Below are positions 1 to 64,000 of a stretch of 64,000 nt of DNA, in pieces. Both the position numbers and the translations under genes were made by a program. Each line of letters begins with the position of its first letter. Positions within the stretch are counted from its first letter, which is position 1. This DNA comes from Nitrososphaerota archaeon (GTDB lineage: Archaea; Thermoproteota; Nitrososphaeria; Nitrososphaerales; Nitrosopumilaceae), in the NCBI GenBank assembly GCA_013287585.1, contig JABDDN010000001.1, forward strand, positions 1 through 64,000, written 5' to 3'. The notes below the pieces were generated by a model. It saw only the letters and a list, made by a program, of their open reading frames with translations. It was not told the origin of the DNA and did no database searches.

Positions 1-263
1 CAGGTTTTAATGGATTGGTGCTTGGTATTGCAAAAGAAAAAAATCTTGACAGTGTTTGCATTCTTATGGAAATTGATAATCCAAATATCATACAACCAAA
101 AGCAACACAAACAATCCTTGTCAAACTTTTAGAATTATTGAAAATAAAATCTCTAGATATGAAAGACTTGGAAGAAGAAGAAAAAAGGAAAAAGTTTATG
201 GAGCAGCAAATGAACTACATGGACGGTCTGGCTAGGAAAGACAAACAGCCAGGAATTGCCTAA
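1..263 (+). CDS. PAC2 family protein (proteasome assembly chaperone-like), C-terminal part
   Basis: The reading frame is open from the window edge (first full codon at base 3) and ends at 263, so only the last 86 or so residues are visible. The start GFNGLVLGIAKEK, then a Glu-Ile-Asp segment and a charged helical tail (DLEEEEKRKK), match the end of archaeal PAC2/COG2047 proteins. These are related to eukaryotic proteasome assembly chaperones, but their role in archaea is not settled. A proteasome beta gene lies far away at 37 kb, so no linkage is implied. The internal TTG at base 15 is unlikely to be the true start because homology extends upstream of it. Confidence 0.75.
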   Translation, partial: GFNGLVLGIAKEKNLDSVCILMEIDNPNIIQPKATQTILVKLLELLKIKSLDMKDLEEEEKRKKFMEQQMNYMDGLARKDKQPGIA

Positions 264-319
264 TTATGTTGATAAATTTTACCTATTAATTAAATACAAC
301 TTTAAACTTTAATTCAATT

Positions 320-1933
320 ATGAAACTTGGATTAATTTTACTAATCTCAATTACAGGAATAATACTGACAATTTCACTACCTCACGCTTATTCTCAATTA
401 GTATCAGATAACAAGTATCTATTACAAGCCACCGGCTTTGTAGTAGGAACTCAAACCATTCAAAGTTCCGAGATTGATTTACAGTTTTCAACAGGTACTT
501 TGAACAATGGTAACACTCCGGTAACACTAGAAAATGGTTTAGTTTCCATTTCTGGCAATAATTATCTTAATTCTGGAACTTGGACTACAACACTATTGCG
601 TAATGGGCAATTTATAGTGGTTACAGGCGATGCCCAGAATTCAATCGGTAACACAATTCATGTTAACATATTTGGGAGACTGGTTCAAACAAGTCAAGAA
701 GGCTCAGTTTATTACTTTACAGGAAAAATAACTGGCACAACCGAACCATTTCAAGTTGCTTTTAGTGCAAAAATAACCTCAACGATTTCTAACGTTACTC
801 CAACACCAACTACACCAACGCAAACTCCAACACAAAATCAGGGAAATATAGTCCAAATAAGCATTGTATCAGGTTCATCTAGTCCTTATAACCAAAATTA
901 TTTTTCACCATCTTCCATACCAGTCACACCCGGTACAACAATTGTCTGGACAAACAATGACTCTGTACCACACCAAATTGAAAGTGGAATTATATCAACA
1001 TCAACAACAAATGCAAAAGGCTCATTTTCTCCAGATGGACAAATTACTAGTCCTGTTATTGCACCAGGACATACATTTCAATACACAGTAAATAATGTTG
1101 GAACTATAACATTCTATGATCCTTCATATTTGTGGATGTCAGGTGCCATAACCTCAAAACCAGTAACCACACAAATGAAGACAACCCAAATTTCAATATT
1201 ACAAGGAGCATCAACCATGAAGTCAGGACAAGTTCTTTCTCCTCCTTCTATACAAATCACCCCTGGTACTACTATTGTCTGGACAAACAACGACTCTGTA
1301 CCACACAAACTTCTTAGTGGAATCTTATCTACAACAACACAAGGGCAGAGGGGATATGCCAACCCAACAGCAAATACACCTTCATTTCAACCAGATGGAC
1401 AAATTAACAGTGGTACCATTGCACCAGGACAGACATTTCAATACACGATGAATCGTATAGGTACCATAACATTCTACGATCCTTCATACACATGGATTAA
1501 TGGTGTAATCTCATCAATTTCACAAATATCAACACAGAGTAAACCCATTCAAATAAGCATACAACCAGGTTCATATCAACCTCAAGGTTCTGCATCACAA
1601 CAAAATCAACTTTATACCAATTACTATTACTTACCAACTGATCTACAAATCATACCTGGCACTACTATTGTCTGGACAAACAATGATACAGTATCTCACA
1701 GAGTTCTTAGTGGAATAAGTACACAAAAAATAGGAAATACTTTCACACCAGATGGAAATTTTGACAGTGGTCCTCTTGCACCAGGACAATCATTTCAATT
1801 TACAATAAACAATGTGGGAATCATCAGGTTTTATGATCCATCATATACATGGATGAATGGAGTTATAGTTTCAATTCCTGCTTCCTCTTCACAGATTATA
1901 GGAGCTCCATACCATAATCCTGGGCTTCACTAA
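320..1933 (+). CDS. Secreted protein with three cupredoxin-like repeats lacking the copper Cys
   Basis: A signal peptide covers residues 1-25. An extracellular beta-rich domain (about 32-160) and a Thr/Pro linker (about 162-176) follow. Then come three homologous modules at about 178-280, 287-400 and 410-518. Each has PGTTIVWTNND followed by a His (VPH, VPH, VSH), an APGxxFQ segment and FYDPSY(L/T)W(M/I). That is the layout of plastocyanin-type cupredoxins, but the usual Cys-x-x-His-Pro-x-x-Met end is replaced by Asp-Pro-Ser-Tyr. Cys and the second His are absent in all three modules and Met is Ile in module 2. A type 1 copper site is therefore unlikely. Function is unknown, probably cell-surface or exported; no C-terminal anchor is seen. 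Confidence 0.8.
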   Translation: MKLGLILLISITGIILTISLPHAYSQLVSDNKYLLQATGFVVGTQTIQSSEIDLQFSTGTLNNGNTPVTLENGLVSISGNNYLNSGTWTTTLLRNGQFIVVTGDAQNSIGNTIHVNIFGRLVQTSQEGSVYYFTGKITGTTEPFQVAFSAKITSTISNVTPTPTTPTQTPTQNQGNIVQISIVSGSSSPYNQNYFSPSSIPVTPGTTIVWTNNDSVPHQIESGIISTSTTNAKGSFSPDGQITSPVIAPGHTFQYTVNNVGTITFYDPSYLWMSGAITSKPVTTQMKTTQISILQGASTMKSGQVLSPPSIQITPGTTIVWTNNDSVPHKLLSGILSTTTQGQRGYANPTANTPSFQPDGQINSGTIAPGQTFQYTMNRIGTITFYDPSYTWINGVISSISQISTQSKPIQISIQPGSYQPQGSASQQNQLYTNYYYLPTDLQIIPGTTIVWTNNDTVSHRVLSGISTQKIGNTFTPDGNFDSGPLAPGQSFQFTINNVGIIRFYDPSYTWMNGVIVSIPASSSQIIGAPYHNPGLH

Positions 1934-1956
1934 ACTAAATCAAAAGCAAAATTATT

Positions 1957-2658
1957 TTATTTAAAATTAATATATGATTCAAGTTTTGTTTGATCAAAAA
2001 CCATTACTGAAAGATCTGAAAACTGTTTTCCTTCCAAATCTTTAACCACACCGACAAACGAGGTTTCTTTTTCTGTAGTTAAAAATTCAAAAACATGAAC
2101 TTTCATTTTTGAGGTATCAAATCCATGATCTTTTAAATAGAAAGCAATTTCAGACTGCATAAAATGTTTTGAAGGATCTTTAGGCCATGGTCTTGGTACA
2201 AGCACCACACTATATTCATCTAATAATGCCTTTTGTAGTTCGATCTTTTTTTCTTCAATACTTGTAGTTATGTGCATGGTGATTACTTTGCTTTTATCAA
2301 GAGGCACCCTTGCTTTTGATGCTGCAACCTGAATAGAACTAATACCAGGAATTATTTGCACATTTCCAAAAATTTCAATTAGTCTGTCTACAACTTCGGA
2401 TTCAGAGAAATTCACATCACCAGTAAATGGAACAACTAATGTCTTATCACCCAATGTTTTTGCAATTTTCTGATAGGTTTCTTCTTGGTCTTGCATGTTT
2501 ATTTCATACACTTCTTTATTGACCAAAAGTCGCTCAATTGTTTTAAGTGTGTATTTGTATCCAACCACGATATCAGAATATAGTATTATTTCTTTTACAA
2601 CATCAGTTATGTATCTAGGAGATCCAGGACCCACTCCTACCGCATAAACTTCTCCCAT
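1957..2658 (-). CDS. cbiE: Cobalt-precorrin-7 (C5)-methyltransferase
   Basis: The 233-residue protein starts with MGEVYAVGVGPGSPRYIT, the SAM-binding GxGPG loop of tetrapyrrole methylases. A second conserved stretch, VVPFTGDVNFSES, precedes IIPGISSIQVAASK, the typical order in CbiE/CobL-N. It would methylate C5 of the corrin ring in cobalamin synthesis. No CbiT is fused or adjacent, so the decarboxylating partner must lie elsewhere. CobJ (19.1 kb) and BluB (30 kb) are other cobalamin genes in the window. It converges with the upstream secreted-protein gene. CbiE is preferred over other methylases of this fold, though not proven. Confidence 0.85.
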   Translation of the reverse strand: MGEVYAVGVGPGSPRYITDVVKEIILYSDIVVGYKYTLKTIERLLVNKEVYEINMQDQEETYQKIAKTLGDKTLVVPFTGDVNFSESEVVDRLIEIFGNVQIIPGISSIQVAASKARVPLDKSKVITMHITTSIEEKKIELQKALLDEYSVVLVPRPWPKDPSKHFMQSEIAFYLKDHGFDTSKMKVHVFEFLTTEKETSFVGVVKDLEGKQFSDLSVMVFDQTKLESYINFK

Positions 2659-2744
2659 GTGTTTGTTTTTTCAATGTCGTAATATAATCTACAAAATCTT
2701 AATTTTACAATTGGCTTTTATTATGAGGTTGACGAATTCAGTTA

Positions 2745-3437
2745 TTGCGTTTTAACTTACTTGCACCAAGCATTTGTTTTCTTCTTTTTGTAAGCTTGAC
2801 ACCTCAAATATTTGCAAGTTCCAATTCTACAGAGGAAACAGGAAATTACATTAATCAACTATTAGGATTCTCTTTTCATCCACCAGATAATTGGACAGCA
2901 CAAGAATTAAAAAAGATACAACCAAATGCACCTGATGTTGCTATAGTTGGTACAAAGGTAGATGGATTCGCACCAGCTATCTCGGTTTCTGTCGAGAATT
3001 CAAACGGAACTTCACTTGAAGAACATGTAAAAGATCAGAAAGTACGGCTTCAACCTGCAGTTGATGCTGGTAGATTGATTTTCCTATCTGATGAAACCAA
3101 AAAAATCAATGGTTATGATACCGAAATCTCAGAATCAAAAGGTGAATTTTTATCTCAAAATCAAGGATTTATAATTAAATTTAAAGAAGCTATCATATCA
3201 ACAAATGACAAATTCTATACAATTACTTATGCAAATCAAGAAAAACATTTTGATGATGATTTACAAAACTTTGATGACGTCTTAAACTCCTTTCAAATAA
3301 TTTCCAATAAAACAAATGAATCATCCATTAACCTCACATTTGAAATTGGTATAGGTATAGCAATTGCAATAGGTGTAGTTGTGGCGATTTTAATCAAAAA
3401 AAATCTTTTAAAAAAGAATTACAAAACTCTTGAATGA
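2745..3437 (+). CDS. Membrane-anchored PsbP-like protein
   Basis: TTG at 2745 opens the frame; the nearby ATG at 2723 runs into a stop in another frame. Residues 1-25 form a signal peptide. The body has a YINQLLGFSFHPPDNW motif typical of PsbP/DcrB-fold lipoprotein-like domains, which often begin with a line about natural-sequence surface proteins (GFSFxxPxxW). A single hydrophobic helix near 200-222 followed by Lys-rich residues suggests a C-terminal membrane anchor with the domain outside. The substrate or role is unknown. It lies divergent from cbiE and converges on the NDH-2 gene. Confidence 0.65.
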   Translation: MRFNLLAPSICFLLFVSLTPQIFASSNSTEETGNYINQLLGFSFHPPDNWTAQELKKIQPNAPDVAIVGTKVDGFAPAISVSVENSNGTSLEEHVKDQKVRLQPAVDAGRLIFLSDETKKINGYDTEISESKGEFLSQNQGFIIKFKEAIISTNDKFYTITYANQEKHFDDDLQNFDDVLNSFQIISNKTNESSINLTFEIGIGIAIAIGVVVAILIKKNLLKKNYKTLE

Positions 3438-3445
3438 TTCTCTTT

Positions 3446-4804
3446 TTACCAAACATCATCAACTTCATCAAGCTCCTTGTATTCTACAGGTAATTCACGT
3501 CTGAAGATTTTCAATCTGGATATGTCTCTGTCAAAGAGTAGATCTATAGTCCAATCAAGAAAAATCCTTACGCGTTTATCAAGTCTTGGAATTTTAGAAA
3601 GATAGACAGTCCTCCAAATCCACCATGCTACAAAACCATGTAAATGTAATCCAAATATGGTGGCAATAGCTGATCTCTTTCCTATTATTGCCATCTGACC
3701 TCTTGAAGAAAATTCAAATTTTCTTTTTTGTTTATTTTTTATTATGGCTTGTAAATTATATGCTGCAATTTTTGCTCCAGCTTCTGCGCTTTGTGCAGTT
3801 GGGGGATATGGTCTATTGGTTTGTGGATTTAGTAAATAACAACAATCTCCAATGGCAAAAACTTCTGGAAAATCTGGAGCTTCCAAAAATTCGTTTACAA
3901 CAATTCCTCCCCTATTTGTCTTAAAGACAGATTTTTTTATTATATCAACTGGGGTAATACCTGCAGTCCAAACCAAAGTTCTTGTCTGAATTGATTCTAT
4001 TACAGGTTGGCTTGCTGGAGTTTTATTTGGATCAACTACATCTTCTATTATTACCTCAGAACCGGAAAAACTTGAAAGTTTCTTGCCAAGTTTAACCTCT
4101 ATCCCATGCTGTGTTAGTTTTTCTAGTGTAAATCTAGCTAACTTTTCATTAAATCCTGGTAAAATAAACGAGGCTGCTTCTAAAACAATTACCCTGATAT
4201 CTTCTTTTTTTATATTTGGATAATATTTTCTCGCATCTTGTACAAAGTCATTTAATTCACCAGCTGTTTCAATTCCTGCAAATCCACCTCCAACTATTAC
4301 AAGGGTAAGCAAACTTTTCTTAAGGATTGGATCGCTTTCATTTTCTGCTTGTTCTAACGTATCTATTATTCTATTTCGTAAAACTACTGCATCGTTTAAT
4401 GTCTTCATGGAATATGCCCTCTCCTCCATTTTATCAATTCCAAAAAAGTTTGTTTGACTTCCTAATGCAAGAACAAGAAAATCATAATGTAAAGAGATAC
4501 CGCGTCGTTCGTTAGTTCCAGTAAGAGTTACAATCTTTCCATAAGGATCAATATTTTTGATTTGAGCTTCATAAAATATGGTTTTTTTACACAGAGTCCT
4601 AATTGGTATCACAACATGTCGTGTCTCAATCATCCCTGATGCTACTTGAGGAAGCATGGGAGTGAAAAGAAGAAAATTGTCTTCACTTACTAGAACGATT
4701 TCAATATCGGTATCATTCATAAAATATGACTCTAATTTTCGCATACATTCTACTCCGGCAAACCCGCCACCTAAAATCAGAATTCTTTTCTTTCCTTCAG
4801 ACAT
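3446..4804 (-). CDS. Type II NADH dehydrogenase-like FAD oxidoreductase
   Basis: The 452-residue protein has an N-terminal dinucleotide fold ILGGGFAGVECMRKLE (FAD) and a second one, LVIVGGGFAGIETAGEL, near residue 165 (NADH). Motifs LALGSQTNFFGI and VFAIGDCCYL are characteristic of NDH-2/Ndh. The C-terminal third is basic and amphipathic (FVAWWIWRTVYLSKIPRL), fitting peripheral attachment to the inner face of the membrane. It would pass electrons from NAD(P)H to quinone without pumping protons. Sulfide:quinone reductase is the main alternative, but the redox Cys pair of that family is not evident. It stands as a single gene. Confidence 0.85.
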   Translation of the reverse strand: MSEGKKRILILGGGFAGVECMRKLESYFMNDTDIEIVLVSEDNFLLFTPMLPQVASGMIETRHVVIPIRTLCKKTIFYEAQIKNIDPYGKIVTLTGTNERRGISLHYDFLVLALGSQTNFFGIDKMEERAYSMKTLNDAVVLRNRIIDTLEQAENESDPILKKSLLTLVIVGGGFAGIETAGELNDFVQDARKYYPNIKKEDIRVIVLEAASFILPGFNEKLARFTLEKLTQHGIEVKLGKKLSSFSGSEVIIEDVVDPNKTPASQPVIESIQTRTLVWTAGITPVDIIKKSVFKTNRGGIVVNEFLEAPDFPEVFAIGDCCYLLNPQTNRPYPPTAQSAEAGAKIAAYNLQAIIKNKQKRKFEFSSRGQMAIIGKRSAIATIFGLHLHGFVAWWIWRTVYLSKIPRLDKRVRIFLDWTIDLLFDRDISRLKIFRRELPVEYKELDEVDDVW

Positions 4805-4921
4805 TTACATTTAAACCTAATTTGCCGGTTATATCCTATGGGTCTGATTATCAAATACACCCTCATTAAAATAAAAATACTAAGGCGAACAATAAAATAT
4901 CATAAAAACTGGTAATATTAT

Positions 4922-5242
4922 ATGAAGAAAGAGTACGTAGTAGTTCGTATTGATGCTGCTCCTGATGGTGCACCATACGTGGTAGTTTCTCTTTCATCAC
5001 CTAAGGATTTTAGAGAACAAAACCAGTCAATGTCTCCTTTCGGTTCAAATGTTATGGGTTTTACGAATATGGATGACATGGTAAAAGGCCTTAACAAAAT
5101 GATGTCTGGGGGGGGAATGTTTGGTCAGGCAGGGGGGATTACTTCAATTAAACTAGATATGCGTGAATACAAAGAACTTGGACTTTCGGTAGGAGATAAT
5201 GTCTTTTTAGAAATTTCAAAGCCAGAATCTCTTGGAGTCTAA
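4922..5242 (+). CDS. Conserved hypothetical protein, 106 aa
   Basis: The function is not recognised. The ATG at 4922 begins a small acidic-to-neutral protein with an ordered N-terminal beta region (YVVVRIDAAPDGAPYVVVSL), a flexible Met/Gly-rich middle (MSGGGMFGQAGG) and a second beta segment ending VGDNVFLEISK. No membrane helix or metal motif is seen. An AT-rich element (aataaaatatcataaa) about 30 bases upstream is a plausible promoter, leaving a very short leader. It converges with the ACT-like gene downstream. Confidence 0.6.
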   Translation: MKKEYVVVRIDAAPDGAPYVVVSLSSPKDFREQNQSMSPFGSNVMGFTNMDDMVKGLNKMMSGGGMFGQAGGITSIKLDMREYKELGLSVGDNVFLEISKPESLGV

Positions 5243-5291
5243 AAATATCTTCTATCTTTTATATTTAAAATTTAACTAGATATGCCAAGCA

Positions 5292-5951
5292 CTATCTTGA
5301 AATCTCAGAGCGCAAAATTTCATAGGCTCTGGCAGCATCTTTCTCCTTTAGTACAACAATAATATCATCTTGGCCAAAAAAGGCATTTACAAGTTCTATT
5401 CCATTACTGTGTAGTATTTCAGATACGTAAGAAACTATATCAGATCCACTTTGAGATTCTGGAACACGTATGCTGATTTTTGCTAATCCTGTTTGAAAAT
5501 TATTTTTCTGAAATGGGAATGATTCTAAAAGTTTTCTTACATCCAATATGTCTTCAGTTAAAACTCTAAATGAATCTGTGAATCTAAAAAATTCGTAATC
5601 GGGATCTATCTGTGTAAATTTATCCATAAGCGTAGCAGTGTCATTTGCCCCAAATTCATCAGTGGAAAATTTGATATCTGCAATTCCATCGGTTAATGAA
5701 AGTCTGGCATTTTTTAAAACAGATTCTTGTTGAACTACATCCTTTTTCTCAAATGAATCTGCATATCTTTTGATTGCAACAACAATGGTGTTCAGGTTTA
5801 CAGGACCAATTTGTGCTTCTACGTCCTTTTGGATCTTTACGGCAAGAGCTGTGTAGTTTATCAAATCCATCTTTATACAATCAAAAATTGAACGGTTCCT
5901 AGTGATAATTTCACGTACAGCATCGGGGACAGAAACATTTGCAGTCTTCAA
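5292..5951 (-). CDS. ACT-like domain protein, function unknown
   Basis: TTG at 5951 is the start. Residues 1-140 are helical with no recognised motif (begins MKTANVSVPDAVREIITRNR). The last 70 residues (LAKISIRVPESQSGSDIVSYV... NAFFGQDDIIVVLKEKDAARAY) look like the beta-alpha-beta-beta fold of ACT domains. ACT domains bind amino acids or other small ligands and regulate enzymes or transcription; the ligand here is unknown. The N-terminal DAVREIITRN could be a winged-helix start, which would make this a regulator, but that is inference. It is divergent from the Hsp20 promoter. Confidence 0.6.
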   Translation of the reverse strand: MKTANVSVPDAVREIITRNRSIFDCIKMDLINYTALAVKIQKDVEAQIGPVNLNTIVVAIKRYADSFEKKDVVQQESVLKNARLSLTDGIADIKFSTDEFGANDTATLMDKFTQIDPDYEFFRFTDSFRVLTEDILDVRKLLESFPFQKNNFQTGLAKISIRVPESQSGSDIVSYVSEILHSNGIELVNAFFGQDDIIVVLKEKDAARAYEILRSEISR

Positions 5952-6016
5952 ACACAGATAATATAAATTGTCATATATAATAGTCTTATGTAAGAATTAT
6001 GGTTATACTCCAAAAA

Positions 6017-6056
6017 ACTATATATAGTGTAATGTATATTACATTATATAAGTGAT
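6017..6056 (+). promoter_or_regulatory. Promoter with palindromic operator and SD ahead of Hsp20-CDC48
   Basis: A TATA-like run (ctatatata, about 6019-6027) is followed directly by a perfect inverted repeat at 6030-6046: TAATGTA, spacer TAT, TACATTA. The repeat sits where the transcription start should fall (about 25 bases after the TATA box), so a bound dimer would block initiation. A GTGAT ribosome site at 6052-6056 stands six bases before the ATG at 6063. A heat- or stress-controlled repressor is a reasonable inference; the factor is unknown. Confidence 0.6.
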
Positions 6057-6062
6057 TATGAC

Positions 6063-6563
6063 ATGTTCCTAAACGATGAATTCGACAATCTCTTCAGAAG
6101 AATGTCTCGACCATTCATGAATATAGACGATATATTCGAAGAGTTCAAGGATTCAGGCAACCTCCAGACCCATGGTCCATACTATTATGGTTATACCATG
6201 ACAATTGGGCCAGATGGTAAACCAGTTGTAAAAGAATATGGAAATGTAAAACCAGCACTTCTACCAACATCAGAAGTCAGAGAACCTTTTGTTGACGTTC
6301 TAGTTGATGACAAAGAAAAGGTTCTGAAACTTGTAGCTGAAATGCCAGGTGTAGAAAAGAAAGACATCAAGATCGTAGTTGAAGGACACACAGTAAATCT
6401 TGATGCAGAACATGGTGAGAAAAAATACAGTACTAAAGTCCCTATAAGACAAAAGGTAGATGAGGATTCTGTAAAGGCAACATATGCTAACGGAATTCTT
6501 GAAGTAAGATTCAAACTGAAAGAAGATGAAAAACTAAAAGGAAAAACTGTGGAGGTTGAATAA
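6063..6563 (+). CDS. Small heat shock protein, Hsp20/alpha-crystallin family
   Basis: The 166-residue protein has an N-terminal arm (FLNDEFDNLFRRMSRPF), typical of sHsp, and an alpha-crystallin domain from about 75 to 160. The motif YANGILEVRFKL matches the conserved A-x-x-x-G-x-L signature. It should hold unfolding proteins in oligomers. The start is ATG 6063, chosen because the ATG at 6058 stops at once. The CDC48 ATPase begins 31 bases after its stop, suggesting a stress-related operon. A second, shorter Hsp20 lies at 59.1 kb. Confidence 0.92.
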   Translation: MFLNDEFDNLFRRMSRPFMNIDDIFEEFKDSGNLQTHGPYYYGYTMTIGPDGKPVVKEYGNVKPALLPTSEVREPFVDVLVDDKEKVLKLVAEMPGVEKKDIKIVVEGHTVNLDAEHGEKKYSTKVPIRQKVDEDSVKATYANGILEVRFKLKEDEKLKGKTVEVE

Positions 6564-6594
6564 ATCCACCCCCATTTTTTATGGTGATTAAATT

Positions 6595-8730
6595 ATGAGC
6601 GAAATAATATTAAAAATAGCAGAAATTTCACAACGCCATGTAGGCAAGGGCATTGCCCTAGTAGACCCAAAAATAATTGAGGATAACAACTGGGAAGTTG
6701 GCCAAGTTTTAGAAATCATTGGTAATAGAAAAAGTCATGTGAAGTTATGGCCCGGTTCTCCAGAAGATTATGGTACTGGAATCATAAAGATTGATGGACT
6801 AACACGACATAACATTGATGCTGGCATAAATGACAAAGCATCTGTCAAAAGAGTAGATGCAAAAGAAGCAGAACAAGTGGTTCTATCACCAATTGAAAAA
6901 TTAAGTGAAGAAGGATTACAAGAATATATGCAAGTAAACTATGATGGTCATGTCTTAACAAATGGAGATACACTTATTGTAATGACACATCTTGGAGCTA
7001 GAACTCAATTGATTGTAACAGGTACTACTCCATCTGCAAAACCTGTCATAATAACTGAACAAACTAAATTCAAGCTAGGCAGTATGACTAAGGCAATTGA
7101 TCACAGCATCCCACGAATTACGTATGACGAGTTAGGAGGACTAAAGAAAGAAGTTCAAAAGATACGCGAAATGGTAGAGCTTCCAATGAGACATCCTGAA
7201 TTATTTGAAAAATTAGGTGTGGAAGCACCAAAAGGAGTATTGTTGTATGGTCCTCCTGGTACAGGAAAGACACTTTTAGCAAAAGCAGTGGCTGGCGAAA
7301 CAAACTCTCATTTCATTTCGCTTAGTGGACCAGAAATTATTGGGAAATACTATGGGGAAAGCGAAGAGCGACTACGTGACATCTTCAAGCAAGCTGAAGA
7401 GGGTGCCCCAAGTATAATATTCATTGACGAAATTGATTCGATTGCTCCAAAAAGAGAAGAAGTTACTGGTGAAGTAGAAAAAAGAGTAGTTTCGCAATTA
7501 TTGACTCTAATGGATGGAATGAAATCAAGAGGTAAGGTCATTGTTATTGCAGCAACAAATAGGCCAGATTCACTTGATCCTGCAATAAGAAGACCAGGAA
7601 GATTTGATCGTGAAATTGAGATTGGAATACCAGACGAAGCAGGTAGAAAAGAAATTTTGGATATTCATACACGTGGTATGCCTCTTAATGACAAAGTCAA
7701 CTTAGATCAAATTGCAAAAGTAACACATGGATTTGTTGGTGCCGATTTAGAAATGCTTGCAAAAGAGGCGGCAATGAGATCATTACGAAGAATCTTACCT
7801 GAATTAGATCTTGAAGAAGAAAAAATTCCAGCAAAAATTTTACAAAAAATTGTGATTACGGATGATGACTTTAAAGATGCAATAAAAGAAGTAAGACCAT
7901 CTGCATTAAGAGAAGTACTAGTTCAAGTTCCAAATGTCACATGGGATGATGTTGGAGGATTAGAGTCACTTAAGGAAGAATTACACGAAGCTGTTGAATG
8001 GCCACTAAAATACAAAGAGGCATTTGAGTATACGGGAGTTACTTCTCCAAAAGGAATTTTGTTATATGGTCCACCAGGTACGGGGAAAACATTGATTGCA
8101 AAAGCCCTTGCACATACTACAGAGTCTAACTTTATCAGCATTAAAGGCCCAGAGCTTTTATCAAAATGGGTAGGAGAATCTGAAAAAGGAGTGCGTGAGA
8201 TTTTCAGAAAAGCAAGACAGGCTGCCCCATGTATAATATTCTTAGATGAAATAGACGCAATAGCACCTGCCAGGGGTTCTGGAAGCTCGGACTCGCATGT
8301 TACAGAAAGAGTAGTCTCACAAATTCTAACAGAAATTGACGGTCTTGAAGAATTGCATAATGTGTTAGTGATTGGTGCTACCAATAGAGTAGACATTGTT
8401 GATCCTGCGTTATTGCGGCCAGGTAGATTTGATAGAATAATTGAAGTGCCATTACCAGATTCAAAAGGACGTGAAAATGTCTTCAAGATTCATACCAAGA
8501 AAAAACCTCTAGCAGAAAACGTGAATTTGATAAAACTTGTGGAAATGACAGAGGGATTTAGCGGAGCAGAAATTGAGGGTGTTTGTAGTAGAGCAGCAAT
8601 AACTGCAATAAAGCGATATGTAGACAACAAAGAGAAATCAGTCAAATCCATAAAGATTACGCAAGAAGATCTACTACACGCAATTAAAAAACTAAGACCA
8701 GAAAAAACTTCTATGCATGCAGTGACGTGA
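6595..8730 (+). CDS. cdc48: CDC48/VCP-type double AAA ATPase
   Basis: The 711-residue protein has the CDC48 N domain (residues 1-180), then two AAA modules. Each has a Walker A GPPGTGKT (near 218 and 491) and Walker B-like acidic motifs ([24 protein letters not shown]) plus [17 protein letters not shown] and [17 protein letters not shown] second-region-of-homology stretches. It unfolds or extracts proteins, feeding the proteasome in archaea. A GGTGAT ribosome site at 6583-6588, six bases before the ATG, supports translation as a second cistron after Hsp20. The length is slightly short of bacterial/eukaryotic relatives but normal for archaea. Confidence 0.96.
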
Positions 8731-8758
8731 TAGCTTATATGATAATTTTACGTAGTAA

Positions 8759-9823
8759 ATGATGACGTCCAAAGAAGCAATACTTTATGAAAAGATGCCA
8801 AACGATAAGGTTCGTTGCACAGCATGTGCTAGATATTGTGAAATTGGTAACGGACAAATTGGTCTTTGCGGTGTTCGAGGAAACAAGGGCGGAAAACTCG
8901 AGTTATTTGTTTATGGTAAAGTAATTTCTGGTCATGTCGATCCCATAGAAAAAAAACCAGTAATTCATTACAGACCTGGTACTAGCATCTATTCCATAGC
9001 TACTACTGGTTGTAATTGGTTGTGCAAATATTGTCAAAACTATGACATCAGTCAACGAAGAAAAATAGAAGGCACTGAAATGACTCCTGAACAGATAGTA
9101 GATCAGGCCTTAAGATATGGCACTGATGGAATAGCCTATACCTATAATCAACCATCAATCTTCATCGAATTTGCACGCGACTGTGGGGTTATTGCAAGAA
9201 AAAAAGGCCTTTTCAATATTTTTGTCTCAAATGGTTACGATACTCCACAAACAGTAAAGATGATGGATGAATTTCTTGATTGCATTACTGTTGACTTTAA
9301 GGGCAATGCCGAACCTGATTTTACTAGAAAATATATCGGAGTCCCTGATCCAAAACCAATCTTTGATACTTTAAAAGAAATTAGGGATAAAACCAAAGTT
9401 CATGTAGAAATAACTGATTTAATAGTTCCAAAGGTTGGAGATAATTTAGAATATGCCGCCAAGCTTTGTAAGTTCATTTATGATGAATTTGGCCCTGAAA
9501 TGCCAATTCATTTCTTGCGATTCCACCCAGATTATAAAATGATGGATTTTGAATCTACACCAATTAAGACACTTGAAAAACACTATGAAATTGCGAAAAA
9601 AGAAGGACTCACATACGTATATCTTGGAAATGTACCTGGTCATCCACTAGAGCATACGTACTGTTCTCAATGTAATAACATAGTTGTCAAAAGATATGGT
9701 TTTGATATTCAAGGTTGGAATATGGACGAAAATAATAACTGCAAATTTTGTGGAAATAAAATTCCTATAACTGGAAAATTAGCAGAAAATTATAAACGAA
9801 ATAGATTTCAATTTATTTTCTAA
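8759..9823 (+). CDS. amrS: AmmeMemoRadiSam-type radical SAM enzyme (AmrS-like)
   Basis: The radical SAM cluster motif CNWLCKYC (Cys85, Cys89, Cys92) is of the CxxxCxxC type. An N-terminal Cys set (CTACARYCEIGNGQIGLCG, residues about 20-40) and a C-terminal CSQC/CKFC pair are features of the COG1180 subgroup called AmrS in the AmmeMemoRadiSam system. PflA-type activases are shorter at both ends. The AMMECR1 and Memo partner genes are not adjacent here. The enzyme's physiological substrate is unknown. Start ATG 8759 (a second ATG follows directly). Its end overlaps the convergent cyclase gene by four bases. Confidence 0.85.
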   Translation: MMTSKEAILYEKMPNDKVRCTACARYCEIGNGQIGLCGVRGNKGGKLELFVYGKVISGHVDPIEKKPVIHYRPGTSIYSIATTGCNWLCKYCQNYDISQRRKIEGTEMTPEQIVDQALRYGTDGIAYTYNQPSIFIEFARDCGVIARKKGLFNIFVSNGYDTPQTVKMMDEFLDCITVDFKGNAEPDFTRKYIGVPDPKPIFDTLKEIRDKTKVHVEITDLIVPKVGDNLEYAAKLCKFIYDEFGPEMPIHFLRFHPDYKMMDFESTPIKTLEKHYEIAKKEGLTYVYLGNVPGHPLEHTYCSQCNNIVVKRYGFDIQGWNMDENNNCKFCGNKIPITGKLAENYKRNRFQFIF

Positions 9824-10491
9824 AGTGCAATTGCGCGTACAGGTGATCCTGTCGTCCCCTTTAACTTTAAAGGCAAAACAACTAACTTAAAATGCATTCT
9901 TGAAATTTTTTCCAAATTGCATAAATTTTCTAAAATTAAAATGCCTTTGTTTAAGAGTTGATGATGTGCCAAAAACCTTGAATCTGAACCCAAATCAATA
10001 CTCGGTGAATCTATTCCGACCAAACTTATTTTCTTTTTTACTAAATATTTTGCTGCAGATATTGAGATTCCTGGATTTTTTGTAAAATAATATTTCTTTA
10101 ATAGATTCTTGTACCAACCTGTAGCAAAGATTAGAGTTGAATTTGGCTGTAATTTACCATGTTTATTCTCAAACTCAATAATGTCTTGCTTAGTGATTGC
10201 CTCATTTGCTCGTTTTTTTATTTTAAATAAAATTGCATCAGTGACAAGCCTTCTTAGTGGAATTTTATCAATCTTTACACCTTTTTCCACAAAATGAAAT
10301 GGCGCATCAATATGGGTACCTGAATGTGAGCTCAAAAAAATAAGTTCAAGATTATAACCATCTTCTTTATTTGTTGCCCATGAAATAAATCGAGGTTGTG
10401 GTGATCCGGGAAAACTTGGAAGCTTTGTAGAAATTTCTAGTGTAAGATCTAACGGTGGCATTAAATTTGTTTTATCAGTGTAACTAATCAA
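9820..10491 (-). CDS. Cyclase family protein (kynurenine formamidase-like)
   Basis: The metal-binding HSGTHIDAPFHF motif (residues about 57-68) is the hallmark of the Cyclase/KynB family (HxGTHxDxPxHF). The 223-residue length is normal. KynB hydrolyses N-formylkynurenine, but most archaeal members are uncharacterised and no other tryptophan catabolism gene is nearby, so the substrate is open. TTG at 10491 is the start; no upstream ATG is in frame. Its 3' end overlaps the convergent AmrS gene by four bases. Confidence 0.75.
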   Translation of the reverse strand: MISYTDKTNLMPPLDLTLEISTKLPSFPGSPQPRFISWATNKEDGYNLELIFLSSHSGTHIDAPFHFVEKGVKIDKIPLRRLVTDAILFKIKKRANEAITKQDIIEFENKHGKLQPNSTLIFATGWYKNLLKKYYFTKNPGISISAAKYLVKKKISLVGIDSPSIDLGSDSRFLAHHQLLNKGILILENLCNLEKISRMHFKLVVLPLKLKGTTGSPVRAIAL

Positions 10492-10542
10492 TTTTGATAT
10501 CTGGTAGTCAAAGGTTAAATATTGTGAAACGAGAATTATATT

Positions 10543-10803
10543 ATGCCTACAACCTATATCTTGCTAAATTCTGATTTGGGTTCTGACGTAGAAATCATTC
10601 AGAAAATTAAAGAAATACTGGATAAGGAGGGCAAATCTATTCGATATGAAGTTCAAGGGGTGTACGGCGTATATGATATAATTGTAAAAATAACAGCAGA
10701 TAACATGGATCTTTTACGCAATATTATAACAAACAAAATTAGAAAAATAGACAAAGTGTATTCAACCTTAACAATGATGGTTATAGAAGAACAAGAACAA
10801 TAA
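10543..10803 (+). CDS. Stand-alone Lrp/AsnC ligand-binding (RAM) domain protein
   Basis: The 86-residue protein has the beta-alpha-beta-beta-alpha-beta pattern of the Lrp effector domain: YILLNSDLGSD, GVYGVYDIIVKI, DKVYSTLTMMVIEE. It has no helix-turn-helix, so it cannot bind DNA alone. Such domains can mix with full Lrp proteins or act as small-ligand sensors; two Lrp-like proteins occur elsewhere in the window (52.6 kb and possibly 49.9 kb). It lies between the divergent cyclase gene and the convergent aminotransferase. Function is inferred from fold only. Confidence 0.8.
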   Translation: MPTTYILLNSDLGSDVEIIQKIKEILDKEGKSIRYEVQGVYGVYDIIVKITADNMDLLRNIITNKIRKIDKVYSTLTMMVIEEQEQ

Positions 10804-10804
10804 A

Positions 10805-11953
10805 CTAACTTTTTTTTATTGCATTTACGACTTTCATGATTTGAACTTCTGTATTAAAAAAGTGCATTGAAGCCCTGATCACTTTTTGAGTAAATATTTC
10901 TCGTACTGCAAGAATCATATTTTGTTTCTCAAGTCTTTCTACAACAATTTTTGGATCTTGGTTTAAAAGTGAAAATGAGACTATGCTTGTTCTTTTCTCT
11001 GGTTCTTCAGGTCCATACAAAATAACGCCTGGAATTCTTGATATCTCTTCACGCATTATGTTGGCAAGTTTGATGTTCTTTTTTCTAACATTCTCAAGAC
11101 CTAATCGTAACAAATAGACAACAGATGCTTCAAGGCCAGCAATGCCGGCCCAATTACGAAATCCAGCTTGGAACTTTGCTGGCATCTCCTTGTAAGCAAT
11201 TTTACCTTCATGAAATATGGCTGATTCTCCACCCACCTGAAGTGGTTCTAGCATCTCACTTGATTCTTTTTTACAAAAAAATATCCCAGTTCCCATCGGA
11301 CCACAAAGCCACTTTGAACCATTAAAAGACATAAAATTACATTTGATTTTATCTACATTAACATCTTCAAGACAACCAATTGTTTGCGCTGCATCTATAA
11401 AATATGGGATATTTTTTTCAGCTAAGATATTTCCAATTTGTTCTACAGGCAAAATTGCACCTGTATTAAAGAGAGCGTGGCTTAATACAACAAGATCAGT
11501 GTTGTCATCAATCATCCTTCTTAATTCTTCAAGATCAAAATAACCAACATTATTGACTTTCAAACTCCTCACTGCTAACTTTTCAGCTAAACGTACCCAT
11601 GGATAATGATTTGCTGGATGTTCATGATTTGAATCACGAATTATAATATTTGATGTCTGTTTTAATTTCAAACCATTGGCAACCATGTTAACTCCATCTG
11701 TAGTACTTTGAGTAAAGATTACTTCATCTGGTTTACATTTTATTAAATGTGAAATTGCCTTTCTTGCAAGAAAGAATATTTCTGTAACATAATTGTCTGC
11801 TTTTTTTGAATCTGGCCCCATCTCATTATAGTTTACAAGAAAATCAGTCATCGCCTTTATACTAGAAATCGGCATAAGCGAGGTTGATGCATTGTTTAGA
11901 TAGATTGTATCTTTAAACGGAAAATCTTGAGAAACATCATAATCCAAATTCAT
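10805..11953 (-). CDS. Class V aminotransferase / cysteine desulfurase-like
   Basis: The 382-residue PLP enzyme has FNGSKWLCGPMGTG, with the catalytic Lys, and HEHPANHYPW, close to the NEHHSN motif of SufS/CsdA-type desulfurases. A catalytic Cys loop near residue 350, required for cysteine desulfurase, is not obvious (the end reads REIFTQKVIRASMHFFNTE, as in isopenicillin N epimerase-like relatives). It is therefore best called a class V aminotransferase. Start ATG 11953 lies only 24 bases from the divergent gene's ATG at 11978. Confidence 0.78.
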   Translation of the reverse strand: MNLDYDVSQDFPFKDTIYLNNASTSLMPISSIKAMTDFLVNYNEMGPDSKKADNYVTEIFFLARKAISHLIKCKPDEVIFTQSTTDGVNMVANGLKLKQTSNIIIRDSNHEHPANHYPWVRLAEKLAVRSLKVNNVGYFDLEELRRMIDDNTDLVVLSHALFNTGAILPVEQIGNILAEKNIPYFIDAAQTIGCLEDVNVDKIKCNFMSFNGSKWLCGPMGTGIFFCKKESSEMLEPLQVGGESAIFHEGKIAYKEMPAKFQAGFRNWAGIAGLEASVVYLLRLGLENVRKKNIKLANIMREEISRIPGVILYGPEEPEKRTSIVSFSLLNQDPKIVVERLEKQNMILAVREIFTQKVIRASMHFFNTEVQIMKVVNAIKKS

Positions 11954-11977
11954 TATTATATTACGATCTATCTAGGT

Positions 11978-12601
11978 ATGGCGTTGTTTAAAAATCATGA
12001 TAATACTACAAAGGCTGAAATTATTTTGAATTTACAAAACATACTTACACAAAATAAAATTAATTCAGTTTTGTATTCAGATCCATTTCTTAAAGCTGGT
12101 TTTATTGCAAAACTTGTAGAGGATCTAAAGCTAGATGTTCTATACTTAGATCTTGATCTATTGTATAGTGGATATTTAGTATCTGGTATGATTAAAACTC
12201 CTCAAAACCTTACTTTATTCCGTCCTACTTTTGAAGCACTAAATAAAACACTGGCAAAAATTTTGGTGGATTTGAGCACTAAAAAATCGGTAGTGATCAT
12301 CGATTCTCTTAATGGACTTTTTAATATATTAAACAAGAAAAAGGAAATTGGCAAGATTGTCGTCTCATGTGTTATGTTACTGGCAAGTATGGCATATAGT
12401 ACTGATTCCTATATTGTCATAACTAGTATGGTTAGGTTCAAGAAAGAGGAAGGGTGGGTACTATCTCCTACTGGAAAACGTTTGATAGAAGCAAAGAATG
12501 GTGAAAAGATTTTGCTTGAAAAAAATGATCAAGGAATAGTTTTAAATTTTTTAGATAAAAAAGAAAAATCTATTATTCCTGCAGATTCAATCCCACTTTA
12601 A
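11978..12601 (+). CDS. Conserved hypothetical protein, RecA/ATPase-like fold possible
   Basis: The frame is open from 11927, but the ATG at 11978 avoids an overlap with the divergent aminotransferase and gives a normal N-terminus (MALFKNHDNTTKAEII). The 207-residue protein shows alternating beta strands and helices. VLYLDLDLLYSG and KSVVIIDSLNGLFNIL look like the Walker B and neighbouring strands of RecA-type ATPases (hhhhD-S). The usual Walker A GxxxxGK is missing; the place is taken by SVLYSDPFLKAGF. It may be a degenerate, non-hydrolysing relative. Function is unknown. Confidence 0.6.
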   Translation: MALFKNHDNTTKAEIILNLQNILTQNKINSVLYSDPFLKAGFIAKLVEDLKLDVLYLDLDLLYSGYLVSGMIKTPQNLTLFRPTFEALNKTLAKILVDLSTKKSVVIIDSLNGLFNILNKKKEIGKIVVSCVMLLASMAYSTDSYIVITSMVRFKKEEGWVLSPTGKRLIEAKNGEKILLEKNDQGIVLNFLDKKEKSIIPADSIPL

Positions 12602-12873
12602 TCCAATCTTTTTATTATGTGGTATCCGAACTGAGTTTTTACTATGTCTGAAACTTGACCTTTTTCTAGAGAAAATGCAGCTTTTTCAAATTCTGACACC
12701 ATCATACCTCTACCAAAATACCCAAGATCGCCACCTCGTTTTTTCGAGCCATCAATTGAATATTCTTTAGCAAGATTTGCAAAGCTTTCACCTTTTGCAA
12801 TTTTTGTTTTTAATTCTTGAGCAAGACTTAGCTTTTCAACTAAAATATGTGCACAATGAACTTTGTTTGCCAT
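12598..12873 (-). CDS. Parvulin-type peptidyl-prolyl cis-trans isomerase
   Basis: The 91-residue single-domain protein carries HAHILV-like HCAHILVEKL, GGDLGYFGRGMMVSEFEKAAF and FGYHIIKR, which is the complete rotamase core of PpiC/Pin1-type isomerases. It has no signal peptide, so it acts in the cytoplasm or at the membrane. Very small parvulins are a known feature of Thaumarchaeota (for example CsPinA and NmPin). It overlaps the convergent hypothetical gene by four bases. The 190 bases upstream contain two strong palindromes and face the ferredoxin gene. Confidence 0.93.
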   Translation of the reverse strand: MANKVHCAHILVEKLSLAQELKTKIAKGESFANLAKEYSIDGSKKRGGDLGYFGRGMMVSEFEKAAFSLEKGQVSDIVKTQFGYHIIKRLD

Positions 12874-12909
12874 GATTTTAAAATAAAATTAAATTATAAA
12901 AAAACGTCG

Positions 12910-12949
12910 ATTACATGTAATACATCCACTCATTCTAAAAATTTAGAAT
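12910..12949. promoter_or_regulatory. Two perfect palindromes in the parvulin-ferredoxin intergenic region
   Basis: At 12910-12921 there is a perfect 12-base palindrome (ATTACATGTAAT). At 12932-12949 there is an 8-base inverted repeat with a two-base centre (ATTCTAAA, AA, TTTAGAAT). They lie 37 to 76 bases upstream of the parvulin start and more than 110 bases from the ferredoxin start. They resemble dimeric repressor or activator sites. A factor-independent terminator is unlikely, since no gene ends here. Confidence 0.45.
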
Positions 12950-12981
12950 AAGCTAATGATTTCAAATAAAATTTTAACACT

Positions 12982-13036
12982 GTTATAAAATTCTCAAACG
13001 CCGTTATAACTCAATTATTTTGAGCAAGTTATATTA
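12982..13036 (+). promoter_or_regulatory. Ferredoxin promoter region with repeats
   Basis: GTTATAA occurs at 12982-12988 and 13003-13009, and a near copy (GTTATAT) at 13028-13034. The last fits the TATA box: transcription would start about 25 bases later, just before the ATG at 13064. A 5-base inverted repeat (CTCAA, TTATT, TTGAG; 13010-13024) lies directly upstream of that TATA element, where archaeal activators often bind. This suggests regulated expression of the ferredoxin; the regulator is unknown. Confidence 0.4.
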
Positions 13037-13063
13037 AGATCTGTTAGTGAATTAATACTGAAT

Positions 13064-13363
13064 ATGCCAGTTGGAATAATACCCGATATAGGCGAACAAA
13101 TGTGTATAGGATGTGCACTCTGTGTAGAGATCTGTACATCACTAGGCCCAGACGTACTAAGAGTAAAACCAGTAGAAGGCTGGAAGAGGGGTAAAGCATT
13201 TGTCTTTTATCCAGAAAGATGCATCTCAGACGGTGCATGTATAGGAGTTTGCCCAACAAAAGCAATCTTCTGGATGAGACCAATGGACTTTACAGTAGGT
13301 CAACCAGTACCATTATACAGAAACTCTGTATTCGTCAAAGGTTGGACTGAACTAGCAGAATAG
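13064..13363 (+). CDS. Dicluster ferredoxin with one Asp-for-Cys ligand (7Fe type)
   Basis: Motif one is C14-x2-C17-x2-C20-x3-C24. Motif two is C53-x2-D56-x2-C59-x3-C63-P, so the second Cys of that motif is Asp. In ferredoxins this pattern gives a [3Fe-4S] or an Asp-ligated [4Fe-4S] cluster next to a normal [4Fe-4S] cluster. The extra residues between the motifs (KRGKAFVFYPERC) and the 30-residue tail resemble archaeal respiratory and 2-oxoacid oxidoreductase ferredoxins. The protein is a soluble electron carrier. It is a single gene with its own promoter and regulatory repeats upstream. Confidence 0.9.
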   Translation: MPVGIIPDIGEQMCIGCALCVEICTSLGPDVLRVKPVEGWKRGKAFVFYPERCISDGACIGVCPTKAIFWMRPMDFTVGQPVPLYRNSVFVKGWTELAE

Positions 13364-13453
13364 TAGTCCGACAATTAACTTTCTTTTTCTTTAAACTATA
13401 CCTAGTGAGTACTATACCACGTTGTCTAAATATATGGAAAAATTCAACCATAC

Positions 13454-13951
13454 TTGTTGAGTAAACCCGGTAACTTATGGCGTCGTGTACATGGTAAGAT
13501 AACAAAAAAACCAACTAACTTTGGCTGGTTAATTAACAATAAACTTGCAGGAAGTGGAATGCCGACATCTATGGCTGAGCTTGAATGGGTTAGAAAACAA
13601 GGCGTGAAATCCATTATCACAATGACAGAAAATCCTCTTCCAGAGTCATGGATTAAAGATATTAACTATCTTCATGTGCCCACAGAAGATCTTTCTGCAC
13701 CAGACATGGATAAAATAGATCAGACTGTTGATTTTATTCAAGAACGGATCAAAAATGATGAACCTATTATGGTTCACTGTGCAGCTGGAATTGGTAGAAC
13801 GGGAACCATATTAGCTTGCTATTTGATAAAGTATCATAACTTATCTGCTAAAAATGCAATTGAAAAAGTGCGTAAAGAAAGACCAGGCTCCATACAATCT
13901 GAATCACAAGAAATAGCAGTAGGTCTTTATCACAAATTTGTTCACAAGTAA
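13454..13951 (+). CDS. Dual-specificity protein phosphatase
   Basis: The active site HCAAGIGRTG (Cys109, Arg115) is the HCxxGxxR(S/T) loop of cysteine phosphatases. ITMTENPLPESW and VPTEDLSAPD precede it as in the archaeal DSP/PTP-like group, and the general-acid Asp is likely in the DLSAPD loop. It would dephosphorylate proteins or small phosphoesters in the cytoplasm. The start is TTG at 13454 (or TTG at 13457). It ends at 13951, directly abutting the stop of the small convergent gene. Confidence 0.9.
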   Translation: MLSKPGNLWRRVHGKITKKPTNFGWLINNKLAGSGMPTSMAELEWVRKQGVKSIITMTENPLPESWIKDINYLHVPTEDLSAPDMDKIDQTVDFIQERIKNDEPIMVHCAAGIGRTGTILACYLIKYHNLSAKNAIEKVRKERPGSIQSESQEIAVGLYHKFVHK

Positions 13952-14098
13952 CTATTCTGGTATAGAAGTAGTTACCATTTTTCCATTTTCAAGCTTGATA
14001 AACAAAAATCTGTTATCCTTGAAGATCAAAGTTATTTCGCCATTTTTTTCTTCTACTTCAAGCAGTTCTTGTCCTCTAAGTCCATCGAATTTTGCCAT
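13952..14098 (-). CDS. Small conserved-looking protein, 48 aa
   Basis: This short gene was found by reading the minus strand of a stretch that would otherwise be empty. The ATG at 14098 starts MAKFDGLRGQELLEVEEKNG, and the 48-residue product ends VTTSIPE. It is charged and predicted beta (alternating EITLIFKDNRFLFIKLEN). It fits exactly between the phosphatase stop (13951) and the larger minus-strand gene (start of its stop region 14128), 29 bases downstream of that gene, suggesting co-transcription. Function is unknown. Confidence 0.55.
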   Translation of the reverse strand: MAKFDGLRGQELLEVEEKNGEITLIFKDNRFLFIKLENGKMVTTSIPE

Positions 14099-14127
14099 GA
14101 CCTAACTCTAATAATTCCATTTATATC

Positions 14128-14670
14128 CTATTTGGTAATCTCGATCTCTATTTCTTTAGAATGTGTTTTTTCATCAAATGTATCAGTATAGTCATGTTTT
14201 AACCAAGAAACAAAAATCTCTGCACCAACCTTGTGTTTTCCACTACCAAGATCAGACGCTTTGAATTCAATTCTCTCATTAAAATTAAGAAGTAGTTCTT
14301 GAGCCTCTGCCAGACTTTTTGGAATAAACGGTTCAAAATTTTTTGCTATCTGGATCCAGATCTTTTTTTCTGCCATTTGGGTGAGTTTAGGGTTACGTGT
14401 CCAAAATAACGCGGCTTTTCTGTAGGTGTCTACTGGTTTTCCTATCTCACGTTTTCGTAGTCCGCCTGTATAGAGTCTGACTCCGTATTTTAGCTTGAAC
14501 GTATTGTCATGTTTATTGTATGCTCTTTCCCAATTTTTTTCATTAAAAGCTTCTCGAAATGCACCCATTACAGCAAATTTTACATTTATTGTGACATTTT
14601 CATCGGCTCTGAATTTATCATTTGACTTCTCTAATTCCACATCAGTGATGAAGGTCTTTTCGTTAGACAA
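14128..14670 (-). CDS. Conserved hypothetical protein, 180 aa
   Basis: TTG at 14670 starts a soluble, charged protein (MSNEKTFITDVELEKSND). Aromatic-rich segments (FREAFNEKNWERAY, RKAALFWTRNPK, KKIWIQIAKNFEPFIP) mark a helical core, followed by a beta C-terminal region (KVGAEIFVSWLKHDYTDTF, EIEIEITK). No known domain is recognised. It lies divergent from RpoL, and a 48-residue gene follows it on the same strand. It may be a lineage-specific protein of ammonia-oxidizing archaea; this is inference. Confidence 0.55.
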   Translation of the reverse strand: MSNEKTFITDVELEKSNDKFRADENVTINVKFAVMGAFREAFNEKNWERAYNKHDNTFKLKYGVRLYTGGLRKREIGKPVDTYRKAALFWTRNPKLTQMAEKKIWIQIAKNFEPFIPKSLAEAQELLLNFNERIEFKASDLGSGKHKVGAEIFVSWLKHDYTDTFDEKTHSKEIEIEITK

Positions 14671-14716
14671 TTAACCGTAATGGTTTATATCCTCAATAAG
14701 TATTTTTTTTATTTAT

Positions 14717-14998
14717 ATGGATGCAAAGATAACAAAATCTTCTCCAAAGGAAGTTTCATTAACTATAACAAAATCTGATATTGGCACATTATACATAGTG
14801 CAACATGAACTTCTCAAGGAATCTAGCATAGAATTTGCAGGTGTAATAATGAAGCATCCACTTACTAGAGAATATTGGATGCGTGTAAACACGTCAAAAG
14901 GAAATCCATTAAAAGAAATAGAAAAGGCAGTAAAGACTGCAATTGAATATACAGATGAACTAAAAAAAGCAGTACATTCTAAATTAAAAGGTGTTTAA
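14717..14998 (+). CDS. rpoL: DNA-directed RNA polymerase subunit L
   Basis: The 93-residue protein carries LYIVQHELLKESSIEFAGVI followed by MKHPLTREYWMRVNT, matching RpoL/Rpb11, the small subunit that pairs with subunit D in the alpha-like heterodimer. A TATA-like run (ttatatcc) about 30 bases upstream leaves a short leader. The TFS gene starts immediately at 14999 with no gap, so RNA polymerase subunit and transcript cleavage factor are co-transcribed, followed by PCNA and aspartate kinase. Confidence 0.93.
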   Translation: MDAKITKSSPKEVSLTITKSDIGTLYIVQHELLKESSIEFAGVIMKHPLTREYWMRVNTSKGNPLKEIEKAVKTAIEYTDELKKAVHSKLKGV

Positions 14999-15310
14999 AT
15001 GAAATTTTGCCCCAAGTGTGAGGTGCGCTTAAAGCAAGATAGCTCTGATTCTTTTATTTGTCAAAAATGTGGTTACGCTGAAAAAGGCGGAAAAGAAAGA
15101 AAGCAAGTAAAAGGAGAGAGTAGCTCTACCATTAATGTTTTCGATAAAAATGAAAAAACGCCAACGTTACCTGTTATAAAAATTGACTGTGAAAAATGTG
15201 GAAACACAGAAGCAGTGTGGTGGATGTTACAAACTAGAAGCGCAGATGAACCAACAACTCAGTTTTACCGCTGCGTTAAATGTAGTTATACATGGCGTAA
15301 TTACGCATAA
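14999..15310 (+). CDS. tfs: Transcription factor S (TFIIS/Rpb9-like)
   Basis: The 103-residue protein has an N-terminal zinc ribbon (Cys4, Cys7, Cys21, Cys24) and a C-terminal one (CEKCGN... CVKCSYTW). Between the Cys pairs of the second ribbon sits QTRSADEPTTQFYRC. Its acidic DE is the catalytic tip that stimulates transcript cleavage by stalled RNA polymerase. It starts exactly after the RpoL stop (taaATG). PCNA follows after 35 bases. Confidence 0.95.
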   Translation: MKFCPKCEVRLKQDSSDSFICQKCGYAEKGGKERKQVKGESSSTINVFDKNEKTPTLPVIKIDCEKCGNTEAVWWMLQTRSADEPTTQFYRCVKCSYTWRNYA

Positions 15311-15345
15311 CGTTTAACTTGAAGATGTTAGACAACTGATTAAGT

Positions 15346-16092
15346 TTGGTATTTTCTGCAAAAACAAGTGGATCAGATGAATGGAAAGCAGTTATCTCTG
15401 CAATTTCTACTTTGGTAGAAGAAGCTACCTTTGAAGCAACAGGAGAAGGAATAGCATTTAGAGGCATGGATCCATCTCATGTTGCATTAATAGATATTGC
15501 ATGGCCCAACTCTGCATTTGAAAAATATGAGTGTGATAATGATGTCAAGTTTGGTGTAAGAATTGATGAATTTTCTAAGCTAATAAAAAGAGCCGATAAA
15601 AAAGATAGCATTGAGGTCAGTATATCAGAAGAAAACCTATTACTTGTTACAATAGGAAAAAATAAAAAATACAAAATGAGACTGATTGAGAGCTCTGCAA
15701 CAGATACTCCTCTTCCAAAAATCTCATATAATGCAAGGATTGGGGTTACCTCAACGGAGTTTGACAAAATTCTAGGTGATATACAAGTTGTTTCAGAATA
15801 TCTTTCAATAAGTGCAACAGCATCCAAAGCTGAATTTTCTGGAAGAGGTGATTCTGGAGAGGCAATAATAACACTAGAAAAGGGAATGGCAGAAATGCCT
15901 GAAATTGAGGTAAAAGAAGAAAGTACAGCAACCTATAGTTTGGAATATCTTAACAGCATTGTAAAAGCTGTGGGGACTGTTGCAGGAACAGTGATTTGCG
16001 AATATTCTACTAAGATGCCACTAAGATTAGAATTCAAAGTTGCAAACATAGGTAGAATTCATTTCTATTTAGCACCTAGGGTAGAAAGTTAA
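15346..16092 (+). CDS. pcn: DNA polymerase sliding clamp (PCNA)
   Basis: The 248-residue protein begins at TTG 15346 (MVFSAKTSGSDEWKAVISAI). It shows GIAFRGMDPSHVALIDIAW, the conserved early motif of PCNA, and ends with the typical RLEFKVANIGRIHFYLAPR segment. It forms a trimeric ring that tethers replication and repair enzymes. A single PCNA in this context suggests a homotrimer. It lies in the rpoL-tfs-pcn-lysC run. Confidence 0.96.
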   Translation: MVFSAKTSGSDEWKAVISAISTLVEEATFEATGEGIAFRGMDPSHVALIDIAWPNSAFEKYECDNDVKFGVRIDEFSKLIKRADKKDSIEVSISEENLLLVTIGKNKKYKMRLIESSATDTPLPKISYNARIGVTSTEFDKILGDIQVVSEYLSISATASKAEFSGRGDSGEAIITLEKGMAEMPEIEVKEESTATYSLEYLNSIVKAVGTVAGTVICEYSTKMPLRLEFKVANIGRIHFYLAPRVES

Positions 16093-16126
16093 AACATTTA
16101 AGGACAATTAAGACAGGTATACTGAA

Positions 16127-17530
16127 TTGAAATTAGTGTTGAAGTTTGGTGGAACATCAATTTCTTCTGCTGGAAATATTAGACATGTTGCTAATTTTAT
16201 TAATTCACTATCAAAACAACACAAGATAGTTTGTGTCTTTTCTGCAATTACTGGTGTCACAGATGATTTGATAAGAATAACAACCCTAATTCAAAATAGA
16301 AACAAAGACGCTGCAAATAATCTTGCAAAAAAAATAATTAAAAATCACCTGCAAATTTCAAATACATGTGTCAAAAATTCAAAAATAAGAAAAGAATTAG
16401 TCGATAAGATGACAACGGATCTTTCTGAACTACAAGAATTATTGCATGGAATGCTTTTACTTGGAGAAGTGACTCCTCGCTCTTCTGATTATCTTATCTC
16501 ATTTGGAGAAAGATTATCTATCAATCTAGTTGCAGCTGCTCTAAATGATTTAGGTACCAAAGCAGTAGCCCTTACTGGAAAAGATGCAGGAATAGTAACT
16601 GATTCAAATTTTGGTGAGGCAAAACCCCTTATGGACACAACAAGATTACATGTTTCTCATACAATTGATGCATTCTTGGAAAAAAAGACTTTACCTATCA
16701 TTGGAGGATTTGCAGGAGCTGATCAACATGGAAACATAACCACTTTTGGAAGAGGAGGCTCAGATTATACTGCAACAATTATAGCTTCTAGTATCAAGGC
16801 TGACGAAGTATGGCTTATGAGTGATGTAGATGGTTTAATGACAACCGATCCAAAAATTGTGAAAAACGCCAAGGTCCTAAAGGAAGTTTCTTATATCGAG
16901 GCTATGGAAATGGCGCTCTTTGGTGCAAAATACATTCATCCAAGAGCATTAGAACCATTAGTTACAAAAAAAATACCACTTAGAATAAGAAGTACATTTA
17001 ATGTTAAAAATCCTGGAACATTTGTAACTGCTACTCCAAAAGCTGATGCACAAAAAACAGTAAAATGTGTTAGTGCAATACGACACACTGCACTTATAGA
17101 TGTTAGAGGAGGAAGTATGGTTGGTGCACCTGGAACTGCTGCTACAATATTTTCTACACTTGCCAAAGCTGGAGTCAACGTTATGATGATCTCACAAAGC
17201 CCATCAGAATCAAGTATATCGATTATCGTAAAAAAGAATGATCTAGACAAAGCTGTTAACGCGCTTGAAATGAATCTGTTAGGTAAAATAATAAAAAAAG
17301 TAGATGTGACAGTTGATGTCGCAATAATTGCATTAATCGGATCCGGTATGAGGGGAATTGTTGGTGTTGCGTCAAAAGTCTTTGCGGCTGTTGCAAAAAA
17401 AAGAGTAAATGTTGTAATGATTGCACAGGGCTCTTCTGAGCTTAATTTGGCATTTGTAGTAAAAGATGTTGATTGTAATGCGGCAGTACAGGCACTACAT
17501 GATGAATTTGAACTTGCAAAAATAAATTAA
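16127..17530 (+). CDS. lysC: Aspartate kinase
   Basis: TTG at 16127 begins LVLKFGGTSISSAGNIRH, the KFGGTS motif of amino acid kinases. FGRGGSDYTATIIASS and SDVDGLMTTDPKIV follow. The C-terminal 170 residues form two ACT domains (LIDVRGGSMVGAPGTAATIF... IALIGSGMRGIVGVASKVF), which give feedback control by lysine or threonine. It phosphorylates aspartate at the head of the Lys/Thr/Met pathway. Archaeal aspartate kinases are 450-480 residues, so 467 is normal. Confidence 0.95.
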   Translation: MKLVLKFGGTSISSAGNIRHVANFINSLSKQHKIVCVFSAITGVTDDLIRITTLIQNRNKDAANNLAKKIIKNHLQISNTCVKNSKIRKELVDKMTTDLSELQELLHGMLLLGEVTPRSSDYLISFGERLSINLVAAALNDLGTKAVALTGKDAGIVTDSNFGEAKPLMDTTRLHVSHTIDAFLEKKTLPIIGGFAGADQHGNITTFGRGGSDYTATIIASSIKADEVWLMSDVDGLMTTDPKIVKNAKVLKEVSYIEAMEMALFGAKYIHPRALEPLVTKKIPLRIRSTFNVKNPGTFVTATPKADAQKTVKCVSAIRHTALIDVRGGSMVGAPGTAATIFSTLAKAGVNVMMISQSPSESSISIIVKKNDLDKAVNALEMNLLGKIIKKVDVTVDVAIIALIGSGMRGIVGVASKVFAAVAKKRVNVVMIAQGSSELNLAFVVKDVDCNAAVQALHDEFELAKIN

Positions 17531-17604
17531 TTTCATAAATTGAGTTCAAAAATGAGAATTGAGCCTTGGAAAAAGCATTTATGTAAAACAATGATTCGGA
17601 CTTT

Positions 17605-19056
17605 ATGAACAAATACATTCTTTTGATTGCAATTTTTGCTATTTCTGCTGTTATACTTTCTATACCATTACTTTCAAATCAATATGTCAATGCAGGAATG
17701 ATAAAAAAAATACAATTCACACAAACATTTACCTCATCACAAGATCCCGGTCAAGGGCATGATAGTGAACAGATGGCAATTATTTTATCTCCTAATAATG
17801 GAACTTTGTATAGTGGTTCATTAACATATGCTGCAAGTGAACCAGTTCAAATCATAATTTTGCATCAAATAGACAAAGCTGATGCAAAAGGTCAGCCTAC
17901 ATGGACAGTTGATGGCAACACCATTTTTGCTGAAACTGTAGTAGATCCTGGTACAAACGCAGGTTCTTATGATTTCACAGGAGCAGCAGTTGGTCTGCAT
18001 TCTACAAATTCTACTGCATTTACAGCAACTATCAGTGTTGATGGATGGATACGAGGACAAACACCTGAAGCAATGCAACATTACGCAGACTCTGCAATAA
18101 CACAATCTTCATTAAAATTATCAAGTGCAAGTGTTTCTGCAAAAATTCCAATGCACTTGGGATTCTTCAACACAAGTCCTGTTTATTATATCATAACTGA
18201 CACTAACGATAAAAAAAGTGCCACTGTAATCTCTGAAAAGCAAAAATGGAAAGTTGGAAACTCACCAACCCTAAGCAATCTTCCAAAAAAATTGTTAGGC
18301 AAAGTCTATCTCTTCGATAATGGAATTATGGGTAGTGGAACTAATGGATTTCAAAATGATGTCTTTTCAAGTACTCCTGTACAAGATCAATACACTCCAC
18401 TTAGATCTGTAATACATGTAATTTGGAATACAAACAATGCTACAGAAATTTTAGATTCTGAACAAAAAATTCTTGATGCAAATATGACAGGCAAAGTAAA
18501 ACTTAGCAACATTGGCATAATCATAAACATGCCGCAGATCATGTGGCCAGGTGGTCAAATGTCAGTTAGAGAAAATAAAAATCTAGAACAAAAACCATTT
18601 GAAGGAGGGCAAATTCTTGATATCAATACCAACAACATGGTTGTTACCTTTGTAGCTCACAGATCATGGGGACCAGATGGTAAAACCATTTACTATATTG
18701 TTACTGATGCCACAACAGAAGGACCAGCTAAAATGATGGGTATAACAAATACACCTTCACTTTCCTCACTTAGTCCTGCATTCATAGACTTCTTTCAATT
18801 TACAAACGGACTAACCGGATCAGGACCTTTTGGTTTCCAACCAGGAATTAGTAGTGCATCCCCAGGATACGATACATATGGACCATTATGCAAGATATCT
18901 CTGGTTTCTTGGAAAGATCCAACTCAGGCAAAACTTCTTGAAAACATGGAAGATATTAACACAAAGAAATCGGCAGGAGACATAACAGTACAACCTGCAA
19001 AAGTTTTAGATACTGACTACGTACTGAATTGTCCATTCATAGATCCATTTCAGTAA
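17605..19056 (+). CDS. Secreted protein with an internal duplication, function unknown
   Basis: A signal peptide ending near residue 30 (NKYILLIAIFAISAVILSIP) precedes an extracellular protein. The N-terminal domain (about 30-170) has VQIIILHQIDKADAKG and SVDGWIRGQTPEAM. The rest contains two related units: PVYYIITDTNDKK ... GSGTNGFQNDVFSSTPVQDQY and TIYYIVTDATTEG ... GSGPFGFQPGISSASPGYDTY, each followed by a helix with ILDSEQKI or LENMEDIN. The copies diverge in the middle. Met/His-containing loops (EQMAIIL, MHLGFF, NMPQIMWPGGQMS) could bind metal, but that is speculation. No anchor is seen. Confidence 0.7.
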   Translation: MNKYILLIAIFAISAVILSIPLLSNQYVNAGMIKKIQFTQTFTSSQDPGQGHDSEQMAIILSPNNGTLYSGSLTYAASEPVQIIILHQIDKADAKGQPTWTVDGNTIFAETVVDPGTNAGSYDFTGAAVGLHSTNSTAFTATISVDGWIRGQTPEAMQHYADSAITQSSLKLSSASVSAKIPMHLGFFNTSPVYYIITDTNDKKSATVISEKQKWKVGNSPTLSNLPKKLLGKVYLFDNGIMGSGTNGFQNDVFSSTPVQDQYTPLRSVIHVIWNTNNATEILDSEQKILDANMTGKVKLSNIGIIINMPQIMWPGGQMSVRENKNLEQKPFEGGQILDINTNNMVVTFVAHRSWGPDGKTIYYIVTDATTEGPAKMMGITNTPSLSSLSPAFIDFFQFTNGLTGSGPFGFQPGISSASPGYDTYGPLCKISLVSWKDPTQAKLLENMEDINTKKSAGDITVQPAKVLDTDYVLNCPFIDPFQ

Positions 19057-19113
19057 AATTAGTTATTTTTTATGAAAACGGATAAATTTCCTTAAACAAC
19101 GGTTTATTGTAAC

Positions 19114-19902
19114 ATGACTGGAAAATTATACATTGTAGGAGTTGGTCCTGGTCATCACGATCACATGACTTTTCGTGCAAAACAAGTGATCGAAGAAAGT
19201 AATACCATTGTTGGATATGAAACCTATGTCAATCTGGTAGAGGATCTTATTGCTGGAAAGGAAGTTCACAGATATGCTATGACTCAAGAGGTAGAAAGAG
19301 CTCATCAATGTATTGATCTTGCCAAATCAGGAAAGATAGTCTCACTTGTTTCAAGTGGAGATCCAGGAATTTATGGAATGGCAGGTCTCATCTATGAAGT
19401 ACTTGCAGAAGAAGGATGGGATAGAAAAAATGGTTTGTATGTTGAAATAGTACCTGGGGTGTCTTCACTCAACTCTTGTGCTGCTCTTGTCGGTTCTCCA
19501 CTCATGACAGATTTTGCTGTTGTAAGCATGAGTGATTTGTTGGTTCCATGGGAAATAATAGTAAAAAGAGTAGAAGCAGCTGCACAAGGAGATTATGTGA
19601 TAGTTATTTACAATCCATCTAGCAAAAAAAGAATTCATCAACTACAGGACACACGAAAAATTTTGTTAAAATATAGATCTCCAACTACACCAGTTGCAAT
19701 AGTAAAAGGAGCATTTAGGGAATCACAAACAATAGTTCTAACAGATCTAGAAAACCTTGAAAATCATGCAGATCAGCTTGGCATGATTAGTACTGTAATA
19801 GTTGGAAATTCTTCTACATATACATACCAAGACTTGATGATCAACCCTCGTGGATATACATCAAAGTACAACATAATAGATCCACAAAAAAACAGAAACT
19901 AG
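19114..19902 (+). CDS. cobJ: Precorrin-3B C17-methyltransferase (CobJ/CbiH)
   Basis: The 262-residue protein starts LYIVGVGPGHHDHMTFRAKQ, then VSSGDPGIYGMAG and VPGVSSLNSCAALVGSPLM, which together define CobJ/CbiH in the tetrapyrrole methylase superfamily. It methylates C17 and contracts the ring in corrin synthesis. A LLM-family flavoenzyme starts two bases after it, likely in the same transcript. With cbiE (2 kb) and bluB (30 kb) it shows that cobalamin synthesis genes are present but scattered. Confidence 0.92.
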   Translation: MTGKLYIVGVGPGHHDHMTFRAKQVIEESNTIVGYETYVNLVEDLIAGKEVHRYAMTQEVERAHQCIDLAKSGKIVSLVSSGDPGIYGMAGLIYEVLAEEGWDRKNGLYVEIVPGVSSLNSCAALVGSPLMTDFAVVSMSDLLVPWEIIVKRVEAAAQGDYVIVIYNPSSKKRIHQLQDTRKILLKYRSPTTPVAIVKGAFRESQTIVLTDLENLENHADQLGMISTVIVGNSSTYTYQDLMINPRGYTSKYNIIDPQKNRN

Positions 19903-19903
19903 T

Positions 19904-20881
19904 ATGAAATCAGTCCAAGTGGGTCTTACACTACCACAAGGATGGCTTGACGAATTTCCTGATAACAACGCATATGATCAATTTCTTTTTTCAAAATCTG
20001 TTGCGCTAAAGGCTGAACAACTTGGATACAATGCCGGGTATGTATACGATCATTTCATTCCATATTATGGAGATAAGAGAACTATGCCGTTTTTTGAAGC
20101 ATATACACTTCTTTCTGCAATTGCAGGTGTTACATCAAAACTTAGAATTGGTCAAGTAGTAACTTGTAACTCATATCGTTCTCCTGCTCTTTTGGCAAAA
20201 ATGTCTTCTACCTTAGATGCAATAAGCAATGGAAGACTAGAATTTGGTATTGGTGCTGGATGGTTTGAATACGAATACAAGTCATATGGATATAATTTTG
20301 ACAAGGCCTCAACGAGGATAGAACAACTTGACGAATCCATATCTATAATTAAAAAAATGTGGCAAAAGGAAAAATCAACCTTTAATGGAAAACATTATTC
20401 CATAAAAAATGCAATATGTAGTCCAAAACCATTGCAAAAACCATATCCTACAATAATGGTAGGAGGTGCTGGTCAAAAACTCATGGCAGTAGTAGCAAAA
20501 CACGCTACACGGTATAATCACCCATTTGGAACTCCAGAAATTCTACAAAATAAAATTGAAATACTCAAAACACAATGTAAAAAAATTAAACGTGATCATC
20601 ACGAAATTGAAAACTCTGTTTTGTTAAGAGTACTGGTTGGCAAAGACAATGATGAAGTTAAACGAATCATATCTAAATTAAAAAAGAAAAACGAATCCAT
20701 AGCAGAATTTGTTACACGTTCAAAAGATAGTATAGCTCTTGGCACTCCAGACGATGTAATTGATTATCTAAGACAATACGTTGACATTGGTATACGTTAT
20801 TTTATTGTGAATTTTATAGGACTTTCAAGTTCACTTGAAATGCTTTCATTATTCTCAGAGAAAGTAAGACCGGAGCTTTAG
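19904..20881 (+). CDS. LLM-class (luciferase-like) flavin-dependent oxidoreductase
   Basis: The 325-residue protein has the TIM-barrel features of the bacterial luciferase/F420-dependent family: KLRIGQVVTCNSYRSPALLAK, GRLEFGIGAGWFEYEY, KPYPTIMVGGAG and GTPDDVIDYLRQYV. The AGWFExEYxxYG box is common in F420-dependent members, so F420 is a likely cofactor, but FMN cannot be excluded. The substrate is unknown. It is coupled to cobJ and overlaps the convergent tyrS gene by four bases. Confidence 0.85.
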   Translation: MKSVQVGLTLPQGWLDEFPDNNAYDQFLFSKSVALKAEQLGYNAGYVYDHFIPYYGDKRTMPFFEAYTLLSAIAGVTSKLRIGQVVTCNSYRSPALLAKMSSTLDAISNGRLEFGIGAGWFEYEYKSYGYNFDKASTRIEQLDESISIIKKMWQKEKSTFNGKHYSIKNAICSPKPLQKPYPTIMVGGAGQKLMAVVAKHATRYNHPFGTPEILQNKIEILKTQCKKIKRDHHEIENSVLLRVLVGKDNDEVKRIISKLKKKNESIAEFVTRSKDSIALGTPDDVIDYLRQYVDIGIRYFIVNFIGLSSSLEMLSLFSEKVRPEL

Positions 20882-21930
20882 GTAGTTTGTTTGATTGCAT
20901 TAACAAGCTCTTCACTTAAGGCAAGTTTCTGACGAATAGGCTTGATAACCTCTATGATATATCTGGAAACTGTTTCTTTAAGGTCAGAAGGATGTAATTT
21001 CTTTTCTGCAAATTCTTTTTCTAGTTGTGGATAACTTGTGAATGTAACATTTCCACCAAACTTTGAAGGTCTCTCTATAGTAATTTCCTTAAATTCATGG
21101 AAAATCAAATGTCTTGAAATCTCTAAAAGCGGATTATTTTCAACAATTCCTTCTGGGCACCAAGCTTTTTTGAACTTCGATTTTATTTCATCATCCGAGT
21201 CATGAATAAAAATTCCTGATCCTGATTTGGATTTGCTCATTTTAGTACTAGCAAAGCTAGAATCCTTAACATCACTAGTTTGTGGTTCTGATAAACCTGG
21301 AAGAATATGATGGTGAACAGCTACAGGAACTTTCCATTTCATTTTTGGGAAAATTTCTCTTACAAGCATGTGAATTTTTCTTTGATCCATGCCTGCATGA
21401 ACAATGTCAAGATCCATGGCATGTATGTCAACAGCTTGCATGGGGGGATAAAGCAACTGACCCAAGTCTATTTTTTCTTTTTCTGTTCTTCCCATAATTG
21501 TAAGTGATCTCATAGCACGTTCAAGTGACATGTGTTTTGCAAACTTCACAAGATCTAACCAATACTCCTTTCTTAACTCATAAAGCTCAGAACCTTGAAT
21601 TATTTTTACACCAGGACAAAAAAGTTTGAAAGCATCTGCATAGTATTTAGAAACACTCTTAATTTTTTCCCAATCTCCTCCAAGCTTATTATTGATAAAA
21701 GTGTGCCAATCAGCTAAAAAGACGGTAGACTCTACTCCTGCCTTGATAAAATCATTGATCTTAAAACCAGTTAGTATGAGACTTCCAAGATGTAAGAATC
21801 CTGAAATTTCTAATCCAATGTAATGTTTTGGATGTGAATTTGTCTTGAAAAGATTTTCAAGTTCCTCATTGGTTACTACTTCTTCAGTAGGATCTTTTGT
21901 CACAAGTGCTATTTTTTCTGTAACATCCAA
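20878..21930 (-). CDS. tyrS: Tyrosyl-tRNA synthetase
   Basis: The 350-residue class I synthetase has a HIGH-type motif as FLHLGSL and a KMSKS motif (FASTKMSKSKSGSG). LYPPMQAVDIHAMDLDIVHAGMDQRK is the tyrosine pocket region of archaeal/eukaryotic TyrRS, which recognises the C1-G72 pair. TTG at 21930 is the start. It lies downstream of a four-helix membrane protein gene on the same strand, with about 34 bases between. Confidence 0.93.
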   Translation of the reverse strand: MDVTEKIALVTKDPTEEVVTNEELENLFKTNSHPKHYIGLEISGFLHLGSLILTGFKINDFIKAGVESTVFLADWHTFINNKLGGDWEKIKSVSKYYADAFKLFCPGVKIIQGSELYELRKEYWLDLVKFAKHMSLERAMRSLTIMGRTEKEKIDLGQLLYPPMQAVDIHAMDLDIVHAGMDQRKIHMLVREIFPKMKWKVPVAVHHHILPGLSEPQTSDVKDSSFASTKMSKSKSGSGIFIHDSDDEIKSKFKKAWCPEGIVENNPLLEISRHLIFHEFKEITIERPSKFGGNVTFTSYPQLEKEFAEKKLHPSDLKETVSRYIIEVIKPIRQKLALSEELVNAIKQTT

Positions 21931-21964
21931 TGCGAGTCAAATTTTCCTTTGTAACCCTATAAAG

Positions 21965-22528
21965 TTACGCATCAAGTTCATGATGTTGTTTCCTTGGTCT
22001 TGTACTAAGATAGAGTGCATGTGAGCTTATTATAAAACCTGCAAGGAACATCTTTGTTGCAAAGATTAGATTCCATGGTCTATTTGGATCAGGATATGCA
22101 ATAGTTAACGAATCTATGTCTGGTACCTTTCCAGTCACAATGCCTGCAGTAATTTGTGCATTAAGAATTACAAAATTATAAATTGCTTCATAAAGACAGA
22201 TTGTAGAAAATCCTACTAACATCAACTGAAGAAGAGACAATCTCCATGATGGAATGCTGGTAGTTTTCTTCCATCCTATCCTTGTTACGCAATACCATCC
22301 TACTATAGTAGAAAAGAATAACCAAGTTGTCAGTTTAGCAAAATGACTAGTAGGAAATTCGGTTTTTACAAGAACCTCTCCCATTACATACGTGCCTTTA
22401 GTTAACCACTCTTCAAACATAGCATAGATTCCAAATGCTGTGATAGATGCCATTATTACTGCACAAGCATAGAAAATATACAGAAATATCTTGTATCCGG
22501 CTTCATTTTCTTGTAAGTGCACTTTCAT
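21965..22528 (-). CDS. Four-helix membrane protein, function unknown
   Basis: Hydrophobic stretches near residues 12-32 (FLYIFYACAVIMASITAFGIY), 66-84, 98-124 and 158-175 suggest four transmembrane helices, with an acidic N-terminus and a basic C-terminus (STRPRKQHHELD). His and Tyr residues sit at helix ends. It is not recognised as a known family member; resemblance to a bioenergetic subunit is possible but not supported by any motif. It starts with ATG at 22528 and runs into tyrS. Confidence 0.6.
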   Translation of the reverse strand: MKVHLQENEAGYKIFLYIFYACAVIMASITAFGIYAMFEEWLTKGTYVMGEVLVKTEFPTSHFAKLTTWLFFSTIVGWYCVTRIGWKKTTSIPSWRLSLLQLMLVGFSTICLYEAIYNFVILNAQITAGIVTGKVPDIDSLTIAYPDPNRPWNLIFATKMFLAGFIISSHALYLSTRPRKQHHELDA

Positions 22529-22620
22529 TCAACCTCAATTGTTTTCATCTGAAATATAAAAATTGGTTTTGAATAAATTCCAGAGGTTTATTATAGTATT
22601 TATAATCATAATTTCTGCAG

Positions 22621-23709
22621 TTGAAAATCCCGATAAATATACCAATAATCGGCAAAGAAGAAATTAATGAAGTAAGAGATGTACTAGTGGAAAACTCTCT
22701 TACATCTGCAGCAAACTCGGGCGGTAAAAGAGTACAAGAATTTGAGAAGCTTCTTTCTTCATTTGTTAAATCAAAATATGCAGTAGCAGTAAATTCTGGT
22801 ACTGCAGCACTACAAGCAGCACTATATTCACTTGACATCAAACAAGGAGATGAGGTGCTTCTTCCATCATTTACATTTGTTGCGACTGCAAATTCTGTAG
22901 TATCGGTTGGAGCAAAACCTGTTTTCGTTGATATATTAAAAGAAAACTATACTATGGATCCTGATGATTTAAGAAAAAAAATTACAAAAAAATCCAAGGC
23001 AATAATCCCTGTTCATTTGTATGGAAATATGTCTTACATGAATGAGCTGTCTGAGGTAGCAAACAAATACAATTTAGAAATAATTGAGGACGCTGCACAG
23101 TCACTTGGTACAACTTACAAGGGGAAACATTCAGGTACATTTTCTAAACTTGGGTGCTTTAGTTTGTATGCAGCAAAGGTAATGACGTCAGGTGAAGGTG
23201 GTGCAATAGTTACTAATGATAAAAACCTTTTTGAAAAATTGCGCAAAATAAGGAACCATGGTATGCTACATGGTTATGATACAAGAATTCTTGGTTTGAA
23301 CTTGAGACTTCCAGAAATTAATGCAGCAATAGCAAAAGTACAAATGAAAAAACTAGGTAGCTTTCTAAAGCAAAGACAAAAGAACGCTATAGCTCTTACT
23401 GAACTTTTGTCTGACTTGGACATCGTAATTCCTCATGAAAGAAAAGGTGAGAGGGTTAATTGGTATCTTTTTACAATTGCCATTAAAAACAGGAACAAAA
23501 TAATGAAAAAACTAAACTCTAAGGGAATTGGTGCAACAGCTTACTATTCAATTCCTGTACACAAGACTCCATTTTATAATACAAAACAAAATCTTGACGT
23601 TACAGACTGGGCTGCATCTAGTGTTTTAAGCTTACCAGTTCATCCACTAGTAAGTAAGCAAGATCTCGAATTAATATCAAAAGCCATGCATAAAGCTGTC
23701 AAGACATGA
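22621..23709 (+). CDS. DegT/DnrJ/EryC1/StrS aminotransferase
   Basis: TTG at 22621 starts a 362-residue PLP enzyme. It shows VNSGTAALQAALYSL, LPSFTFVATANSV, IEDAAQSLG and YAAKVMTSGEGGA (Lys186 binds PLP), and RNHGMLHGYDT. This family transaminates nucleotide sugars, for example to make 3- or 4-amino sugars for surface glycans. It overlaps the next gene by four bases (ATGA), a sign of translational coupling with the MtrA-like protein. No sugar-nucleotide genes are adjacent, so the substrate is open. Confidence 0.88.
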   Translation: MKIPINIPIIGKEEINEVRDVLVENSLTSAANSGGKRVQEFEKLLSSFVKSKYAVAVNSGTAALQAALYSLDIKQGDEVLLPSFTFVATANSVVSVGAKPVFVDILKENYTMDPDDLRKKITKKSKAIIPVHLYGNMSYMNELSEVANKYNLEIIEDAAQSLGTTYKGKHSGTFSKLGCFSLYAAKVMTSGEGGAIVTNDKNLFEKLRKIRNHGMLHGYDTRILGLNLRLPEINAAIAKVQMKKLGSFLKQRQKNAIALTELLSDLDIVIPHERKGERVNWYLFTIAIKNRNKIMKKLNSKGIGATAYYSIPVHKTPFYNTKQNLDVTDWAASSVLSLPVHPLVSKQDLELISKAMHKAVKT

Positions 23710-24191
23710 ATTTAATAGAAAACCTTGCTGGTGAAATATGTAAAATTATTCTTCCTATAAATGAGGAAGTATTTTTTGGGAACCCCAAATCTTCACTTGC
23801 CATTTGCACTCTTTCAAGTATGGATCTGCTAAAAGAAATTGCCAATTCTAATCTGTTGTCAAAAGTTGCTCTTGTAGGAAGACTATTTTCTGAAAATAAA
23901 GGAATCGATTCATTGGTTAGACATGTAATATCAAATAAAAATTTAGAAACAATTCTACTTTGCGGAAAAGATACACCTGGACATAAACCAGGACACTCAC
24001 TTCTTAATCTTTATAAAAATGGAGTAGACAGTCAAGGAAGAATAATTGGCTCATCTAGTCCTGATCCTATACTGACCATAACAAAATCAGAAGTTCTTGA
24101 ATTTCAAAATCAGATAAAACTTATTGATGAAATTAATGAAACTAGTATTTCCAAAATTAGGCTTTCAATTAATTCTGCAGTAAAAATCTAG
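23706..24191 (+). CDS. MtrA-like protein (H4MPT S-methyltransferase subunit A homologue)
   Basis: The 161-residue protein has SLAICTLSSMDLL, KVALVGRLFSENKGID and LLCGKDTPGHKPGHSLL (Cys86, His93, His97), ending NGVDSQGRIIGSS. These match the soluble core of MtrA, the corrinoid-carrying subunit of the methanogen methyltransferase, and the DUF4346 group. The C-terminal membrane helix of true MtrA is missing. No MtrB-H gene is seen. In this cobalamin-making organism it could bind a corrinoid, but that is inference. Translation is coupled to DegT. Confidence 0.8.
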   Translation: MNLIENLAGEICKIILPINEEVFFGNPKSSLAICTLSSMDLLKEIANSNLLSKVALVGRLFSENKGIDSLVRHVISNKNLETILLCGKDTPGHKPGHSLLNLYKNGVDSQGRIIGSSSPDPILTITKSEVLEFQNQIKLIDEINETSISKIRLSINSAVKI

Positions 24192-24520
24192 TAACCGTTT
24201 TTCTGTCGTTCTTGATTAATTTTATTTTTCTTTTGATACTCATTAAAGATATCATCAGGCGTCATATTCAATTCAAGAGAAGCTTGTATAACAAAGTGCC
24301 ATATGTCTATGAGTTCCTCACGAGCGGCAGCCTGATCAAAATTAGTTGGTTTTTTCCACCACTTCCAGTTTGTAGTTCTTTGTAATTCTATTGCCTCATG
24401 AACTATGGCTGTACAAAGAGCAGAAATTTTTTCTTCTACATTCTTTGGATATCTATCTAAATTCATCATTTTTTCCAAATTCTTTTGTAACTTGAATATT
24501 GTTTCTAGTCTATCTTCCAT
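24188..24520 (-). CDS. All-alpha dUTPase / MazG-like NTP pyrophosphohydrolase
   Basis: The 110-residue helical protein has HEAIELQRTTNWKWWKK and AREELIDIWHFVIQASLEL. This gives the E-x-x-E ... E-x-x-D metal-binding signature of dimeric all-alpha dUTPases. It would hydrolyse dUTP to dUMP and keep uracil out of DNA. A general MazG-type nucleotide pyrophosphatase is the alternative. Its end overlaps the convergent MtrA-like gene by four bases. Confidence 0.8.
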   Translation of the reverse strand: MEDRLETIFKLQKNLEKMMNLDRYPKNVEEKISALCTAIVHEAIELQRTTNWKWWKKPTNFDQAAAREELIDIWHFVIQASLELNMTPDDIFNEYQKKNKINQERQKNGY

Positions 24521-24554
24521 GATCTTGATTTTAATTTGATATCTATAACCTTTG

Positions 24555-25448
24555 TTAGAATCTAACCATATTTCTATATTTTTTGAATCTTTTTTGAATT
24601 TGTGATCTCTTTAGATTTGTTAAACCATATACTCCATATTTTTCTACAGCAAATGATCCCATAATGTTTCCATAGACTGCAGCTTCACGAATAGTTGAGA
24701 TTTTTGTGCTATTCTTGTTTGCCATGTATCCAATCATGCCACCTGCAAATGAGTCACCTGCTCCTGTAGGATCTACAATATCTTCCATTGAAAACGCAGG
24801 TGATGGGAAAACTACATCATCATAAAAAAGTAGAGAACCATGCTCGCCTTTTTTGATAATTACATATTTTGTTCCCCACTCCATGATTTTTTTGGCACAT
24901 GTTATGAGGTTATGAGTTTTAGTCAGAAGCTTTGCCTCCTCGTCATTTATTACAACCGAATCTACCACGCCCATCATTTTTATGACATCATTTCTTTTGC
25001 TAGAGATCCAAAAATTAATAGTATCACACATTGAAAACTTGACTCTGTCAAACTCTTTTATGATTTTAGTATTCTGTATAGGATCATTATTTGCAAGATA
25101 AACAAATTCTGATTTTCTGTACTTTTCTGGTACGATGGGTCTAAAGCCCTCAAGAACATTAAGCTCTGTCTTATTTGTAGTTCTAATGCTTAATGTCTCA
25201 TCATAACTTCCATCATATCTGAATGTTTTTCCATTTGCACGTACTACGCCTTTCAAATCAACAAATTTGTTTAAAATATTGTAATATCCTTTTGGAAAAT
25301 CTTGACCTATTACTGCAATAAGCCCAGGTTTTACAAAAAAACTGGCTGAGATTGCTGCATAAGTGGCAGCACCCCCAAGTACGTTTTTTAGAATTTTTGA
25401 AGGTGTCCTTATAGTATCTAGTGCAACAGAACCAAAAACTGTCAGCAT
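24555..25448 (-). CDS. PfkB/ribokinase-family sugar kinase
   Basis: The 297-residue protein has an early substrate-binding region (GSVALDTIRTP, LGGAATYAAISASF) and the catalytic motif VDPTGAGDSFAGGMIGYMA, whose Asp is the general base. The family includes ribokinase, adenosine kinase and fructokinase; the substrate is not clear from sequence. It begins 11 bases after the end of an LEA-2-like membrane protein gene on the same strand. Confidence 0.88.
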   Translation of the reverse strand: MLTVFGSVALDTIRTPSKILKNVLGGAATYAAISASFFVKPGLIAVIGQDFPKGYYNILNKFVDLKGVVRANGKTFRYDGSYDETLSIRTTNKTELNVLEGFRPIVPEKYRKSEFVYLANNDPIQNTKIIKEFDRVKFSMCDTINFWISSKRNDVIKMMGVVDSVVINDEEAKLLTKTHNLITCAKKIMEWGTKYVIIKKGEHGSLLFYDDVVFPSPAFSMEDIVDPTGAGDSFAGGMIGYMANKNSTKISTIREAAVYGNIMGSFAVEKYGVYGLTNLKRSQIQKRFKKYRNMVRF

Positions 25449-25459
25449 ATTTTGCTGAT

Positions 25460-25930
25460 TTACGTACCGTGTATAAATGCGCTAGCTTCGTCTTGTGTAG
25501 GATAGTATGTAAAGGGAATATTAATTGAAGCAACAAGGAAATCGTATTTTGTTGTTCCAGTTAATTTTACAGATGGAACATTATCATTTTTGTTATATTT
25601 ATCAAGAATTGCATTATCTGCTAGAAACGGCGCCTTCTCAACAGTATTTCCCATAGCGGGTATTGTAGACGGTTCTAGTGTACCACTACCAAGATCTTGG
25701 CCTTCAACAGATATGACAAAGTCAGTTTTTCCTACATTTAGAATCATTAATGATGGATTCTTAAATTCAAGCTGCATGTTGTAAAGTGTACCATCGTTAG
25801 TTCTTTCTACAATCTTGCTGTCTACTATGGCTACATGAAGATGAGTGACAGAAACATACTGAATATACCCAAAAGCACCAACCGCGCCTATTATTGCTAT
25901 TATCATGATTACCTTAGAGTTCTTTTGCAT
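25460..25930 (-). CDS. Membrane-anchored LEA-2 (WHy-like) domain protein
   Basis: An N-terminal helix (VIMIIAIIGAVGAFGYIQYV) anchors a 130-residue beta-rich domain. It has YNMQLEFKNPSLMILNVGKTDF and GSGTLEPSTIPAMGNT, like LEA-2 domains (a strand, N-P pair, then a basic-polar-gap strand), seen in plants as stress proteins and in archaea as surface proteins. Two other LEA-2-like proteins occur at 31.3 and 62.5 kb. It shares a strand with the PfkB kinase. The role is unknown. Confidence 0.65.
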   Translation of the reverse strand: MQKNSKVIMIIAIIGAVGAFGYIQYVSVTHLHVAIVDSKIVERTNDGTLYNMQLEFKNPSLMILNVGKTDFVISVEGQDLGSGTLEPSTIPAMGNTVEKAPFLADNAILDKYNKNDNVPSVKLTGTTKYDFLVASINIPFTYYPTQDEASAFIHGT

Positions 25931-26066
25931 ATTATCTCAACTAAAAAATTCCTTTTTAGCACACATAGGAAAAAAAACCAAATAATTTGTGTAAAAATTT
26001 TGATCTATTTTCTAAGCTACTTAGAGCTAGTAGAATAAATGAAAATACTCAAATGGATTGATACAA

Positions 26067-26555
26067 ATGGCCAAAATTAGACTAAAATTTGGTGAAAATG
26101 AGATAGAAGTAGAATCTAAGGACTTTTACATAGACAATAAAAGCATAGACGAAGTCATATACAATCTTTCTAGGTTTGTAGCAAGAAATCAAACAGAAGA
26201 GCAAAGAACAAATGCACCAGTAGAAATCCTAAGAGAAGCACTAAATGAACCAAAAACAAATTATCTAAGTTCACTTGAAGATGCTGAAATTCATGAACCT
26301 GAATTCGTTCAACCAATTTCTATTGATAGGAATCAGATAAGAAGCAAAATACACATACTAGCACGGGATTCTTTTTTTGAACAACCAAGAACAGTTTCAG
26401 AGGTTGTTGCACAACTCCGTGAATATGGTTGGGCTGCTGTGCCATTAGATGTTTCAAAGATACTAGCAAATATGGCCTTGAAAAAAGAAATACAGAAAGA
26501 CATGCGAGAAAAGCGTAGCTATTACTCAAACAAGATAATAATACAGTTCAGCTAG
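26067..26555 (+). CDS. Conserved hypothetical protein with winged-helix-like C-terminus
   Basis: The frame extends to TTG 26058, but ATG 26067 (MAKIRLKFGENEIEVESKDFY) gives a natural N-terminus. The first 40 residues are beta, then helical. The last 65 (IRSKIHILARDSFFEQPRTVSEVVAQLREYGWAAV...) resemble an archaeal wHTH module that ends with a beta hairpin (KRSYYSNKIIIQF). A regulatory or adaptor role is possible. Its stop overlaps the convergent zinc-ribbon gene by eight bases. Confidence 0.6.
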   Translation: MAKIRLKFGENEIEVESKDFYIDNKSIDEVIYNLSRFVARNQTEEQRTNAPVEILREALNEPKTNYLSSLEDAEIHEPEFVQPISIDRNQIRSKIHILARDSFFEQPRTVSEVVAQLREYGWAAVPLDVSKILANMALKKEIQKDMREKRSYYSNKIIIQFS

Positions 26556-26742
26556 ACTTGTAACCACAAATTTTGCAGGAATCAAATACATCTCCTTCCA
26601 AGTGGTCAAAATGAACATTACATCTTCTACATGTGTGGTGCATGTCAAAATACCCATCACTTTCGATCTCGCTTACCTGTTCTGATTTCAGATCAATACT
26701 TCCACACTTTATACAATGACAACCACATTGCATAAAATCCAT
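26548..26742 (-). CDS. Small zinc-ribbon protein, 64 aa
   Basis: Cysteine pairs CGCHCIKCGS (near residues 6-13), CRRC (38-41) and CKIC (56-59) with HH nearby form two zinc-binding knuckles in a short soluble protein. The spacing suggests one or two zinc ions. It is not recognised as a ribosomal protein or RNA polymerase subunit. It may act by binding nucleic acid or protein. It converges with the wHTH-like gene and lies after a membrane protein gene on the same strand. Confidence 0.65.
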   Translation of the reverse strand: MDFMQCGCHCIKCGSIDLKSEQVSEIESDGYFDMHHTCRRCNVHFDHLEGDVFDSCKICGYKSS

Positions 26743-26763
26743 TTATGGAATACTCCTAATAAT

Positions 26764-27678
26764 CTAGTTGAAATTTAAGCGGTTTCTAAACTGTAATGCA
26801 ATTACAGCGGTGATCCCTATGACCAACGGCACAAACAATGGAAATTCAGGAATTGCAGTTGTACCTGTTAACTGAATTGTGCCAGACTTGGATGGATGTA
26901 ATCCAATCCAAGCATGAGTTCCATTATTGTAAAATGTGTCAGTTAAAGTGCCGTTACCGTTAATCTTTCCTTGATATGGTCCCCATAAAAGCTCCTGTGG
27001 CATTATTACCGTTACAAATGAATGTGGTTTATTGATGTCAAATGCATAGGCTTTTGCTGATTGGTCAAATGTATGAGGACCCAAATCTGAAAGAGTTCGT
27101 ATACCTACTGTGAAATTATTGTTTTGCCATTGGACATTTTGTAAAGTTATTGGTTCATTGATAATATAGTCCAAAGTAAAACCCTCGCCATGCTGTCGAA
27201 GTCCATGATCACCAAGATAAACTGGTCTATGATTGGCCCAAATCGTGTCATCTCCTTTTGGGAAATAAAAGTCTGTATAACCTGCATCTGATGGTTCTGT
27301 ATAATTCCATTCCCAAACACCATTAATTTGAGATACAACATTTGTTAGATCATATTTGATTATAGTCAAATTTCTTGATGTGGGAGGAAACAATACTGAT
27401 TTTTGAGCTGTGGCTACACTGAAATATTGTACAGAACTGCCATTTTGATCCGTTACAGAAAAGTTTGTCATGTTTCCTTTTACTGCAATTACCTGAATTG
27501 CTACTGCATTGTTACCTTTAACAAAATGTGTCACATGAGCTGTTCCGCTTCCATCAAGTACAATTTTAATGTCTTCCACTGGTTTTTGTCCCATTGTTAA
27601 TTCCTGACCAAAAACTTGTGACACTGATAAAAGCATCAATGACACTATTAAAATTGAAAGTAATTTTCTCAAATTCAT
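26764..27678 (-). CDS. Secreted/membrane-anchored protein with PEF-like C-terminal signal
   Basis: The ATG at 27678 (MNLRKLLSILIVSLMLLSVSQ) gives a clean signal peptide; an upstream in-frame ATG overlaps cyclophilin and is rejected. A 250-residue beta-rich extracellular region follows. The C-terminus reads IPEFPLFVPLVIGITAVIAL then QFRNRLNFN: a Pro-Glu-Phe motif, hydrophobic helix and basic tail. This is the pattern of PEF-CTERM-like sorting tails processed by archaeosortases, or simply an anchor. Five bases separate it from cyclophilin on the same strand. Confidence 0.7.
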   Translation of the reverse strand: MNLRKLLSILIVSLMLLSVSQVFGQELTMGQKPVEDIKIVLDGSGTAHVTHFVKGNNAVAIQVIAVKGNMTNFSVTDQNGSSVQYFSVATAQKSVLFPPTSRNLTIIKYDLTNVVSQINGVWEWNYTEPSDAGYTDFYFPKGDDTIWANHRPVYLGDHGLRQHGEGFTLDYIINEPITLQNVQWQNNNFTVGIRTLSDLGPHTFDQSAKAYAFDINKPHSFVTVIMPQELLWGPYQGKINGNGTLTDTFYNNGTHAWIGLHPSKSGTIQLTGTTAIPEFPLFVPLVIGITAVIALQFRNRLNFN

Positions 27679-27683
27679 TATCC

Positions 27684-28163
27684 CTATTCTGATATTGTCA
27701 CATGAAGCATTTTTGCTTCCTGATGTGGGCAATCATTTTTGTCTCGTGGCAAATTCACTATTTTATCTGCTACATCCATACCTTCTGTCACTCTGCCAAA
27801 GACGGTATACTGTTTATCAAGAAAAGTACTATCTGTTGTAACTATGAAAAATTGTGAACCAGCGCTATTAGGATCCATTGCACGAGCCATAGAGACTATT
27901 CCACGAAGATGTGATTTGGAACTAAATTCGGCTTTGATAGTATGGCCTGGACCACCCGTACCCCACTTACTTTTATCTGACTTTTTGGTATTTGGATCTC
28001 CACCCTGAACCATGAATCCTGGAATAACCCTGTGAAATAACGTTCCGTCGTAGAAGGAGCCCTTTGCAAGTTTTGTGAAATTTCTTACCGTTTCAGGTGC
28101 AAGTTCTGGTAAAAGATCAAAAACTATCTTGCCAAAATTTGTCTCTATTGTAGCCTTGGGCAT
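27684..28163 (-). CDS. Cyclophilin-type peptidyl-prolyl isomerase
   Basis: The protein (about 159 residues from ATG 28163; a TTG at 28172 is possible) has FHRVIPGFMVQGGDP, AGSQFFIVT and FGRVTEGMDV, the catalytic core of cyclophilins. It has no signal peptide, so it is cytoplasmic. Together with the parvulin at 12.6 kb and the FKBP at 35.2 kb, all three prolyl isomerase families occur in the window. It shares an operon with the downstream secreted protein. Confidence 0.92.
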   Translation of the reverse strand: MPKATIETNFGKIVFDLLPELAPETVRNFTKLAKGSFYDGTLFHRVIPGFMVQGGDPNTKKSDKSKWGTGGPGHTIKAEFSSKSHLRGIVSMARAMDPNSAGSQFFIVTTDSTFLDKQYTVFGRVTEGMDVADKIVNLPRDKNDCPHQEAKMLHVTISE

Positions 28164-28520
28164 TTTCTTCAAACTGGGTCATTTAATCATAAGAACCTTT
28201 CTTCACAATTGTTTATGTTAAAGATGGTTTGCCATTGTAAATACAGGCTACTGTTAATACTGCAGAAATTATACCAAATAATCTAATTATCACAAAAATG
28301 AATCAAAAAATTCCAAGACTTTTAATTTCCATAATCAATTAACATAACAATAGATAAAGCCCAGCATGTTATTTTTTGATAAATTATATACCTGGATTTA
28401 ATCTTATTTGAACTAGGAAAAATCTTTTATGTAATCAAAATTTTTCCATTTTTTTAAATATGAAAGTAATACAAAAAAGATAGTAACAGTCTTATATAGA
28501 AGATCTGAAAAATACAAAAC
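28164..28520. other. AT-rich intergenic region, no gene seen
   Basis: This 357-base stretch between cyclophilin and the small HTH gene has no ORF that looks coding and no tRNA or known structured RNA that I can recognise. Its right end holds a TATA box (cttatataga, 28490-28499) placed about 25 bases before the GTG of the HTH gene, so that gene is probably leaderless. The rest may hold the cyclophilin promoter. Confidence 0.5.
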
Positions 28521-28757
28521 GTGAATCGCTCTACTCAAAGCACAAATATTAAACAAGCCATAAACTCGTTGCTTGACAAGGGCCTTACAGATAAACAAGA
28601 TATCTATACCAAAGTGGTAGAAGAGCTTGGTGTTCCAAGACCAACGGTAAGGCGAGTAGCACGAGATCTACGAAATGAACTTTTACAAAAAATTCAGATT
28701 TTGCAGTCTGAGGTTCCAAAACTTGGATCAGGCGATAAAGATACTAGTACCGACTAG
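28521..28757 (+). CDS. Small helix-turn-helix protein, 78 aa
   Basis: GTG at 28521 starts a 78-residue protein. Residues about 10-55 (IKQAINSLLDKGLTDKQDIYTKVVEELGVPRPTVRRVARDL) form a clear helix-turn-helix with a recognition helix beginning at PRPTVRRV. The C-terminal 20 residues are acidic. The strong TATA box upstream and lack of a leader point to a leaderless transcript. It probably binds DNA; the target is unknown. Confidence 0.75.
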   Translation: MNRSTQSTNIKQAINSLLDKGLTDKQDIYTKVVEELGVPRPTVRRVARDLRNELLQKIQILQSEVPKLGSGDKDTSTD

Positions 28758-28840
28758 CAAAATCTTTCCTTTTTATAATATGTATTTTAGATCTGATAAT
28801 TTCCATTACTATTATATTCTAGGAATCGTGTGATAAAATT

Positions 28841-29287
28841 ATGGGGCACATTCCTACCATAGTAGTTATTTGTCTTGCTTCTGCTCTTACAACACTATAC
28901 TTTGTGCTCCCAGATGCAGTACACTTTGCTATGATAGTCTTCATTGCAGCCGCATGGTTTCTTGCTGCAATATGTTGGTTAGCACAAAAGAGTGCTGACT
29001 ATATTACGAAGGGCGGATACGGTCATGAAGAAAAAAAAAAGCTAGTCAACACTAATAATCATCAACAAACAGTACAGGTAACTTCAAACCAAATCAAACA
29101 AGCCAAAGTCGCACTTGGTGTAGAGTTAGATGAATTACGAAACATTGTAAAAAATAAAGATAGTGAGATTGAAAACCTAAAAAATGAGATTGCTAGTCTG
29201 CAGACTCTTGTACAAATAGAAGCCCTCAAGACAGAGCTTGCAAATCTAAAAGCACTAGCAGCAAAGGAAAGCTCAAAGAGAAAATAA
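28841..29287 (+). CDS. Two-helix membrane protein with coiled coil
   Basis: Two hydrophobic helices (IPTIVVICLASALTTLYFVL and VHFAMIVFIAAAWFLAAICW) are followed by a basic loop and a 60-residue coiled coil (ELDELRNIVKNKDSEIENLKN ... LKALAAKESS). Both termini probably face the cytoplasm. It is not recognised. It could act as a membrane scaffold or adaptor; this is inference. It converges on a small Cys-rich gene that starts one base after its stop codon. Confidence 0.6.
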   Translation: MGHIPTIVVICLASALTTLYFVLPDAVHFAMIVFIAAAWFLAAICWLAQKSADYITKGGYGHEEKKKLVNTNNHQQTVQVTSNQIKQAKVALGVELDELRNIVKNKDSEIENLKNEIASLQTLVQIEALKTELANLKALAAKESSKRK

Positions 29288-29407
29288 TTATTTACAATGT
29301 GAACAGCTAATCTTTCCGTGATTTTCTTTACAGCCAGGACAGCTTACTGCACCGCCAAAATGGCAATTACAACGACATCCATCATTTAATTTCTCTTCTG
29401 GTACCAT
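29288..29407 (-). CDS. Small cysteine-rich protein, 39 aa
   Basis: This short minus-strand gene was found in a 180-base gap. The ATG at 29407 begins MVPEEKLNDGCRCNCHFGGA, and the 39-residue product continues with CPGC and ends CSHCK. Seven Cys (11, 13, 15, 23, 26, 35, 38) and two or three His can bind one or two zinc ions. The stop at 29288 abuts the convergent membrane protein stop (29287), a close fit that supports a real gene. Function is unknown; a tiny zinc-ribbon adaptor is likely. Confidence 0.6.
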   Translation of the reverse strand: MVPEEKLNDGCRCNCHFGGAVSCPGCKENHGKISCSHCK

Positions 29408-29463
29408 TTGATATACATTAATTATGCGTCATCTTAATATGTAACTTTTTCAAAAGAGAATTT

Positions 29464-29874
29464 ATGAAGTATATGCTTGGTATGGCGGTAGGAATCATTT
29501 TACTATTATTACCAAGCCTAAGCTCTGTATCACAAGGAGTCCAATGGGATCCAAAATTAATTGCCAATGACAATATTCAATTAGAAAAATCAATAGTATA
29601 CATGCATATTCCAGCTGATAACAAACTTCCATTTGGTTGTGTTTGGGGCAAAGTAACAGACGCTGTACCAGGATATCCAGTAGTAGTTCAGATTTATCAA
29701 AATGGTAAACCAGTTTATTTTGCCCAAGTAGATATGAAAAGTGATGGTTCATACGAACACTATTTTAGAATTAAATCTGTAGATGGTAATAACGTGATTA
29801 ATATTTTCCAGGGAGATTACACTGTTGACATCTTCAAAACAGTTTATGCTACAACTGCTCCAACTACAACCTAA
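29464..29874 (+). CDS. Secreted protein, 136 aa, beta-sandwich-like
   Basis: A signal peptide (YMLGMAVGIILLLLPSLSSV) precedes a 110-residue domain. GCVWGKVTDAVPGYPVVVQIYQNG and SDGSYEHYFRIKSVDG ... IFQGDYTVDIFKTVYAT resemble carboxypeptidase-regulatory or other small Ig-like domains, such as those in archaeal surface proteins. The Thr-rich end may be exposed. It is a single gene located just upstream of the convergent tRNA-Arg. Function is unknown. Confidence 0.6.
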   Translation: MKYMLGMAVGIILLLLPSLSSVSQGVQWDPKLIANDNIQLEKSIVYMHIPADNKLPFGCVWGKVTDAVPGYPVVVQIYQNGKPVYFAQVDMKSDGSYEHYFRIKSVDGNNVINIFQGDYTVDIFKTVYATTAPTTT

Positions 29875-29911
29875 GAAAGTTTTCATAATTTCATCTAATA
29901 CTGTAATAAAG

Positions 29912-30004
29912 CGGGCTCGGAGGGCTTCGATCCCTCGACCTGTAACTTAGGAGGCTACTGCGCTATCCATGTTGCGCGTCAATAAGACTCTGCGCTACGA
30001 GCCC
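29912..30004 (-). tRNA. tRNA-Arg (anticodon CCT) with an intron in the D-loop
   Basis: Read on the minus strand, the gene folds as a full tRNA: acceptor GGGCTCG/CGAGCCC, D-stem GCGC/GCGC, anticodon stem GTAGC/GTTAC with loop CTCCTAA (anticodon CCT), T-stem GAGGG/CCCTC. The D-loop holds 28 bases instead of about 10. An 18-base intron at 29972-29989 fits. After removal, the D-loop reads AGCATGGATA, a normal archaeal form. The mature length is 75 bases. The T-loop starts with A instead of the usual T. Confidence 0.88.
29972..29989 (-). other. D-loop tRNA intron with bulge-helix-bulge motif
   Basis: The D-stem 5' GCGC can pair with the GCGC near the intron's 3' end, giving a four-base central helix. 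A three-base bulge AGA lies on the 5' side and AAC on the 3' side; a GTC/GAC stem with loop TTATT closes it. This is the canonical bulge-helix-bulge recognised by archaeal tRNA splicing endonuclease, cutting after the second bulge base on each side (between tRNA positions 15 and 34 of the precursor). Non-canonical intron positions are known in Thaumarchaeota and Thermoproteales. Confidence 0.75.
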
Positions 30005-30029
30005 AGAAAAAATCAGTCTTGTTAACAAT

Positions 30030-30740
30030 TTAAGCGTAATCAAGATTTGAAACTATCATCTGTCTGATTTGATTCCAGGTTGGATCATTCAGACTGTTCC
30101 ATTTTTCATAAAATACAACATCTTTCAAATCAAGTCGTGGAAGCCAACCAGCTGCTTCTAGATCTGGTTTTTCTGCAAACTTTGAAACATGACCCAGACA
30201 CAAGTATGCAATGGGAACAACATGTTCTGGTATTTCAAGAATTTTTTTCAGATCATCATTTGAAAGTATGCTGACCCAACCAAGCCCAATGCCTTCTGTT
30301 CTTGCGGCAAGCCAAAGATTTTGTATCGCACAACATACACTGTAAATTCCGGTTTCAGGAATACTTGATCTTCCTATTACAAAGGGACCAAATTTCGTAG
30401 GATCATATGTTACACAGACATTTATTGCCGAAGACAAAATTCCTTCTAACCTTAAGGAAAGATATTTTGTCTTCTTTGGATCCTCGACAAGAGTTGCAGA
30501 GCGTTTTCTTTCATTATCAAACGATTTTTTTACTTTCTTTCTGGTCTCAACATCTTTTATCAGAATAAAGTTCCATGGCTGAGAAAAACCGACAGATGGT
30601 GCATGATGCGCCGCATTTAGAATTTTAGACAGAGTCTTATCATCAATTGGCTTTGGTATAAAATGAGATCTCACATCACGTCTTGAAAAAACTGCTTTGT
30701 AAAAACCGTTTTTTTCATCTTGGGAGAATTCTTCATTCAT
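30030..30740 (-). CDS. bluB: 5,6-dimethylbenzimidazole synthase (BluB)
   Basis: The 236-residue nitroreductase-fold protein (ATG 30740; a TTG at 30743 precedes it) has FSRRDVRSHFIPKPIDD and NAAHHAPSVGFSQPWNFILI, which are the BluB-specific FMN- and substrate-binding motifs. It has WVSILSNDDLKKILEIPEHVVPIAYLCLGHV near the end. BluB splits FMN to make the lower ligand of cobalamin. Generic nitroreductases lack the APSVGFxQPW motif. It supports synthesis of cobalamin with dimethylbenzimidazole, alongside cobJ and cbiE. Confidence 0.9.
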   Translation of the reverse strand: MNEEFSQDEKNGFYKAVFSRRDVRSHFIPKPIDDKTLSKILNAAHHAPSVGFSQPWNFILIKDVETRKKVKKSFDNERKRSATLVEDPKKTKYLSLRLEGILSSAINVCVTYDPTKFGPFVIGRSSIPETGIYSVCCAIQNLWLAARTEGIGLGWVSILSNDDLKKILEIPEHVVPIAYLCLGHVSKFAEKPDLEAAGWLPRLDLKDVVFYEKWNSLNDPTWNQIRQMIVSNLDYA

Positions 30741-30826
30741 CAAACACCCACCAGTAACAATGCATATTATTCTTGTTTTCTCAAATTAAACGTTAATAAC
30801 GCCTACAAGAAGAGTCGTATTTTAAC

Positions 30827-30900
30827 GGGCCGATCGTCTAGTTGGTTAGGATACCGCCCTGACACGGCGGTGGTCGAGAGTTCAAATCTCTCTCGGCCCA
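30827..30900 (+). tRNA. tRNA-Val (anticodon GAC)
   Basis: The 74-base gene folds fully: acceptor GGGCCGA/TCGGCCC with discriminator A, D-arm with GGTTAGGATA, anticodon stem CCGCC/GGCGG with loop CTGACAC (anticodon GAC), T-arm GAGAG/CTCTC with loop TTCAAAT. No intron is seen. CCA is not encoded. It lies between bluB (divergent) and the PNPOx-like gene that starts 36 bases later. Confidence 0.96.
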
Positions 30901-30935
30901 TCTGTTTTTATTCTATAATTTTATGTTTAGTATCA

Positions 30936-31328
30936 GTGCCCAAATTTACTCAAAAGGAAATTGAATTTTTACAAAATAATGAAGCATGTAGAATAGCAAC
31001 CTCTCATGATAACATACCACATGTTACTCCAGTTACATATTATTTTGAAGATGGTTTTTTCTATCTGGCAACAGATTATAATACAAAAAAATATTCCAAT
31101 CTTAAAAAAAATAACAAAATAGCAATAACTGTAGACATTTACATGTCTGGAAAACATAAGGCTGTAATCGTACAGGGAACGACAGAATTTATTGAAAAGG
31201 GATCAGAATACAAGCAGTTGTATGAAATTTTTTATAAAAAATTTTCATGGGTTAGAGATAATCCTTGGAAAGAGGGAGAAGCGCCCTTTGTTAAAATAAA
31301 ACCAAAAACAAAGACCAGCTGGGTCTAA
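30936..31328 (+). CDS. Pyridoxamine 5'-phosphate oxidase-like FMN-binding protein
   Basis: The reading frame is open from 30720, but that upstream part crosses tRNA-Val and cannot be coding. The GTG at 30936 (MPKFTQKEIEFLQNNEACRIATSH) is the best start, giving 130 residues. VTYYFEDGFFYLATDYNTKKYSNLKKNNKIAITVD is the split-barrel FMN-binding core. PWKEGEAPFVKIKPKTKTSW closes it, as in the many F420/FMN-binding PNPOx-like proteins. The substrate is unknown. Confidence 0.8.
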   Translation: MPKFTQKEIEFLQNNEACRIATSHDNIPHVTPVTYYFEDGFFYLATDYNTKKYSNLKKNNKIAITVDIYMSGKHKAVIVQGTTEFIEKGSEYKQLYEIFYKKFSWVRDNPWKEGEAPFVKIKPKTKTSWV

Positions 31329-31329
31329 A

Positions 31330-31827
31330 CTAGCCAAATGTAGATTCAAAATCTCTTGTAATTAGAGTCCACGCCGACTCTACGGTTACCTGACCTGTTA
31401 CCTTGTAGCTAACTGGCTGACCATTTATGATGGATTGGTATTCATTAGAAATTTGATCAGTATCCACAAGTTCAAACGTATTGGTAAATGTCACTGTGCT
31501 ACTGGGGAACAGTGGCGCTCTTCCAGCCATGGCAATGTCCTCAGTACTATAATGACCACTTCCAAGATGCTTACCATTTACAAACAAATCATAATTGATA
31601 GAAGGAATGGTGGATGTTATAGTAGTAGGATTTGTTACATTAAACAATACTTCAAGATGAGCTCGATTGTTTATCTTGTCTACATCAATTAACTTTACGC
31701 CAGCCAAATCTATGTTTATTTGTTTGAGAGTATCTTGACCCGAGTTTGCAAATAAAACTAAAGAAAGCATCAAAACTCCCAATCCAGCAAATGCACTAAA
31801 TATAACAACTCGACCTCTACTGACCAA
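31330..31827 (-). CDS. Membrane-anchored LEA-2 (WHy-like) domain protein
   Basis: The open frame reaches an ATG at 31947, but that overlaps the divergent CopD gene start. TTG 31827 puts a normal N-terminal anchor (RVVIFSAFAGLGVLMLSLVL) at the start, so it is preferred, though not certain. The 130-residue domain (LEVLFNVTNPTTITSTIPSINYDLFVNGKHLGSG) has the LEA-2 strand with an N-P pair. It abuts the convergent PNPOx-like gene by one base. Paralogues lie at 25.5 and 62.5 kb. Confidence 0.7.
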   Translation of the reverse strand: MVSRGRVVIFSAFAGLGVLMLSLVLFANSGQDTLKQINIDLAGVKLIDVDKINNRAHLEVLFNVTNPTTITSTIPSINYDLFVNGKHLGSGHYSTEDIAMAGRAPLFPSSTVTFTNTFELVDTDQISNEYQSIINGQPVSYKVTGQVTVESAWTLITRDFESTFG

Positions 31828-31911
31828 TTCAACAGCTACGGGTTCTATAGAATTAAAAAACCTTCTCAGGATCCGAATAGATATTACTTGTAATAATAAA
31901 ATATACTGATA

Positions 31912-32406
31912 ATGCCAATTTTGGATGCCATACTGATGTGGGCACATCTCGTTTCTGCTTCTATATGGGTAGGAGGCTCAATTTTCATTGGAATTGTTTT
32001 GGCACCATTATTGAAGACAATCTCAGAATCGGTAGAAGAAAGAGTAGCAATAATGATTCGGGTAGGAAGAAAATTTAACAAGATTGCAATTCCATCCTTA
32101 GCAATTTTGATTTCCACTGGACTTTACAGCTCATCTAACATTCTGAGTAGACCTCAATTCTTGTTTTCTACAAATTATGGAATAATACTTGTAATAAAGA
32201 TAATTCTTGTAATTTCTTTACTTGTGATGTTTGCTATTCATGTTAGGATAATTCGAACTGAAATTGAGAAAAAGATTGAATCAAAAGAAATGCTACCAGA
32301 AATAGTTCAAAAACTTCGTTCAAAAATAATTTCTCTTGGCAGAATTATGGTCTTTGTTTCTATAGCTATATTGCTTATGGCAGCACTACTGCATTCAGGC
32401 ATATGA
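31912..32406 (+). CDS. CopD-like integral membrane protein
   Basis: The 164-residue protein has four or five hydrophobic helices. The first (ILMWAHLVSASIWVGGSIFIGIVLA) has the H-x-x-x-x-x-W-x-G-G pattern of CopD/YggT-like copper-resistance or copper-uptake proteins. A later helix carries a His (MFAIHVRI). The start is ATG 31912. A copper-transport role is plausible in copper-dependent ammonia oxidizers but is inferred from the family only. Its end overlaps the convergent rtcA by 12 bases. Confidence 0.75.
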   Translation: MPILDAILMWAHLVSASIWVGGSIFIGIVLAPLLKTISESVEERVAIMIRVGRKFNKIAIPSLAILISTGLYSSSNILSRPQFLFSTNYGIILVIKIILVISLLVMFAIHVRIIRTEIEKKIESKEMLPEIVQKLRSKIISLGRIMVFVSIAILLMAALLHSGI

Positions 32407-33417
32407 GTTTCCTTTTATTCTAACCTCAAAACCATCATCTAATTTTCCTATCCCATATTTGCAGTTTATAATTTTTGAAGCGACAAAGAGGTTTGTCTCT
32501 AAGTGTTTCGTAATTTTGTTTACTCTAAAGACCGAAGTCTCATTAATCAAAGCCAAAGGAATCACAAGCATATCTGAAAGAAAGTGATCCACTCCTAAAT
32601 CTGACTCAAAAAACCTGTTTGCCACAATCTGTCCAATTCCTTTCATGTCTTTGTTATATATCGCATCAGAACCAATAATCGAGCTGTCATCATGCGCAAA
32701 AGCCAAGAGTGAACATCCTTTGTCCAATGCACGCTCTTCTTTTATCTCATAATCGCAAGACAAACCTTTGCTTTCAAGAATATTTTTGGCTTCAATTACC
32801 TCATTTTCAACTGATTCTTTTGAGATCATAGAATATGAACAAAGAAGTTTTACTTTTTTTATAGTTCTTTTTAGTAGAGAAACAGGTTTGATTTTTTCAT
32901 AAGGTAATACTTGTACATCTATAAGTCCACCGCCTTTTGGGTAATATCCGCGTTTTTTGATATTCATAGAAAAATTAATTCCAATTCTAGAATATGCTTC
33001 TTGTAAAATAAATTTGGTATAGTTACTTGTTGGACTCCAAGCAACATCAGTTCCACCAATTATTGATAATTTTAAATTTTTTTTCGAAATAGCTACTGCA
33101 GGAATTAAAACTTGTAAAATTAATGGAATGCTTCCAGCAGTTCCAACATTTTCGTTTAAAATAGCATCATTAATCGTGGAAGGGAAATATCTGAGCATAG
33201 TTGATCCAACATGTAATCCATCTACTTTAGCATTACAAATTTTTGCAAGAATTTTAATTCCAGTAATATGCTGTGGTCTTAAACCGGAAACATCTCTGCC
33301 CTTACGTATGTTTTCAATTTCTACCGGTGTTCCAGTTATTGATGAAAGTGTTACCGCAGTTCGAATTATTTGTCCGCCGCCTTCACCGTATGACCCGTCT
33401 ATTTTTAGTGGTTCCAT
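32395..33417 (-). CDS. rtcA: RNA 3'-terminal phosphate cyclase
   Basis: ATG 33417 (MEPLKIDGSYGEGGGQIIRTAV) is preferred over a TTG six bases upstream. GSYGEGGGQIIRTA and GRDVSGLRPQHITG are diagnostic for RtcA. It has RGYYPKGGGLID and HFLSDMLVIPLAL with the catalytic His near the end. It converts RNA 3'-phosphate to the 2',3'-cyclic form with ATP. The 340-residue length is normal. It is divergent from nadM. Confidence 0.94.
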   Translation of the reverse strand: MEPLKIDGSYGEGGGQIIRTAVTLSSITGTPVEIENIRKGRDVSGLRPQHITGIKILAKICNAKVDGLHVGSTMLRYFPSTINDAILNENVGTAGSIPLILQVLIPAVAISKKNLKLSIIGGTDVAWSPTSNYTKFILQEAYSRIGINFSMNIKKRGYYPKGGGLIDVQVLPYEKIKPVSLLKRTIKKVKLLCSYSMISKESVENEVIEAKNILESKGLSCDYEIKEERALDKGCSLLAFAHDDSSIIGSDAIYNKDMKGIGQIVANRFFESDLGVDHFLSDMLVIPLALINETSVFRVNKITKHLETNLFVASKIINCKYGIGKLDDGFEVRIKGNSYA

Positions 33418-33484
33418 AAACAATTGAATCGCCTAGCCGTATAAGTAATGATAGTTTTTTAAAGAATTAAAATCAATTTTTATT

Positions 33485-33982
33485 ATGAATGGTCTTTTAA
33501 TTGGTAGGTTCCAACCTTTTCATAAAGGACATCTTATAGCAGTAAATTTTGGACTCTCTCAAGTAGAGAATCTTTGGATAGGTATAGGCAGCTCAAATAA
33601 AAACAATGAAAAAAGAAATCCATTTTCTGCTGATGAAAGAAAGGAAATGATATTATCTTCTTTAGATAAATCTGTCTTAAACAGAGTTAGGATATTTTAC
33701 ATTCCAGATGTAAATGATCATGCAAAGTGGACACATCATGTTGATTCTATTGTACCAAAGTATGATGTGGTATTCTCAAATGATAATTTTACAATAACAC
33801 TTTATCAAAAACGTGGAATTAAGATTATTTCAGTACCTCTATTACAAAGGGAAGTAATCTCTGGAACCAATATTCGTGAAATGATGGCAATGGGAAAAAA
33901 CTGGATGGAACTTGTGCCAGAAGGAACTAAAAACGTATTATTAAAAATAGATGCAGAAAGACGACTCTCAAAAATTCTGTAA
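33485..33982 (+). CDS. nadM: Nicotinamide-nucleotide adenylyltransferase
   Basis: The 165-residue protein has GRFQPFHKGHLIAV, the archaeal NMN adenylyltransferase (HxGH) motif, and ends with ISGTNIREMM, the ISSTxxR motif. It makes NAD+ from NMN and ATP. TATA-like AT-rich sequence upstream leaves a short leader. It lies 42 bases before the class V aminotransferase on the same strand. Confidence 0.95.
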   Translation: MNGLLIGRFQPFHKGHLIAVNFGLSQVENLWIGIGSSNKNNEKRNPFSADERKEMILSSLDKSVLNRVRIFYIPDVNDHAKWTHHVDSIVPKYDVVFSNDNFTITLYQKRGIKIISVPLLQREVISGTNIREMMAMGKNWMELVPEGTKNVLLKIDAERRLSKIL

Positions 33983-34024
33983 TTATAAATAGTGGTTCCT
34001 AATCGTTAAGATTGGAGAATTTAT

Positions 34025-35167
34025 TTGGAATATTTGGTTATGTTGCCTGGGCCAACAAACGTTCCCGAAAGAGTTACCCGTGCAATGTTTACTCCTACAA
34101 TAAATCACAGGAGCAAAGATTTTGTTAAGTTATACACTGATGTTATAGAAAAAACACAAAAGGTCTTTCAAACCTCACATGACATTGTTGCATTAACTGC
34201 GTCAGGAACTGGAGCAGTAGAAGCATCAGTTGTAAATCTAATAAAAAAAGGAGATAAAGTAATAATTCCTGTAAACGGAGAATTTAGCAGTAGACTAGCT
34301 ACAATGCTAGAATGGCAAGGAGCAAACGTCATCAGACTTACAACTCCTTTTGGAGAAAATGCAACTTTTGATCAAGTAAAAGAGGCCTTTGATAACAACA
34401 AGGACGTAAAGGCATTCTATGTAGTCTATAATGAGACATCTACAGGAACACAAGTGAGATACTTGGATAAGATCTCGAAACTTACCTCAAGAAATGACTC
34501 ATACTTTGTAGTTGATGCTGTCTCAATACTAGGCGGCGAAGAATTACCTGTAGACAAATGGGGAATAGATGTCTGTATTGCAGCAGGACAAAAGGCAATG
34601 GCTGCACCTCCTGGAATTTCACCAATATCAATTAGTCCAAAAGCAAAAAAATACATGATTGCAAATCCACCCCCAACTTTCTACTTTAACTTGGCAAGAT
34701 ACTTCAAATATTATGATGATACAAAAGAGACACCATTTACGCCAGCACTCCCATTACTTTATGCATTCAGAGAAGCACTTGACATTATTCTAGAAGAGGG
34801 AATGGAGGCAAGAATAAAAAGACATAGAGTCTGCTCTGATGCATTTTATTCCGGTCTTAGTGCAATGGGTCTTAGTCCATTTGCAAAACAAGATGCTAGA
34901 TCTACTGTTGTAATTGCACTAAACTATCTGCAAGGACTAGAAGACAAAACATTTAGATCAACACTTTCAGAAAAATTCCGGGTCCTTGTTGCAGGCGGAT
35001 TTGGTGAGTTAAAAGGAAAAGTATTTCGAGTAGGATGCATGGGTGAAGTTCACAAATATCATGTCATGAGAACAATCTCTGCAATCTCCTCAACTCTTGA
35101 TATGATGGGATACAAGACAAACCCAGAAGCACTCAAAGTAGCTGAAGAAAAACTAAAAGCGCTTTAA
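34025..35167 (+). CDS. Class V aminotransferase (alanine/serine-glyoxylate type)
   Basis: TTG at 34025 starts YLVMLPGPTNVPERVTRAM, the signature N-terminus of serine- or alanine-glyoxylate aminotransferases. TASGTGAVEASVVNLI and CIAAGQKAMAAPPG follow, with the PLP Lys in GQKAM. The 380-residue length is normal. It likely transfers amino groups between alanine, serine or aspartate and glyoxylate. FKBP follows 43 bases later. Confidence 0.87.
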   Translation: MEYLVMLPGPTNVPERVTRAMFTPTINHRSKDFVKLYTDVIEKTQKVFQTSHDIVALTASGTGAVEASVVNLIKKGDKVIIPVNGEFSSRLATMLEWQGANVIRLTTPFGENATFDQVKEAFDNNKDVKAFYVVYNETSTGTQVRYLDKISKLTSRNDSYFVVDAVSILGGEELPVDKWGIDVCIAAGQKAMAAPPGISPISISPKAKKYMIANPPPTFYFNLARYFKYYDDTKETPFTPALPLLYAFREALDIILEEGMEARIKRHRVCSDAFYSGLSAMGLSPFAKQDARSTVVIALNYLQGLEDKTFRSTLSEKFRVLVAGGFGELKGKVFRVGCMGEVHKYHVMRTISAISSTLDMMGYKTNPEALKVAEEKLKAL

Positions 35168-35210
35168 ACTCATGTTAACTTAATATAAGGAATTCCAAGC
35201 ACCGATCACA

Positions 35211-35966
35211 TTGACTTTCCAAAAAGGTACACTAGTTTTAGTGGATTACACCGCAAAGGTAAAAGATACTAACGAAGTTTTTGAAACAACTAGAGAAACT
35301 GATGCCAAAACAAATTCAATTCATGACGCTAATAGAAGATATCAACCAAGACTCATTTCAGTTGGAGAATCATGGGTTCTCAAAGGATTAGATGATGCAT
35401 TATTTAACACCAATGCTGGCGACAAGCTAACTGTAGAGGTACCACCAGAGAAGGGATTTGGAGCAAGAGATCCTGCTAAAGTTCGCATGATTCCACTTCG
35501 AAAACTTGGTGATGACGCCGAAAAAGTTTCAGTTGGTGATACAATAGAAATTGATGAAAGAACAGGAATTATTAGATTTATTGGATCTGGTAGAGTTCAA
35601 GTTGATTTCAATCATAGATTTGCTGGAAAGACAATACTTTACGATGTTAATGTGATAAAATCTCTTAACACTGATGAAGAAAAGATAATGGGTCTCTTAA
35701 AGAGAAACATACCTGTTGATGATTCAAAGCTGAAATTTGAAGTAAAAGGCTCAGAACTTAATGTTGCAATGCCAGACGAGATACTTATGGCAGAAGGACT
35801 AAGTACAATAAAACGCATTATAGCAAATGACATTTTCAAGTTTGTAAATAATCTAGAAAAGATCAACTATATTGAAACGTACAACAACAAGAAAGCTGAA
35901 AAACCAGAAGCCAAATCCGCTGAAGCAAAATCGGAAGAAAAACCAGTACAACCAAAGGCTGCCTAA
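35211..35966 (+). CDS. FKBP-type peptidyl-prolyl isomerase with C-terminal extension
   Basis: TTG at 35211 begins KGTLVLVDYTAKVKDTNEVFETT, with the FKBP core and an inserted-in-flap region. PPEKGFGARDPAKVRMIPLRKL and RIGR-like NHRFAGKTILYDVNV close it, as in archaeal 26-kDa FKBPs (SlyD-like). An 85-residue extra domain follows, then an Ala/Lys/Glu-rich tail (KKAEKPEAKSAEAKSEEK) typical of ribosome- or nucleic-acid-associated extensions. It abuts the convergent G1PDH gene by three bases. Confidence 0.88.
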   Translation: MTFQKGTLVLVDYTAKVKDTNEVFETTRETDAKTNSIHDANRRYQPRLISVGESWVLKGLDDALFNTNAGDKLTVEVPPEKGFGARDPAKVRMIPLRKLGDDAEKVSVGDTIEIDERTGIIRFIGSGRVQVDFNHRFAGKTILYDVNVIKSLNTDEEKIMGLLKRNIPVDDSKLKFEVKGSELNVAMPDEILMAEGLSTIKRIIANDIFKFVNNLEKINYIETYNNKKAEKPEAKSAEAKSEEKPVQPKAA

Positions 35967-35968
35967 AT

Positions 35969-37030
35969 TTACAAAACACCAGTACTTTTTGCTAGCGCAA
36001 TAGCTTTTTCTTCAGTCATTTTTACTTGGTTTAAAATAGTATATCGTTCAGGTCTGAGTGATTGAGCAATAGTAAGAGCTTTTGCAAGAATTTCTGGTTT
36101 TAGACCAATTTGTTTTGCGGTAGTTGGGGCTCCTACGTTTTTTAGCATTTGAACAATTTTTTTCCAGTCTTGACCTTGCAGCTTCGCAATCAAGATAGAT
36201 CCTATACCACATTTTTCTCCATGTAATCCAACACCAGACTCTAGATAATCAATAGCATGAGAGAAGAGATGTTCTGCACCAGAACAGGGTCTGCTACTTC
36301 CAGCAATACAGGCAGCAACACCAGAACTGATCAAAGCTTCTACTATCATTCTAACATCTGGTCTTTTTTTGAAATTCTTTGAATTTTCAATTACAATTTT
36401 TGCACTCATTGAAGCAAGATTTGCAGCATAGGTTCCAAAATATTCTCCAACATTATCTCTTGCAAGCTCCCAGTCTCTAACTGCAGTAACTTTGGCCATC
36501 AAATCTCCGCATCCACTAGCTAGAAGTCTTTTTGGCGCTTTCTCTAGGATCTTAATATCAACAAAGACTCCAAGTGGGGCTGTTGCAATAACGGAATATG
36601 GTTTTTCTCCACGTATAGAAACAAATGGACTTGCAATTCCATCATGTGATGCTGAAGTTGGGATGCTAACAAAAGACTTTTTCAAAGTAACTGCTGCCAT
36701 TTTTGCAATATCTACCGATCTTCCTCCACCAATTCCTATTATCAAATCACTATGATCTTTCCTAATTTCATTTAGAACTTTTTGTACAGATTTTACGTCA
36801 TTACTTATACTTGTATGCCAGACGTTTTTTATTTTAGAAGAAGCAAATGAATTTGCAACTTTTTTGTATGTTATTTTTTTTACATGATCGCCAGAGACAA
36901 CTGAAACCTTTTTTGGATTAGCTAGATCAGCTATAAACTTTCCAATATCACCAATATTATTTTCTCCGATGACTATTTTTCTTGGAAGCTCCATTACATG
37001 AGAAGGCATAGATTTTTGATGAAATCTCAT
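35969..37030 (-). CDS. egsA: sn-Glycerol-1-phosphate dehydrogenase
   Basis: The 353-residue protein has LIIGIGGGRSVDIAKMAA, the NAD-binding motif of iron-type dehydrogenases. SGAEHLFSHAIDYL and GLHGEKCGIGSIL hold the zinc ligands of the G1PDH family. It makes the stereospecific G1P backbone of archaeal lipids. Its 89-base upstream region, shared with psmB, has a seven-base inverted pair (CCCGTTT at 37044, AAACGGG at 37071). Confidence 0.95.
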   Translation of the reverse strand: MRFHQKSMPSHVMELPRKIVIGENNIGDIGKFIADLANPKKVSVVSGDHVKKITYKKVANSFASSKIKNVWHTSISNDVKSVQKVLNEIRKDHSDLIIGIGGGRSVDIAKMAAVTLKKSFVSIPTSASHDGIASPFVSIRGEKPYSVIATAPLGVFVDIKILEKAPKRLLASGCGDLMAKVTAVRDWELARDNVGEYFGTYAANLASMSAKIVIENSKNFKKRPDVRMIVEALISSGVAACIAGSSRPCSGAEHLFSHAIDYLESGVGLHGEKCGIGSILIAKLQGQDWKKIVQMLKNVGAPTTAKQIGLKPEILAKALTIAQSLRPERYTILNQVKMTEEKAIALAKSTGVL

Positions 37031-37105
37031 TATTTATCAATCTCCCGTTTTGCTCAACACAAAGTTATTTAAACGGGTGTTTTCCTAGTCTAAGTATCTT
37101 AAGTT

Positions 37106-37111
37106 AAGGAG
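37106..37111 (+). promoter_or_regulatory. Shine-Dalgarno site of psmB
   Basis: AAGGAG lies eight bases before the TTG at 37120. It decides the TTG as the start, because the ATG at 37113 is in a different frame. A leadered transcript with a strong ribosome site stands out among the many leaderless-looking genes of the window. Confidence 0.7.
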
Positions 37112-37119
37112 AATGTTAT

Positions 37120-37752
37120 TTGTCAGACTATGTTGAACAACACACATTACATGGAACAACTACGGTAGGAATTTCCTGTACCGACGGTGTAGTATTGTGT
37201 GCAGACATGAGAGCAAGCGCAGGTTATTTCATCGCAAATAATAACACCATGAAAATACAGCAAATTGACAAGCATGCAGGAATGACGATTGCTGGCGGTG
37301 TTGCAGATGCGCAAAACGTTACTGACATGCTAAGATACCATTCTAATATACACAGAATAGAAAAACAAGAATATCTTCCGATAAAGTCTATTGCAAAACT
37401 TGCCTCGCTGATATTCTTCCAGAACAGATACTATCCATTTATCGCAGACATACTTGTTGGCGGATATGACAATCTAGGACCATCACTATACAACATAGAT
37501 ATGTTTGGCTCCCTCGAAAAGAAAACCTTTGTGACAACAGGAAGCGGTTCTCCAGTTGCATACGGTCTTTTAGAAAATGAGCATCGTGATGGACTTAATG
37601 TAGAGGAAGGAAAGATAATTGCTTTACGAGCTGTAAAAGCTGCAATAACAAGAAACATTGGAACTGGTGACGGAATAAACGTCGCAATCATAGACAAGAA
37701 TGGATATAGACTCTTGACAAAAGAGCAGAAGAAAGCCATCATTACACTTTAG
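37120..37752 (+). CDS. psmB: Proteasome subunit beta
   Basis: The 210-residue protein is made with a propeptide (MSDYVEQHTLHG) and would be cut before Thr13, leaving TTTVGI as the N-terminus with catalytic Thr1, Asp17 (CADMR) and Lys33 (NNNTMKI). FQNRYYPFIADILVGGYD and TTGSGSPVAYGLLE are typical. It forms the inner rings of the 20S proteasome. aCPSF1 begins 11 bases after it, a linkage common in archaea. Confidence 0.96.
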   Translation: MSDYVEQHTLHGTTTVGISCTDGVVLCADMRASAGYFIANNNTMKIQQIDKHAGMTIAGGVADAQNVTDMLRYHSNIHRIEKQEYLPIKSIAKLASLIFFQNRYYPFIADILVGGYDNLGPSLYNIDMFGSLEKKTFVTTGSGSPVAYGLLENEHRDGLNVEEGKIIALRAVKAAITRNIGTGDGINVAIIDKNGYRLLTKEQKKAIITL

Positions 37753-37762
37753 TGAATTTTAA

Positions 37763-39694
37763 TTGCAAAGAAAACAACAACAACGTGAAATATCGCCATC
37801 CACAAACATAATGGGTACAATACTGCAAAGTATCCCAAAAGAAGCTGATGTTACCAAAATAGATTATGAGGGCCCAAGAATTGCAATCTATACAAGAAAA
37901 CCCCGTTATCTGATGGAACACAACGAAGTAATCTCAAACATGGTAAATGTGATAAAAAAGAGAATCGTTGTGAGAACAGAAGAATCTATACGAAAATCTG
38001 AGGAAGAAGCAAGACAGATTCTTACTCAATCAATGCCGAAAGATGCAGATTTGCGTGGCACATTTTTTGATACTGCAATAGGCGAGGTAACACTTGAAGT
38101 AAAGCGACCTTGGCTTTTGTATAATACTGAAACATTCAACATGGCTGATGTTGTTGAAAAGATAGGTTGGAGACTGCGAATAAGAAAAGCTACTGCAAAT
38201 CAATCACAAACAATACAAACCATAAACTATAACCTAAAGATTTCATCTTCGGAGAGAAGTAAGCACCTCAAACAAGTTGGGGAAGAAATTTTCAGACCAA
38301 AACTTTCAGAAGATGCCGAAGTTTCTCTTCTTACATTGGGCGGATTTAGTCAAGTTGGTAGATCTTGTATGCTTTTGACAACACATGAAAGCAAAATTTT
38401 GATAGACTGTGGTGTCAATCCAGGTACCAGAAATGCCCAAGAAGCATATCCAAGACTTGATTGGACTAATATCACACTAGATGAACTTGATGCAATTGTA
38501 ATCAGTCATGCACATCTTGATCATACTGGATTCTTACCTGCACTTTTCAAATATGGCTACAAGGGACCTGTCTATTGTTCTGAACCAACTTTACCAATGA
38601 TGAATCTAATTCAGCTTGATGCAATCAAAGTTGCTGCCGCCCAAGGCAGAGTTCCACTATATTCTGAAAGAGATGTCAAGCAGGTCATGAAGCAAACAAT
38701 AACACTTCCATATGGAACTGTAACAGACATTTCTCCAGACATCAAACTTGTTCTTTCCAACGCAGGTCATATCTTGGGTTCTGCTTCGTGTCACTTTCAC
38801 ATAGGAAATGGTGATCATAATTTTGTCTATACTGGAGATCTAAAGTATGGCAAAACGATGCTTCTTGAAAGTGCCTCTTGGAACTTCCCACGTGTTGAAA
38901 CTCTTCTGATAGAAAGTACCTATGGTGCAAAAGAGGACATACAGCCATCGCGAGAAGAGGTAGAGGCCGCATTTATCAAATCGGTAAATGAAACGCTAAG
39001 AAATGGTGGTAAGGTACTAATTCCAATACCGGCAGTTGGCCGTGCACAGGAACTTATGATGGTAATAGATCAATACATGAAGTCAGGGCAAATAGTAGAA
39101 TCTCCTGTATTTATGGAAGGAATGATCCAAGAAGCAACATCAATTCATGAGGCTTATCCAGAATATCTTGCACGTGAATTACGACAAAAGATTTTGGAAA
39201 CAGATGATAATCCATTTGATTCTGAATATTTCACAAATATTGAACATGCTGATGCAAGAGAAGAACCACTACGTGAAGGCCCATGTATTATCATTGCAAC
39301 ATCTGGAATGCTTGAAGGAGGGCCAGTCTTGGAATATTTCAAAAACATTGCACCCATTCAGAAAAATAAAATTTTGTTTGTTTCATATCAGGTTAATGGA
39401 ACCCTCGGAAGAAGAGTGCTTGATGGTTCAAGACAAGTTTCAGTTGTTGGAAAAGAAGGAAAAATAGAAGTAATTAACATAAACTGTTCTACAGAAAAAC
39501 TTGATGGATTTAGTGGTCACAGTGATTACAACCAACTGATGTCATATGTACACAAACTGCGACCAAAACTACGAAGAGTAATTGTAAATCACGGCGAAAG
39601 AAGAAAATGTGAAAATCTTTCTGCATCAATTCACAGAATGTTTAGAATCACAACTGTTTGTCCTCAAGTACAAGAAGGAATAAGACTACTTTAG
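37763..39694 (+). CDS. Archaeal CPSF1/FttA transcription termination RNase
   Basis: The 643-residue protein has N-terminal KH-like domains (1-180), then a metallo-beta-lactamase fold with SHAHLDHTG (His249-His254) and a beta-CASP module, closing with GFSGHSDYNQL and VNHGERRKCENL. This order is aCPSF1, called FttA, which cleaves nascent RNA and terminates transcription. TTG at 37763 is the start, 11 bases after psmB. It ends eight bases into the convergent SepF-like gene. Confidence 0.95.
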   Translation: MQRKQQQREISPSTNIMGTILQSIPKEADVTKIDYEGPRIAIYTRKPRYLMEHNEVISNMVNVIKKRIVVRTEESIRKSEEEARQILTQSMPKDADLRGTFFDTAIGEVTLEVKRPWLLYNTETFNMADVVEKIGWRLRIRKATANQSQTIQTINYNLKISSSERSKHLKQVGEEIFRPKLSEDAEVSLLTLGGFSQVGRSCMLLTTHESKILIDCGVNPGTRNAQEAYPRLDWTNITLDELDAIVISHAHLDHTGFLPALFKYGYKGPVYCSEPTLPMMNLIQLDAIKVAAAQGRVPLYSERDVKQVMKQTITLPYGTVTDISPDIKLVLSNAGHILGSASCHFHIGNGDHNFVYTGDLKYGKTMLLESASWNFPRVETLLIESTYGAKEDIQPSREEVEAAFIKSVNETLRNGGKVLIPIPAVGRAQELMMVIDQYMKSGQIVESPVFMEGMIQEATSIHEAYPEYLARELRQKILETDDNPFDSEYFTNIEHADAREEPLREGPCIIIATSGMLEGGPVLEYFKNIAPIQKNKILFVSYQVNGTLGRRVLDGSRQVSVVGKEGKIEVININCSTEKLDGFSGHSDYNQLMSYVHKLRPKLRRVIVNHGERRKCENLSASIHRMFRITTVCPQVQEGIRLL

Positions 39695-39964
39695 ATCGTA
39701 CTCTGCTTTCCAGATCTTAACACCTGGAGGAGTAACAATAATTCTTTCTTCTCCTAGTCTTGCAATGTCTGCGTCATGAGTTTTTGCAATGGCATAAATT
39801 TCTTCTACTACTTTTCTTAACTCATCTACATTTTTTTGTGCAAGTGGGGTTACCCTTAACACCAAAATCATGTTCTTTTTAATATCCTCTTTTACGGAAT
39901 GCACATCACTAGTGTCTCTTAGTGTGATGGCTTTCAAGTAAGTGGGTGCCTTTTGGGTCTGCAT
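39686..39964 (-). CDS. sepF: SepF-like cell division protein
   Basis: The 92-residue protein has YLKAITLRDTSDVHSVKEDIKKNMILVLRVTPL and ends in ITRLGEERIIVTPPGVKIW-like residues (IARLGEERIIVTPPGV). This is the SepF beta-alpha fold, the FtsZ membrane-anchor family in archaea and bacteria. The N-terminal membrane helix of long SepF is absent or very short here. Because Thaumarchaeota also use Cdv proteins, the SepF role here is open. It overlaps the convergent aCPSF1 by nine bases. Confidence 0.8.
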   Translation of the reverse strand: MQTQKAPTYLKAITLRDTSDVHSVKEDIKKNMILVLRVTPLAQKNVDELRKVVEEIYAIAKTHDADIARLGEERIIVTPPGVKIWKAEYDLK

Positions 39965-40036
39965 ACAAAGTAGATGCGAAGTACTCCCTCAAAAAGTCTT
40001 GCTAGTCAATTGCATTTCACAGACTAGCTTGCACGA

Positions 40037-41041
40037 CTAAATTCTGTACTGCAGATAAGAAGACTCGTTAACTGGCATTACTGAAATTTCTGACTTTACG
40101 TCCTTTTTCTGTGATACCACAACACTTGGGACATCTTTTGGTGCATCAGAATATCGTAGTGTAATAGCTGTAGCTAATTCCAAAAAGTTTTGAGAAATTT
40201 CTCCTCGGATTAATGAAATAGGACCTACATGATCTTTTGTTTCAAGTAACATATCGCCATCTAATGCTAAAGCTTTTAGCATTTCGTTTTCATCTTGGTT
40301 TCTTCCAACAATGAATTTCGTTTTCTCATCAAATCTGAAATGTCTTCCAATTTTTAATAGATCAATATCATTAGTAGTTGGTGTTTGTACATGTTTGAAA
40401 AGATCTTTTGCCCTAATGGCAAATTTTGGATCTGTTAAAAGACAACCGCCACCTGCATTTGGTGGATTTTCAATTCCAAATTCTTGTGCCATCCTTAATT
40501 GATCCTTTCTTGATCGACCCCTTATCTTTCCAAGATCTTCTCTTTTTATCAAACCGTTTAGTTCTGGTTCTGTAGGTGGAAGCAAAGCTGCTGAAAGTGG
40601 TCTTACTATTTTTCCTTCAAGGCCAGACTCTTTTTCAATTGTTCTAAGAGCTGGACCGTGTTGGCTCATTGGTCTTTGACCTAAAACTTCACCTGAAATT
40701 ATAAACTCGGCTCCGATTTCTTCCATATGTTTTTTTCCGGCCTCAAACATCATTGCCCTGCAATCAATACATGGATTCATTCCAGATCCAAACCCATGCT
40801 TTGGATGCTTTAGCATCTCGATATATTCATCTCCAAGATATACTGTCTTTAGATTTACACCTAGATTATCTGCAGTCTCTCGTATTTCAAAACCACATCC
40901 TCTTCCACAATCAAAATCACAAAATGGAGTTTTGATCGCTACTGCTTCTACCTCAAATCCTTGCTTTTGCATCATCTTGATAGCTAGTCGACTGTCAAGA
41001 CCACCTGATAATAATGCAACAATCTTCTTTTTTTCTTCCAC
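40037..41041 (-). CDS. PP-loop ATPase with NFACT-R-like C-terminal domain
   Basis: GTG at 41041 begins ALLSGGLDSRLAIKMMQ, the SGGxDS PP-loop of ATP pyrophosphatases. CDFDCGRGCGFE and GMNPCIDCRAMMFE hold Cys clusters like those in tRNA thiolases. The C-terminal part (LLKIGRHFRFDEKTKFIVGRNQDENEMLKAL) resembles an NFACT-R/DUF814 RNA-binding domain. A tRNA sulfuration role is likely, but the modified base is not known. Divergent from the M24 peptidase. Confidence 0.82.
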   Translation of the reverse strand: MEEKKKIVALLSGGLDSRLAIKMMQKQGFEVEAVAIKTPFCDFDCGRGCGFEIRETADNLGVNLKTVYLGDEYIEMLKHPKHGFGSGMNPCIDCRAMMFEAGKKHMEEIGAEFIISGEVLGQRPMSQHGPALRTIEKESGLEGKIVRPLSAALLPPTEPELNGLIKREDLGKIRGRSRKDQLRMAQEFGIENPPNAGGGCLLTDPKFAIRAKDLFKHVQTPTTNDIDLLKIGRHFRFDEKTKFIVGRNQDENEMLKALALDGDMLLETKDHVGPISLIRGEISQNFLELATAITLRYSDAPKDVPSVVVSQKKDVKSEISVMPVNESSYLQYRI

Positions 41042-41112
41042 GAAAAATCACTTGTTTTCGGATATCTAAACCTTCCAGCAAACATAAATTGAGAATTTGT
41101 AGATTTTGTGTA

Positions 41113-42174
41113 TTGCAAAAACGCAGACAAAACCTTCTGAAAATTTGTAACAAAATAGACTGTGATAGTATAGTGGCGTTTGAGCCTGAAAACCTCTATT
41201 ACATGACTGGTTTTTGGGGTGAAGCGATAGGAATACTAGACAAAAATGGTATTACCATTGTATCTCCGGAACTAGAGATGGGACGTGCGAAGGAAGAATC
41301 AATTGACTGTAAGATAGTAAAATCGGAGCGTGGCAAAGGCTCGCTTTCTACTCTTATTGGACTACTAAAGGGCAAGAAGGTTTGTACCGATAGCAACAAT
41401 TATGATGTTATCCAGACACTCAAAAAATCCCTTTCTAGTGTAAAATCAACTACAGCGCCGTTTTATAGTGCAAGGGAGGTAAAGGATCTGAACGAAATTA
41501 GCATTATAAGAAAAGCATCTTCAATCTTGGATAAAATGTATGAGCTTTGTGTTGATGAAATCAAAATAGGACAGTCAGAGTCTGAGCTTCAAACAATCTT
41601 GATGTCATATGCAATGGAAAAAGAAGCATTTGCAACTGGATACAAATCAACTCTTAATCCTTTGATAATAGCTGGTGGACCAAATAGTGCATTGCCACAT
41701 GCACAGGTGACAAAAAGAAAATTTGCAAGTGGTGACATGATTGTAGTTGATCTTACCCTACGATATAGGGGATACATCTCTGATGCGACAAGAACATTCG
41801 GACTAGGTTTTATTTCAGCTGAGGCAAAACAAGTCTATGAAATTGTAAAACAATCACAAGAAGCTGGTCTTAAAGCTGTCAAACCAAAAGCTTCTTGTAA
41901 ATCAATAGATGATGTTTGTAGAAAAATAATTTCAAAAAAAGGATATGGAAAATATTTTATTCATTCTACTGGTCATGGAATTGGATTAGAGGTTCATGAG
42001 ATGCCATATTTGAGTCCGTTAAGCAAGACAAATCTCGAAAAAAATATGGCAATAACTGTGGAACCCGGAATATATCTTCCAAAAAAGTTTGGTGTAAGAA
42101 TTGAAGATTCTGTTATAGTAAACAATAAGGTAGATATCATGCACAAGTTTACAAAAGATTTGATTGTGATCTAA
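41113..42174 (+). CDS. M24 metallopeptidase (Xaa-Pro aminopeptidase/dipeptidase-like)
   Basis: The open frame goes back to 41014, but that would overlap the PP-loop start and lacks conservation; the TTG at 41113 (MQKRRQNLLKICNKIDCDS) gives about 353 residues, normal for prolidase. DLTLRYRGYISDATRTF, STGHGIGLEVHEMPYL and VEPGIYLPKKFGVRIEDS hold the five metal ligands (Asp, Asp, His, Glu, Glu). It cleaves peptides before or after proline. A TATA-like run near 41085 fits this start. Confidence 0.88.
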   Translation: MQKRRQNLLKICNKIDCDSIVAFEPENLYYMTGFWGEAIGILDKNGITIVSPELEMGRAKEESIDCKIVKSERGKGSLSTLIGLLKGKKVCTDSNNYDVIQTLKKSLSSVKSTTAPFYSAREVKDLNEISIIRKASSILDKMYELCVDEIKIGQSESELQTILMSYAMEKEAFATGYKSTLNPLIIAGGPNSALPHAQVTKRKFASGDMIVVDLTLRYRGYISDATRTFGLGFISAEAKQVYEIVKQSQEAGLKAVKPKASCKSIDDVCRKIISKKGYGKYFIHSTGHGIGLEVHEMPYLSPLSKTNLEKNMAITVEPGIYLPKKFGVRIEDSVIVNNKVDIMHKFTKDLIVI

Positions 42175-42239
42175 AACTAGACCATTTTTACGAACAAATT
42201 ATTCCTTTTATATAGCAAAAATATGCAATAGAAATTACT

Positions 42240-43472
42240 TCAGGTTGATATTTGTCTTTCAATCTCTTTTCTAATAAATCTAACAATCTCTGATTTCTTT
42301 TTCCAACCAGATTGAATTATTTTTTTTGAATCTACAATAATTATATTATTGTAATTTGGATTTTTCTTATATTTTTCTAATCCTATGTCGTTAACAATTA
42401 TAAGTTCAGCATTTGATTCCTTTAACTTTTTTCTTGCAAGACTGATCAATTTCTCTTTAGAGATATTGGTTTCTGCCTTAAACCCTACAAGAAAAACATC
42501 TTTTTGAATTTTTTTAATTTGATTTATGATTTTTGGAACTCGTTTTAATTTTAGGACAATCCTATGAAGATCACTCTTGATCTTCGTCTTACTTGGTTTT
42601 TCTAAAGTGTAATCAGAAACTGCTGCAGCCAAAATCACAATATCGAATTTCTGTTTCATCTCTTTTCTAACAACATCTGACATTTCTCGACTTGTTTCAA
42701 CTCTAATGACTTTGGCACCTTTAGGTGAGGCTTCTATTCCTGGTCCATAAATGAAAGTGACTTTGGCACCAGTAGAAACAAGCTCTGACGCCAACAACAC
42801 ACCAGTCTTGCCAGAGCTCTGATTTGTAATAACACGTACTGGATCGATGTATTCAATGGTAGGACCTGCAGTCATGAGCACCTTTTTTCCTCTCAAAATA
42901 GACGAAGAACCAAGCTTTTTGAGAACAAAATCAAGTACCTCGTCAGGTTCAGCAGCTTTTGCCTTGCCCTCAACAAAGCTTGGTGCAATAAAATCAATTT
43001 TCTTTTTGAGAAATTCTATATTTTTTGCTACTGCAGGATTTTCATACATTGCCTCATGCATGGCAAGTGCAATAATGATTGGTATCTTGGAACCTAATCC
43101 AACACTTAAAACAGTAGATATTGGTGTGTCATCAATTCCATTTGCTAATTTCCCAAGTGTGTTTGCAGTACAAGGATATACAACAATTAAATCAGATTGT
43201 TTGTAATCTGCAACCTTGATGTGCTCAAGTTCGCCGGTAAGTTGTGTAATAACTTCATTTCCTGTTGCCCACTTGAAATAGCTTGGCTTGATTAGGTTTG
43301 TTGCAGCCTTACTTGCAACACAGATAACATCTGCACCATGTCGCATAAACAGTCTTGCTAATTCAATTGCCTTGTATGCAGCAACACTTCCCGAAATACA
43401 CAAAACAATTTTTTTTCCGGCAAATTCTGTACCATCAGAGCCTACAATATCAAGTGATGGATGCTTATCCAA
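42240..43472 (-). CDS. coaBC: Phosphopantothenoylcysteine decarboxylase / phosphopantothenate-cysteine ligase
   Basis: The 410-residue fusion has the flavin decarboxylase half (KIVLCISGSVAAYKAIEL, PCTANTLGKLANGI) and the ligase half (KVLMTAGPTIEYIDPVRVITNQSSGKTG). It carries out two steps of CoA synthesis. TTG at 43472 overlaps the end of panB by eight bases. It is last in a four-gene CoA operon on the minus strand. Confidence 0.95.
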   Translation of the reverse strand: MDKHPSLDIVGSDGTEFAGKKIVLCISGSVAAYKAIELARLFMRHGADVICVASKAATNLIKPSYFKWATGNEVITQLTGELEHIKVADYKQSDLIVVYPCTANTLGKLANGIDDTPISTVLSVGLGSKIPIIIALAMHEAMYENPAVAKNIEFLKKKIDFIAPSFVEGKAKAAEPDEVLDFVLKKLGSSSILRGKKVLMTAGPTIEYIDPVRVITNQSSGKTGVLLASELVSTGAKVTFIYGPGIEASPKGAKVIRVETSREMSDVVRKEMKQKFDIVILAAAVSDYTLEKPSKTKIKSDLHRIVLKLKRVPKIINQIKKIQKDVFLVGFKAETNISKEKLISLARKKLKESNAELIIVNDIGLEKYKKNPNYNNIIIVDSKKIIQSGWKKKSEIVRFIRKEIERQIST

Positions 43473-44298
43473 TTTCTTTTTTCAACCTTTCAAGCTCAGA
43501 TTTGTCCATAGAAAAAGAGTGTTCATTAGCTGGAAACTTGCCGGAAACTACATCATTTTTGTAAGATGTAACAGCCTTTACAATTTCACCAGAAAGCTCA
43601 AGATATCTTTTGGCAAACTTTGGTTTTATTTTTTCATATAATCCTAATACATCATGAAATACAAGCACTTGACCATCACAATCTGGCCCAGATCCAATTC
43701 CTATTGTTGGAATTTTTATGGAATTTGAAATAATCTTCGATACTTCTTTTGTTACCATTTCCAAAGCTATGCTAAAGGCCCCAGCTTTCTCAAGTATTTT
43801 TGCAGCCTCGATTAGCTTTACTGCAGCATCTTTAGTCTTTGCCTGAACCTTGTAGCCTTCTTGTAGAGTGGTAGTTTGAGGTTGAAATCCAATATGCCCC
43901 ATTACAGGAATGCCAACTTCGACTATTGCTCTCACGGTATCTTTTACCTCAAGGCCGCCTTCTAGCTTGACTGCGTCTGCTCCTGCTTTTATCAACTTGC
44001 CAGAATTTTCTATTGCCTGAGATTTACTTGCTTGATATGACATGAATGGCAAATCAGCAACAAGCATTGCATTTTGCCTCCCTCTTGAAACAGCTTCTGT
44101 AAAAAAACACATCTGCTCCATTGTTACTGGGATTGTGTTTTCATAACCTAACATAACCATTCCACCACTGTCTCCAACAAGCAAGATGTCAATACCTGCC
44201 TTGTCACAAAGCTGAGCTGCGGTATAATCATACGCAGTAAGAACTGTGATTTTTCTAGAATTTTTCATTGATAGAATGTCTCTTACAGATTTAGGCAT
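43465..44298 (-). CDS. panB: 3-methyl-2-oxobutanoate hydroxymethyltransferase
   Basis: The 277-residue protein has ILLVGDSGGMVMLGYENTIPVTM and MGHIGFQPQTTTLQEGYKVQAK, the PanB motifs, and IGIGSGPDCDGQVLVFHDVLG near the end. It makes ketopantoate from ketoisovalerate and a one-carbon tetrahydrofolate or H4MPT donor. It overlaps its neighbours by eight bases on both sides, so translational coupling is likely. Confidence 0.95.
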   Translation of the reverse strand: MPKSVRDILSMKNSRKITVLTAYDYTAAQLCDKAGIDILLVGDSGGMVMLGYENTIPVTMEQMCFFTEAVSRGRQNAMLVADLPFMSYQASKSQAIENSGKLIKAGADAVKLEGGLEVKDTVRAIVEVGIPVMGHIGFQPQTTTLQEGYKVQAKTKDAAVKLIEAAKILEKAGAFSIALEMVTKEVSKIISNSIKIPTIGIGSGPDCDGQVLVFHDVLGLYEKIKPKFAKRYLELSGEIVKAVTSYKNDVVSGKFPANEHSFSMDKSELERLKKEIG

Positions 44299-45037
44299 GA
44301 GACATTCTCCAGAGATTTTTTTTCACTAAATTGATTGATTCTAACAGGTTTTTCTTGTTGTCAAATCTAGTTTTTGAAAGATTTTTTTTCTTTATGTTTT
44401 GTTTAGAATAATCAATTAGAATTTTCATTCCACGAATAACATTGTCTACAATTGTGATATCAGCCGTTTGTGCAGTTCTAGATAGGGGGTTTAGATCAAA
44501 TGTGATTATTTTTTTTCTAGATTTTTTTAATGCGATTGTCCTGTCACCATCTTCAAGTGGTACCAAAACAACATCTGCAGAAAATATTCCGCGCTCATCA
44601 ACAATTCTTCTTGCACTATCTATCTTTGGAATTGTTCTAGAGTATTTGGGATCTAATCCCAAGATCTCCTTTGCACCATTTTTTTTCAGTACATTTGCAA
44701 TGTTTTTCTTTCTTTTTTCAGTCCCATAGAACAAATTGACCTCGATTTTTGCATCAACTATCTTTGCAAGCTGAATAATCTCTTTTGGACATAAGGCAGC
44801 AAAGTTCCCATTTACAGATATGACAGGCCATTTTGCCAAAATAAGGGCTTCTGAAGCAGCTTTTATGGCTTTAAGGGCATATTTTGAGGTCTTTTCCCCT
44901 ATGAGATAGTCAAACATTTCACCTCTTCCATGAGCCAAAAGACCTTCTTCTACTACCAAACCTGACTTGTATCCTGAAACTAGTTTTTCTCTGATATGTA
45001 GGGATGCAGCCCTAGGATGTGATTTTGGAATTAACAC
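44291..45037 (-). CDS. 4-phosphopantoate-beta-alanine ligase (archaeal phosphopantothenate synthetase)
   Basis: The 248-residue protein (GTG 45037) begins with IPKSHPRAASLHIREKLVSGYKSG and has PVISVNGNFAAL and VPLEDGDRTIALKKSRKKIITFDLNPLSRTAQTADITIVDN. This is the COG1701 family that joins phosphopantoate and beta-alanine. It replaces bacterial PanC in archaea. The pantoate kinase stop and this start share a base (TAGTG). Confidence 0.93.
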   Translation of the reverse strand: MLIPKSHPRAASLHIREKLVSGYKSGLVVEEGLLAHGRGEMFDYLIGEKTSKYALKAIKAASEALILAKWPVISVNGNFAALCPKEIIQLAKIVDAKIEVNLFYGTEKRKKNIANVLKKNGAKEILGLDPKYSRTIPKIDSARRIVDERGIFSADVVLVPLEDGDRTIALKKSRKKIITFDLNPLSRTAQTADITIVDNVIRGMKILIDYSKQNIKKKNLSKTRFDNKKNLLESINLVKKNLWRMSHA

Positions 45038-45924
45038 TAAGAAACCCTTGCTCCGCTAGTATCAATACTTGATTTGATCATAATACCGTCATTATATTTT
45101 TTCAAAATCTTAATCACTAGTTCTTCTTTTGATTTGGGAATTAAAGTAAAGACAGTTTCTCCAAACATTGCAACACCACATTTGAAACCATTTTTTTGAA
45201 GATCTTTAATTACAGTATACATCTTTGGTGTAATCACATTAACATATTTTGCAAATTCCAAAGACATGTCTAAAAATTCCTGATAATCTCTTGATCTGAT
45301 TAGCTTATTCACCATCTTTCCACCAAGGCCATTTATTTTTGAAAGATCATTTTTAATGAATTTTTTAGTTGAAATAGGGGAAAAACATATCATTATTGCT
45401 GAAGAATCAATATGAATTTTTCTTAGTGATCCAATGCCTGGTGCACCTTGTTTTGTTCTAATCTCAAAACCTCCATGGTATGAAGATAAAACAGTCCCAA
45501 GACCAGTTTTACAAAAAATTTCTGCTTTGTGAGCTATCTGTCCAATCTGGGTTCTAGAAAGATTTGTTTGTAATGCTTTGTTTAATGCAAATGCCAAGCT
45601 TAGTGCAACAGCACCACTTGAGCCAAGTCCATAACCAACTGGAATTTCAATTTGATGCTCAACATCCACAAAATAATTTTCTTTTACAAGATTGAAAAAT
45701 TCACCAATTACAAACTCAGAGACTTGGGTGTTATCTGATTGATATCCTGTAACTTTTATTTTAAAACTAGGTCTTTCAGAACTTGAAACGTTGACACGCG
45801 TAGTAACACCTTCCTTTATACAGAATCCTGCTCCAATAGAACCTTGAAGCTCAGGTCTTTTCTCTTCCATCTCAGCTTTGAAAAAACCGGTAATATGACC
45901 TGGACAGAAGGCTATTGCCTGCAT
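45037..45924 (-). CDS. Pantoate kinase (GHMP family)
   Basis: The 295-residue protein has FCPGHITGFF near its start and IPVGYGLGSSGAVALSLAFALNKAL, the GHMP kinase nucleotide loop. It is the archaeal pantoate kinase that replaces bacterial PanC/PanK order. It is the first gene in pok-pps-panB-coaBC. The 62 bases to the divergent AbrB-PhoU gene hold an AT-rich promoter region. Confidence 0.93.
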   Translation of the reverse strand: MQAIAFCPGHITGFFKAEMEEKRPELQGSIGAGFCIKEGVTTRVNVSSSERPSFKIKVTGYQSDNTQVSEFVIGEFFNLVKENYFVDVEHQIEIPVGYGLGSSGAVALSLAFALNKALQTNLSRTQIGQIAHKAEIFCKTGLGTVLSSYHGGFEIRTKQGAPGIGSLRKIHIDSSAIMICFSPISTKKFIKNDLSKINGLGGKMVNKLIRSRDYQEFLDMSLEFAKYVNVITPKMYTVIKDLQKNGFKCGVAMFGETVFTLIPKSKEELVIKILKKYNDGIMIKSSIDTSGARVS

Positions 45925-45986
45925 GATTAAATTTAAATTTGAGTAAAATATAAAAATGATGATTAAATTATTTATATTGATTTAAA

Positions 45987-46964
45987 CTGACTAAATTTAT
46001 TCGGCGCCTACAAAAAATTGGTAGCAGTATTCTGGTTTCACTACCAAAAGAATGGATTGATGCAAACAAGTTAGAAAAAAGTGATGAAGTTGAAATAGAA
46101 ACTGGTTCAGACAGTCTTTCCATTACTCCATCAGGAGACATCAGACAACCAAAGGAAGTAACAATATCATATCCTGTTTCAAAAGAAGAAAATGTTATTG
46201 CAGATATCACAGGTGCCTATCTTCTTGGATATGATATAATCAAGATCAAGGGCAAATCAACCATTTCAATTGAAGACAGAGAAAAGATCAGAACGTCAAT
46301 GCGTAGATTGGTTGGCATGGAAATTGTTGACGAAGACTCGGCAAATGTAAATGTGCATTTTTTGTTGGATGCAACTACACTTAGTCCAGAAAAAATTCTA
46401 AAACGTATGAGCTCAATTGCCCTTGGAATGTTTCGTGATACATTAAACACATTGACATCTGGTGACAAGACTGTACTGCAAACAATGGTAAACCGTGATG
46501 ACGAAATAGATAGACAATATTTCCTACTTGTAAGATTGATTCGAAGTACTATGGTTGACAAGAAACTTGCCCACGCATTAAATCTTGAAAATATTGATAT
46601 TTTAGATTACAGAATCGCAGCAAATCTTCTTGAAGCTGCAGGTGATACTATAGTAGATCTTGCCAACTCGCTTACAGGTTTATCATTAATGCCAGCTGAA
46701 ATCAAAAAGATCTATGATGTTGCAAAGGAAATTGAAAAAATTCATGAAAAGTCAATTGAGGCATTCATTAGTCATAATAGATCGCTTGCAATTGAAGCTA
46801 TAACGCTTCATAGGAAATACCATAAGAAAATTTCCGAGATTCGTTCCTTACTTGAGACAAAAAAACAGACCTCAATTGATCTGTTTGATATTGTATATTC
46901 CTTTGATAGGATTGCACGCTGTTGGAATGATATAGCTGATCTTGTAAAGCCAGTTTACACATAA
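45987..46964 (+). CDS. AbrB-PhoU domain phosphate-type regulator (CTG start)
   Basis: Residues begin TKFIRRLQKIGSSILVSLPKEW, an AbrB/SpoVT DNA-binding module that needs the region upstream of 46299. In the same frame a stop lies at 45978-45980, and no ATG, GTG or TTG precedes 46299, so CTG at 45987 is the only usual start that keeps the module (ATT 45999 is another option). The PhoU domain follows, with RLVGMEIVDEDSANV and about 220 residues of helical bundles. It probably regulates phosphate uptake or signalling. It is divergent from the CoA operon. Confidence 0.85.
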   Translation: MTKFIRRLQKIGSSILVSLPKEWIDANKLEKSDEVEIETGSDSLSITPSGDIRQPKEVTISYPVSKEENVIADITGAYLLGYDIIKIKGKSTISIEDREKIRTSMRRLVGMEIVDEDSANVNVHFLLDATTLSPEKILKRMSSIALGMFRDTLNTLTSGDKTVLQTMVNRDDEIDRQYFLLVRLIRSTMVDKKLAHALNLENIDILDYRIAANLLEAAGDTIVDLANSLTGLSLMPAEIKKIYDVAKEIEKIHEKSIEAFISHNRSLAIEAITLHRKYHKKISEIRSLLETKKQTSIDLFDIVYSFDRIARCWNDIADLVKPVYT

Positions 46965-47095
46965 TCACAATTCAAACGTCATTTGTATATGTGAAAGATG
47001 TCCAAAATGTAAAGGACAAGAACTTAACGTTCAATTCAAGACAATAGACGTCTGAATCGTGATCAATTTATTTAACCTCATAAAATACATGATGA

Positions 47096-48733
47096 ATGAA
47101 ATTTAATCAATTTTTTGTCCTTATTACTGTCTTTATTGTTATGACTGGAATTTGGGCTATTGCACCAAGTGTTGCTCATGCAATGACACCAATTCCAACA
47201 AAAACACCAACGGATCTAACTGCTACAGCAGTCTCTCCAACTCAGATCAACCTTTCATGGAATGCACCAACACAAAACTATGGAAAAACTATCATTGGTT
47301 ACAAAATTGAACAAAGATTAAGCGTTGGTAACTATTTTACATTAGTAGCAAACACAAACAGAATAATTACTACGTATTCTCTGACTGGATTGACAACTGA
47401 TACTACTTACACTTATAGAATATCAGCAGTTTACTCTGATGATTCTAGTACAGATCCCTCAACTGCAGCATCTGCAACTCCAACCATAACATCTACACCT
47501 CCACCAACTCCGTCACTTACATCACCAATTACAAACGTAAAATTTGACTTTATACCGTCTGATGGAACTACATTAACAGCTGTTATAATAACACAAAGTG
47601 ATTATCAGCAATTACAATACGAAAAAAATTCTAGAAGTGTAATCTCTAATGCGTCACCAACAACAGAAACAATAACTAATGATTTGGCTGGAATTCTAAT
47701 ATACCAGAATTATCATTTAAGTCCAGCTTCAGTACCTGGACCGCTTATGGCAAAAGCAGTCTCTCCAACTCAGATCAATCTTTCTTGGCTTCCACCACTA
47801 GAGAACTACGCACAAAAAATAATTGGTTATAAAATAGACTTGAAACGAGCTCCAGGCGACTATGTCATAATAGATGACAATACAGGTAATGACACTACAA
47901 AATATTCATTAGTGGGTCTGAAGACTGGCACTACTTACACTTACAGGGTAGCAGCCATTTATTCTGATCATACTACTAGTAATACATCAAACGAAGCTTC
48001 AGCAATTACACTCCAATCATTACAGCCTATACCTCAACCTACACCTCCACCAACTCCAATACCTTCACAACCTACACCAATACCACAACCTGTAATGAAT
48101 GTGAAATTTGATTTTATAGCATCTGATGGAACCACATTAACATCTGTCATATTGACACAAAATGATTATCAACAATTCATAGTCATAAAAGATCCTAGAA
48201 GTATAATTTCTAATGTAACAGAAACAACAAATACTATAAACAATAACCTGTCAGGTCTTATTAGATATCAAACAATTCATTCTACTCAAACTACATCTCC
48301 ACAACAGACATACAACTATACTCCACCAACTCCAAATAACACCAGTAGTCCTAATATTGGACTATTATGGGGCGTAGCTACATCAGTAATAGCATCTGGA
48401 GTAATAGGTATCATAACTTGGCTTGTTAAAACAAAAATTGCAAAAAAAATAGCAAAAGAATACTACTTTACATTAGAAAAGATAATTGAAGATGGAACTC
48501 TGCATATAAGAATTAGAAACAGTAGTCAGACAATAGAAGATTGTATTATCTTATGTGCTGGAGTGGCATGTGTTTGGACTGACACAAAAATAGATAAACC
48601 AAGGCACGTCTATGAGGGCAGTATTTCTGTAGTCAAATTGCCTGATGAATTTGGAAATAATCCGTTGATTAGTGTCAAGAGTGGCAAGAAAGTTCTAAAA
48701 AAGACTCAACTTGATGATATGGCTCATGGTTAA
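47096..48733 (+). CDS. Secreted FN3-repeat protein with a C-terminal membrane helix and cytoplasmic tail
   Basis: A signal peptide (NQFFVLITVFIVMTGIWAIAPS) precedes two fibronectin type III domains (about 38-129 and 215-306), each starting with AVSPTQINLSW. Each is followed by a repeat of KFDFI(P/A)SDGTTLT(A/S)VI(I/L)TQ(S/N)DYQQ (about 149-206, 336-395). A membrane helix (about 422-445, GLLWGVATSVIASGVIGIIT) leads to a 100-residue cytoplasmic tail. Proline-rich linkers separate the modules. The extracellular FN3 units suggest adhesion or binding; the tail could signal. Confidence 0.75.
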   Translation: MKFNQFFVLITVFIVMTGIWAIAPSVAHAMTPIPTKTPTDLTATAVSPTQINLSWNAPTQNYGKTIIGYKIEQRLSVGNYFTLVANTNRIITTYSLTGLTTDTTYTYRISAVYSDDSSTDPSTAASATPTITSTPPPTPSLTSPITNVKFDFIPSDGTTLTAVIITQSDYQQLQYEKNSRSVISNASPTTETITNDLAGILIYQNYHLSPASVPGPLMAKAVSPTQINLSWLPPLENYAQKIIGYKIDLKRAPGDYVIIDDNTGNDTTKYSLVGLKTGTTYTYRVAAIYSDHTTSNTSNEASAITLQSLQPIPQPTPPPTPIPSQPTPIPQPVMNVKFDFIASDGTTLTSVILTQNDYQQFIVIKDPRSIISNVTETTNTINNNLSGLIRYQTIHSTQTTSPQQTYNYTPPTPNNTSSPNIGLLWGVATSVIASGVIGIITWLVKTKIAKKIAKEYYFTLEKIIEDGTLHIRIRNSSQTIEDCIILCAGVACVWTDTKIDKPRHVYEGSISVVKLPDEFGNNPLISVKSGKKVLKKTQLDDMAHG

Positions 48734-48772
48734 ATATGTCTAAATAATAAAAATTAATTAAAAAATTGGGGT

Positions 48773-49444
48773 TTATGCGTTTCTGTTCAACTTTCCATCT
48801 TTGTTGAATAAGCTCTGGACTTTTGCATCTGCAAGATTGTATTTGACATTCAAGTCCTTGTTGATGCTTATCAGTTGATCTTTGTGGACTGTAGCTTCAT
48901 TATTGTATGCCTGCAAAGCCTCTTGCATAGTACCACCATTTCTAAGCACTTGACTCATTGCATTTCTTGCATTCTGGATCTTTTGTTGCATGAAATTAAA
49001 TTGATCCCAGAAAAGACTCTGTGCAGAGTTGTCTACATGTGTTACAAAACCAGCATATGCATTTTTCGGAACAGTTAGATCATTTCCATTATTCATACCA
49101 GCAAGATCATTTTGTAAATATGCATTTGCAATTTTACGTTGTTGCTCTATGAACTGGTTTTGTTGATCTACTATTTGTTGTTTTTGTTGTATTGCAGCAT
49201 ATCTTTGTTTGAATAATTCTATGTTTTCAAGAATTTTCATATCTGTCGGATTGTTTTTTATGGCATCTGTAGCTAATATTGTATTGGTGTTACTTGCTCC
49301 AGTATCAGCCCAAGCAAATCCAAAATTTGTTACAACTATTAGCACCGCAAAAACACTTGCAAAAACACATAGTTGACTTGTCTTATGCATTTTCTTACTC
49401 TTGTCATCATTTTGCATTTCTTTATTTTCTATGGTTTCAATCAT
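48773..49444 (-). CDS. Secreted coiled-coil protein, ribozyme-led
   Basis: ATG 49444 starts 223 residues. An 18-residue lead precedes a signal helix (LCVFASVFAVLIVVTNFGFAWA). The mature part is helical and Gln-rich (RYAAIQQKQQIVDQQNQF... LVRN). ELFKQRYAAIQQKQQIVDQQ marks a coiled coil. A ribosome site (GAGGTGA) lies seven bases before the ATG, and a hammerhead ribozyme ends directly upstream. After ribozyme cutting, the mRNA would start 27 bases before the ATG. Function is unknown. Confidence 0.7.
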   Translation of the reverse strand: MIETIENKEMQNDDKSKKMHKTSQLCVFASVFAVLIVVTNFGFAWADTGASNTNTILATDAIKNNPTDMKILENIELFKQRYAAIQQKQQIVDQQNQFIEQQRKIANAYLQNDLAGMNNGNDLTVPKNAYAGFVTHVDNSAQSLFWDQFNFMQQKIQNARNAMSQVLRNGGTMQEALQAYNNEATVHKDQLISINKDLNVKYNLADAKVQSLFNKDGKLNRNA

Positions 49445-49451
49445 TCTATTT

Positions 49452-49458
49452 TCACCTC
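49452..49458 (-). promoter_or_regulatory. Shine-Dalgarno site after the ribozyme
   Basis: GAGGTGA on the minus strand complements the conserved 3' end of 16S rRNA and lies seven bases before ATG 49444. It falls within the 27-base leader left after ribozyme cleavage, so translation can start on the cut RNA without the upstream cistron. Confidence 0.75.
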
Positions 49459-49467
49459 ACTGGTTTC

Positions 49468-49518
49468 TCCCGACAACCGAACGTTGTTTCGTCCGAGTTT
49501 CACGGACTCATCAGGGGA
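49468..49518 (-). ncRNA. Type I hammerhead ribozyme
   Basis: On the minus strand all core parts are present in order. Stem I UCCC (49515-49518), CUGAUGA (49508-49514), stem II GUCCG/CGGAC (49503-49507 with 49491-49495; loop UGAAACU), GAAA (49487-49490), stem III ACAAC/GUUGU with loop GUUCG (A15.1-U16.1 pair included), then C17 at 49472 and stem I GGGA (49468-49471). Every core base matches the family consensus. The predicted cut is between 49472 and 49471. Stem I is only four pairs. Stem III is closed, so it is type I. It lies between two same-strand genes. Confidence 0.93.
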
Positions 49519-49538
49519 TTGTTTGTATTCTCCTGTTA

Positions 49539-49775
49539 TCATAAGGACCGTAGCACTACTTCCAGCACATTTATCAAACCGTTCTTAACATCGTCTCGAA
49601 GGATTGTGCGGATGATTTTGTGATATTTGTTACCACATCCTTCAGAGTGTAAGAGCAGATGTCTATTGCAAAAGGCACATCCACAAGTCACACATAGTTT
49701 TGTACAGTTTTGTGAACATATGTGGCATTGCGATTTTTCAATGCGTTCAATTGTTGGTATTGATGTCATGGCCAC
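49539..49775 (-). CDS. Small B-box-like zinc-finger protein, 78 aa
   Basis: ATG 49775 starts MAMTSIPTIERIEKSQCHIC. Cys and His residues (Cys17, Cys20, Cys24, Cys28, Cys31, Cys33, Cys36, His39, His43, Cys47) follow a Cys-x2-Cys-x7-Cys-x2-Cys-x4-Cys-x2-His-x3-His layout that resembles B-box or HIT-like zinc fingers. The C-terminal 28 residues are an amphipathic helix (KIIRTILRDDVKNGLINVLEVV). It ends 20 bases before the hammerhead ribozyme and is likely on the same primary transcript as the downstream secreted protein. Confidence 0.7.
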   Translation of the reverse strand: MAMTSIPTIERIEKSQCHICSQNCTKLCVTCGCAFCNRHLLLHSEGCGNKYHKIIRTILRDDVKNGLINVLEVVLRSL

Positions 49776-49809
49776 ACTTAGCTGAAAAATTATAAATCCA
49801 TTAGAACAC

Positions 49810-49894
49810 TTTTTGCAACAAAAAATCCAGAAATGTACTTTTGTGAGTAAGATGTGGTGCGTAAAAACATTAGTTCAACATTTTTGCGACAAAA
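49810..49894. promoter_or_regulatory. Two TTTTG-CRA-CAAAA inverted repeats between divergent genes
   Basis: Site 1 at 49810-49824 is TTTTTG, CAA, CAAAAA. Site 2 at 49882-49894 is TTTTG, CGA, CAAAA. The two are alike and lie in a 155-base gap between the zinc-finger gene (starting at 49775, minus) and the wHTH gene (49931, plus). They look like operators for one dimeric regulator. The wHTH protein next door is an obvious candidate but unproven. Confidence 0.5.
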
Positions 49895-49930
49895 GTGTAG
49901 TAAATATTTTTAACATAAGTATGGCAGCTT

Positions 49931-50698
49931 ATGAGTATGGTAGGTAGGAATACAGATAGTTCTGACAATGTAATACCTGTGAAAAACATGACCAAGAACG
50001 GGATAAGTCCTCTTGACTTACTTATTCTTCATGTATTACAAAGTGGTGCGACTCCTGATACAGCAAACAAGGATCTTGAAAAATACGGCTATGTTCTTTC
50101 ACGTGATAATGTTAAAAATAGAGTAGATGAACTCATAAAAAAAGGCGTTATTTTAGAACACAACAACGAAGAAGACAGTAAGAAAGATGACAAAATAAAG
50201 TGGATTCTAGTAGATCCAAGTAAATTATTTGATAACCAATGGTATACTTTCATAAAATCACAGAATCCGCTTTTTGAACGAAGAGTAATTCCGTACTCTG
50301 AGATGTATAGTAATTTAGTCGAAATAAGTAGAGAATATGGTGTAGTGACAGCGATAGACCTTGTTCAGGGAGAAGGTCAAAATTATGATTTTATCCTAAG
50401 AATTGCTACAAATGAGCTAACTCTTTTTGAAGAATTTATAGAAAAAATCAGGTCACTTGGATGGGTTCATTCAGTTGATAGTAAACCCATTCACGTACTT
50501 GAAGGCGTAGGGCTATCCAAAAATAGTCTGACCAAAGTGCATACGAATTATTTTTACGAACCGATAAAAATTCCTGACTTTGAAACGTATTTGAAGAGTA
50601 TAAAACAAGTATTTCGTACTTATGATACTTACATAAAAGAAGAAGGCTCTTCAAAACAAAAAATTGCCAGAAAAAAAGACAGTGATGATGTTGCTTGA
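49931..50698 (+). CDS. Winged-helix and Lrp-like regulator
   Basis: ATG 49931 leads to 255 residues. Residues 20-95 have a winged-helix look (SPLDLLILHVLQSGATPDTANKDLEKYG ... RVDELIKKGVILEHN). The middle (VVTAIDLVQGEGQNYDFILRIATNEL, FIEKIRSLGWVHSVDSKPIHV) resembles an Lrp-type ligand domain, so a two-domain regulator is likely. The end is basic. It faces the zinc-finger-ribozyme locus across two operator-like repeats and precedes a methyltransferase gene by 7 bases. Confidence 0.6.
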   Translation: MSMVGRNTDSSDNVIPVKNMTKNGISPLDLLILHVLQSGATPDTANKDLEKYGYVLSRDNVKNRVDELIKKGVILEHNNEEDSKKDDKIKWILVDPSKLFDNQWYTFIKSQNPLFERRVIPYSEMYSNLVEISREYGVVTAIDLVQGEGQNYDFILRIATNELTLFEEFIEKIRSLGWVHSVDSKPIHVLEGVGLSKNSLTKVHTNYFYEPIKIPDFETYLKSIKQVFRTYDTYIKEEGSSKQKIARKKDSDDVA

Positions 50699-50705
50699 GC
50701 TACAA

Positions 50706-51893
50706 ATGATGATATCACAGCTTCATAAAAATTTAATAGCAATGTGTCCAATGTGTAGTTCTTCTTTAAAATTTAAAAATAAAAATTCGTTATTAGAACA
50801 TGAAGAATTAGATCTTAAATGTATTAGATGTGAATCAACATATTCTTTTAAGAATGATTATCTGAATTTGTTACCACTAAAAATAAGAAAAGAAATTTGT
50901 ACAAGAGGAATTTTAGAGCGAAAAATTAAAGATAAATTTCACATGGGTCAGCTTTCCAAAAATGAACAGGATCTAGTCAAAGGAATCCTTGCCAGTAAAT
51001 ACATGGCAAAACAATACTTTAGAAATGTAGTTCATCCAACACAGGCAGCATGGTCAGCTCGCTCTTACGAACGATTTGAAGATATTTTCATTGTAAATTA
51101 TCTAGATAATCTGTTGAAGAACAAGCAAGTTACTTTTATTGATGCTGGTTCTGGCCCAGGTAGATACCTCATATTGTTAGGATCTAAGATTAGTATTAAT
51201 TCATGCAAGGAATTGAAAAGAAATTCAGAAACTGCTACCCTCTACAAATATGATGGGATGTATGACAAGAATTTGTGCAATATTATTGGAATTGATTATT
51301 CGGAAGAAATGACATCCCATTCTACACGATTACTAAAAAAATATGGGCTTGGTCAATATCTAAACAAGAGAATATTTCCGATCACAGGTATAGTACAAAA
51401 CTTTAATCTTAATCAACAAGAACTTGATCAAACCCACAAAGTAATTGTATGCACTTTTCAAACATTGGGTAATCAAGAAAATATGGATTTGCAAGTACAA
51501 TTACTAGAATCAATGAAAAAATTAGCCTTGCCGCATGGTACAATAATAGTTTCAGTTTTTAATAAAAAACTCTTCAAAGATTTTGGATTAAAAACCTTCT
51601 ATGGAAGAGAAGTGAAGCAAACTGTTGGAGAAATAATAAATTCAAAACAAGATCAAAATAATTCTATACTTCGAACAAAAAGAGGCATTTATTCAAAATG
51701 GTTTTCAAAAGATGATCTAGAGCAACTATTCAAAAAAGCAAAAATATCCACCTATAAAATAATGGATGAAAACTCGTTACAATCTGTCACAGGTTATGAA
51801 CAATATTTGAAGATAGAAGAACAACGCAAAGATGTATTTCCTAGAGCAATTATAGGAGTGGCTCAAATAGGTCGAGAAGATCATTTGGGTTAA
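50706..51893 (+). CDS. Zinc-ribbon SAM-dependent methyltransferase
   Basis: The open frame begins at 50664 within the upstream gene, but ATG 50706 (or 50709) fits after its stop at 50698. Cysteines in MCPMCSSSLKF and LKCIRCESTY form a zinc ribbon near the N-terminus. FIDAGSGPGRYLILLGSK is the SAM-binding motif I of class I methyltransferases. NIIGIDYSEEMTSHS and VIVCTFQTLGNQENMD follow. The substrate is unknown. It may be co-transcribed with the wHTH regulator. Confidence 0.8.
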   Translation: MMISQLHKNLIAMCPMCSSSLKFKNKNSLLEHEELDLKCIRCESTYSFKNDYLNLLPLKIRKEICTRGILERKIKDKFHMGQLSKNEQDLVKGILASKYMAKQYFRNVVHPTQAAWSARSYERFEDIFIVNYLDNLLKNKQVTFIDAGSGPGRYLILLGSKISINSCKELKRNSETATLYKYDGMYDKNLCNIIGIDYSEEMTSHSTRLLKKYGLGQYLNKRIFPITGIVQNFNLNQQELDQTHKVIVCTFQTLGNQENMDLQVQLLESMKKLALPHGTIIVSVFNKKLFKDFGLKTFYGREVKQTVGEIINSKQDQNNSILRTKRGIYSKWFSKDDLEQLFKKAKISTYKIMDENSLQSVTGYEQYLKIEEQRKDVFPRAIIGVAQIGREDHLG

Positions 51894-52053
51894 AAAAGAT
51901 TCAATCCTCAGTTAATCAGATCTTTATTGATTAATACTGTTTATGATTTTGTATGAACAGAATGAGATTCTCAATATCCGTAGAATTTCTTATCAATGGC
52001 AGAAATCAAAAAAGCTGCAAAAGCATTTTTACAAATATGTTTAGAAAATAATT

Positions 52054-52572
52054 TTAAACTAATTTTTTCTTCATGCTGTATGCCAAAACTGCACAAATTG
52101 TTTTAGAATCAACAATTTTTCCAGATAAGATCATTTTTACTACTTTTTTAAAATCAATTTTTACTACTGATAGTATTTCATCCTCATCTAGCTTTAGTTT
52201 GCTGGATTTTTTAATCCCAGATGCAACAAAGCAGTGAATAACTTCAGTATTGTATCCTATTGACGGATAATATTTTATCAGAGAAATCATCTTCTTTGCC
52301 TCATAACCAGTCTCCTCCTTTAATTCCCTAAAAGCACATGTTCGTGGATTTTCCCCTTTGTTACATGTCCCTGCAGGAATTTCTAGTACATAACCGAGTG
52401 GAAAACGATGCTGTTTTACTAAAATCACTTTACCTTTTTCAATTGCTAACATTGCAGCAGCACCTCCGTGCTCAATTATCTCTCGACGTACTTTGCGCTT
52501 GTTTATTGAAACATCATAAAGACTCAATGAGAGAACTTTACCATCGTAGATTTTCTTCTTCATGGTGGGCAT
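52054..52572 (-). CDS. Nudix hydrolase (ADP-ribose pyrophosphatase-like)
   Basis: The Nudix box G-x5-E-x7-REx-x-EE-x-G is clear in the stretch GTCNKGENPRTCAFRELKEE plus TGYEA (about residues 71-95). VKQHRFPLGYVLEIPAGT before it and SIGYNTEVIHCFVA after fit the ADP-ribose subgroup. It hydrolyses nucleoside diphosphate sugars. ATG 52572 or 52563 may be used. The gene stands next to a minus-strand regulator with a 20-base gap. Confidence 0.9.
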   Translation of the reverse strand: MPTMKKKIYDGKVLSLSLYDVSINKRKVRREIIEHGGAAAMLAIEKGKVILVKQHRFPLGYVLEIPAGTCNKGENPRTCAFRELKEETGYEAKKMISLIKYYPSIGYNTEVIHCFVASGIKKSSKLKLDEDEILSVVKIDFKKVVKMILSGKIVDSKTICAVLAYSMKKKLV

Positions 52573-52592
52573 TCTTATGAATCTAAAATCAA

Positions 52593-53498
52593 TTATGAAT
52601 GTATCTGATATGAAAGATGAAGTCTTTTTGAAGTTTTTACCTCTTTGATACTATCCATTACCCATTTTTGTGGAAATGAGATCTTCTTTGGTATGAAAAG
52701 ATCTACAGAACGCACTCCCCCAATTTTTTGTATCAATTGAGTCAGCTCATCAAGCTTGAAAATGTTGTCGCTATAAAAAAATAATACAATCTGATTCATA
52801 TTTACAAAAGGTTTTTGCAAAAATGCTTTTCCAAATTCTTTTTCTAGGTTTTGTAGTGTTTTTTTAACATTACCTTCTACCCCAACAAGAATTGCAAATG
52901 GAATGTATCCAATCATTTCTTTAGGATTGTACAATAGTGTGAACTGTATTGCCTCATCATTTTGTAACTTATCAAGAGAACGCGCTACAGTTTTTGTCGA
53001 TAGATGAGCTAGATTGGCAATATCTTCAATTTTTAATCTTGGATTTTTTAAAAGTATTTCTATAATTTCAAGATCAGTCTTTGTCAAGTCAGATCTTATG
53101 CCAGGATTTTTTGCTTCAAAAATTGATAATACCCTAACGCCTTGTAATATTTTTTTTGCAAGTTCCATTTTTTGATTAGGATCTCCTTTTACAACTATAC
53201 TACAAACAGTCACACTTCCAACACATGGAACTACAAAAAATGGTTCTCCAATTAGCTTGACTTGATCTAAAATGTATTGCAAATCAGTTCCTGTTGCAAC
53301 AAAATAGATAACACTATATCCCAAAACAGGTGGTTCTATTTTTAGGGCAAACTCTTCAATAATTTTTTTATCTAACATTTTTTGGATTCTTGATTTTACA
53401 GCTCCACCAGATATGCCTACATTATTTCCAATTTGTCTGTCTGGCATTCGGCAATTGTTCAGTAAATGTGAGAGGATATGTATGTCAATTTTGTCCAT
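52593..53498 (-). CDS. Double-winged-helix Lrp/AsnC-family regulator
   Basis: Residues 1-55 (DIHILSHLLNNCRMPDRQIG ... GGAVKSRIQKML) form one Lrp-type winged helix, and residues about 150-200 (IEILLKNPRLKIEDIANLAHLSTKTVARSLDKL) a second. The rest shows Lrp-like beta regions. Two-HTH arrangement within one chain is common in Thaumarchaeota. It lies divergent from the ABC operon, 116 bases away, and may regulate it or the Nudix gene. The effector is unknown. Confidence 0.82.
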   Translation of the reverse strand: MDKIDIHILSHLLNNCRMPDRQIGNNVGISGGAVKSRIQKMLDKKIIEEFALKIEPPVLGYSVIYFVATGTDLQYILDQVKLIGEPFFVVPCVGSVTVCSIVVKGDPNQKMELAKKILQGVRVLSIFEAKNPGIRSDLTKTDLEIIEILLKNPRLKIEDIANLAHLSTKTVARSLDKLQNDEAIQFTLLYNPKEMIGYIPFAILVGVEGNVKKTLQNLEKEFGKAFLQKPFVNMNQIVLFFYSDNIFKLDELTQLIQKIGGVRSVDLFIPKKISFPQKWVMDSIKEVKTSKRLHLSYQIHS

Positions 53499-53614
53499 AT
53501 GTGTTACTCCTATCCATATATTTGGTATAAAGCATACAACTTGAATATATAATTGTCGTATTTATAATAAGAACTAAGTTAAAACATTAAATATCAGACT
53601 ATTTCAATAACTGT

Positions 53615-54808
53615 ATGGATTATAGGGCCAAAGTAGGTTTACGTTTTATTACTAGACGTAAAGGCAGTCTGATTGCAGCAAGTCTTGCAGTTTCAATTGC
53701 TATCTTGGTAGTACAGGTAAACTCTGTAATTTTCCAGGGTTTGTATAATGCAATTATACGTGATCAGATAAACTATAGATTTGGACATGTCTATATTACA
53801 AGAAACGAGAATTTCATAACAAAATCAGATAAAATGTTGGTAAACTGGCTTGAAAGAATTCCATATGTAGAAGCTGCTGCGCCACGGCTTGAATCTACCG
53901 CATCAATAAATGCAACAGGATCTGGACAAACAGTTAGAGATTATGACGTTCCTGTAATTGGAGTGGATCCAGTTTTGGATACACAAGCATCAACAATGTA
54001 TACGACAGTTGGAAATGGACAGTATGTATCTTCAAGAAATTCTATTGTCCTTGGAGCTTTGGTAGCACGAGATCTTGGTAATCCACATGTAGGTGATAGC
54101 ATAAAATTAAAATTCAAAGATAGAAATGGCCTTGATCAACTAAAACGATTCACCATAGTGGGGATTACACAAACTGCTGGTTCTGTTGGTCTTGATAATA
54201 GTGTTATAATGAACATTGATACTTTACGAGAAATATTGGGTAGACCACATGAAACACAATCAATCATGGTTAGGTTAAATGATCCAACAAAAGATCAAGT
54301 AGTCAAAGATCTTTTTCTTAATGCATTTCCAACTCGTTCAGACAACTTTAAAGCTCAAACAATTGAAGAATCTGCCGAGCAAACACTCAGTGGATTCAGA
54401 TCAGGTATTGCATTAATTAATTTAGTTGGGTACTTTGGTATGATGTCTTCTGCTTTTGCTGTTGTGACCATACAAATGATGCAGGTCACAAGTAAGACAC
54501 GTGAGATTGGAATAATGAGAGCAATTGGATCAAAAAGAAAAGATATTCTAATGATTTTCATCTTTCAAGGAATGGTGATTGGTGCTATAGGTGCAGGTCT
54601 TGGCACTGTTTTTGGTGTATCATATACGGTTTATGCAAAAGAAACACACTTGACATTCCAAGGCAGCTTGGCCTTAGAGGTATCTTACAACTGGCTTGGG
54701 ATATTACAGACAGACATTTTGGCATTTGTACTTGCTATAGTAGCATCAATTTATCCTGCCTACAAGGCAACGAAACTACAACCAGTGGAGGCCATGCGAT
54801 TTGGCTGA
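53615..54808 (+). CDS. MacB/FtsX-type ABC transporter permease
   Basis: The 397-residue protein has one N-terminal helix (GSLIAASLAVSIAILVVQVN), a large extracellular domain and three C-terminal helices, the layout of MacB/LolE-type permeases. QVTSKTREIGIMRAIGSKRKDILMIF is the typical cytoplasmic coupling segment; PVEAMRFG is the conserved C-terminus. The ATPase gene overlaps its end by eight bases. The protein likely exports or extracts a peptide or lipoprotein. Confidence 0.88.
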   Translation: MDYRAKVGLRFITRRKGSLIAASLAVSIAILVVQVNSVIFQGLYNAIIRDQINYRFGHVYITRNENFITKSDKMLVNWLERIPYVEAAAPRLESTASINATGSGQTVRDYDVPVIGVDPVLDTQASTMYTTVGNGQYVSSRNSIVLGALVARDLGNPHVGDSIKLKFKDRNGLDQLKRFTIVGITQTAGSVGLDNSVIMNIDTLREILGRPHETQSIMVRLNDPTKDQVVKDLFLNAFPTRSDNFKAQTIEESAEQTLSGFRSGIALINLVGYFGMMSSAFAVVTIQMMQVTSKTREIGIMRAIGSKRKDILMIFIFQGMVIGAIGAGLGTVFGVSYTVYAKETHLTFQGSLALEVSYNWLGILQTDILAFVLAIVASIYPAYKATKLQPVEAMRFG

Positions 54809-55505
54809 TTTAGTTCTAGAAGTACGTAATGTTGACAAGATATTTGGTGAAGGGGAAACTGCGGTCTATGCATTAAAAAATGTGTCATTTTCCGTAAAAA
54901 AAGGAAAATTCATTTTAATTGTAGGCAGCTCTGGTTCTGGCAAATCAACACTATTGAACATGATTGGACTTTTAGATAGACCTACAAATGGTCAAGTCTT
55001 TATCGACGGAATAGATCCTTCTAATCTAAATGATAACCAGATTTCATCATTTAGAAATTCTAAACTTGGATTCATTTTTCAATTTTCAAATCTACTTTCA
55101 GATTTAACGGTTCTAGAAAATGTACTTCTTCCAAGACAAATACAAGGAACTGACACAAATGCAATTGAGGAAGCAAAGTCATTGCTAAAGACAGTTGGCT
55201 TGGAAAATCAGATGAATAAATATGCAAACAAAGTCTCTGGTGGTCAAGCACAAAGAGTAGCAATTTGCAGAGCTCTTATCAATAAACCAGCAATAGTTTT
55301 AGCTGATGAACCAACCGGAAACTTGGATTCGGTATCAGCACAGACAACTGTTCAGTTAATGAAGTCTCTTAATAAAAAACTGGGACACACCTTCATAATA
55401 GTAACACATGATCGTCCGCAATTTGGTGATGTTGATAAAATAATTACAATCAAAGATGGTAGAATTGTTGATGATGAGATGATGGAGGTTCCAACAGTAA
55501 ATTGA
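54801..55505 (+). CDS. ABC transporter ATP-binding protein (LolD/MacB type)
   Basis: The 234-residue subunit has Walker A GSSGSGKSTL, the signature VSGGQAQRVAICRAL, and Walker B VLADEPTGNLDS, with the LolD/MacB-specific FQFSNLLSDLTVLENVLLP. TTG at 54801 overlaps the permease by eight bases, and the next gene's TTG start (55502) overlaps this stop by four, so all three are one operon. Confidence 0.93.
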   Translation: MADLVLEVRNVDKIFGEGETAVYALKNVSFSVKKGKFILIVGSSGSGKSTLLNMIGLLDRPTNGQVFIDGIDPSNLNDNQISSFRNSKLGFIFQFSNLLSDLTVLENVLLPRQIQGTDTNAIEEAKSLLKTVGLENQMNKYANKVSGGQAQRVAICRALINKPAIVLADEPTGNLDSVSAQTTVQLMKSLNKKLGHTFIIVTHDRPQFGDVDKIITIKDGRIVDDEMMEVPTVN

Positions 55506-57154
55506 TCTACAAAACCATTGTTATAGCTACCATGTTTCTATTAGGACAAATAATAATCCCAAGCTATGCAAGTGCTCCAGAACATCTTGCACCAGGAGTA
55601 TCACCTTTTGAACATGCATTTAATGACATAAAATTCCTTGACGCATATTTTGGAACATCTTCAGGAAAAATCGAAGTACAACCAGACGACAAGAATGTAC
55701 CATTTACAATCGTATTCTCAAATGTAGGATCAGAAGATATATCTGGAATAAAGGGACTGCTTAGTTTACCTGTTGGGTTTTCTCCAGCCATTGCTAATGC
55801 TAATGCTAACCTAATAGAGGCAGACAACACGCAAGTTGCAACAAGCGGCTCATCTTTTTTCCTGACATTCTTTGTTAATGTTGATAAAAATACAAATGTC
55901 AATTCTTATACTGGAACAGTTCAGGTATCCTATTCTAGAGTAAGGGAAAATGGATCTCATACCAATTACTTTGACTTTGCCTTTAAGGTCCCAGGAAAAA
56001 GTGTTCTAAATATGAAAGCAGAAAATCAATTCATACAGCCTGCATCAAACAATCAGATCACGGTTCAAGTCTCAAACGACGGTACAGCAGGCCTTAACAA
56101 CGTGGACATTACACTCAATCCCCAATCAAATTCTACTATGGGTTCATCTAATTTACAAAATGTCGTAATAAATCAAAACCACTGGAATATAGGAACTGTC
56201 GCCGCCCAATCCTCAAGTACATTTTCATTTAATATTTTTGTACCGCAGGATATTACAGGTCAAACTTTGCACATACCGTTGGGTATAACATACTTTGATG
56301 GGCAGGGAAATCAAATAACAACTTCTAGACTAGTAGATCTAATTGTAGGACCGGCAAGTTCAACGTTTGTTGTCAGACTCTCAACCCCTTCTTATCTCAT
56401 GATGGGAGTTATGCAAAATCTTACTCTTGGACTAGAAAATCTTTCCCCATCTAAGATCTCTGACATATCCATTACACTTGTGCCAAGCTCTTCAGATCTT
56501 AAAATTCTACAGGATCCAAGGTGGTTCGTAAATGAAATAAATCCGCTAGAGAAAACTACATTGAATATTCCTGTATTTGCTGATCAAAATATATCGAATC
56601 AAGCTGTAAACTTTGACGCTAACATCCAGTATACAAAGGATGGTTCTACAGTAATTGAAAAGCAGAGCTTTGCTACATATATCAGACCAGTAATAGATAT
56701 CTCAGTTTATGGAGTAGATGTGCTGAATATTGGTGGCAAGCAAAACATCATTGGCAATATTCTAAATCAAGGAAACATCAAAGGACAATTTGCTACTGTA
56801 ACTATAGAATCGGTTGATAATTCAAATATCAAAAAATCAGTTCAGTATATTGGAGATATAGATATCGATGCTCCAACTCCATTTAACATACCAATTGACT
56901 TTACAGGTAATCCGTCATTTGGAGAAAACAAAGTAGTTGTTACTGTGACGTACAAGGATTCGCTTTTGCAACCACATACAATAACACAAGAGAATACCAT
57001 AACCTTAGCAAACCCAACACCTCAAACAAATGACACTTCTCAACTTCAACTCATTATTCTTGTCGCTATAGCTGCTGGAATAGGAGGAATTGTATTCAAA
57101 GTACGTAAGGCGAAACTTCCAATTACAAAGAAAGTAATTGAAAATACAAGCTAA
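55502..57154 (+). CDS. Secreted protein with repeated Ig-like domains, ABC partner
   Basis: TTG 55502 starts a signal peptide (IYKTIVIATMFLLGQIIIPS). The 500-residue exterior is made of several beta-sandwich units of CARDB/NEW3 type (VPFTIVFSNVGSEDISGIK, NQITVQVSNDGTAGLNNVDI, NLTLGLENLSPSKISDI, VDVLNIGGKQNIIGNILNQG). A C-terminal helix (LQLIILVAIAAGIGGIVF) and basic tail anchor it. It likely works with the MacB-type permease on the outside, for example in exporting or holding cargo. Confidence 0.75.
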   Translation: MIYKTIVIATMFLLGQIIIPSYASAPEHLAPGVSPFEHAFNDIKFLDAYFGTSSGKIEVQPDDKNVPFTIVFSNVGSEDISGIKGLLSLPVGFSPAIANANANLIEADNTQVATSGSSFFLTFFVNVDKNTNVNSYTGTVQVSYSRVRENGSHTNYFDFAFKVPGKSVLNMKAENQFIQPASNNQITVQVSNDGTAGLNNVDITLNPQSNSTMGSSNLQNVVINQNHWNIGTVAAQSSSTFSFNIFVPQDITGQTLHIPLGITYFDGQGNQITTSRLVDLIVGPASSTFVVRLSTPSYLMMGVMQNLTLGLENLSPSKISDISITLVPSSSDLKILQDPRWFVNEINPLEKTTLNIPVFADQNISNQAVNFDANIQYTKDGSTVIEKQSFATYIRPVIDISVYGVDVLNIGGKQNIIGNILNQGNIKGQFATVTIESVDNSNIKKSVQYIGDIDIDAPTPFNIPIDFTGNPSFGENKVVVTVTYKDSLLQPHTITQENTITLANPTPQTNDTSQLQLIILVAIAAGIGGIVFKVRKAKLPITKKVIENTS

Positions 57155-57184
57155 AGTTATATTTAGTACAGGTGATTTTTGTTC

Positions 57185-57577
57185 ATGACTTGGGATGAAA
57201 TTGAGGTCCCAAAAGAAGTTAGACCTTTTATGCTTGAAGATGCCGAAGAAACAAAACTGGGACAAAAAAATGATGCAGACAAACAGTATAGATATGGTAA
57301 TTTACACATACGAGAATACGGCGACAAGTACCTAGTCCATATGGATGAGATTGATCCACGCAAAGATCCGCTTGGTCATCTTGTAGTGGATGCTCCGGAG
57401 GTCTTGATTGGTCTTGCATCAGCATTTTTTGGAGGAAAACAGGTTGCATCACAAATCTACAAAATACAAAAAAATTCAAAGATTGCAAAAGGTACCTCTT
57501 TGTTTGGAGGTCTCTTGGCATCAGTTGCACTTGGATATCTGGGATATTCTCTTACTAAAAAGATTAAAAATTTTTAG
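57185..57577 (+). CDS. Hypothetical protein with C-terminal membrane helix
   Basis: ATG 57185 (MTWDEIEVPKEVRPFMLEDA) is preferred over the TTG two codons upstream. The 130-residue protein has an N-terminal acidic region, a middle with YLVHMDEIDPRKDPLGHLVVDAPEVLIGL, and hydrophobic stretches near the end (GTSLFGGLLASVALGYLGYS) that look like a helical membrane hairpin. It is not recognised. Its stop overlaps the ribosome site of the AarF kinase that follows, so both are co-transcribed. Confidence 0.6.
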   Translation: MTWDEIEVPKEVRPFMLEDAEETKLGQKNDADKQYRYGNLHIREYGDKYLVHMDEIDPRKDPLGHLVVDAPEVLIGLASAFFGGKQVASQIYKIQKNSKIAKGTSLFGGLLASVALGYLGYSLTKKIKNF

Positions 57578-57581
57578 GAGG
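57576..57581 (+). promoter_or_regulatory. Shine-Dalgarno site for the AarF gene
   Basis: A perfect AGGAGG overlaps the stop of the previous gene and lies eight bases before ATT 57590. It points to ATT as the start of the kinase gene, since no ATG, GTG or TTG stands at that distance; the next in-frame TTG is at 57629. Confidence 0.6.
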
Positions 57582-57589
57582 AATCTGCT

Positions 57590-59143
57590 ATTTCAAAACT
57601 TAGAACAATAAAGATTTTTCTCAAACTCTTGCCTCTTATTTTGATTCTAAGAAAAGATAGAAGAGAGTGGGTTAGAAAAGAGGGCAAAAACATTAAAGTT
57701 GAAAGATATCAAAAAAATGCTCGTAAGGTTCTCAATACTTTTGTGTCACTAGGTCCTGTTTACATAAAATTGGGTCAATGGCTTTCTTCAAGAGCTGACA
57801 TCTTGCCTCAACCATATATGGAGGAGCTTGCAAAACTTCAAGATGAAGTACCAGCTGCTCCTTTTGATCAAGTAAAACCAATCATAGAAAAAGATCTGGG
57901 ACCATTAGAACAAAGCTTTGATCATGTCAATACCACTGTTGTTTCCGGCGCTTCACTTGGTCAAGTATATCTTGCCAAAATTAAGGAAAAGGACGTAATT
58001 ATAAAAGTAAGAAGACCAAACATTGACAAAATTGTAGAAGAAGACATTAGGGTTCTCAAAAAAATTATTCCGTTTGCAATGAAATTTGTAGATCCCAATC
58101 TACGATATTCAGCAGAAGCAATGCTTGCACAATTCATAGAAACAATACATGAGGAAATGGATTATAGAATTGAATCTCAAAATCTAAAGACAATAAAAAG
58201 AAATTTTCGTTCAGATCCTAAAGTAATAATCCCTTCTGTAATAGATGATCATTCCACAGAACATGTACTTACTATGGAATACATTCCTGGAATAAAGATA
58301 ACCAATGTAAAAGCACTTGATGAGATTGGGTTAGACAGAGCGCAGCTTGTAGTTAAAGTACACAAGGTATTTTTTACAATGCTTTTGCACCATGATATCT
58401 TTCACGCTGACCCCCATCCTGGCAACATATCTGTGGCTAATGACGGTTCTTTGATTCTATATGATTTTGGAATGGTAGGAAGACTAGATAATGAAACTCG
58501 TCTCAAACTAATCAGACTGTATCTATCCCTTGTTGAAAAAGATCCTCCACGAACTGTCAGTGCCATGGATGAACTTGGAATGCTGCTTCCTGGTTACAAC
58601 CGTTTTGTAATAGAAAAAGGGATTGCAATGTCAATTCAGGCAATGCATGGAACCAAAGTGGACAAAATGGAAGTAAGAGCTCTAATGGATCTTGCAAATA
58701 AGACAATGAGCAGATTTCCATTTAAGCTTCCAAAGCATCTAGCACTTTACATGAGGATGGCATCTATACTTGAAGGAATTTATCATACTCACAAAGTCAA
58801 TTTCCGATTTATCAATGTCTTACAAAATATTTTGGAGGAAGAAAATCTCATCAAAGACGCATATGTTGAAGAACTGAAAATTTCATTTGGTAAATTTATA
58901 AAATCAATCAATGATGTAATTGCTATTGCACCTGAACTCAAACAATATCTTGAAGAAAAAAGAACTGCTCAATATCAACCGAAAAAATCATCTAGAAACA
59001 TTTTGCTTTCTGGAAGCATACTTTCCGCAGCTGTATTTGTTGGCTCAACAATACTTTATGGAAACAATCAACTTGTAGGAGAGCTTGGAATGATTGGTTC
59101 CGTAGTTATAATTTTAGCAGCAGTTTTAATGCGAGAACACTAG
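57590..59143 (+). CDS. AarF/ABC1/UbiB family atypical kinase
   Basis: The protein has the family motifs KLGQWLSSRADILPQPYMEEL (KxGQ), ASLGQVYLAKI (ATP loop), FHADPHPGNISVA (catalytic) and LYDFGMVGRL (DFG-like metal loop). Two hydrophobic helices at the C-terminus (ILLSGSILSAAVFVGSTIL, GMIGSVVIILAAVLM) anchor it in the membrane. The family supports quinone synthesis or lipid homeostasis. If it starts at ATT 57590, 13 extra residues precede LPLILILRKDRREW; TTG 57629 is the conventional alternative. Confidence 0.88.
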   Translation: MSKLRTIKIFLKLLPLILILRKDRREWVRKEGKNIKVERYQKNARKVLNTFVSLGPVYIKLGQWLSSRADILPQPYMEELAKLQDEVPAAPFDQVKPIIEKDLGPLEQSFDHVNTTVVSGASLGQVYLAKIKEKDVIIKVRRPNIDKIVEEDIRVLKKIIPFAMKFVDPNLRYSAEAMLAQFIETIHEEMDYRIESQNLKTIKRNFRSDPKVIIPSVIDDHSTEHVLTMEYIPGIKITNVKALDEIGLDRAQLVVKVHKVFFTMLLHHDIFHADPHPGNISVANDGSLILYDFGMVGRLDNETRLKLIRLYLSLVEKDPPRTVSAMDELGMLLPGYNRFVIEKGIAMSIQAMHGTKVDKMEVRALMDLANKTMSRFPFKLPKHLALYMRMASILEGIYHTHKVNFRFINVLQNILEEENLIKDAYVEELKISFGKFIKSINDVIAIAPELKQYLEEKRTAQYQPKKSSRNILLSGSILSAAVFVGSTILYGNNQLVGELGMIGSVVIILAAVLMREH

Positions 59144-59527
59144 CTATTCTATTGTAATATCTTTACCATGTTTAACTGGAATCTTTAGAGTAAGAACACC
59201 GTTGTGGTATTTTGCAGAACCCTCAAGATCTTCACCTTCATTTACATCAACTGGAAGTCGGATTTTTTTATCAATTGTATGTGGTCTTTGATGCCAGATT
59301 ACCGTTCCATCATGATCTGTTTCTCGTGTCGCATTAATTGAAAGGATATTTCCACGTATTCTTAATTTGATATCCTTTTTGTCAAAGCCTGGAAGATCAA
59401 TAGTTACTATGATATTATCATTTTCAAGCTGTATATCCATTGGTGGAAGTACAAACTCATAAAATTCTCTGGATTTGTTGCCTATTTCTTTCATGACTTC
59501 TTTTGCCATATAACGTACCAAGCCCAT
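59144..59527 (-). CDS. Hsp20-family protein
   Basis: The 127-residue protein has an alpha-crystallin domain from residue 30 to 125, with IVTIDLPGFDKKDIKLRIRGN and KYHNGVLTLKIPVKHG (the A-x-x-x-G-x-L-like pattern). The N-terminal arm is short. It differs from the longer Hsp20 at 6 kb in its promoter too (no palindrome seen). It abuts the kinase gene stop directly. Confidence 0.87.
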   Translation of the reverse strand: MGLVRYMAKEVMKEIGNKSREFYEFVLPPMDIQLENDNIIVTIDLPGFDKKDIKLRIRGNILSINATRETDHDGTVIWHQRPHTIDKKIRLPVDVNEGEDLEGSAKYHNGVLTLKIPVKHGKDITIE

Positions 59528-59609
59528 TTTGATATAATAAAGTCTTTTTTAGTTATAAACCTTATAGTAGATTCACAATTTATCTACTTCGTAATTTAAT
59601 TACAATCAA

Positions 59610-60188
59610 ATGATTATAGTTATTGAAGGATTTGATCAAGCAGGAAAAAGAACTCAATCCGAACTTTTAGCAAAATTTTTGAAAACAAGAAAATTAAAAT
59701 GTAAAATTTTTAGCTTTCCTGATTATACTACACCAATAGGAAAAGAAATCAAACATTACCTGAGTGGAAAACAAAAATTTCCTCCCCAAGTAATACATTG
59801 TTTACTTGCTGCAAACAGATGGGAAAAATTAAAGGAAATACAAGATACATTATCAAAAAATTATGTTTTGATAATGAATAGATATTATCAATCTAATTTA
59901 GTCTATGGCAAGGCAAATGGGCAAGATCTAAAATGGCTTTTAAATCTTGATTCAGGTCTTCCAAAAGAAAATCTGGTAATTCTTCTTGATGTAAAATCAA
60001 AAGATTCATTTTCACGTAAAAAAACTTTACGTGATAAATTTGAAAAGGACAAAGAATTTGCAAAAAAAATAATTCATACTTATAGAACATTAGCAAAAAA
60101 GTTTGGATGGAAAATAGTAAATGCTTCACAAACTCAAGAACAAGTACACAAAGCTGTCAAGGAAATAGCTCTGAGATATATAAAATAA
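59610..60188 (+). CDS. tmk: Thymidylate kinase
   Basis: The 192-residue protein starts IIVIEGFDQAGKRTQSELLAK, the P-loop and TMPK motif. It has FSFPDYTTPIGKEI and NRYYQSNLVYGKANG (DR(Y/H) motif region). It converts dTMP to dTDP. The HD hydrolase and UMP kinase follow closely, making a nucleotide-metabolism operon. Confidence 0.93.
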   Translation: MIIVIEGFDQAGKRTQSELLAKFLKTRKLKCKIFSFPDYTTPIGKEIKHYLSGKQKFPPQVIHCLLAANRWEKLKEIQDTLSKNYVLIMNRYYQSNLVYGKANGQDLKWLLNLDSGLPKENLVILLDVKSKDSFSRKKTLRDKFEKDKEFAKKIIHTYRTLAKKFGWKIVNASQTQEQVHKAVKEIALRYIK

Positions 60189-60192
60189 AAAA

Positions 60193-61443
60193 ATGACAAA
60201 AAAATACCTAGAAATTGTTGATCCAATTCATGACTTTATAAGAATTTATGAATCTGAAATTAAAATAATAGACACTCCTATTTTTCAGAGATTACGCAGA
60301 ATAAGACAACTGGCAGGTGCTCATCTAGTTTATCCAGGCGCACAACATTCTAGATTTGAACATTCACTTGGAGTAACACATGTTGCAGGTCAAGCAGCAT
60401 TAGTACTCAAAGATAAAGAATTTTTGAATTCAGATGATGTTGCAAACCTAAGAATGGGGGGTCTCTTACATGATCTCGGTCATGGACCATTCTCTCATTT
60501 ATTTGAGGAAGTTTTACAAAAAAGAAAAAAAACATCACATGAAGAAATTGGTAAGAAAATCATACTACAAACTGAGATTGGAGATTTGTTATCAAAATCT
60601 GGGTTTGATAAAAAGTTTCTAGCTGATCTTGCCTTTGGAAATTCCAAACATCAATTTATGAATGAAATCATATCTGGAGGTCTTAGCGCTGATATGATGG
60701 ACTATCTACCACGAGATGGATATTTTACTGGCACAGAACATGCTAAAATTGATTTTAAAAGAATAATTCAATCCCTAGATGTACATGAAAAAAAACTCTC
60801 ACTTGATAAATCTGCACTCTATTCTTTTGAATCTATGATGATTTCAAGATATCAAATGTTTAAGGCTGTTTATTATCACAAAACTGTGCGATCTGCTGAA
60901 GTTATGTTGCTAGAATCAATGAGTCTTGCAGATAATGAACTTGATCTTACTTCTACTGATCTTGATAATTACATTAAATTGACTGATGAATTTGTAATTT
61001 CAAAACTAATATCTCTTCCAGAAAAATCCTCAGATCTTAGAAGAGCAAGACAGCTTGCAAAAGATTACCAAGAACGTAGACTACTCAAATGCGTCTTTGA
61101 AAAGATTCTTGCACGTCATGATCTAATAGGTAAAATAAAAACATTGGATGTAAAAAAACAAATCTCTAAAAAATCCAAAGTAGATGAGTCAGAAATTTTT
61201 ATTGATGTGTCCATGACTCCGTCCATTCCTCTTACACCTTCAAAAAAAGAATCAGAATCAATAATACTTACGTCAAAAAAAAATACACTTTCTAAGGAAG
61301 CATATGAACTTCCAATATCAGAAATACCTCTCGTTTCTGCAATTTCTGGATTTATGAACATCTTACGAGTTTATACAGCACAAAAAAACAGAAAAAAGGT
61401 TGAAATTGCAGCACAGATCATCCTTGGTGAAAACAAATTATGA
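60193..61443 (+). CDS. HD-domain phosphohydrolase (dNTPase-like)
   Basis: The 416-residue protein starts four bases after tmk. [19 protein letters not shown] and [18 protein letters not shown] hold the HD metal site. [17 protein letters not shown] follows, as in COG1078/SAMHD1-like dNTP triphosphohydrolases. It would hydrolyse dNTPs and so balance pools, consistent with its neighbours tmk and pyrH. An ATGA overlap links it to the UMP kinase. Confidence 0.88.
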
Positions 61444-62117
61444 GAAAACGAATTGTCATAAAATTATCTGGCAGCTTGTTTGGGATGGAGGATGAAAAAG
61501 TACTCAAGGATTATGCCACATTTTTCGTTAGGATATCAAAGATTTGTCAACCAATTATTATCGCAGGAGGGGGCAAAATTGCAAGACATTACATTTCACA
61601 TGCAAGATCCTCTGGTGCAGATGAATCTACCCTTGACGAGCTTGGTATAGAAGTATCACGGCTTAATGCTAAACTTTTGATCTATGCAATACAGAATAAA
61701 GCATATCCACATCCTCCAACCAATCTAAAAGAAATTACACACGCCGCAGATAGCGGATTAATAGTAATAACGGGTGGTTTGCATCCAGGTCAAAGTACTA
61801 ATGCAACAGCAGCACTTATTGCAGAAAAGGTCAGAGCGTCTATATTTTTGAATGCTACAGACGTTGATGGAGTCTATGATTCAGATCCTAACAAGAATAA
61901 AAATGCAAAAAAATTCAAGCGAATTGAGCTGAAAAAACTTCGTAATATGCTTGTACATCAAGAATCCATTGCTGGTAGTTATGACTTGATGGATATTGTT
62001 GCACTCAAAGTAATTGAACGATCCAAAATCAAAACACGTATCATAAAGGCAGATGTTAAAACTTTAGAAAAAGCAATCAAAGGGTCTCCTGAAGGAACTG
62101 AAATTATACTAACCTGA
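61440..62117 (+). CDS. pyrH: UMP kinase
   Basis: The 225-residue amino-acid-kinase-fold protein has [48 protein letters not shown] and [14 protein letters not shown]. These identify archaeal PyrH. It phosphorylates UMP. It overlaps the HD gene by four bases and the convergent hypothetical gene by 14 bases. Confidence 0.94.
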
Positions 62118-62433
62118 CTTTTCCTGTAAATTCTGGTATACCTGCAACGATTGCTTTTTTCATAATTTCCTTTGCCTCACCTTCGTTCAAAGTTTTGGAT
62201 TGGGCCTTTGTGTATCCCTCATCATCTACTATTACTGTAATCCAACCATCTGATTTTTGAACAATAGCTACTAATTCCTGCTCGCCCACAGGCACAAACT
62301 TTCCTTCTGATTTTTTTACTGTGAGTGTAAGCATAGCAAAACCTGCATGGGAAAATAGGTTCATCTGAGATTTTCTTGCTCTTTCTTGTCCTATCTTGAT
62401 AGCTTGATGGTATTGCACAAAATTACCTTCCAA
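62104..62433 (-). CDS. Conserved hypothetical protein, 109 aa
   Basis: TTG at 62433 starts a small soluble protein ([20 protein letters not shown]). It has beta strands ([44 protein letters not shown]) followed by helices. No known family is recognised; it might be a small regulatory or gas-vesicle-like adaptor, but there is no motif. It overlaps pyrH on the opposite strand by 14 bases. Confidence 0.5.
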
Positions 62434-62494
62434 ACTTTGACTAAAAGTCTTTGCCGCTTAACATTTATGTAAAGAATAAACCCTATCAATAAAC

Positions 62495-63052
62495 TTGGAC
62501 AAAAAATTATTGATTGGTGCTGCAGTTGGTATACTTATTGCAATAACAGTTGTAGTTGCATTGCTTCCTAGCTCTGGTTTTCTGAAAAATTTTGTTCAAG
62601 AAAATCCTCAGGTTCCTGGAGGATTAAAGGCAGCATCTACAGAAATAAAACCGGTTATTGTCTCTATTAATAAAACATCAGTATTATCATTTACTAATAA
62701 AGAATCAATCATAGATACAAAATTTGATGTTTTAAATCCAAATGGTGTTACAGTTATTCTGGAAGCAATAACATATGATCTATACGAAAATGGTGTCTTG
62801 GTAGGGCATGGTCAAATTGGAGAAAGACTTGAAGGTGCTTTGGAGAGTTCAAACTATTACACACTTATAGAACACTATACGAACCAACTCGATGGTAAAG
62901 TTATTTTAGAAAACACTGGTAATAATCCTGAACTTTGGTCTGCACTACAAAAAAATGATACAAAATGGAGCATTGTGGGTCAGGCATTTTATAATACAAA
63001 CACTGTTCTTAGCGGTCAACCCGGTTCAATTGGGTTTAATTCTACTCAATAA
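62495..63052 (+). CDS. Membrane-anchored LEA-2 (WHy-like) domain protein
   Basis: TTG at 62495 gives an N-terminal anchor (LLIGAAVGILIAITVVVALL). A domain with IDTKFDVLNPNGVTVILEAITYDLYENG and VGHGQIG shows the LEA-2 pattern (strand, N-P pair, G-x-G). Compared to its paralogues at 25.5 and 31.3 kb it has a longer spacer before the domain. It is a single gene. The role is unknown; extracellular location is likely. Confidence 0.65.
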   Translation: MDKKLLIGAAVGILIAITVVVALLPSSGFLKNFVQENPQVPGGLKAASTEIKPVIVSINKTSVLSFTNKESIIDTKFDVLNPNGVTVILEAITYDLYENGVLVGHGQIGERLEGALESSNYYTLIEHYTNQLDGKVILENTGNNPELWSALQKNDTKWSIVGQAFYNTNTVLSGQPGSIGFNSTQ

Positions 63053-63139
63053 AACTAATTTACAAACAATTCTTAGAATATAAAACTTGGATTTCAATTG
63101 ATTTATTCTTGAAATTTGTTTTTTACAATAAATAAAAGA

Positions 63140-63718
63140 TTATTTTGTTGGGTTGTATCTTGATCTGATAAATTTTACCAAATAAATGAAGCCAAGAATA
63201 ATCCATGCAATCATCATCCCAGTCCATATGTACAAGATTCCAAGATCCACCCATGCAACAAACTGAGAGGGAATTATGATTTTTAATTGGTACAATGGAA
63301 AAACATAGGAGTTGAGATCTTGTGTATTCTGATAGATCATCATCGTAGTGCCACCTGATATCTTGTTGATAATCTGAATGATAGCATGCCAGCTAACAAA
63401 AAATGTTATAAAAAAGAAAATTGTTTTTCTGCCAATGTGTTTTTTATATCCTCTCTTTTCTAATCTTGCAAGTCTTTCATTTACTCTGTTTAATTCACTT
63501 CGTAATTCATTTATTGGTTCATTATCGGCTGATATTCCAATTTCACGCCTTTTAGCGGAATCGACGTATGTTGAAATTAATGTATCTAAATATTTTTTAT
63601 CAGATGCAAAGAGAGGTTTTCCATCCTGAAGCGCATTTAAAATATAGTTTAGTCTACCAACATCTCCTTTTCCGGATTCTATTAAATAAACAACTGATCT
63701 GATTAAATCACTTGACAT
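63140..63718 (-). CDS. Two-helix membrane protein with coiled coil
   Basis: The 192-residue protein has a soluble helical first half (LIRSVVYLIESGKGDVGRLN, then a coiled coil ELRSELNRVNERLARLEK) and two hydrophobic helices (FFFITFFVSWHAIIQII and LGILYIWTGMMIAWIILGFIY). The first part, near KPLFASDKKYLDTLI, resembles SHOCT-like motifs. It is not recognised beyond this. It is the last complete gene before the window end. Confidence 0.55.
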   Translation of the reverse strand: MSSDLIRSVVYLIESGKGDVGRLNYILNALQDGKPLFASDKKYLDTLISTYVDSAKRREIGISADNEPINELRSELNRVNERLARLEKRGYKKHIGRKTIFFFITFFVSWHAIIQIINKISGGTTMMIYQNTQDLNSYVFPLYQLKIIIPSQFVAWVDLGILYIWTGMMIAWIILGFIYLVKFIRSRYNPTK

Positions 63719-63840
63719 TTACTTTTCCTATGACCTTGTAGTATGTAGCCAATAGGAAATGACCGTCCATAATAGTATTAGATAAATCTATCAATATTAT
63801 CAAGCTCTTTTGGGAAAGGATTTCAATGTTATTAAACGGA

Positions 63841-64000
63841 TTAGCCTACGCTCTTAAGGAAATTAATTATTGGTTCTTTGTCTGAATTTGCTAATGAGGC
63901 AAACCCTTCCAAAAGCTCCCTTTGAATTATTATTGCTTCATCAAGAGCATCTCTAACACTATTTGCATCAAACGGAATTAGATGATCAATCTTTCCAATA
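63841..64000 (-). CDS. Unknown protein, C-terminal part
   Basis: On the minus strand, an open frame enters from the window edge and ends with TAA at 63841. The visible 52 residues begin IGKIDHLIPFDANSVRDALD and end INFLKSVG. They are helical and acidic. No family can be named from this piece. It is on the same strand as the preceding membrane protein. Confidence 0.5.
   Translation of the reverse strand, partial: IGKIDHLIPFDANSVRDALDEAIIIQRELLEGFASLANSDKEPIINFLKSVG

Follow-up and report, generated by a model that had tools for sequence, protein, structure and literature searches.

A phage-type hammerhead ribozyme in a conserved gene spacer of Nitrosopumilaceae archaea and its putative role in processing a two-gene mRNA

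Type I hammerhead ribozymes of prokaryotes and phages have been described as intergenic elements with an open stem I, closed stems II and III, a consensus core and a cleavage site at C17 (Perreault et al. 2011, PMC3088659; PMC6155905). Palindromic stems III that would permit dimers have also been noted (Perreault et al., PMC3088659). In archaea, at least three hammerheads are known, plus type II forms (Perreault et al. 2011, PMC3088659), and a computational survey of hammerheads in archaeal genomes exists, judging by its title (Gupta and Swati). The hammerhead of the haloviruses HF1/HF2 (HHphage, PMC3088659) is likewise archaeal and lies within a polycistronic transcript, shortly before a start codon. 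The function of prokaryotic hammerheads has been called an open question (PMC6155905), because most of them sit in phages or in scattered places. The ribozyme that we describe here has the same architecture, core, cleavage site and intergenic location as the prokaryotic and phage type I forms; unlike them, it is a single chromosomal copy, found at the same place in two archaeal genera, and it belongs to a host gene module and not to a phage or a repeat element. Its core is canonical and its location chromosomal, whereas HHphage has insertions near C3. The literature that was searched in full text gave no report of this locus.

The window, by which we mean the whole stretch of 64,000 nucleotides that was analysed (positions 1 to 64,000 of contig JABDDN010000001.1, assembly GCA_013287585.1, from a Nitrososphaerota archaeon of the Nitrosopumilaceae, of the ammonia-oxidising type and from soil or groundwater), carries on its minus strand, at 49468-49518, a complete type I hammerhead ribozyme in which every core element can be read directly. 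From 49518 down to 49468, this strand successively presents the 5' half of stem I (UCCC, 49518-49515); the core segment C3-A9 (CUGAUGA, 49514-49508); stem II (GUCCG, 49507-49503, paired with CGGAC, 49495-49491), closed by loop II (UGAAACU, 49502-49496); the core segment GAAA (49490-49487, A15.1 being 49487); stem III (CAAC, 49486-49483, and GUUG, 49477-49474, joined by the loop GUUCG); U16.1 (49473); C17 (49472); and the 3' half of stem I (GGGA, 49471-49468). The core thus follows the type I formula, CUGANGA and GAAA with an A15.1-U16.1 pair, and is surrounded by three helices, stem I being open and stems II and III closed by their loops, while position 17, where H and not G is expected, is a C. 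From its position relative to the core, cleavage is predicted between C17 (49472) and G1.1 (49471). The sequence-only reading of this DNA, which had announced a complete type I hammerhead at 49468-49518, was correct base for base and in all its coordinates. It had also judged chance to be very unlikely, and this is borne out by an unconstrained motif search that required the core together with stems of any sequence able to pair: on both strands of the window it hit a single site, and 25.6 Mb of window sequence shuffled by a first-order Markov model gave no hit; thermodynamic z-scores are uninformative for so short a motif. The 5-bp stem II and a loop II of the form UGARANN are shared with the viral copies that we found. 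The extent matched by our covariance models R1, R2 and R3 (49463..49524, minus strand) includes A-rich flanks of stem I, which may, as far as the letters go, provide a candidate contact between stem I and loop II. These flanks are A-rich as in the viral copies, with ACA in the window versus (U/C)AA as the commonest form in the subtype.

An exact match to the family consensus had been claimed, and this holds for the catalytic core but not for the Rfam models overall (18.9-21.2 bits, below gathering). At gathering cut-offs, Rfam gives no match at the site: RF00008 (Hammerhead_3) reaches 21.2 bits against a gathering cut-off of 48.5, and RF00163 (Hammerhead_1) 18.9 bits against 34. These two are the best-scoring known families and have the same core and three-stem topology as the window ribozyme. 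RF03152 (RAGATH-1) lies far below its cut-off, so that the site is not a member by that test; it matches an orthologue (L018) and phage copies at sub-threshold level (25.4 bits against 56.3). The curated cut-offs of all three families are missed at the window site. The Rfam 15 gathering cut-offs also miss clear bacterial, viral and archaeal hammerheads (L096, L109, L143, L078 and others). Since clear phage copies fail them too, the low score of the window reflects the models and is not evidence against the ribozyme; RF00163 and RF00008 appear to be tuned to other hammerheads. For the same reason, a check by the Rfam hammerhead models, as initially proposed, would be misleading if used alone. 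We built R1 from five loci (that of the window, those of three genomes of the same genus and that of one genome of another genus), and R3 from 88 bacterial and viral copies, without any archaeal genome sequence. R3 gives the window 65.2 bits (E = 3.9e-18), its second-best match reaching 14.5 bits, and the other orthologues 56.0-65.6 bits. Its 88 rows were gathered with R2, which included the window; the sequences that make up R3 are themselves independent, but their selection and alignment are less than fully so. Some weaker matches were set aside: an RF00163 match in genome G017 (L010) reads like chance and has no R3 match, and R1 matches of at most 26.8 bits (L040-L044, L047), without a proper core, were excluded from the conclusions. 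RF00163 matches also occur in G033 and G032. Elsewhere in the window, a borderline tRNA match (29920-29977, minus strand; 29.3 bits against a cut-off of 29, covering model positions 10-63 only) lies near a clear tRNA at 30827-30900 and could be an intron-containing or degenerate tRNA.

A DNA search of relatives found the locus in three more genomes of the same genus and in one genome of another genus of the family. When 250 genomes of the family were searched with R1, 24 strong copies were obtained (E 3.0e-27 to 1.4e-15; next match 8.5e-5), all confined to two genera, with one copy per genome at the orthologous place. The carriers are four of the five genomes of the window's genus, into which MAG TA_20 (VBPW01000014.1) falls by a pattern scan of named genomes, and 20 of the 37 genomes of Ca. 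Nitrosotalea, including Ca. Nitrosotalea devanaterra (LN890280), whose site is at G011:C1:1192031-1192087. The core of the 24 orthologues varies at two positions only, position 7 (N7: U, A or C) and position 17 (H17: C or A, never G), the hammerhead positions that tolerate change. The helices show compensatory changes, GUCCG/CGGAC becoming GUUCG/CGAAC or GUCUG/CAGAC in stem II, and CAAC/GUUG becoming CAAU/AUUG in stem III, and loop III differs freely between copies, in length as well as in sequence. When 41 members from archaea, bacteria and viruses are aligned, 98.9% of the pair cells do pair; the covariation score is 0.641, where shuffles give 0.165 and slid controls no more than 0.125, values to be read with the facts that the alignments were fitted to the model and so lean towards structure, and that the inner three pairs of stem II were left free in the search pattern. 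Another alignment held six chance-like rows, and the 41-member count is cleaner. Stem III is very short in several Nitrosotalea copies (CAAUAUUG or CAACAUUG), and these copies may be slow to cut as monomers; the ones with a short palindromic stem III (CAAUAUUG) can be likened, by analogy, to hammerheads that are active as dimers. Anatomy, out-of-sample covariance score, compensatory changes and conservation at an orthologous site in 24 genomes together uphold the initial claim of a type I hammerhead located between two protein genes of an archaeal genome. We conclude that a genuine type I hammerhead ribozyme of the prokaryotic (phage) type occupies the site, its self-cleavage being predicted on sequence grounds.

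The two genes that border the ribozyme lie on the same strand. Upstream is an ORF of 78 aa (49539..49775, minus strand), Cys/His-rich and zinc-finger-like, whose stop precedes stem I by 20 nt and which has no Pfam or NCBIfam match. Downstream, a Shine-Dalgarno sequence (GAGGUGA, 49452..49458, minus strand; GGAGGUGA in most relatives), carried by the predicted downstream cleavage product, precedes an ORF of 223 aa (48773..49444, minus strand) with a signal-peptide-like N-terminus followed by a Gln-rich region, probably a coiled-coil, and with no family above cut-off in Pfam or NCBIfam. A divergent winged-helix regulator ORF (255 aa, 49931..50698, plus strand) and a convergent secreted fibronectin-III protein (545 aa, 47096..48733, plus strand) complete the neighbourhood. 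The order formed by the stop of the Cys-rich ORF, a gap of 6-23 nt, the ribozyme, the Shine-Dalgarno sequence and the start of the secreted-protein ORF is fully visible in 22 of the 24 loci, where the Cys/His-rich ORF is complete (about 75-78 aa, some called longer). The two exceptions are L027, which starts too near the ribozyme for this ORF to be visible, and L031, which carries only a 58-aa fragment of the Cys-rich ORF. In all 24 loci, a Shine-Dalgarno sequence comes after the ribozyme and the start codon of the secreted-protein ORF lies 19-30 nt past the predicted cleavage, and each of the 24 ribozyme genomes has a close orthologue of the secreted protein (E 3.9e-139 to 9.9e-62; next relatives 1.5e-54 and weaker). 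Within Nitrosotalea, the Cys-rich ORF occurs in 19 of the 37 genomes, every one ribozyme-bearing, the divergent regulator likewise in 19 of 37, and the fibronectin-III surface protein in the 20 ribozyme-bearing genomes and two others, one by a weak match only. At the cut-offs used, the 17 ribozyme-free Nitrosotalea genomes have no regulator, no Cys-rich ORF and no orthologue of the secreted protein; hence, ribozyme, ORFs and regulator look like a module that is acquired or lost as a unit. More broadly, relatives of the secreted protein (48773-49444) exist in 168 of the 250 family genomes, and it is akin to a region inside ORFs of about 800-1200 aa in Nitrosotalea (G011:C1:1092300-1092806 is an example of a paralogue).

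Viral contigs hold hammerheads with the same loop II (UGARANN) in at least 120 stretches, and several bacteria and further archaeal MAGs have them too. The subtype is rare in these archaea: in a sample of 398 genomes drawn from the whole phylum, R2 has matches at E <= 0.001 in ten, which belong to five genera. For the 129 matches with enough flank, a same-strand ORF ends at -10 to 30 nt of stem I in 60% (10% at random positions), a start codon lies within 40 nt downstream in 70% (35% at random positions), and both are found in 47% (3.6% at random positions), a count that mixes lineages and close relatives and describes the set, with no significance test. The statement that such ribozymes are rarely located between two protein genes is therefore wrong for this subtype. 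Seven or eight hammerheads each are found in the viral contigs L143, L116 and L105, and one viral contig carries eight copies between small ORFs. In L143 (IMGVR_UViG_3300041956_000313; 1331-6899, plus strand), most of the copies begin where one small ORF ends, or close to it, and lie ahead of the start of the next, as though to divide an operon into short messages. In Bathyarchaeota MAGs BA_9, BA_21 and BA_25 (L067, L076/L046, L079, L086), the same subtype lies a few nt past the stop of a secreted pilin-like ORF, these ORFs being related and about 154-164 aa long, and BA_25 has two copies on one contig (L086). In Thaumarchaeota / Bathyarchaeota MAGs (L053, L062, L089), single hammerheads of the subtype separate two ORFs with the appearance of secreted or membrane-anchored proteins. 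Archaeal copies of the subtype may favour cell-surface gene pairs. Current Rfam cut-offs miss this large prokaryotic and viral subtype, and a new model for the UGARANN-loop form would find many hammerheads.

We consider it likely that this vertically kept ribozyme cuts a two-gene mRNA in its spacer. This reading is based on the anatomy, subtype, conservation, covariation, position and co-occurrence that are seen, from which we infer co-transcription, cleavage in the cell and an effect on expression. The short spacer and the conserved order suggest a single transcript for both ORFs, which would comprise the ORF of the small Cys-rich protein, the ribozyme spacer and the ORF of the secreted protein. 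The sense transcript would cut itself between 49472 and 49471, releasing upstream the RNA of the Cys-rich ORF, ending in a 2',3'-cyclic phosphate, and downstream the mRNA of the secreted protein, which would keep an intact Shine-Dalgarno sequence and have its 5'-OH end 27 nt ahead of the AUG. The most likely role would be to uncouple the two cistrons after transcription, giving them separate stability and translation. Against this reading stand the competing folds described below, the very short stem III of several Nitrosotalea copies and the ACA flank of stem I in the window. The ribozyme could also be active on another transcript, if the downstream gene had its own promoter inside the Cys-rich ORF; it would then trim the 5' UTR of a one-gene mRNA, whose lifetime would be altered by the 5'-OH. 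Such trimming agrees with the leader of 19-30 nt that cleavage would leave, sparing the Shine-Dalgarno sequence in 24 of 24 loci, and with the halovirus hammerhead, located 13 nt upstream of a helicase gene and having a mapped 5' end near the cleavage site (PMC3088659). We nevertheless hold it to be rather unlikely: in every locus with intact upstream sequence, ribozyme and Cys-rich ORF have been retained together, the stop of the latter lying 6-23 nt before the ribozyme, and the subtype usually sits between two ORFs.

The fixed synteny with the same genes also argues against a mere relic of an inserted virus or mobile element without host role. We regard such an origin as very improbable, even with the abundance of the subtype in viral contigs (at least 120 loci) and the frequent proximity of prokaryotic hammerheads to prophage genes (PMC3088659): the ribozyme is kept, with compensatory changes, over a divergence across which a neighbouring protein is only 53% identical, and the adjacent predicted proteins have no phage character in Pfam or NCBIfam. 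Hardly credible, finally, is a conserved structured leader, either a protein-binding site or a C/D-type RNA, that would resemble a hammerhead and not cut. It could draw on the scores below the Rfam cut-offs, on the likeness of UGAUGA to a C box and on competing folds, the minimum-energy fold of a longer window RNA differing from the hammerhead, which lies 0.3-5.1 kcal/mol above the minimum across orthologues in an energy model without tertiary contacts. However, the core varies only at N7 and H17, the latter never being G, which is what a hammerhead requires, and R3, made from bacterial and viral hammerheads, picks up the site out of sample. A C/D-box RNA as such was rejected, as the sequence has no matching D box or C'/D' arrangement.

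Returning to the cutting of a two-gene mRNA, we lean on balance towards a wider proposal, namely that a viral-type hammerhead has been fixed as the operon-processing part of a host module in archaea of the ammonia-oxidising type, that its vertical inheritance goes back beyond the split between Nitrosotalea and the window's genus, and that it sets the relative output of the Cys-rich and secreted proteins. This kind of ribozyme is itself known; what makes the present one interesting is that its position within a host gene module is fixed. If the proposal is true, the ribozyme would join a very small group of cellular prokaryotic hammerheads whose host context is defined and conserved. With one copy per genome, in the same spacer and beside the same genes in 24 genomes, it offers a direct way of testing what a cellular archaeal hammerhead does.
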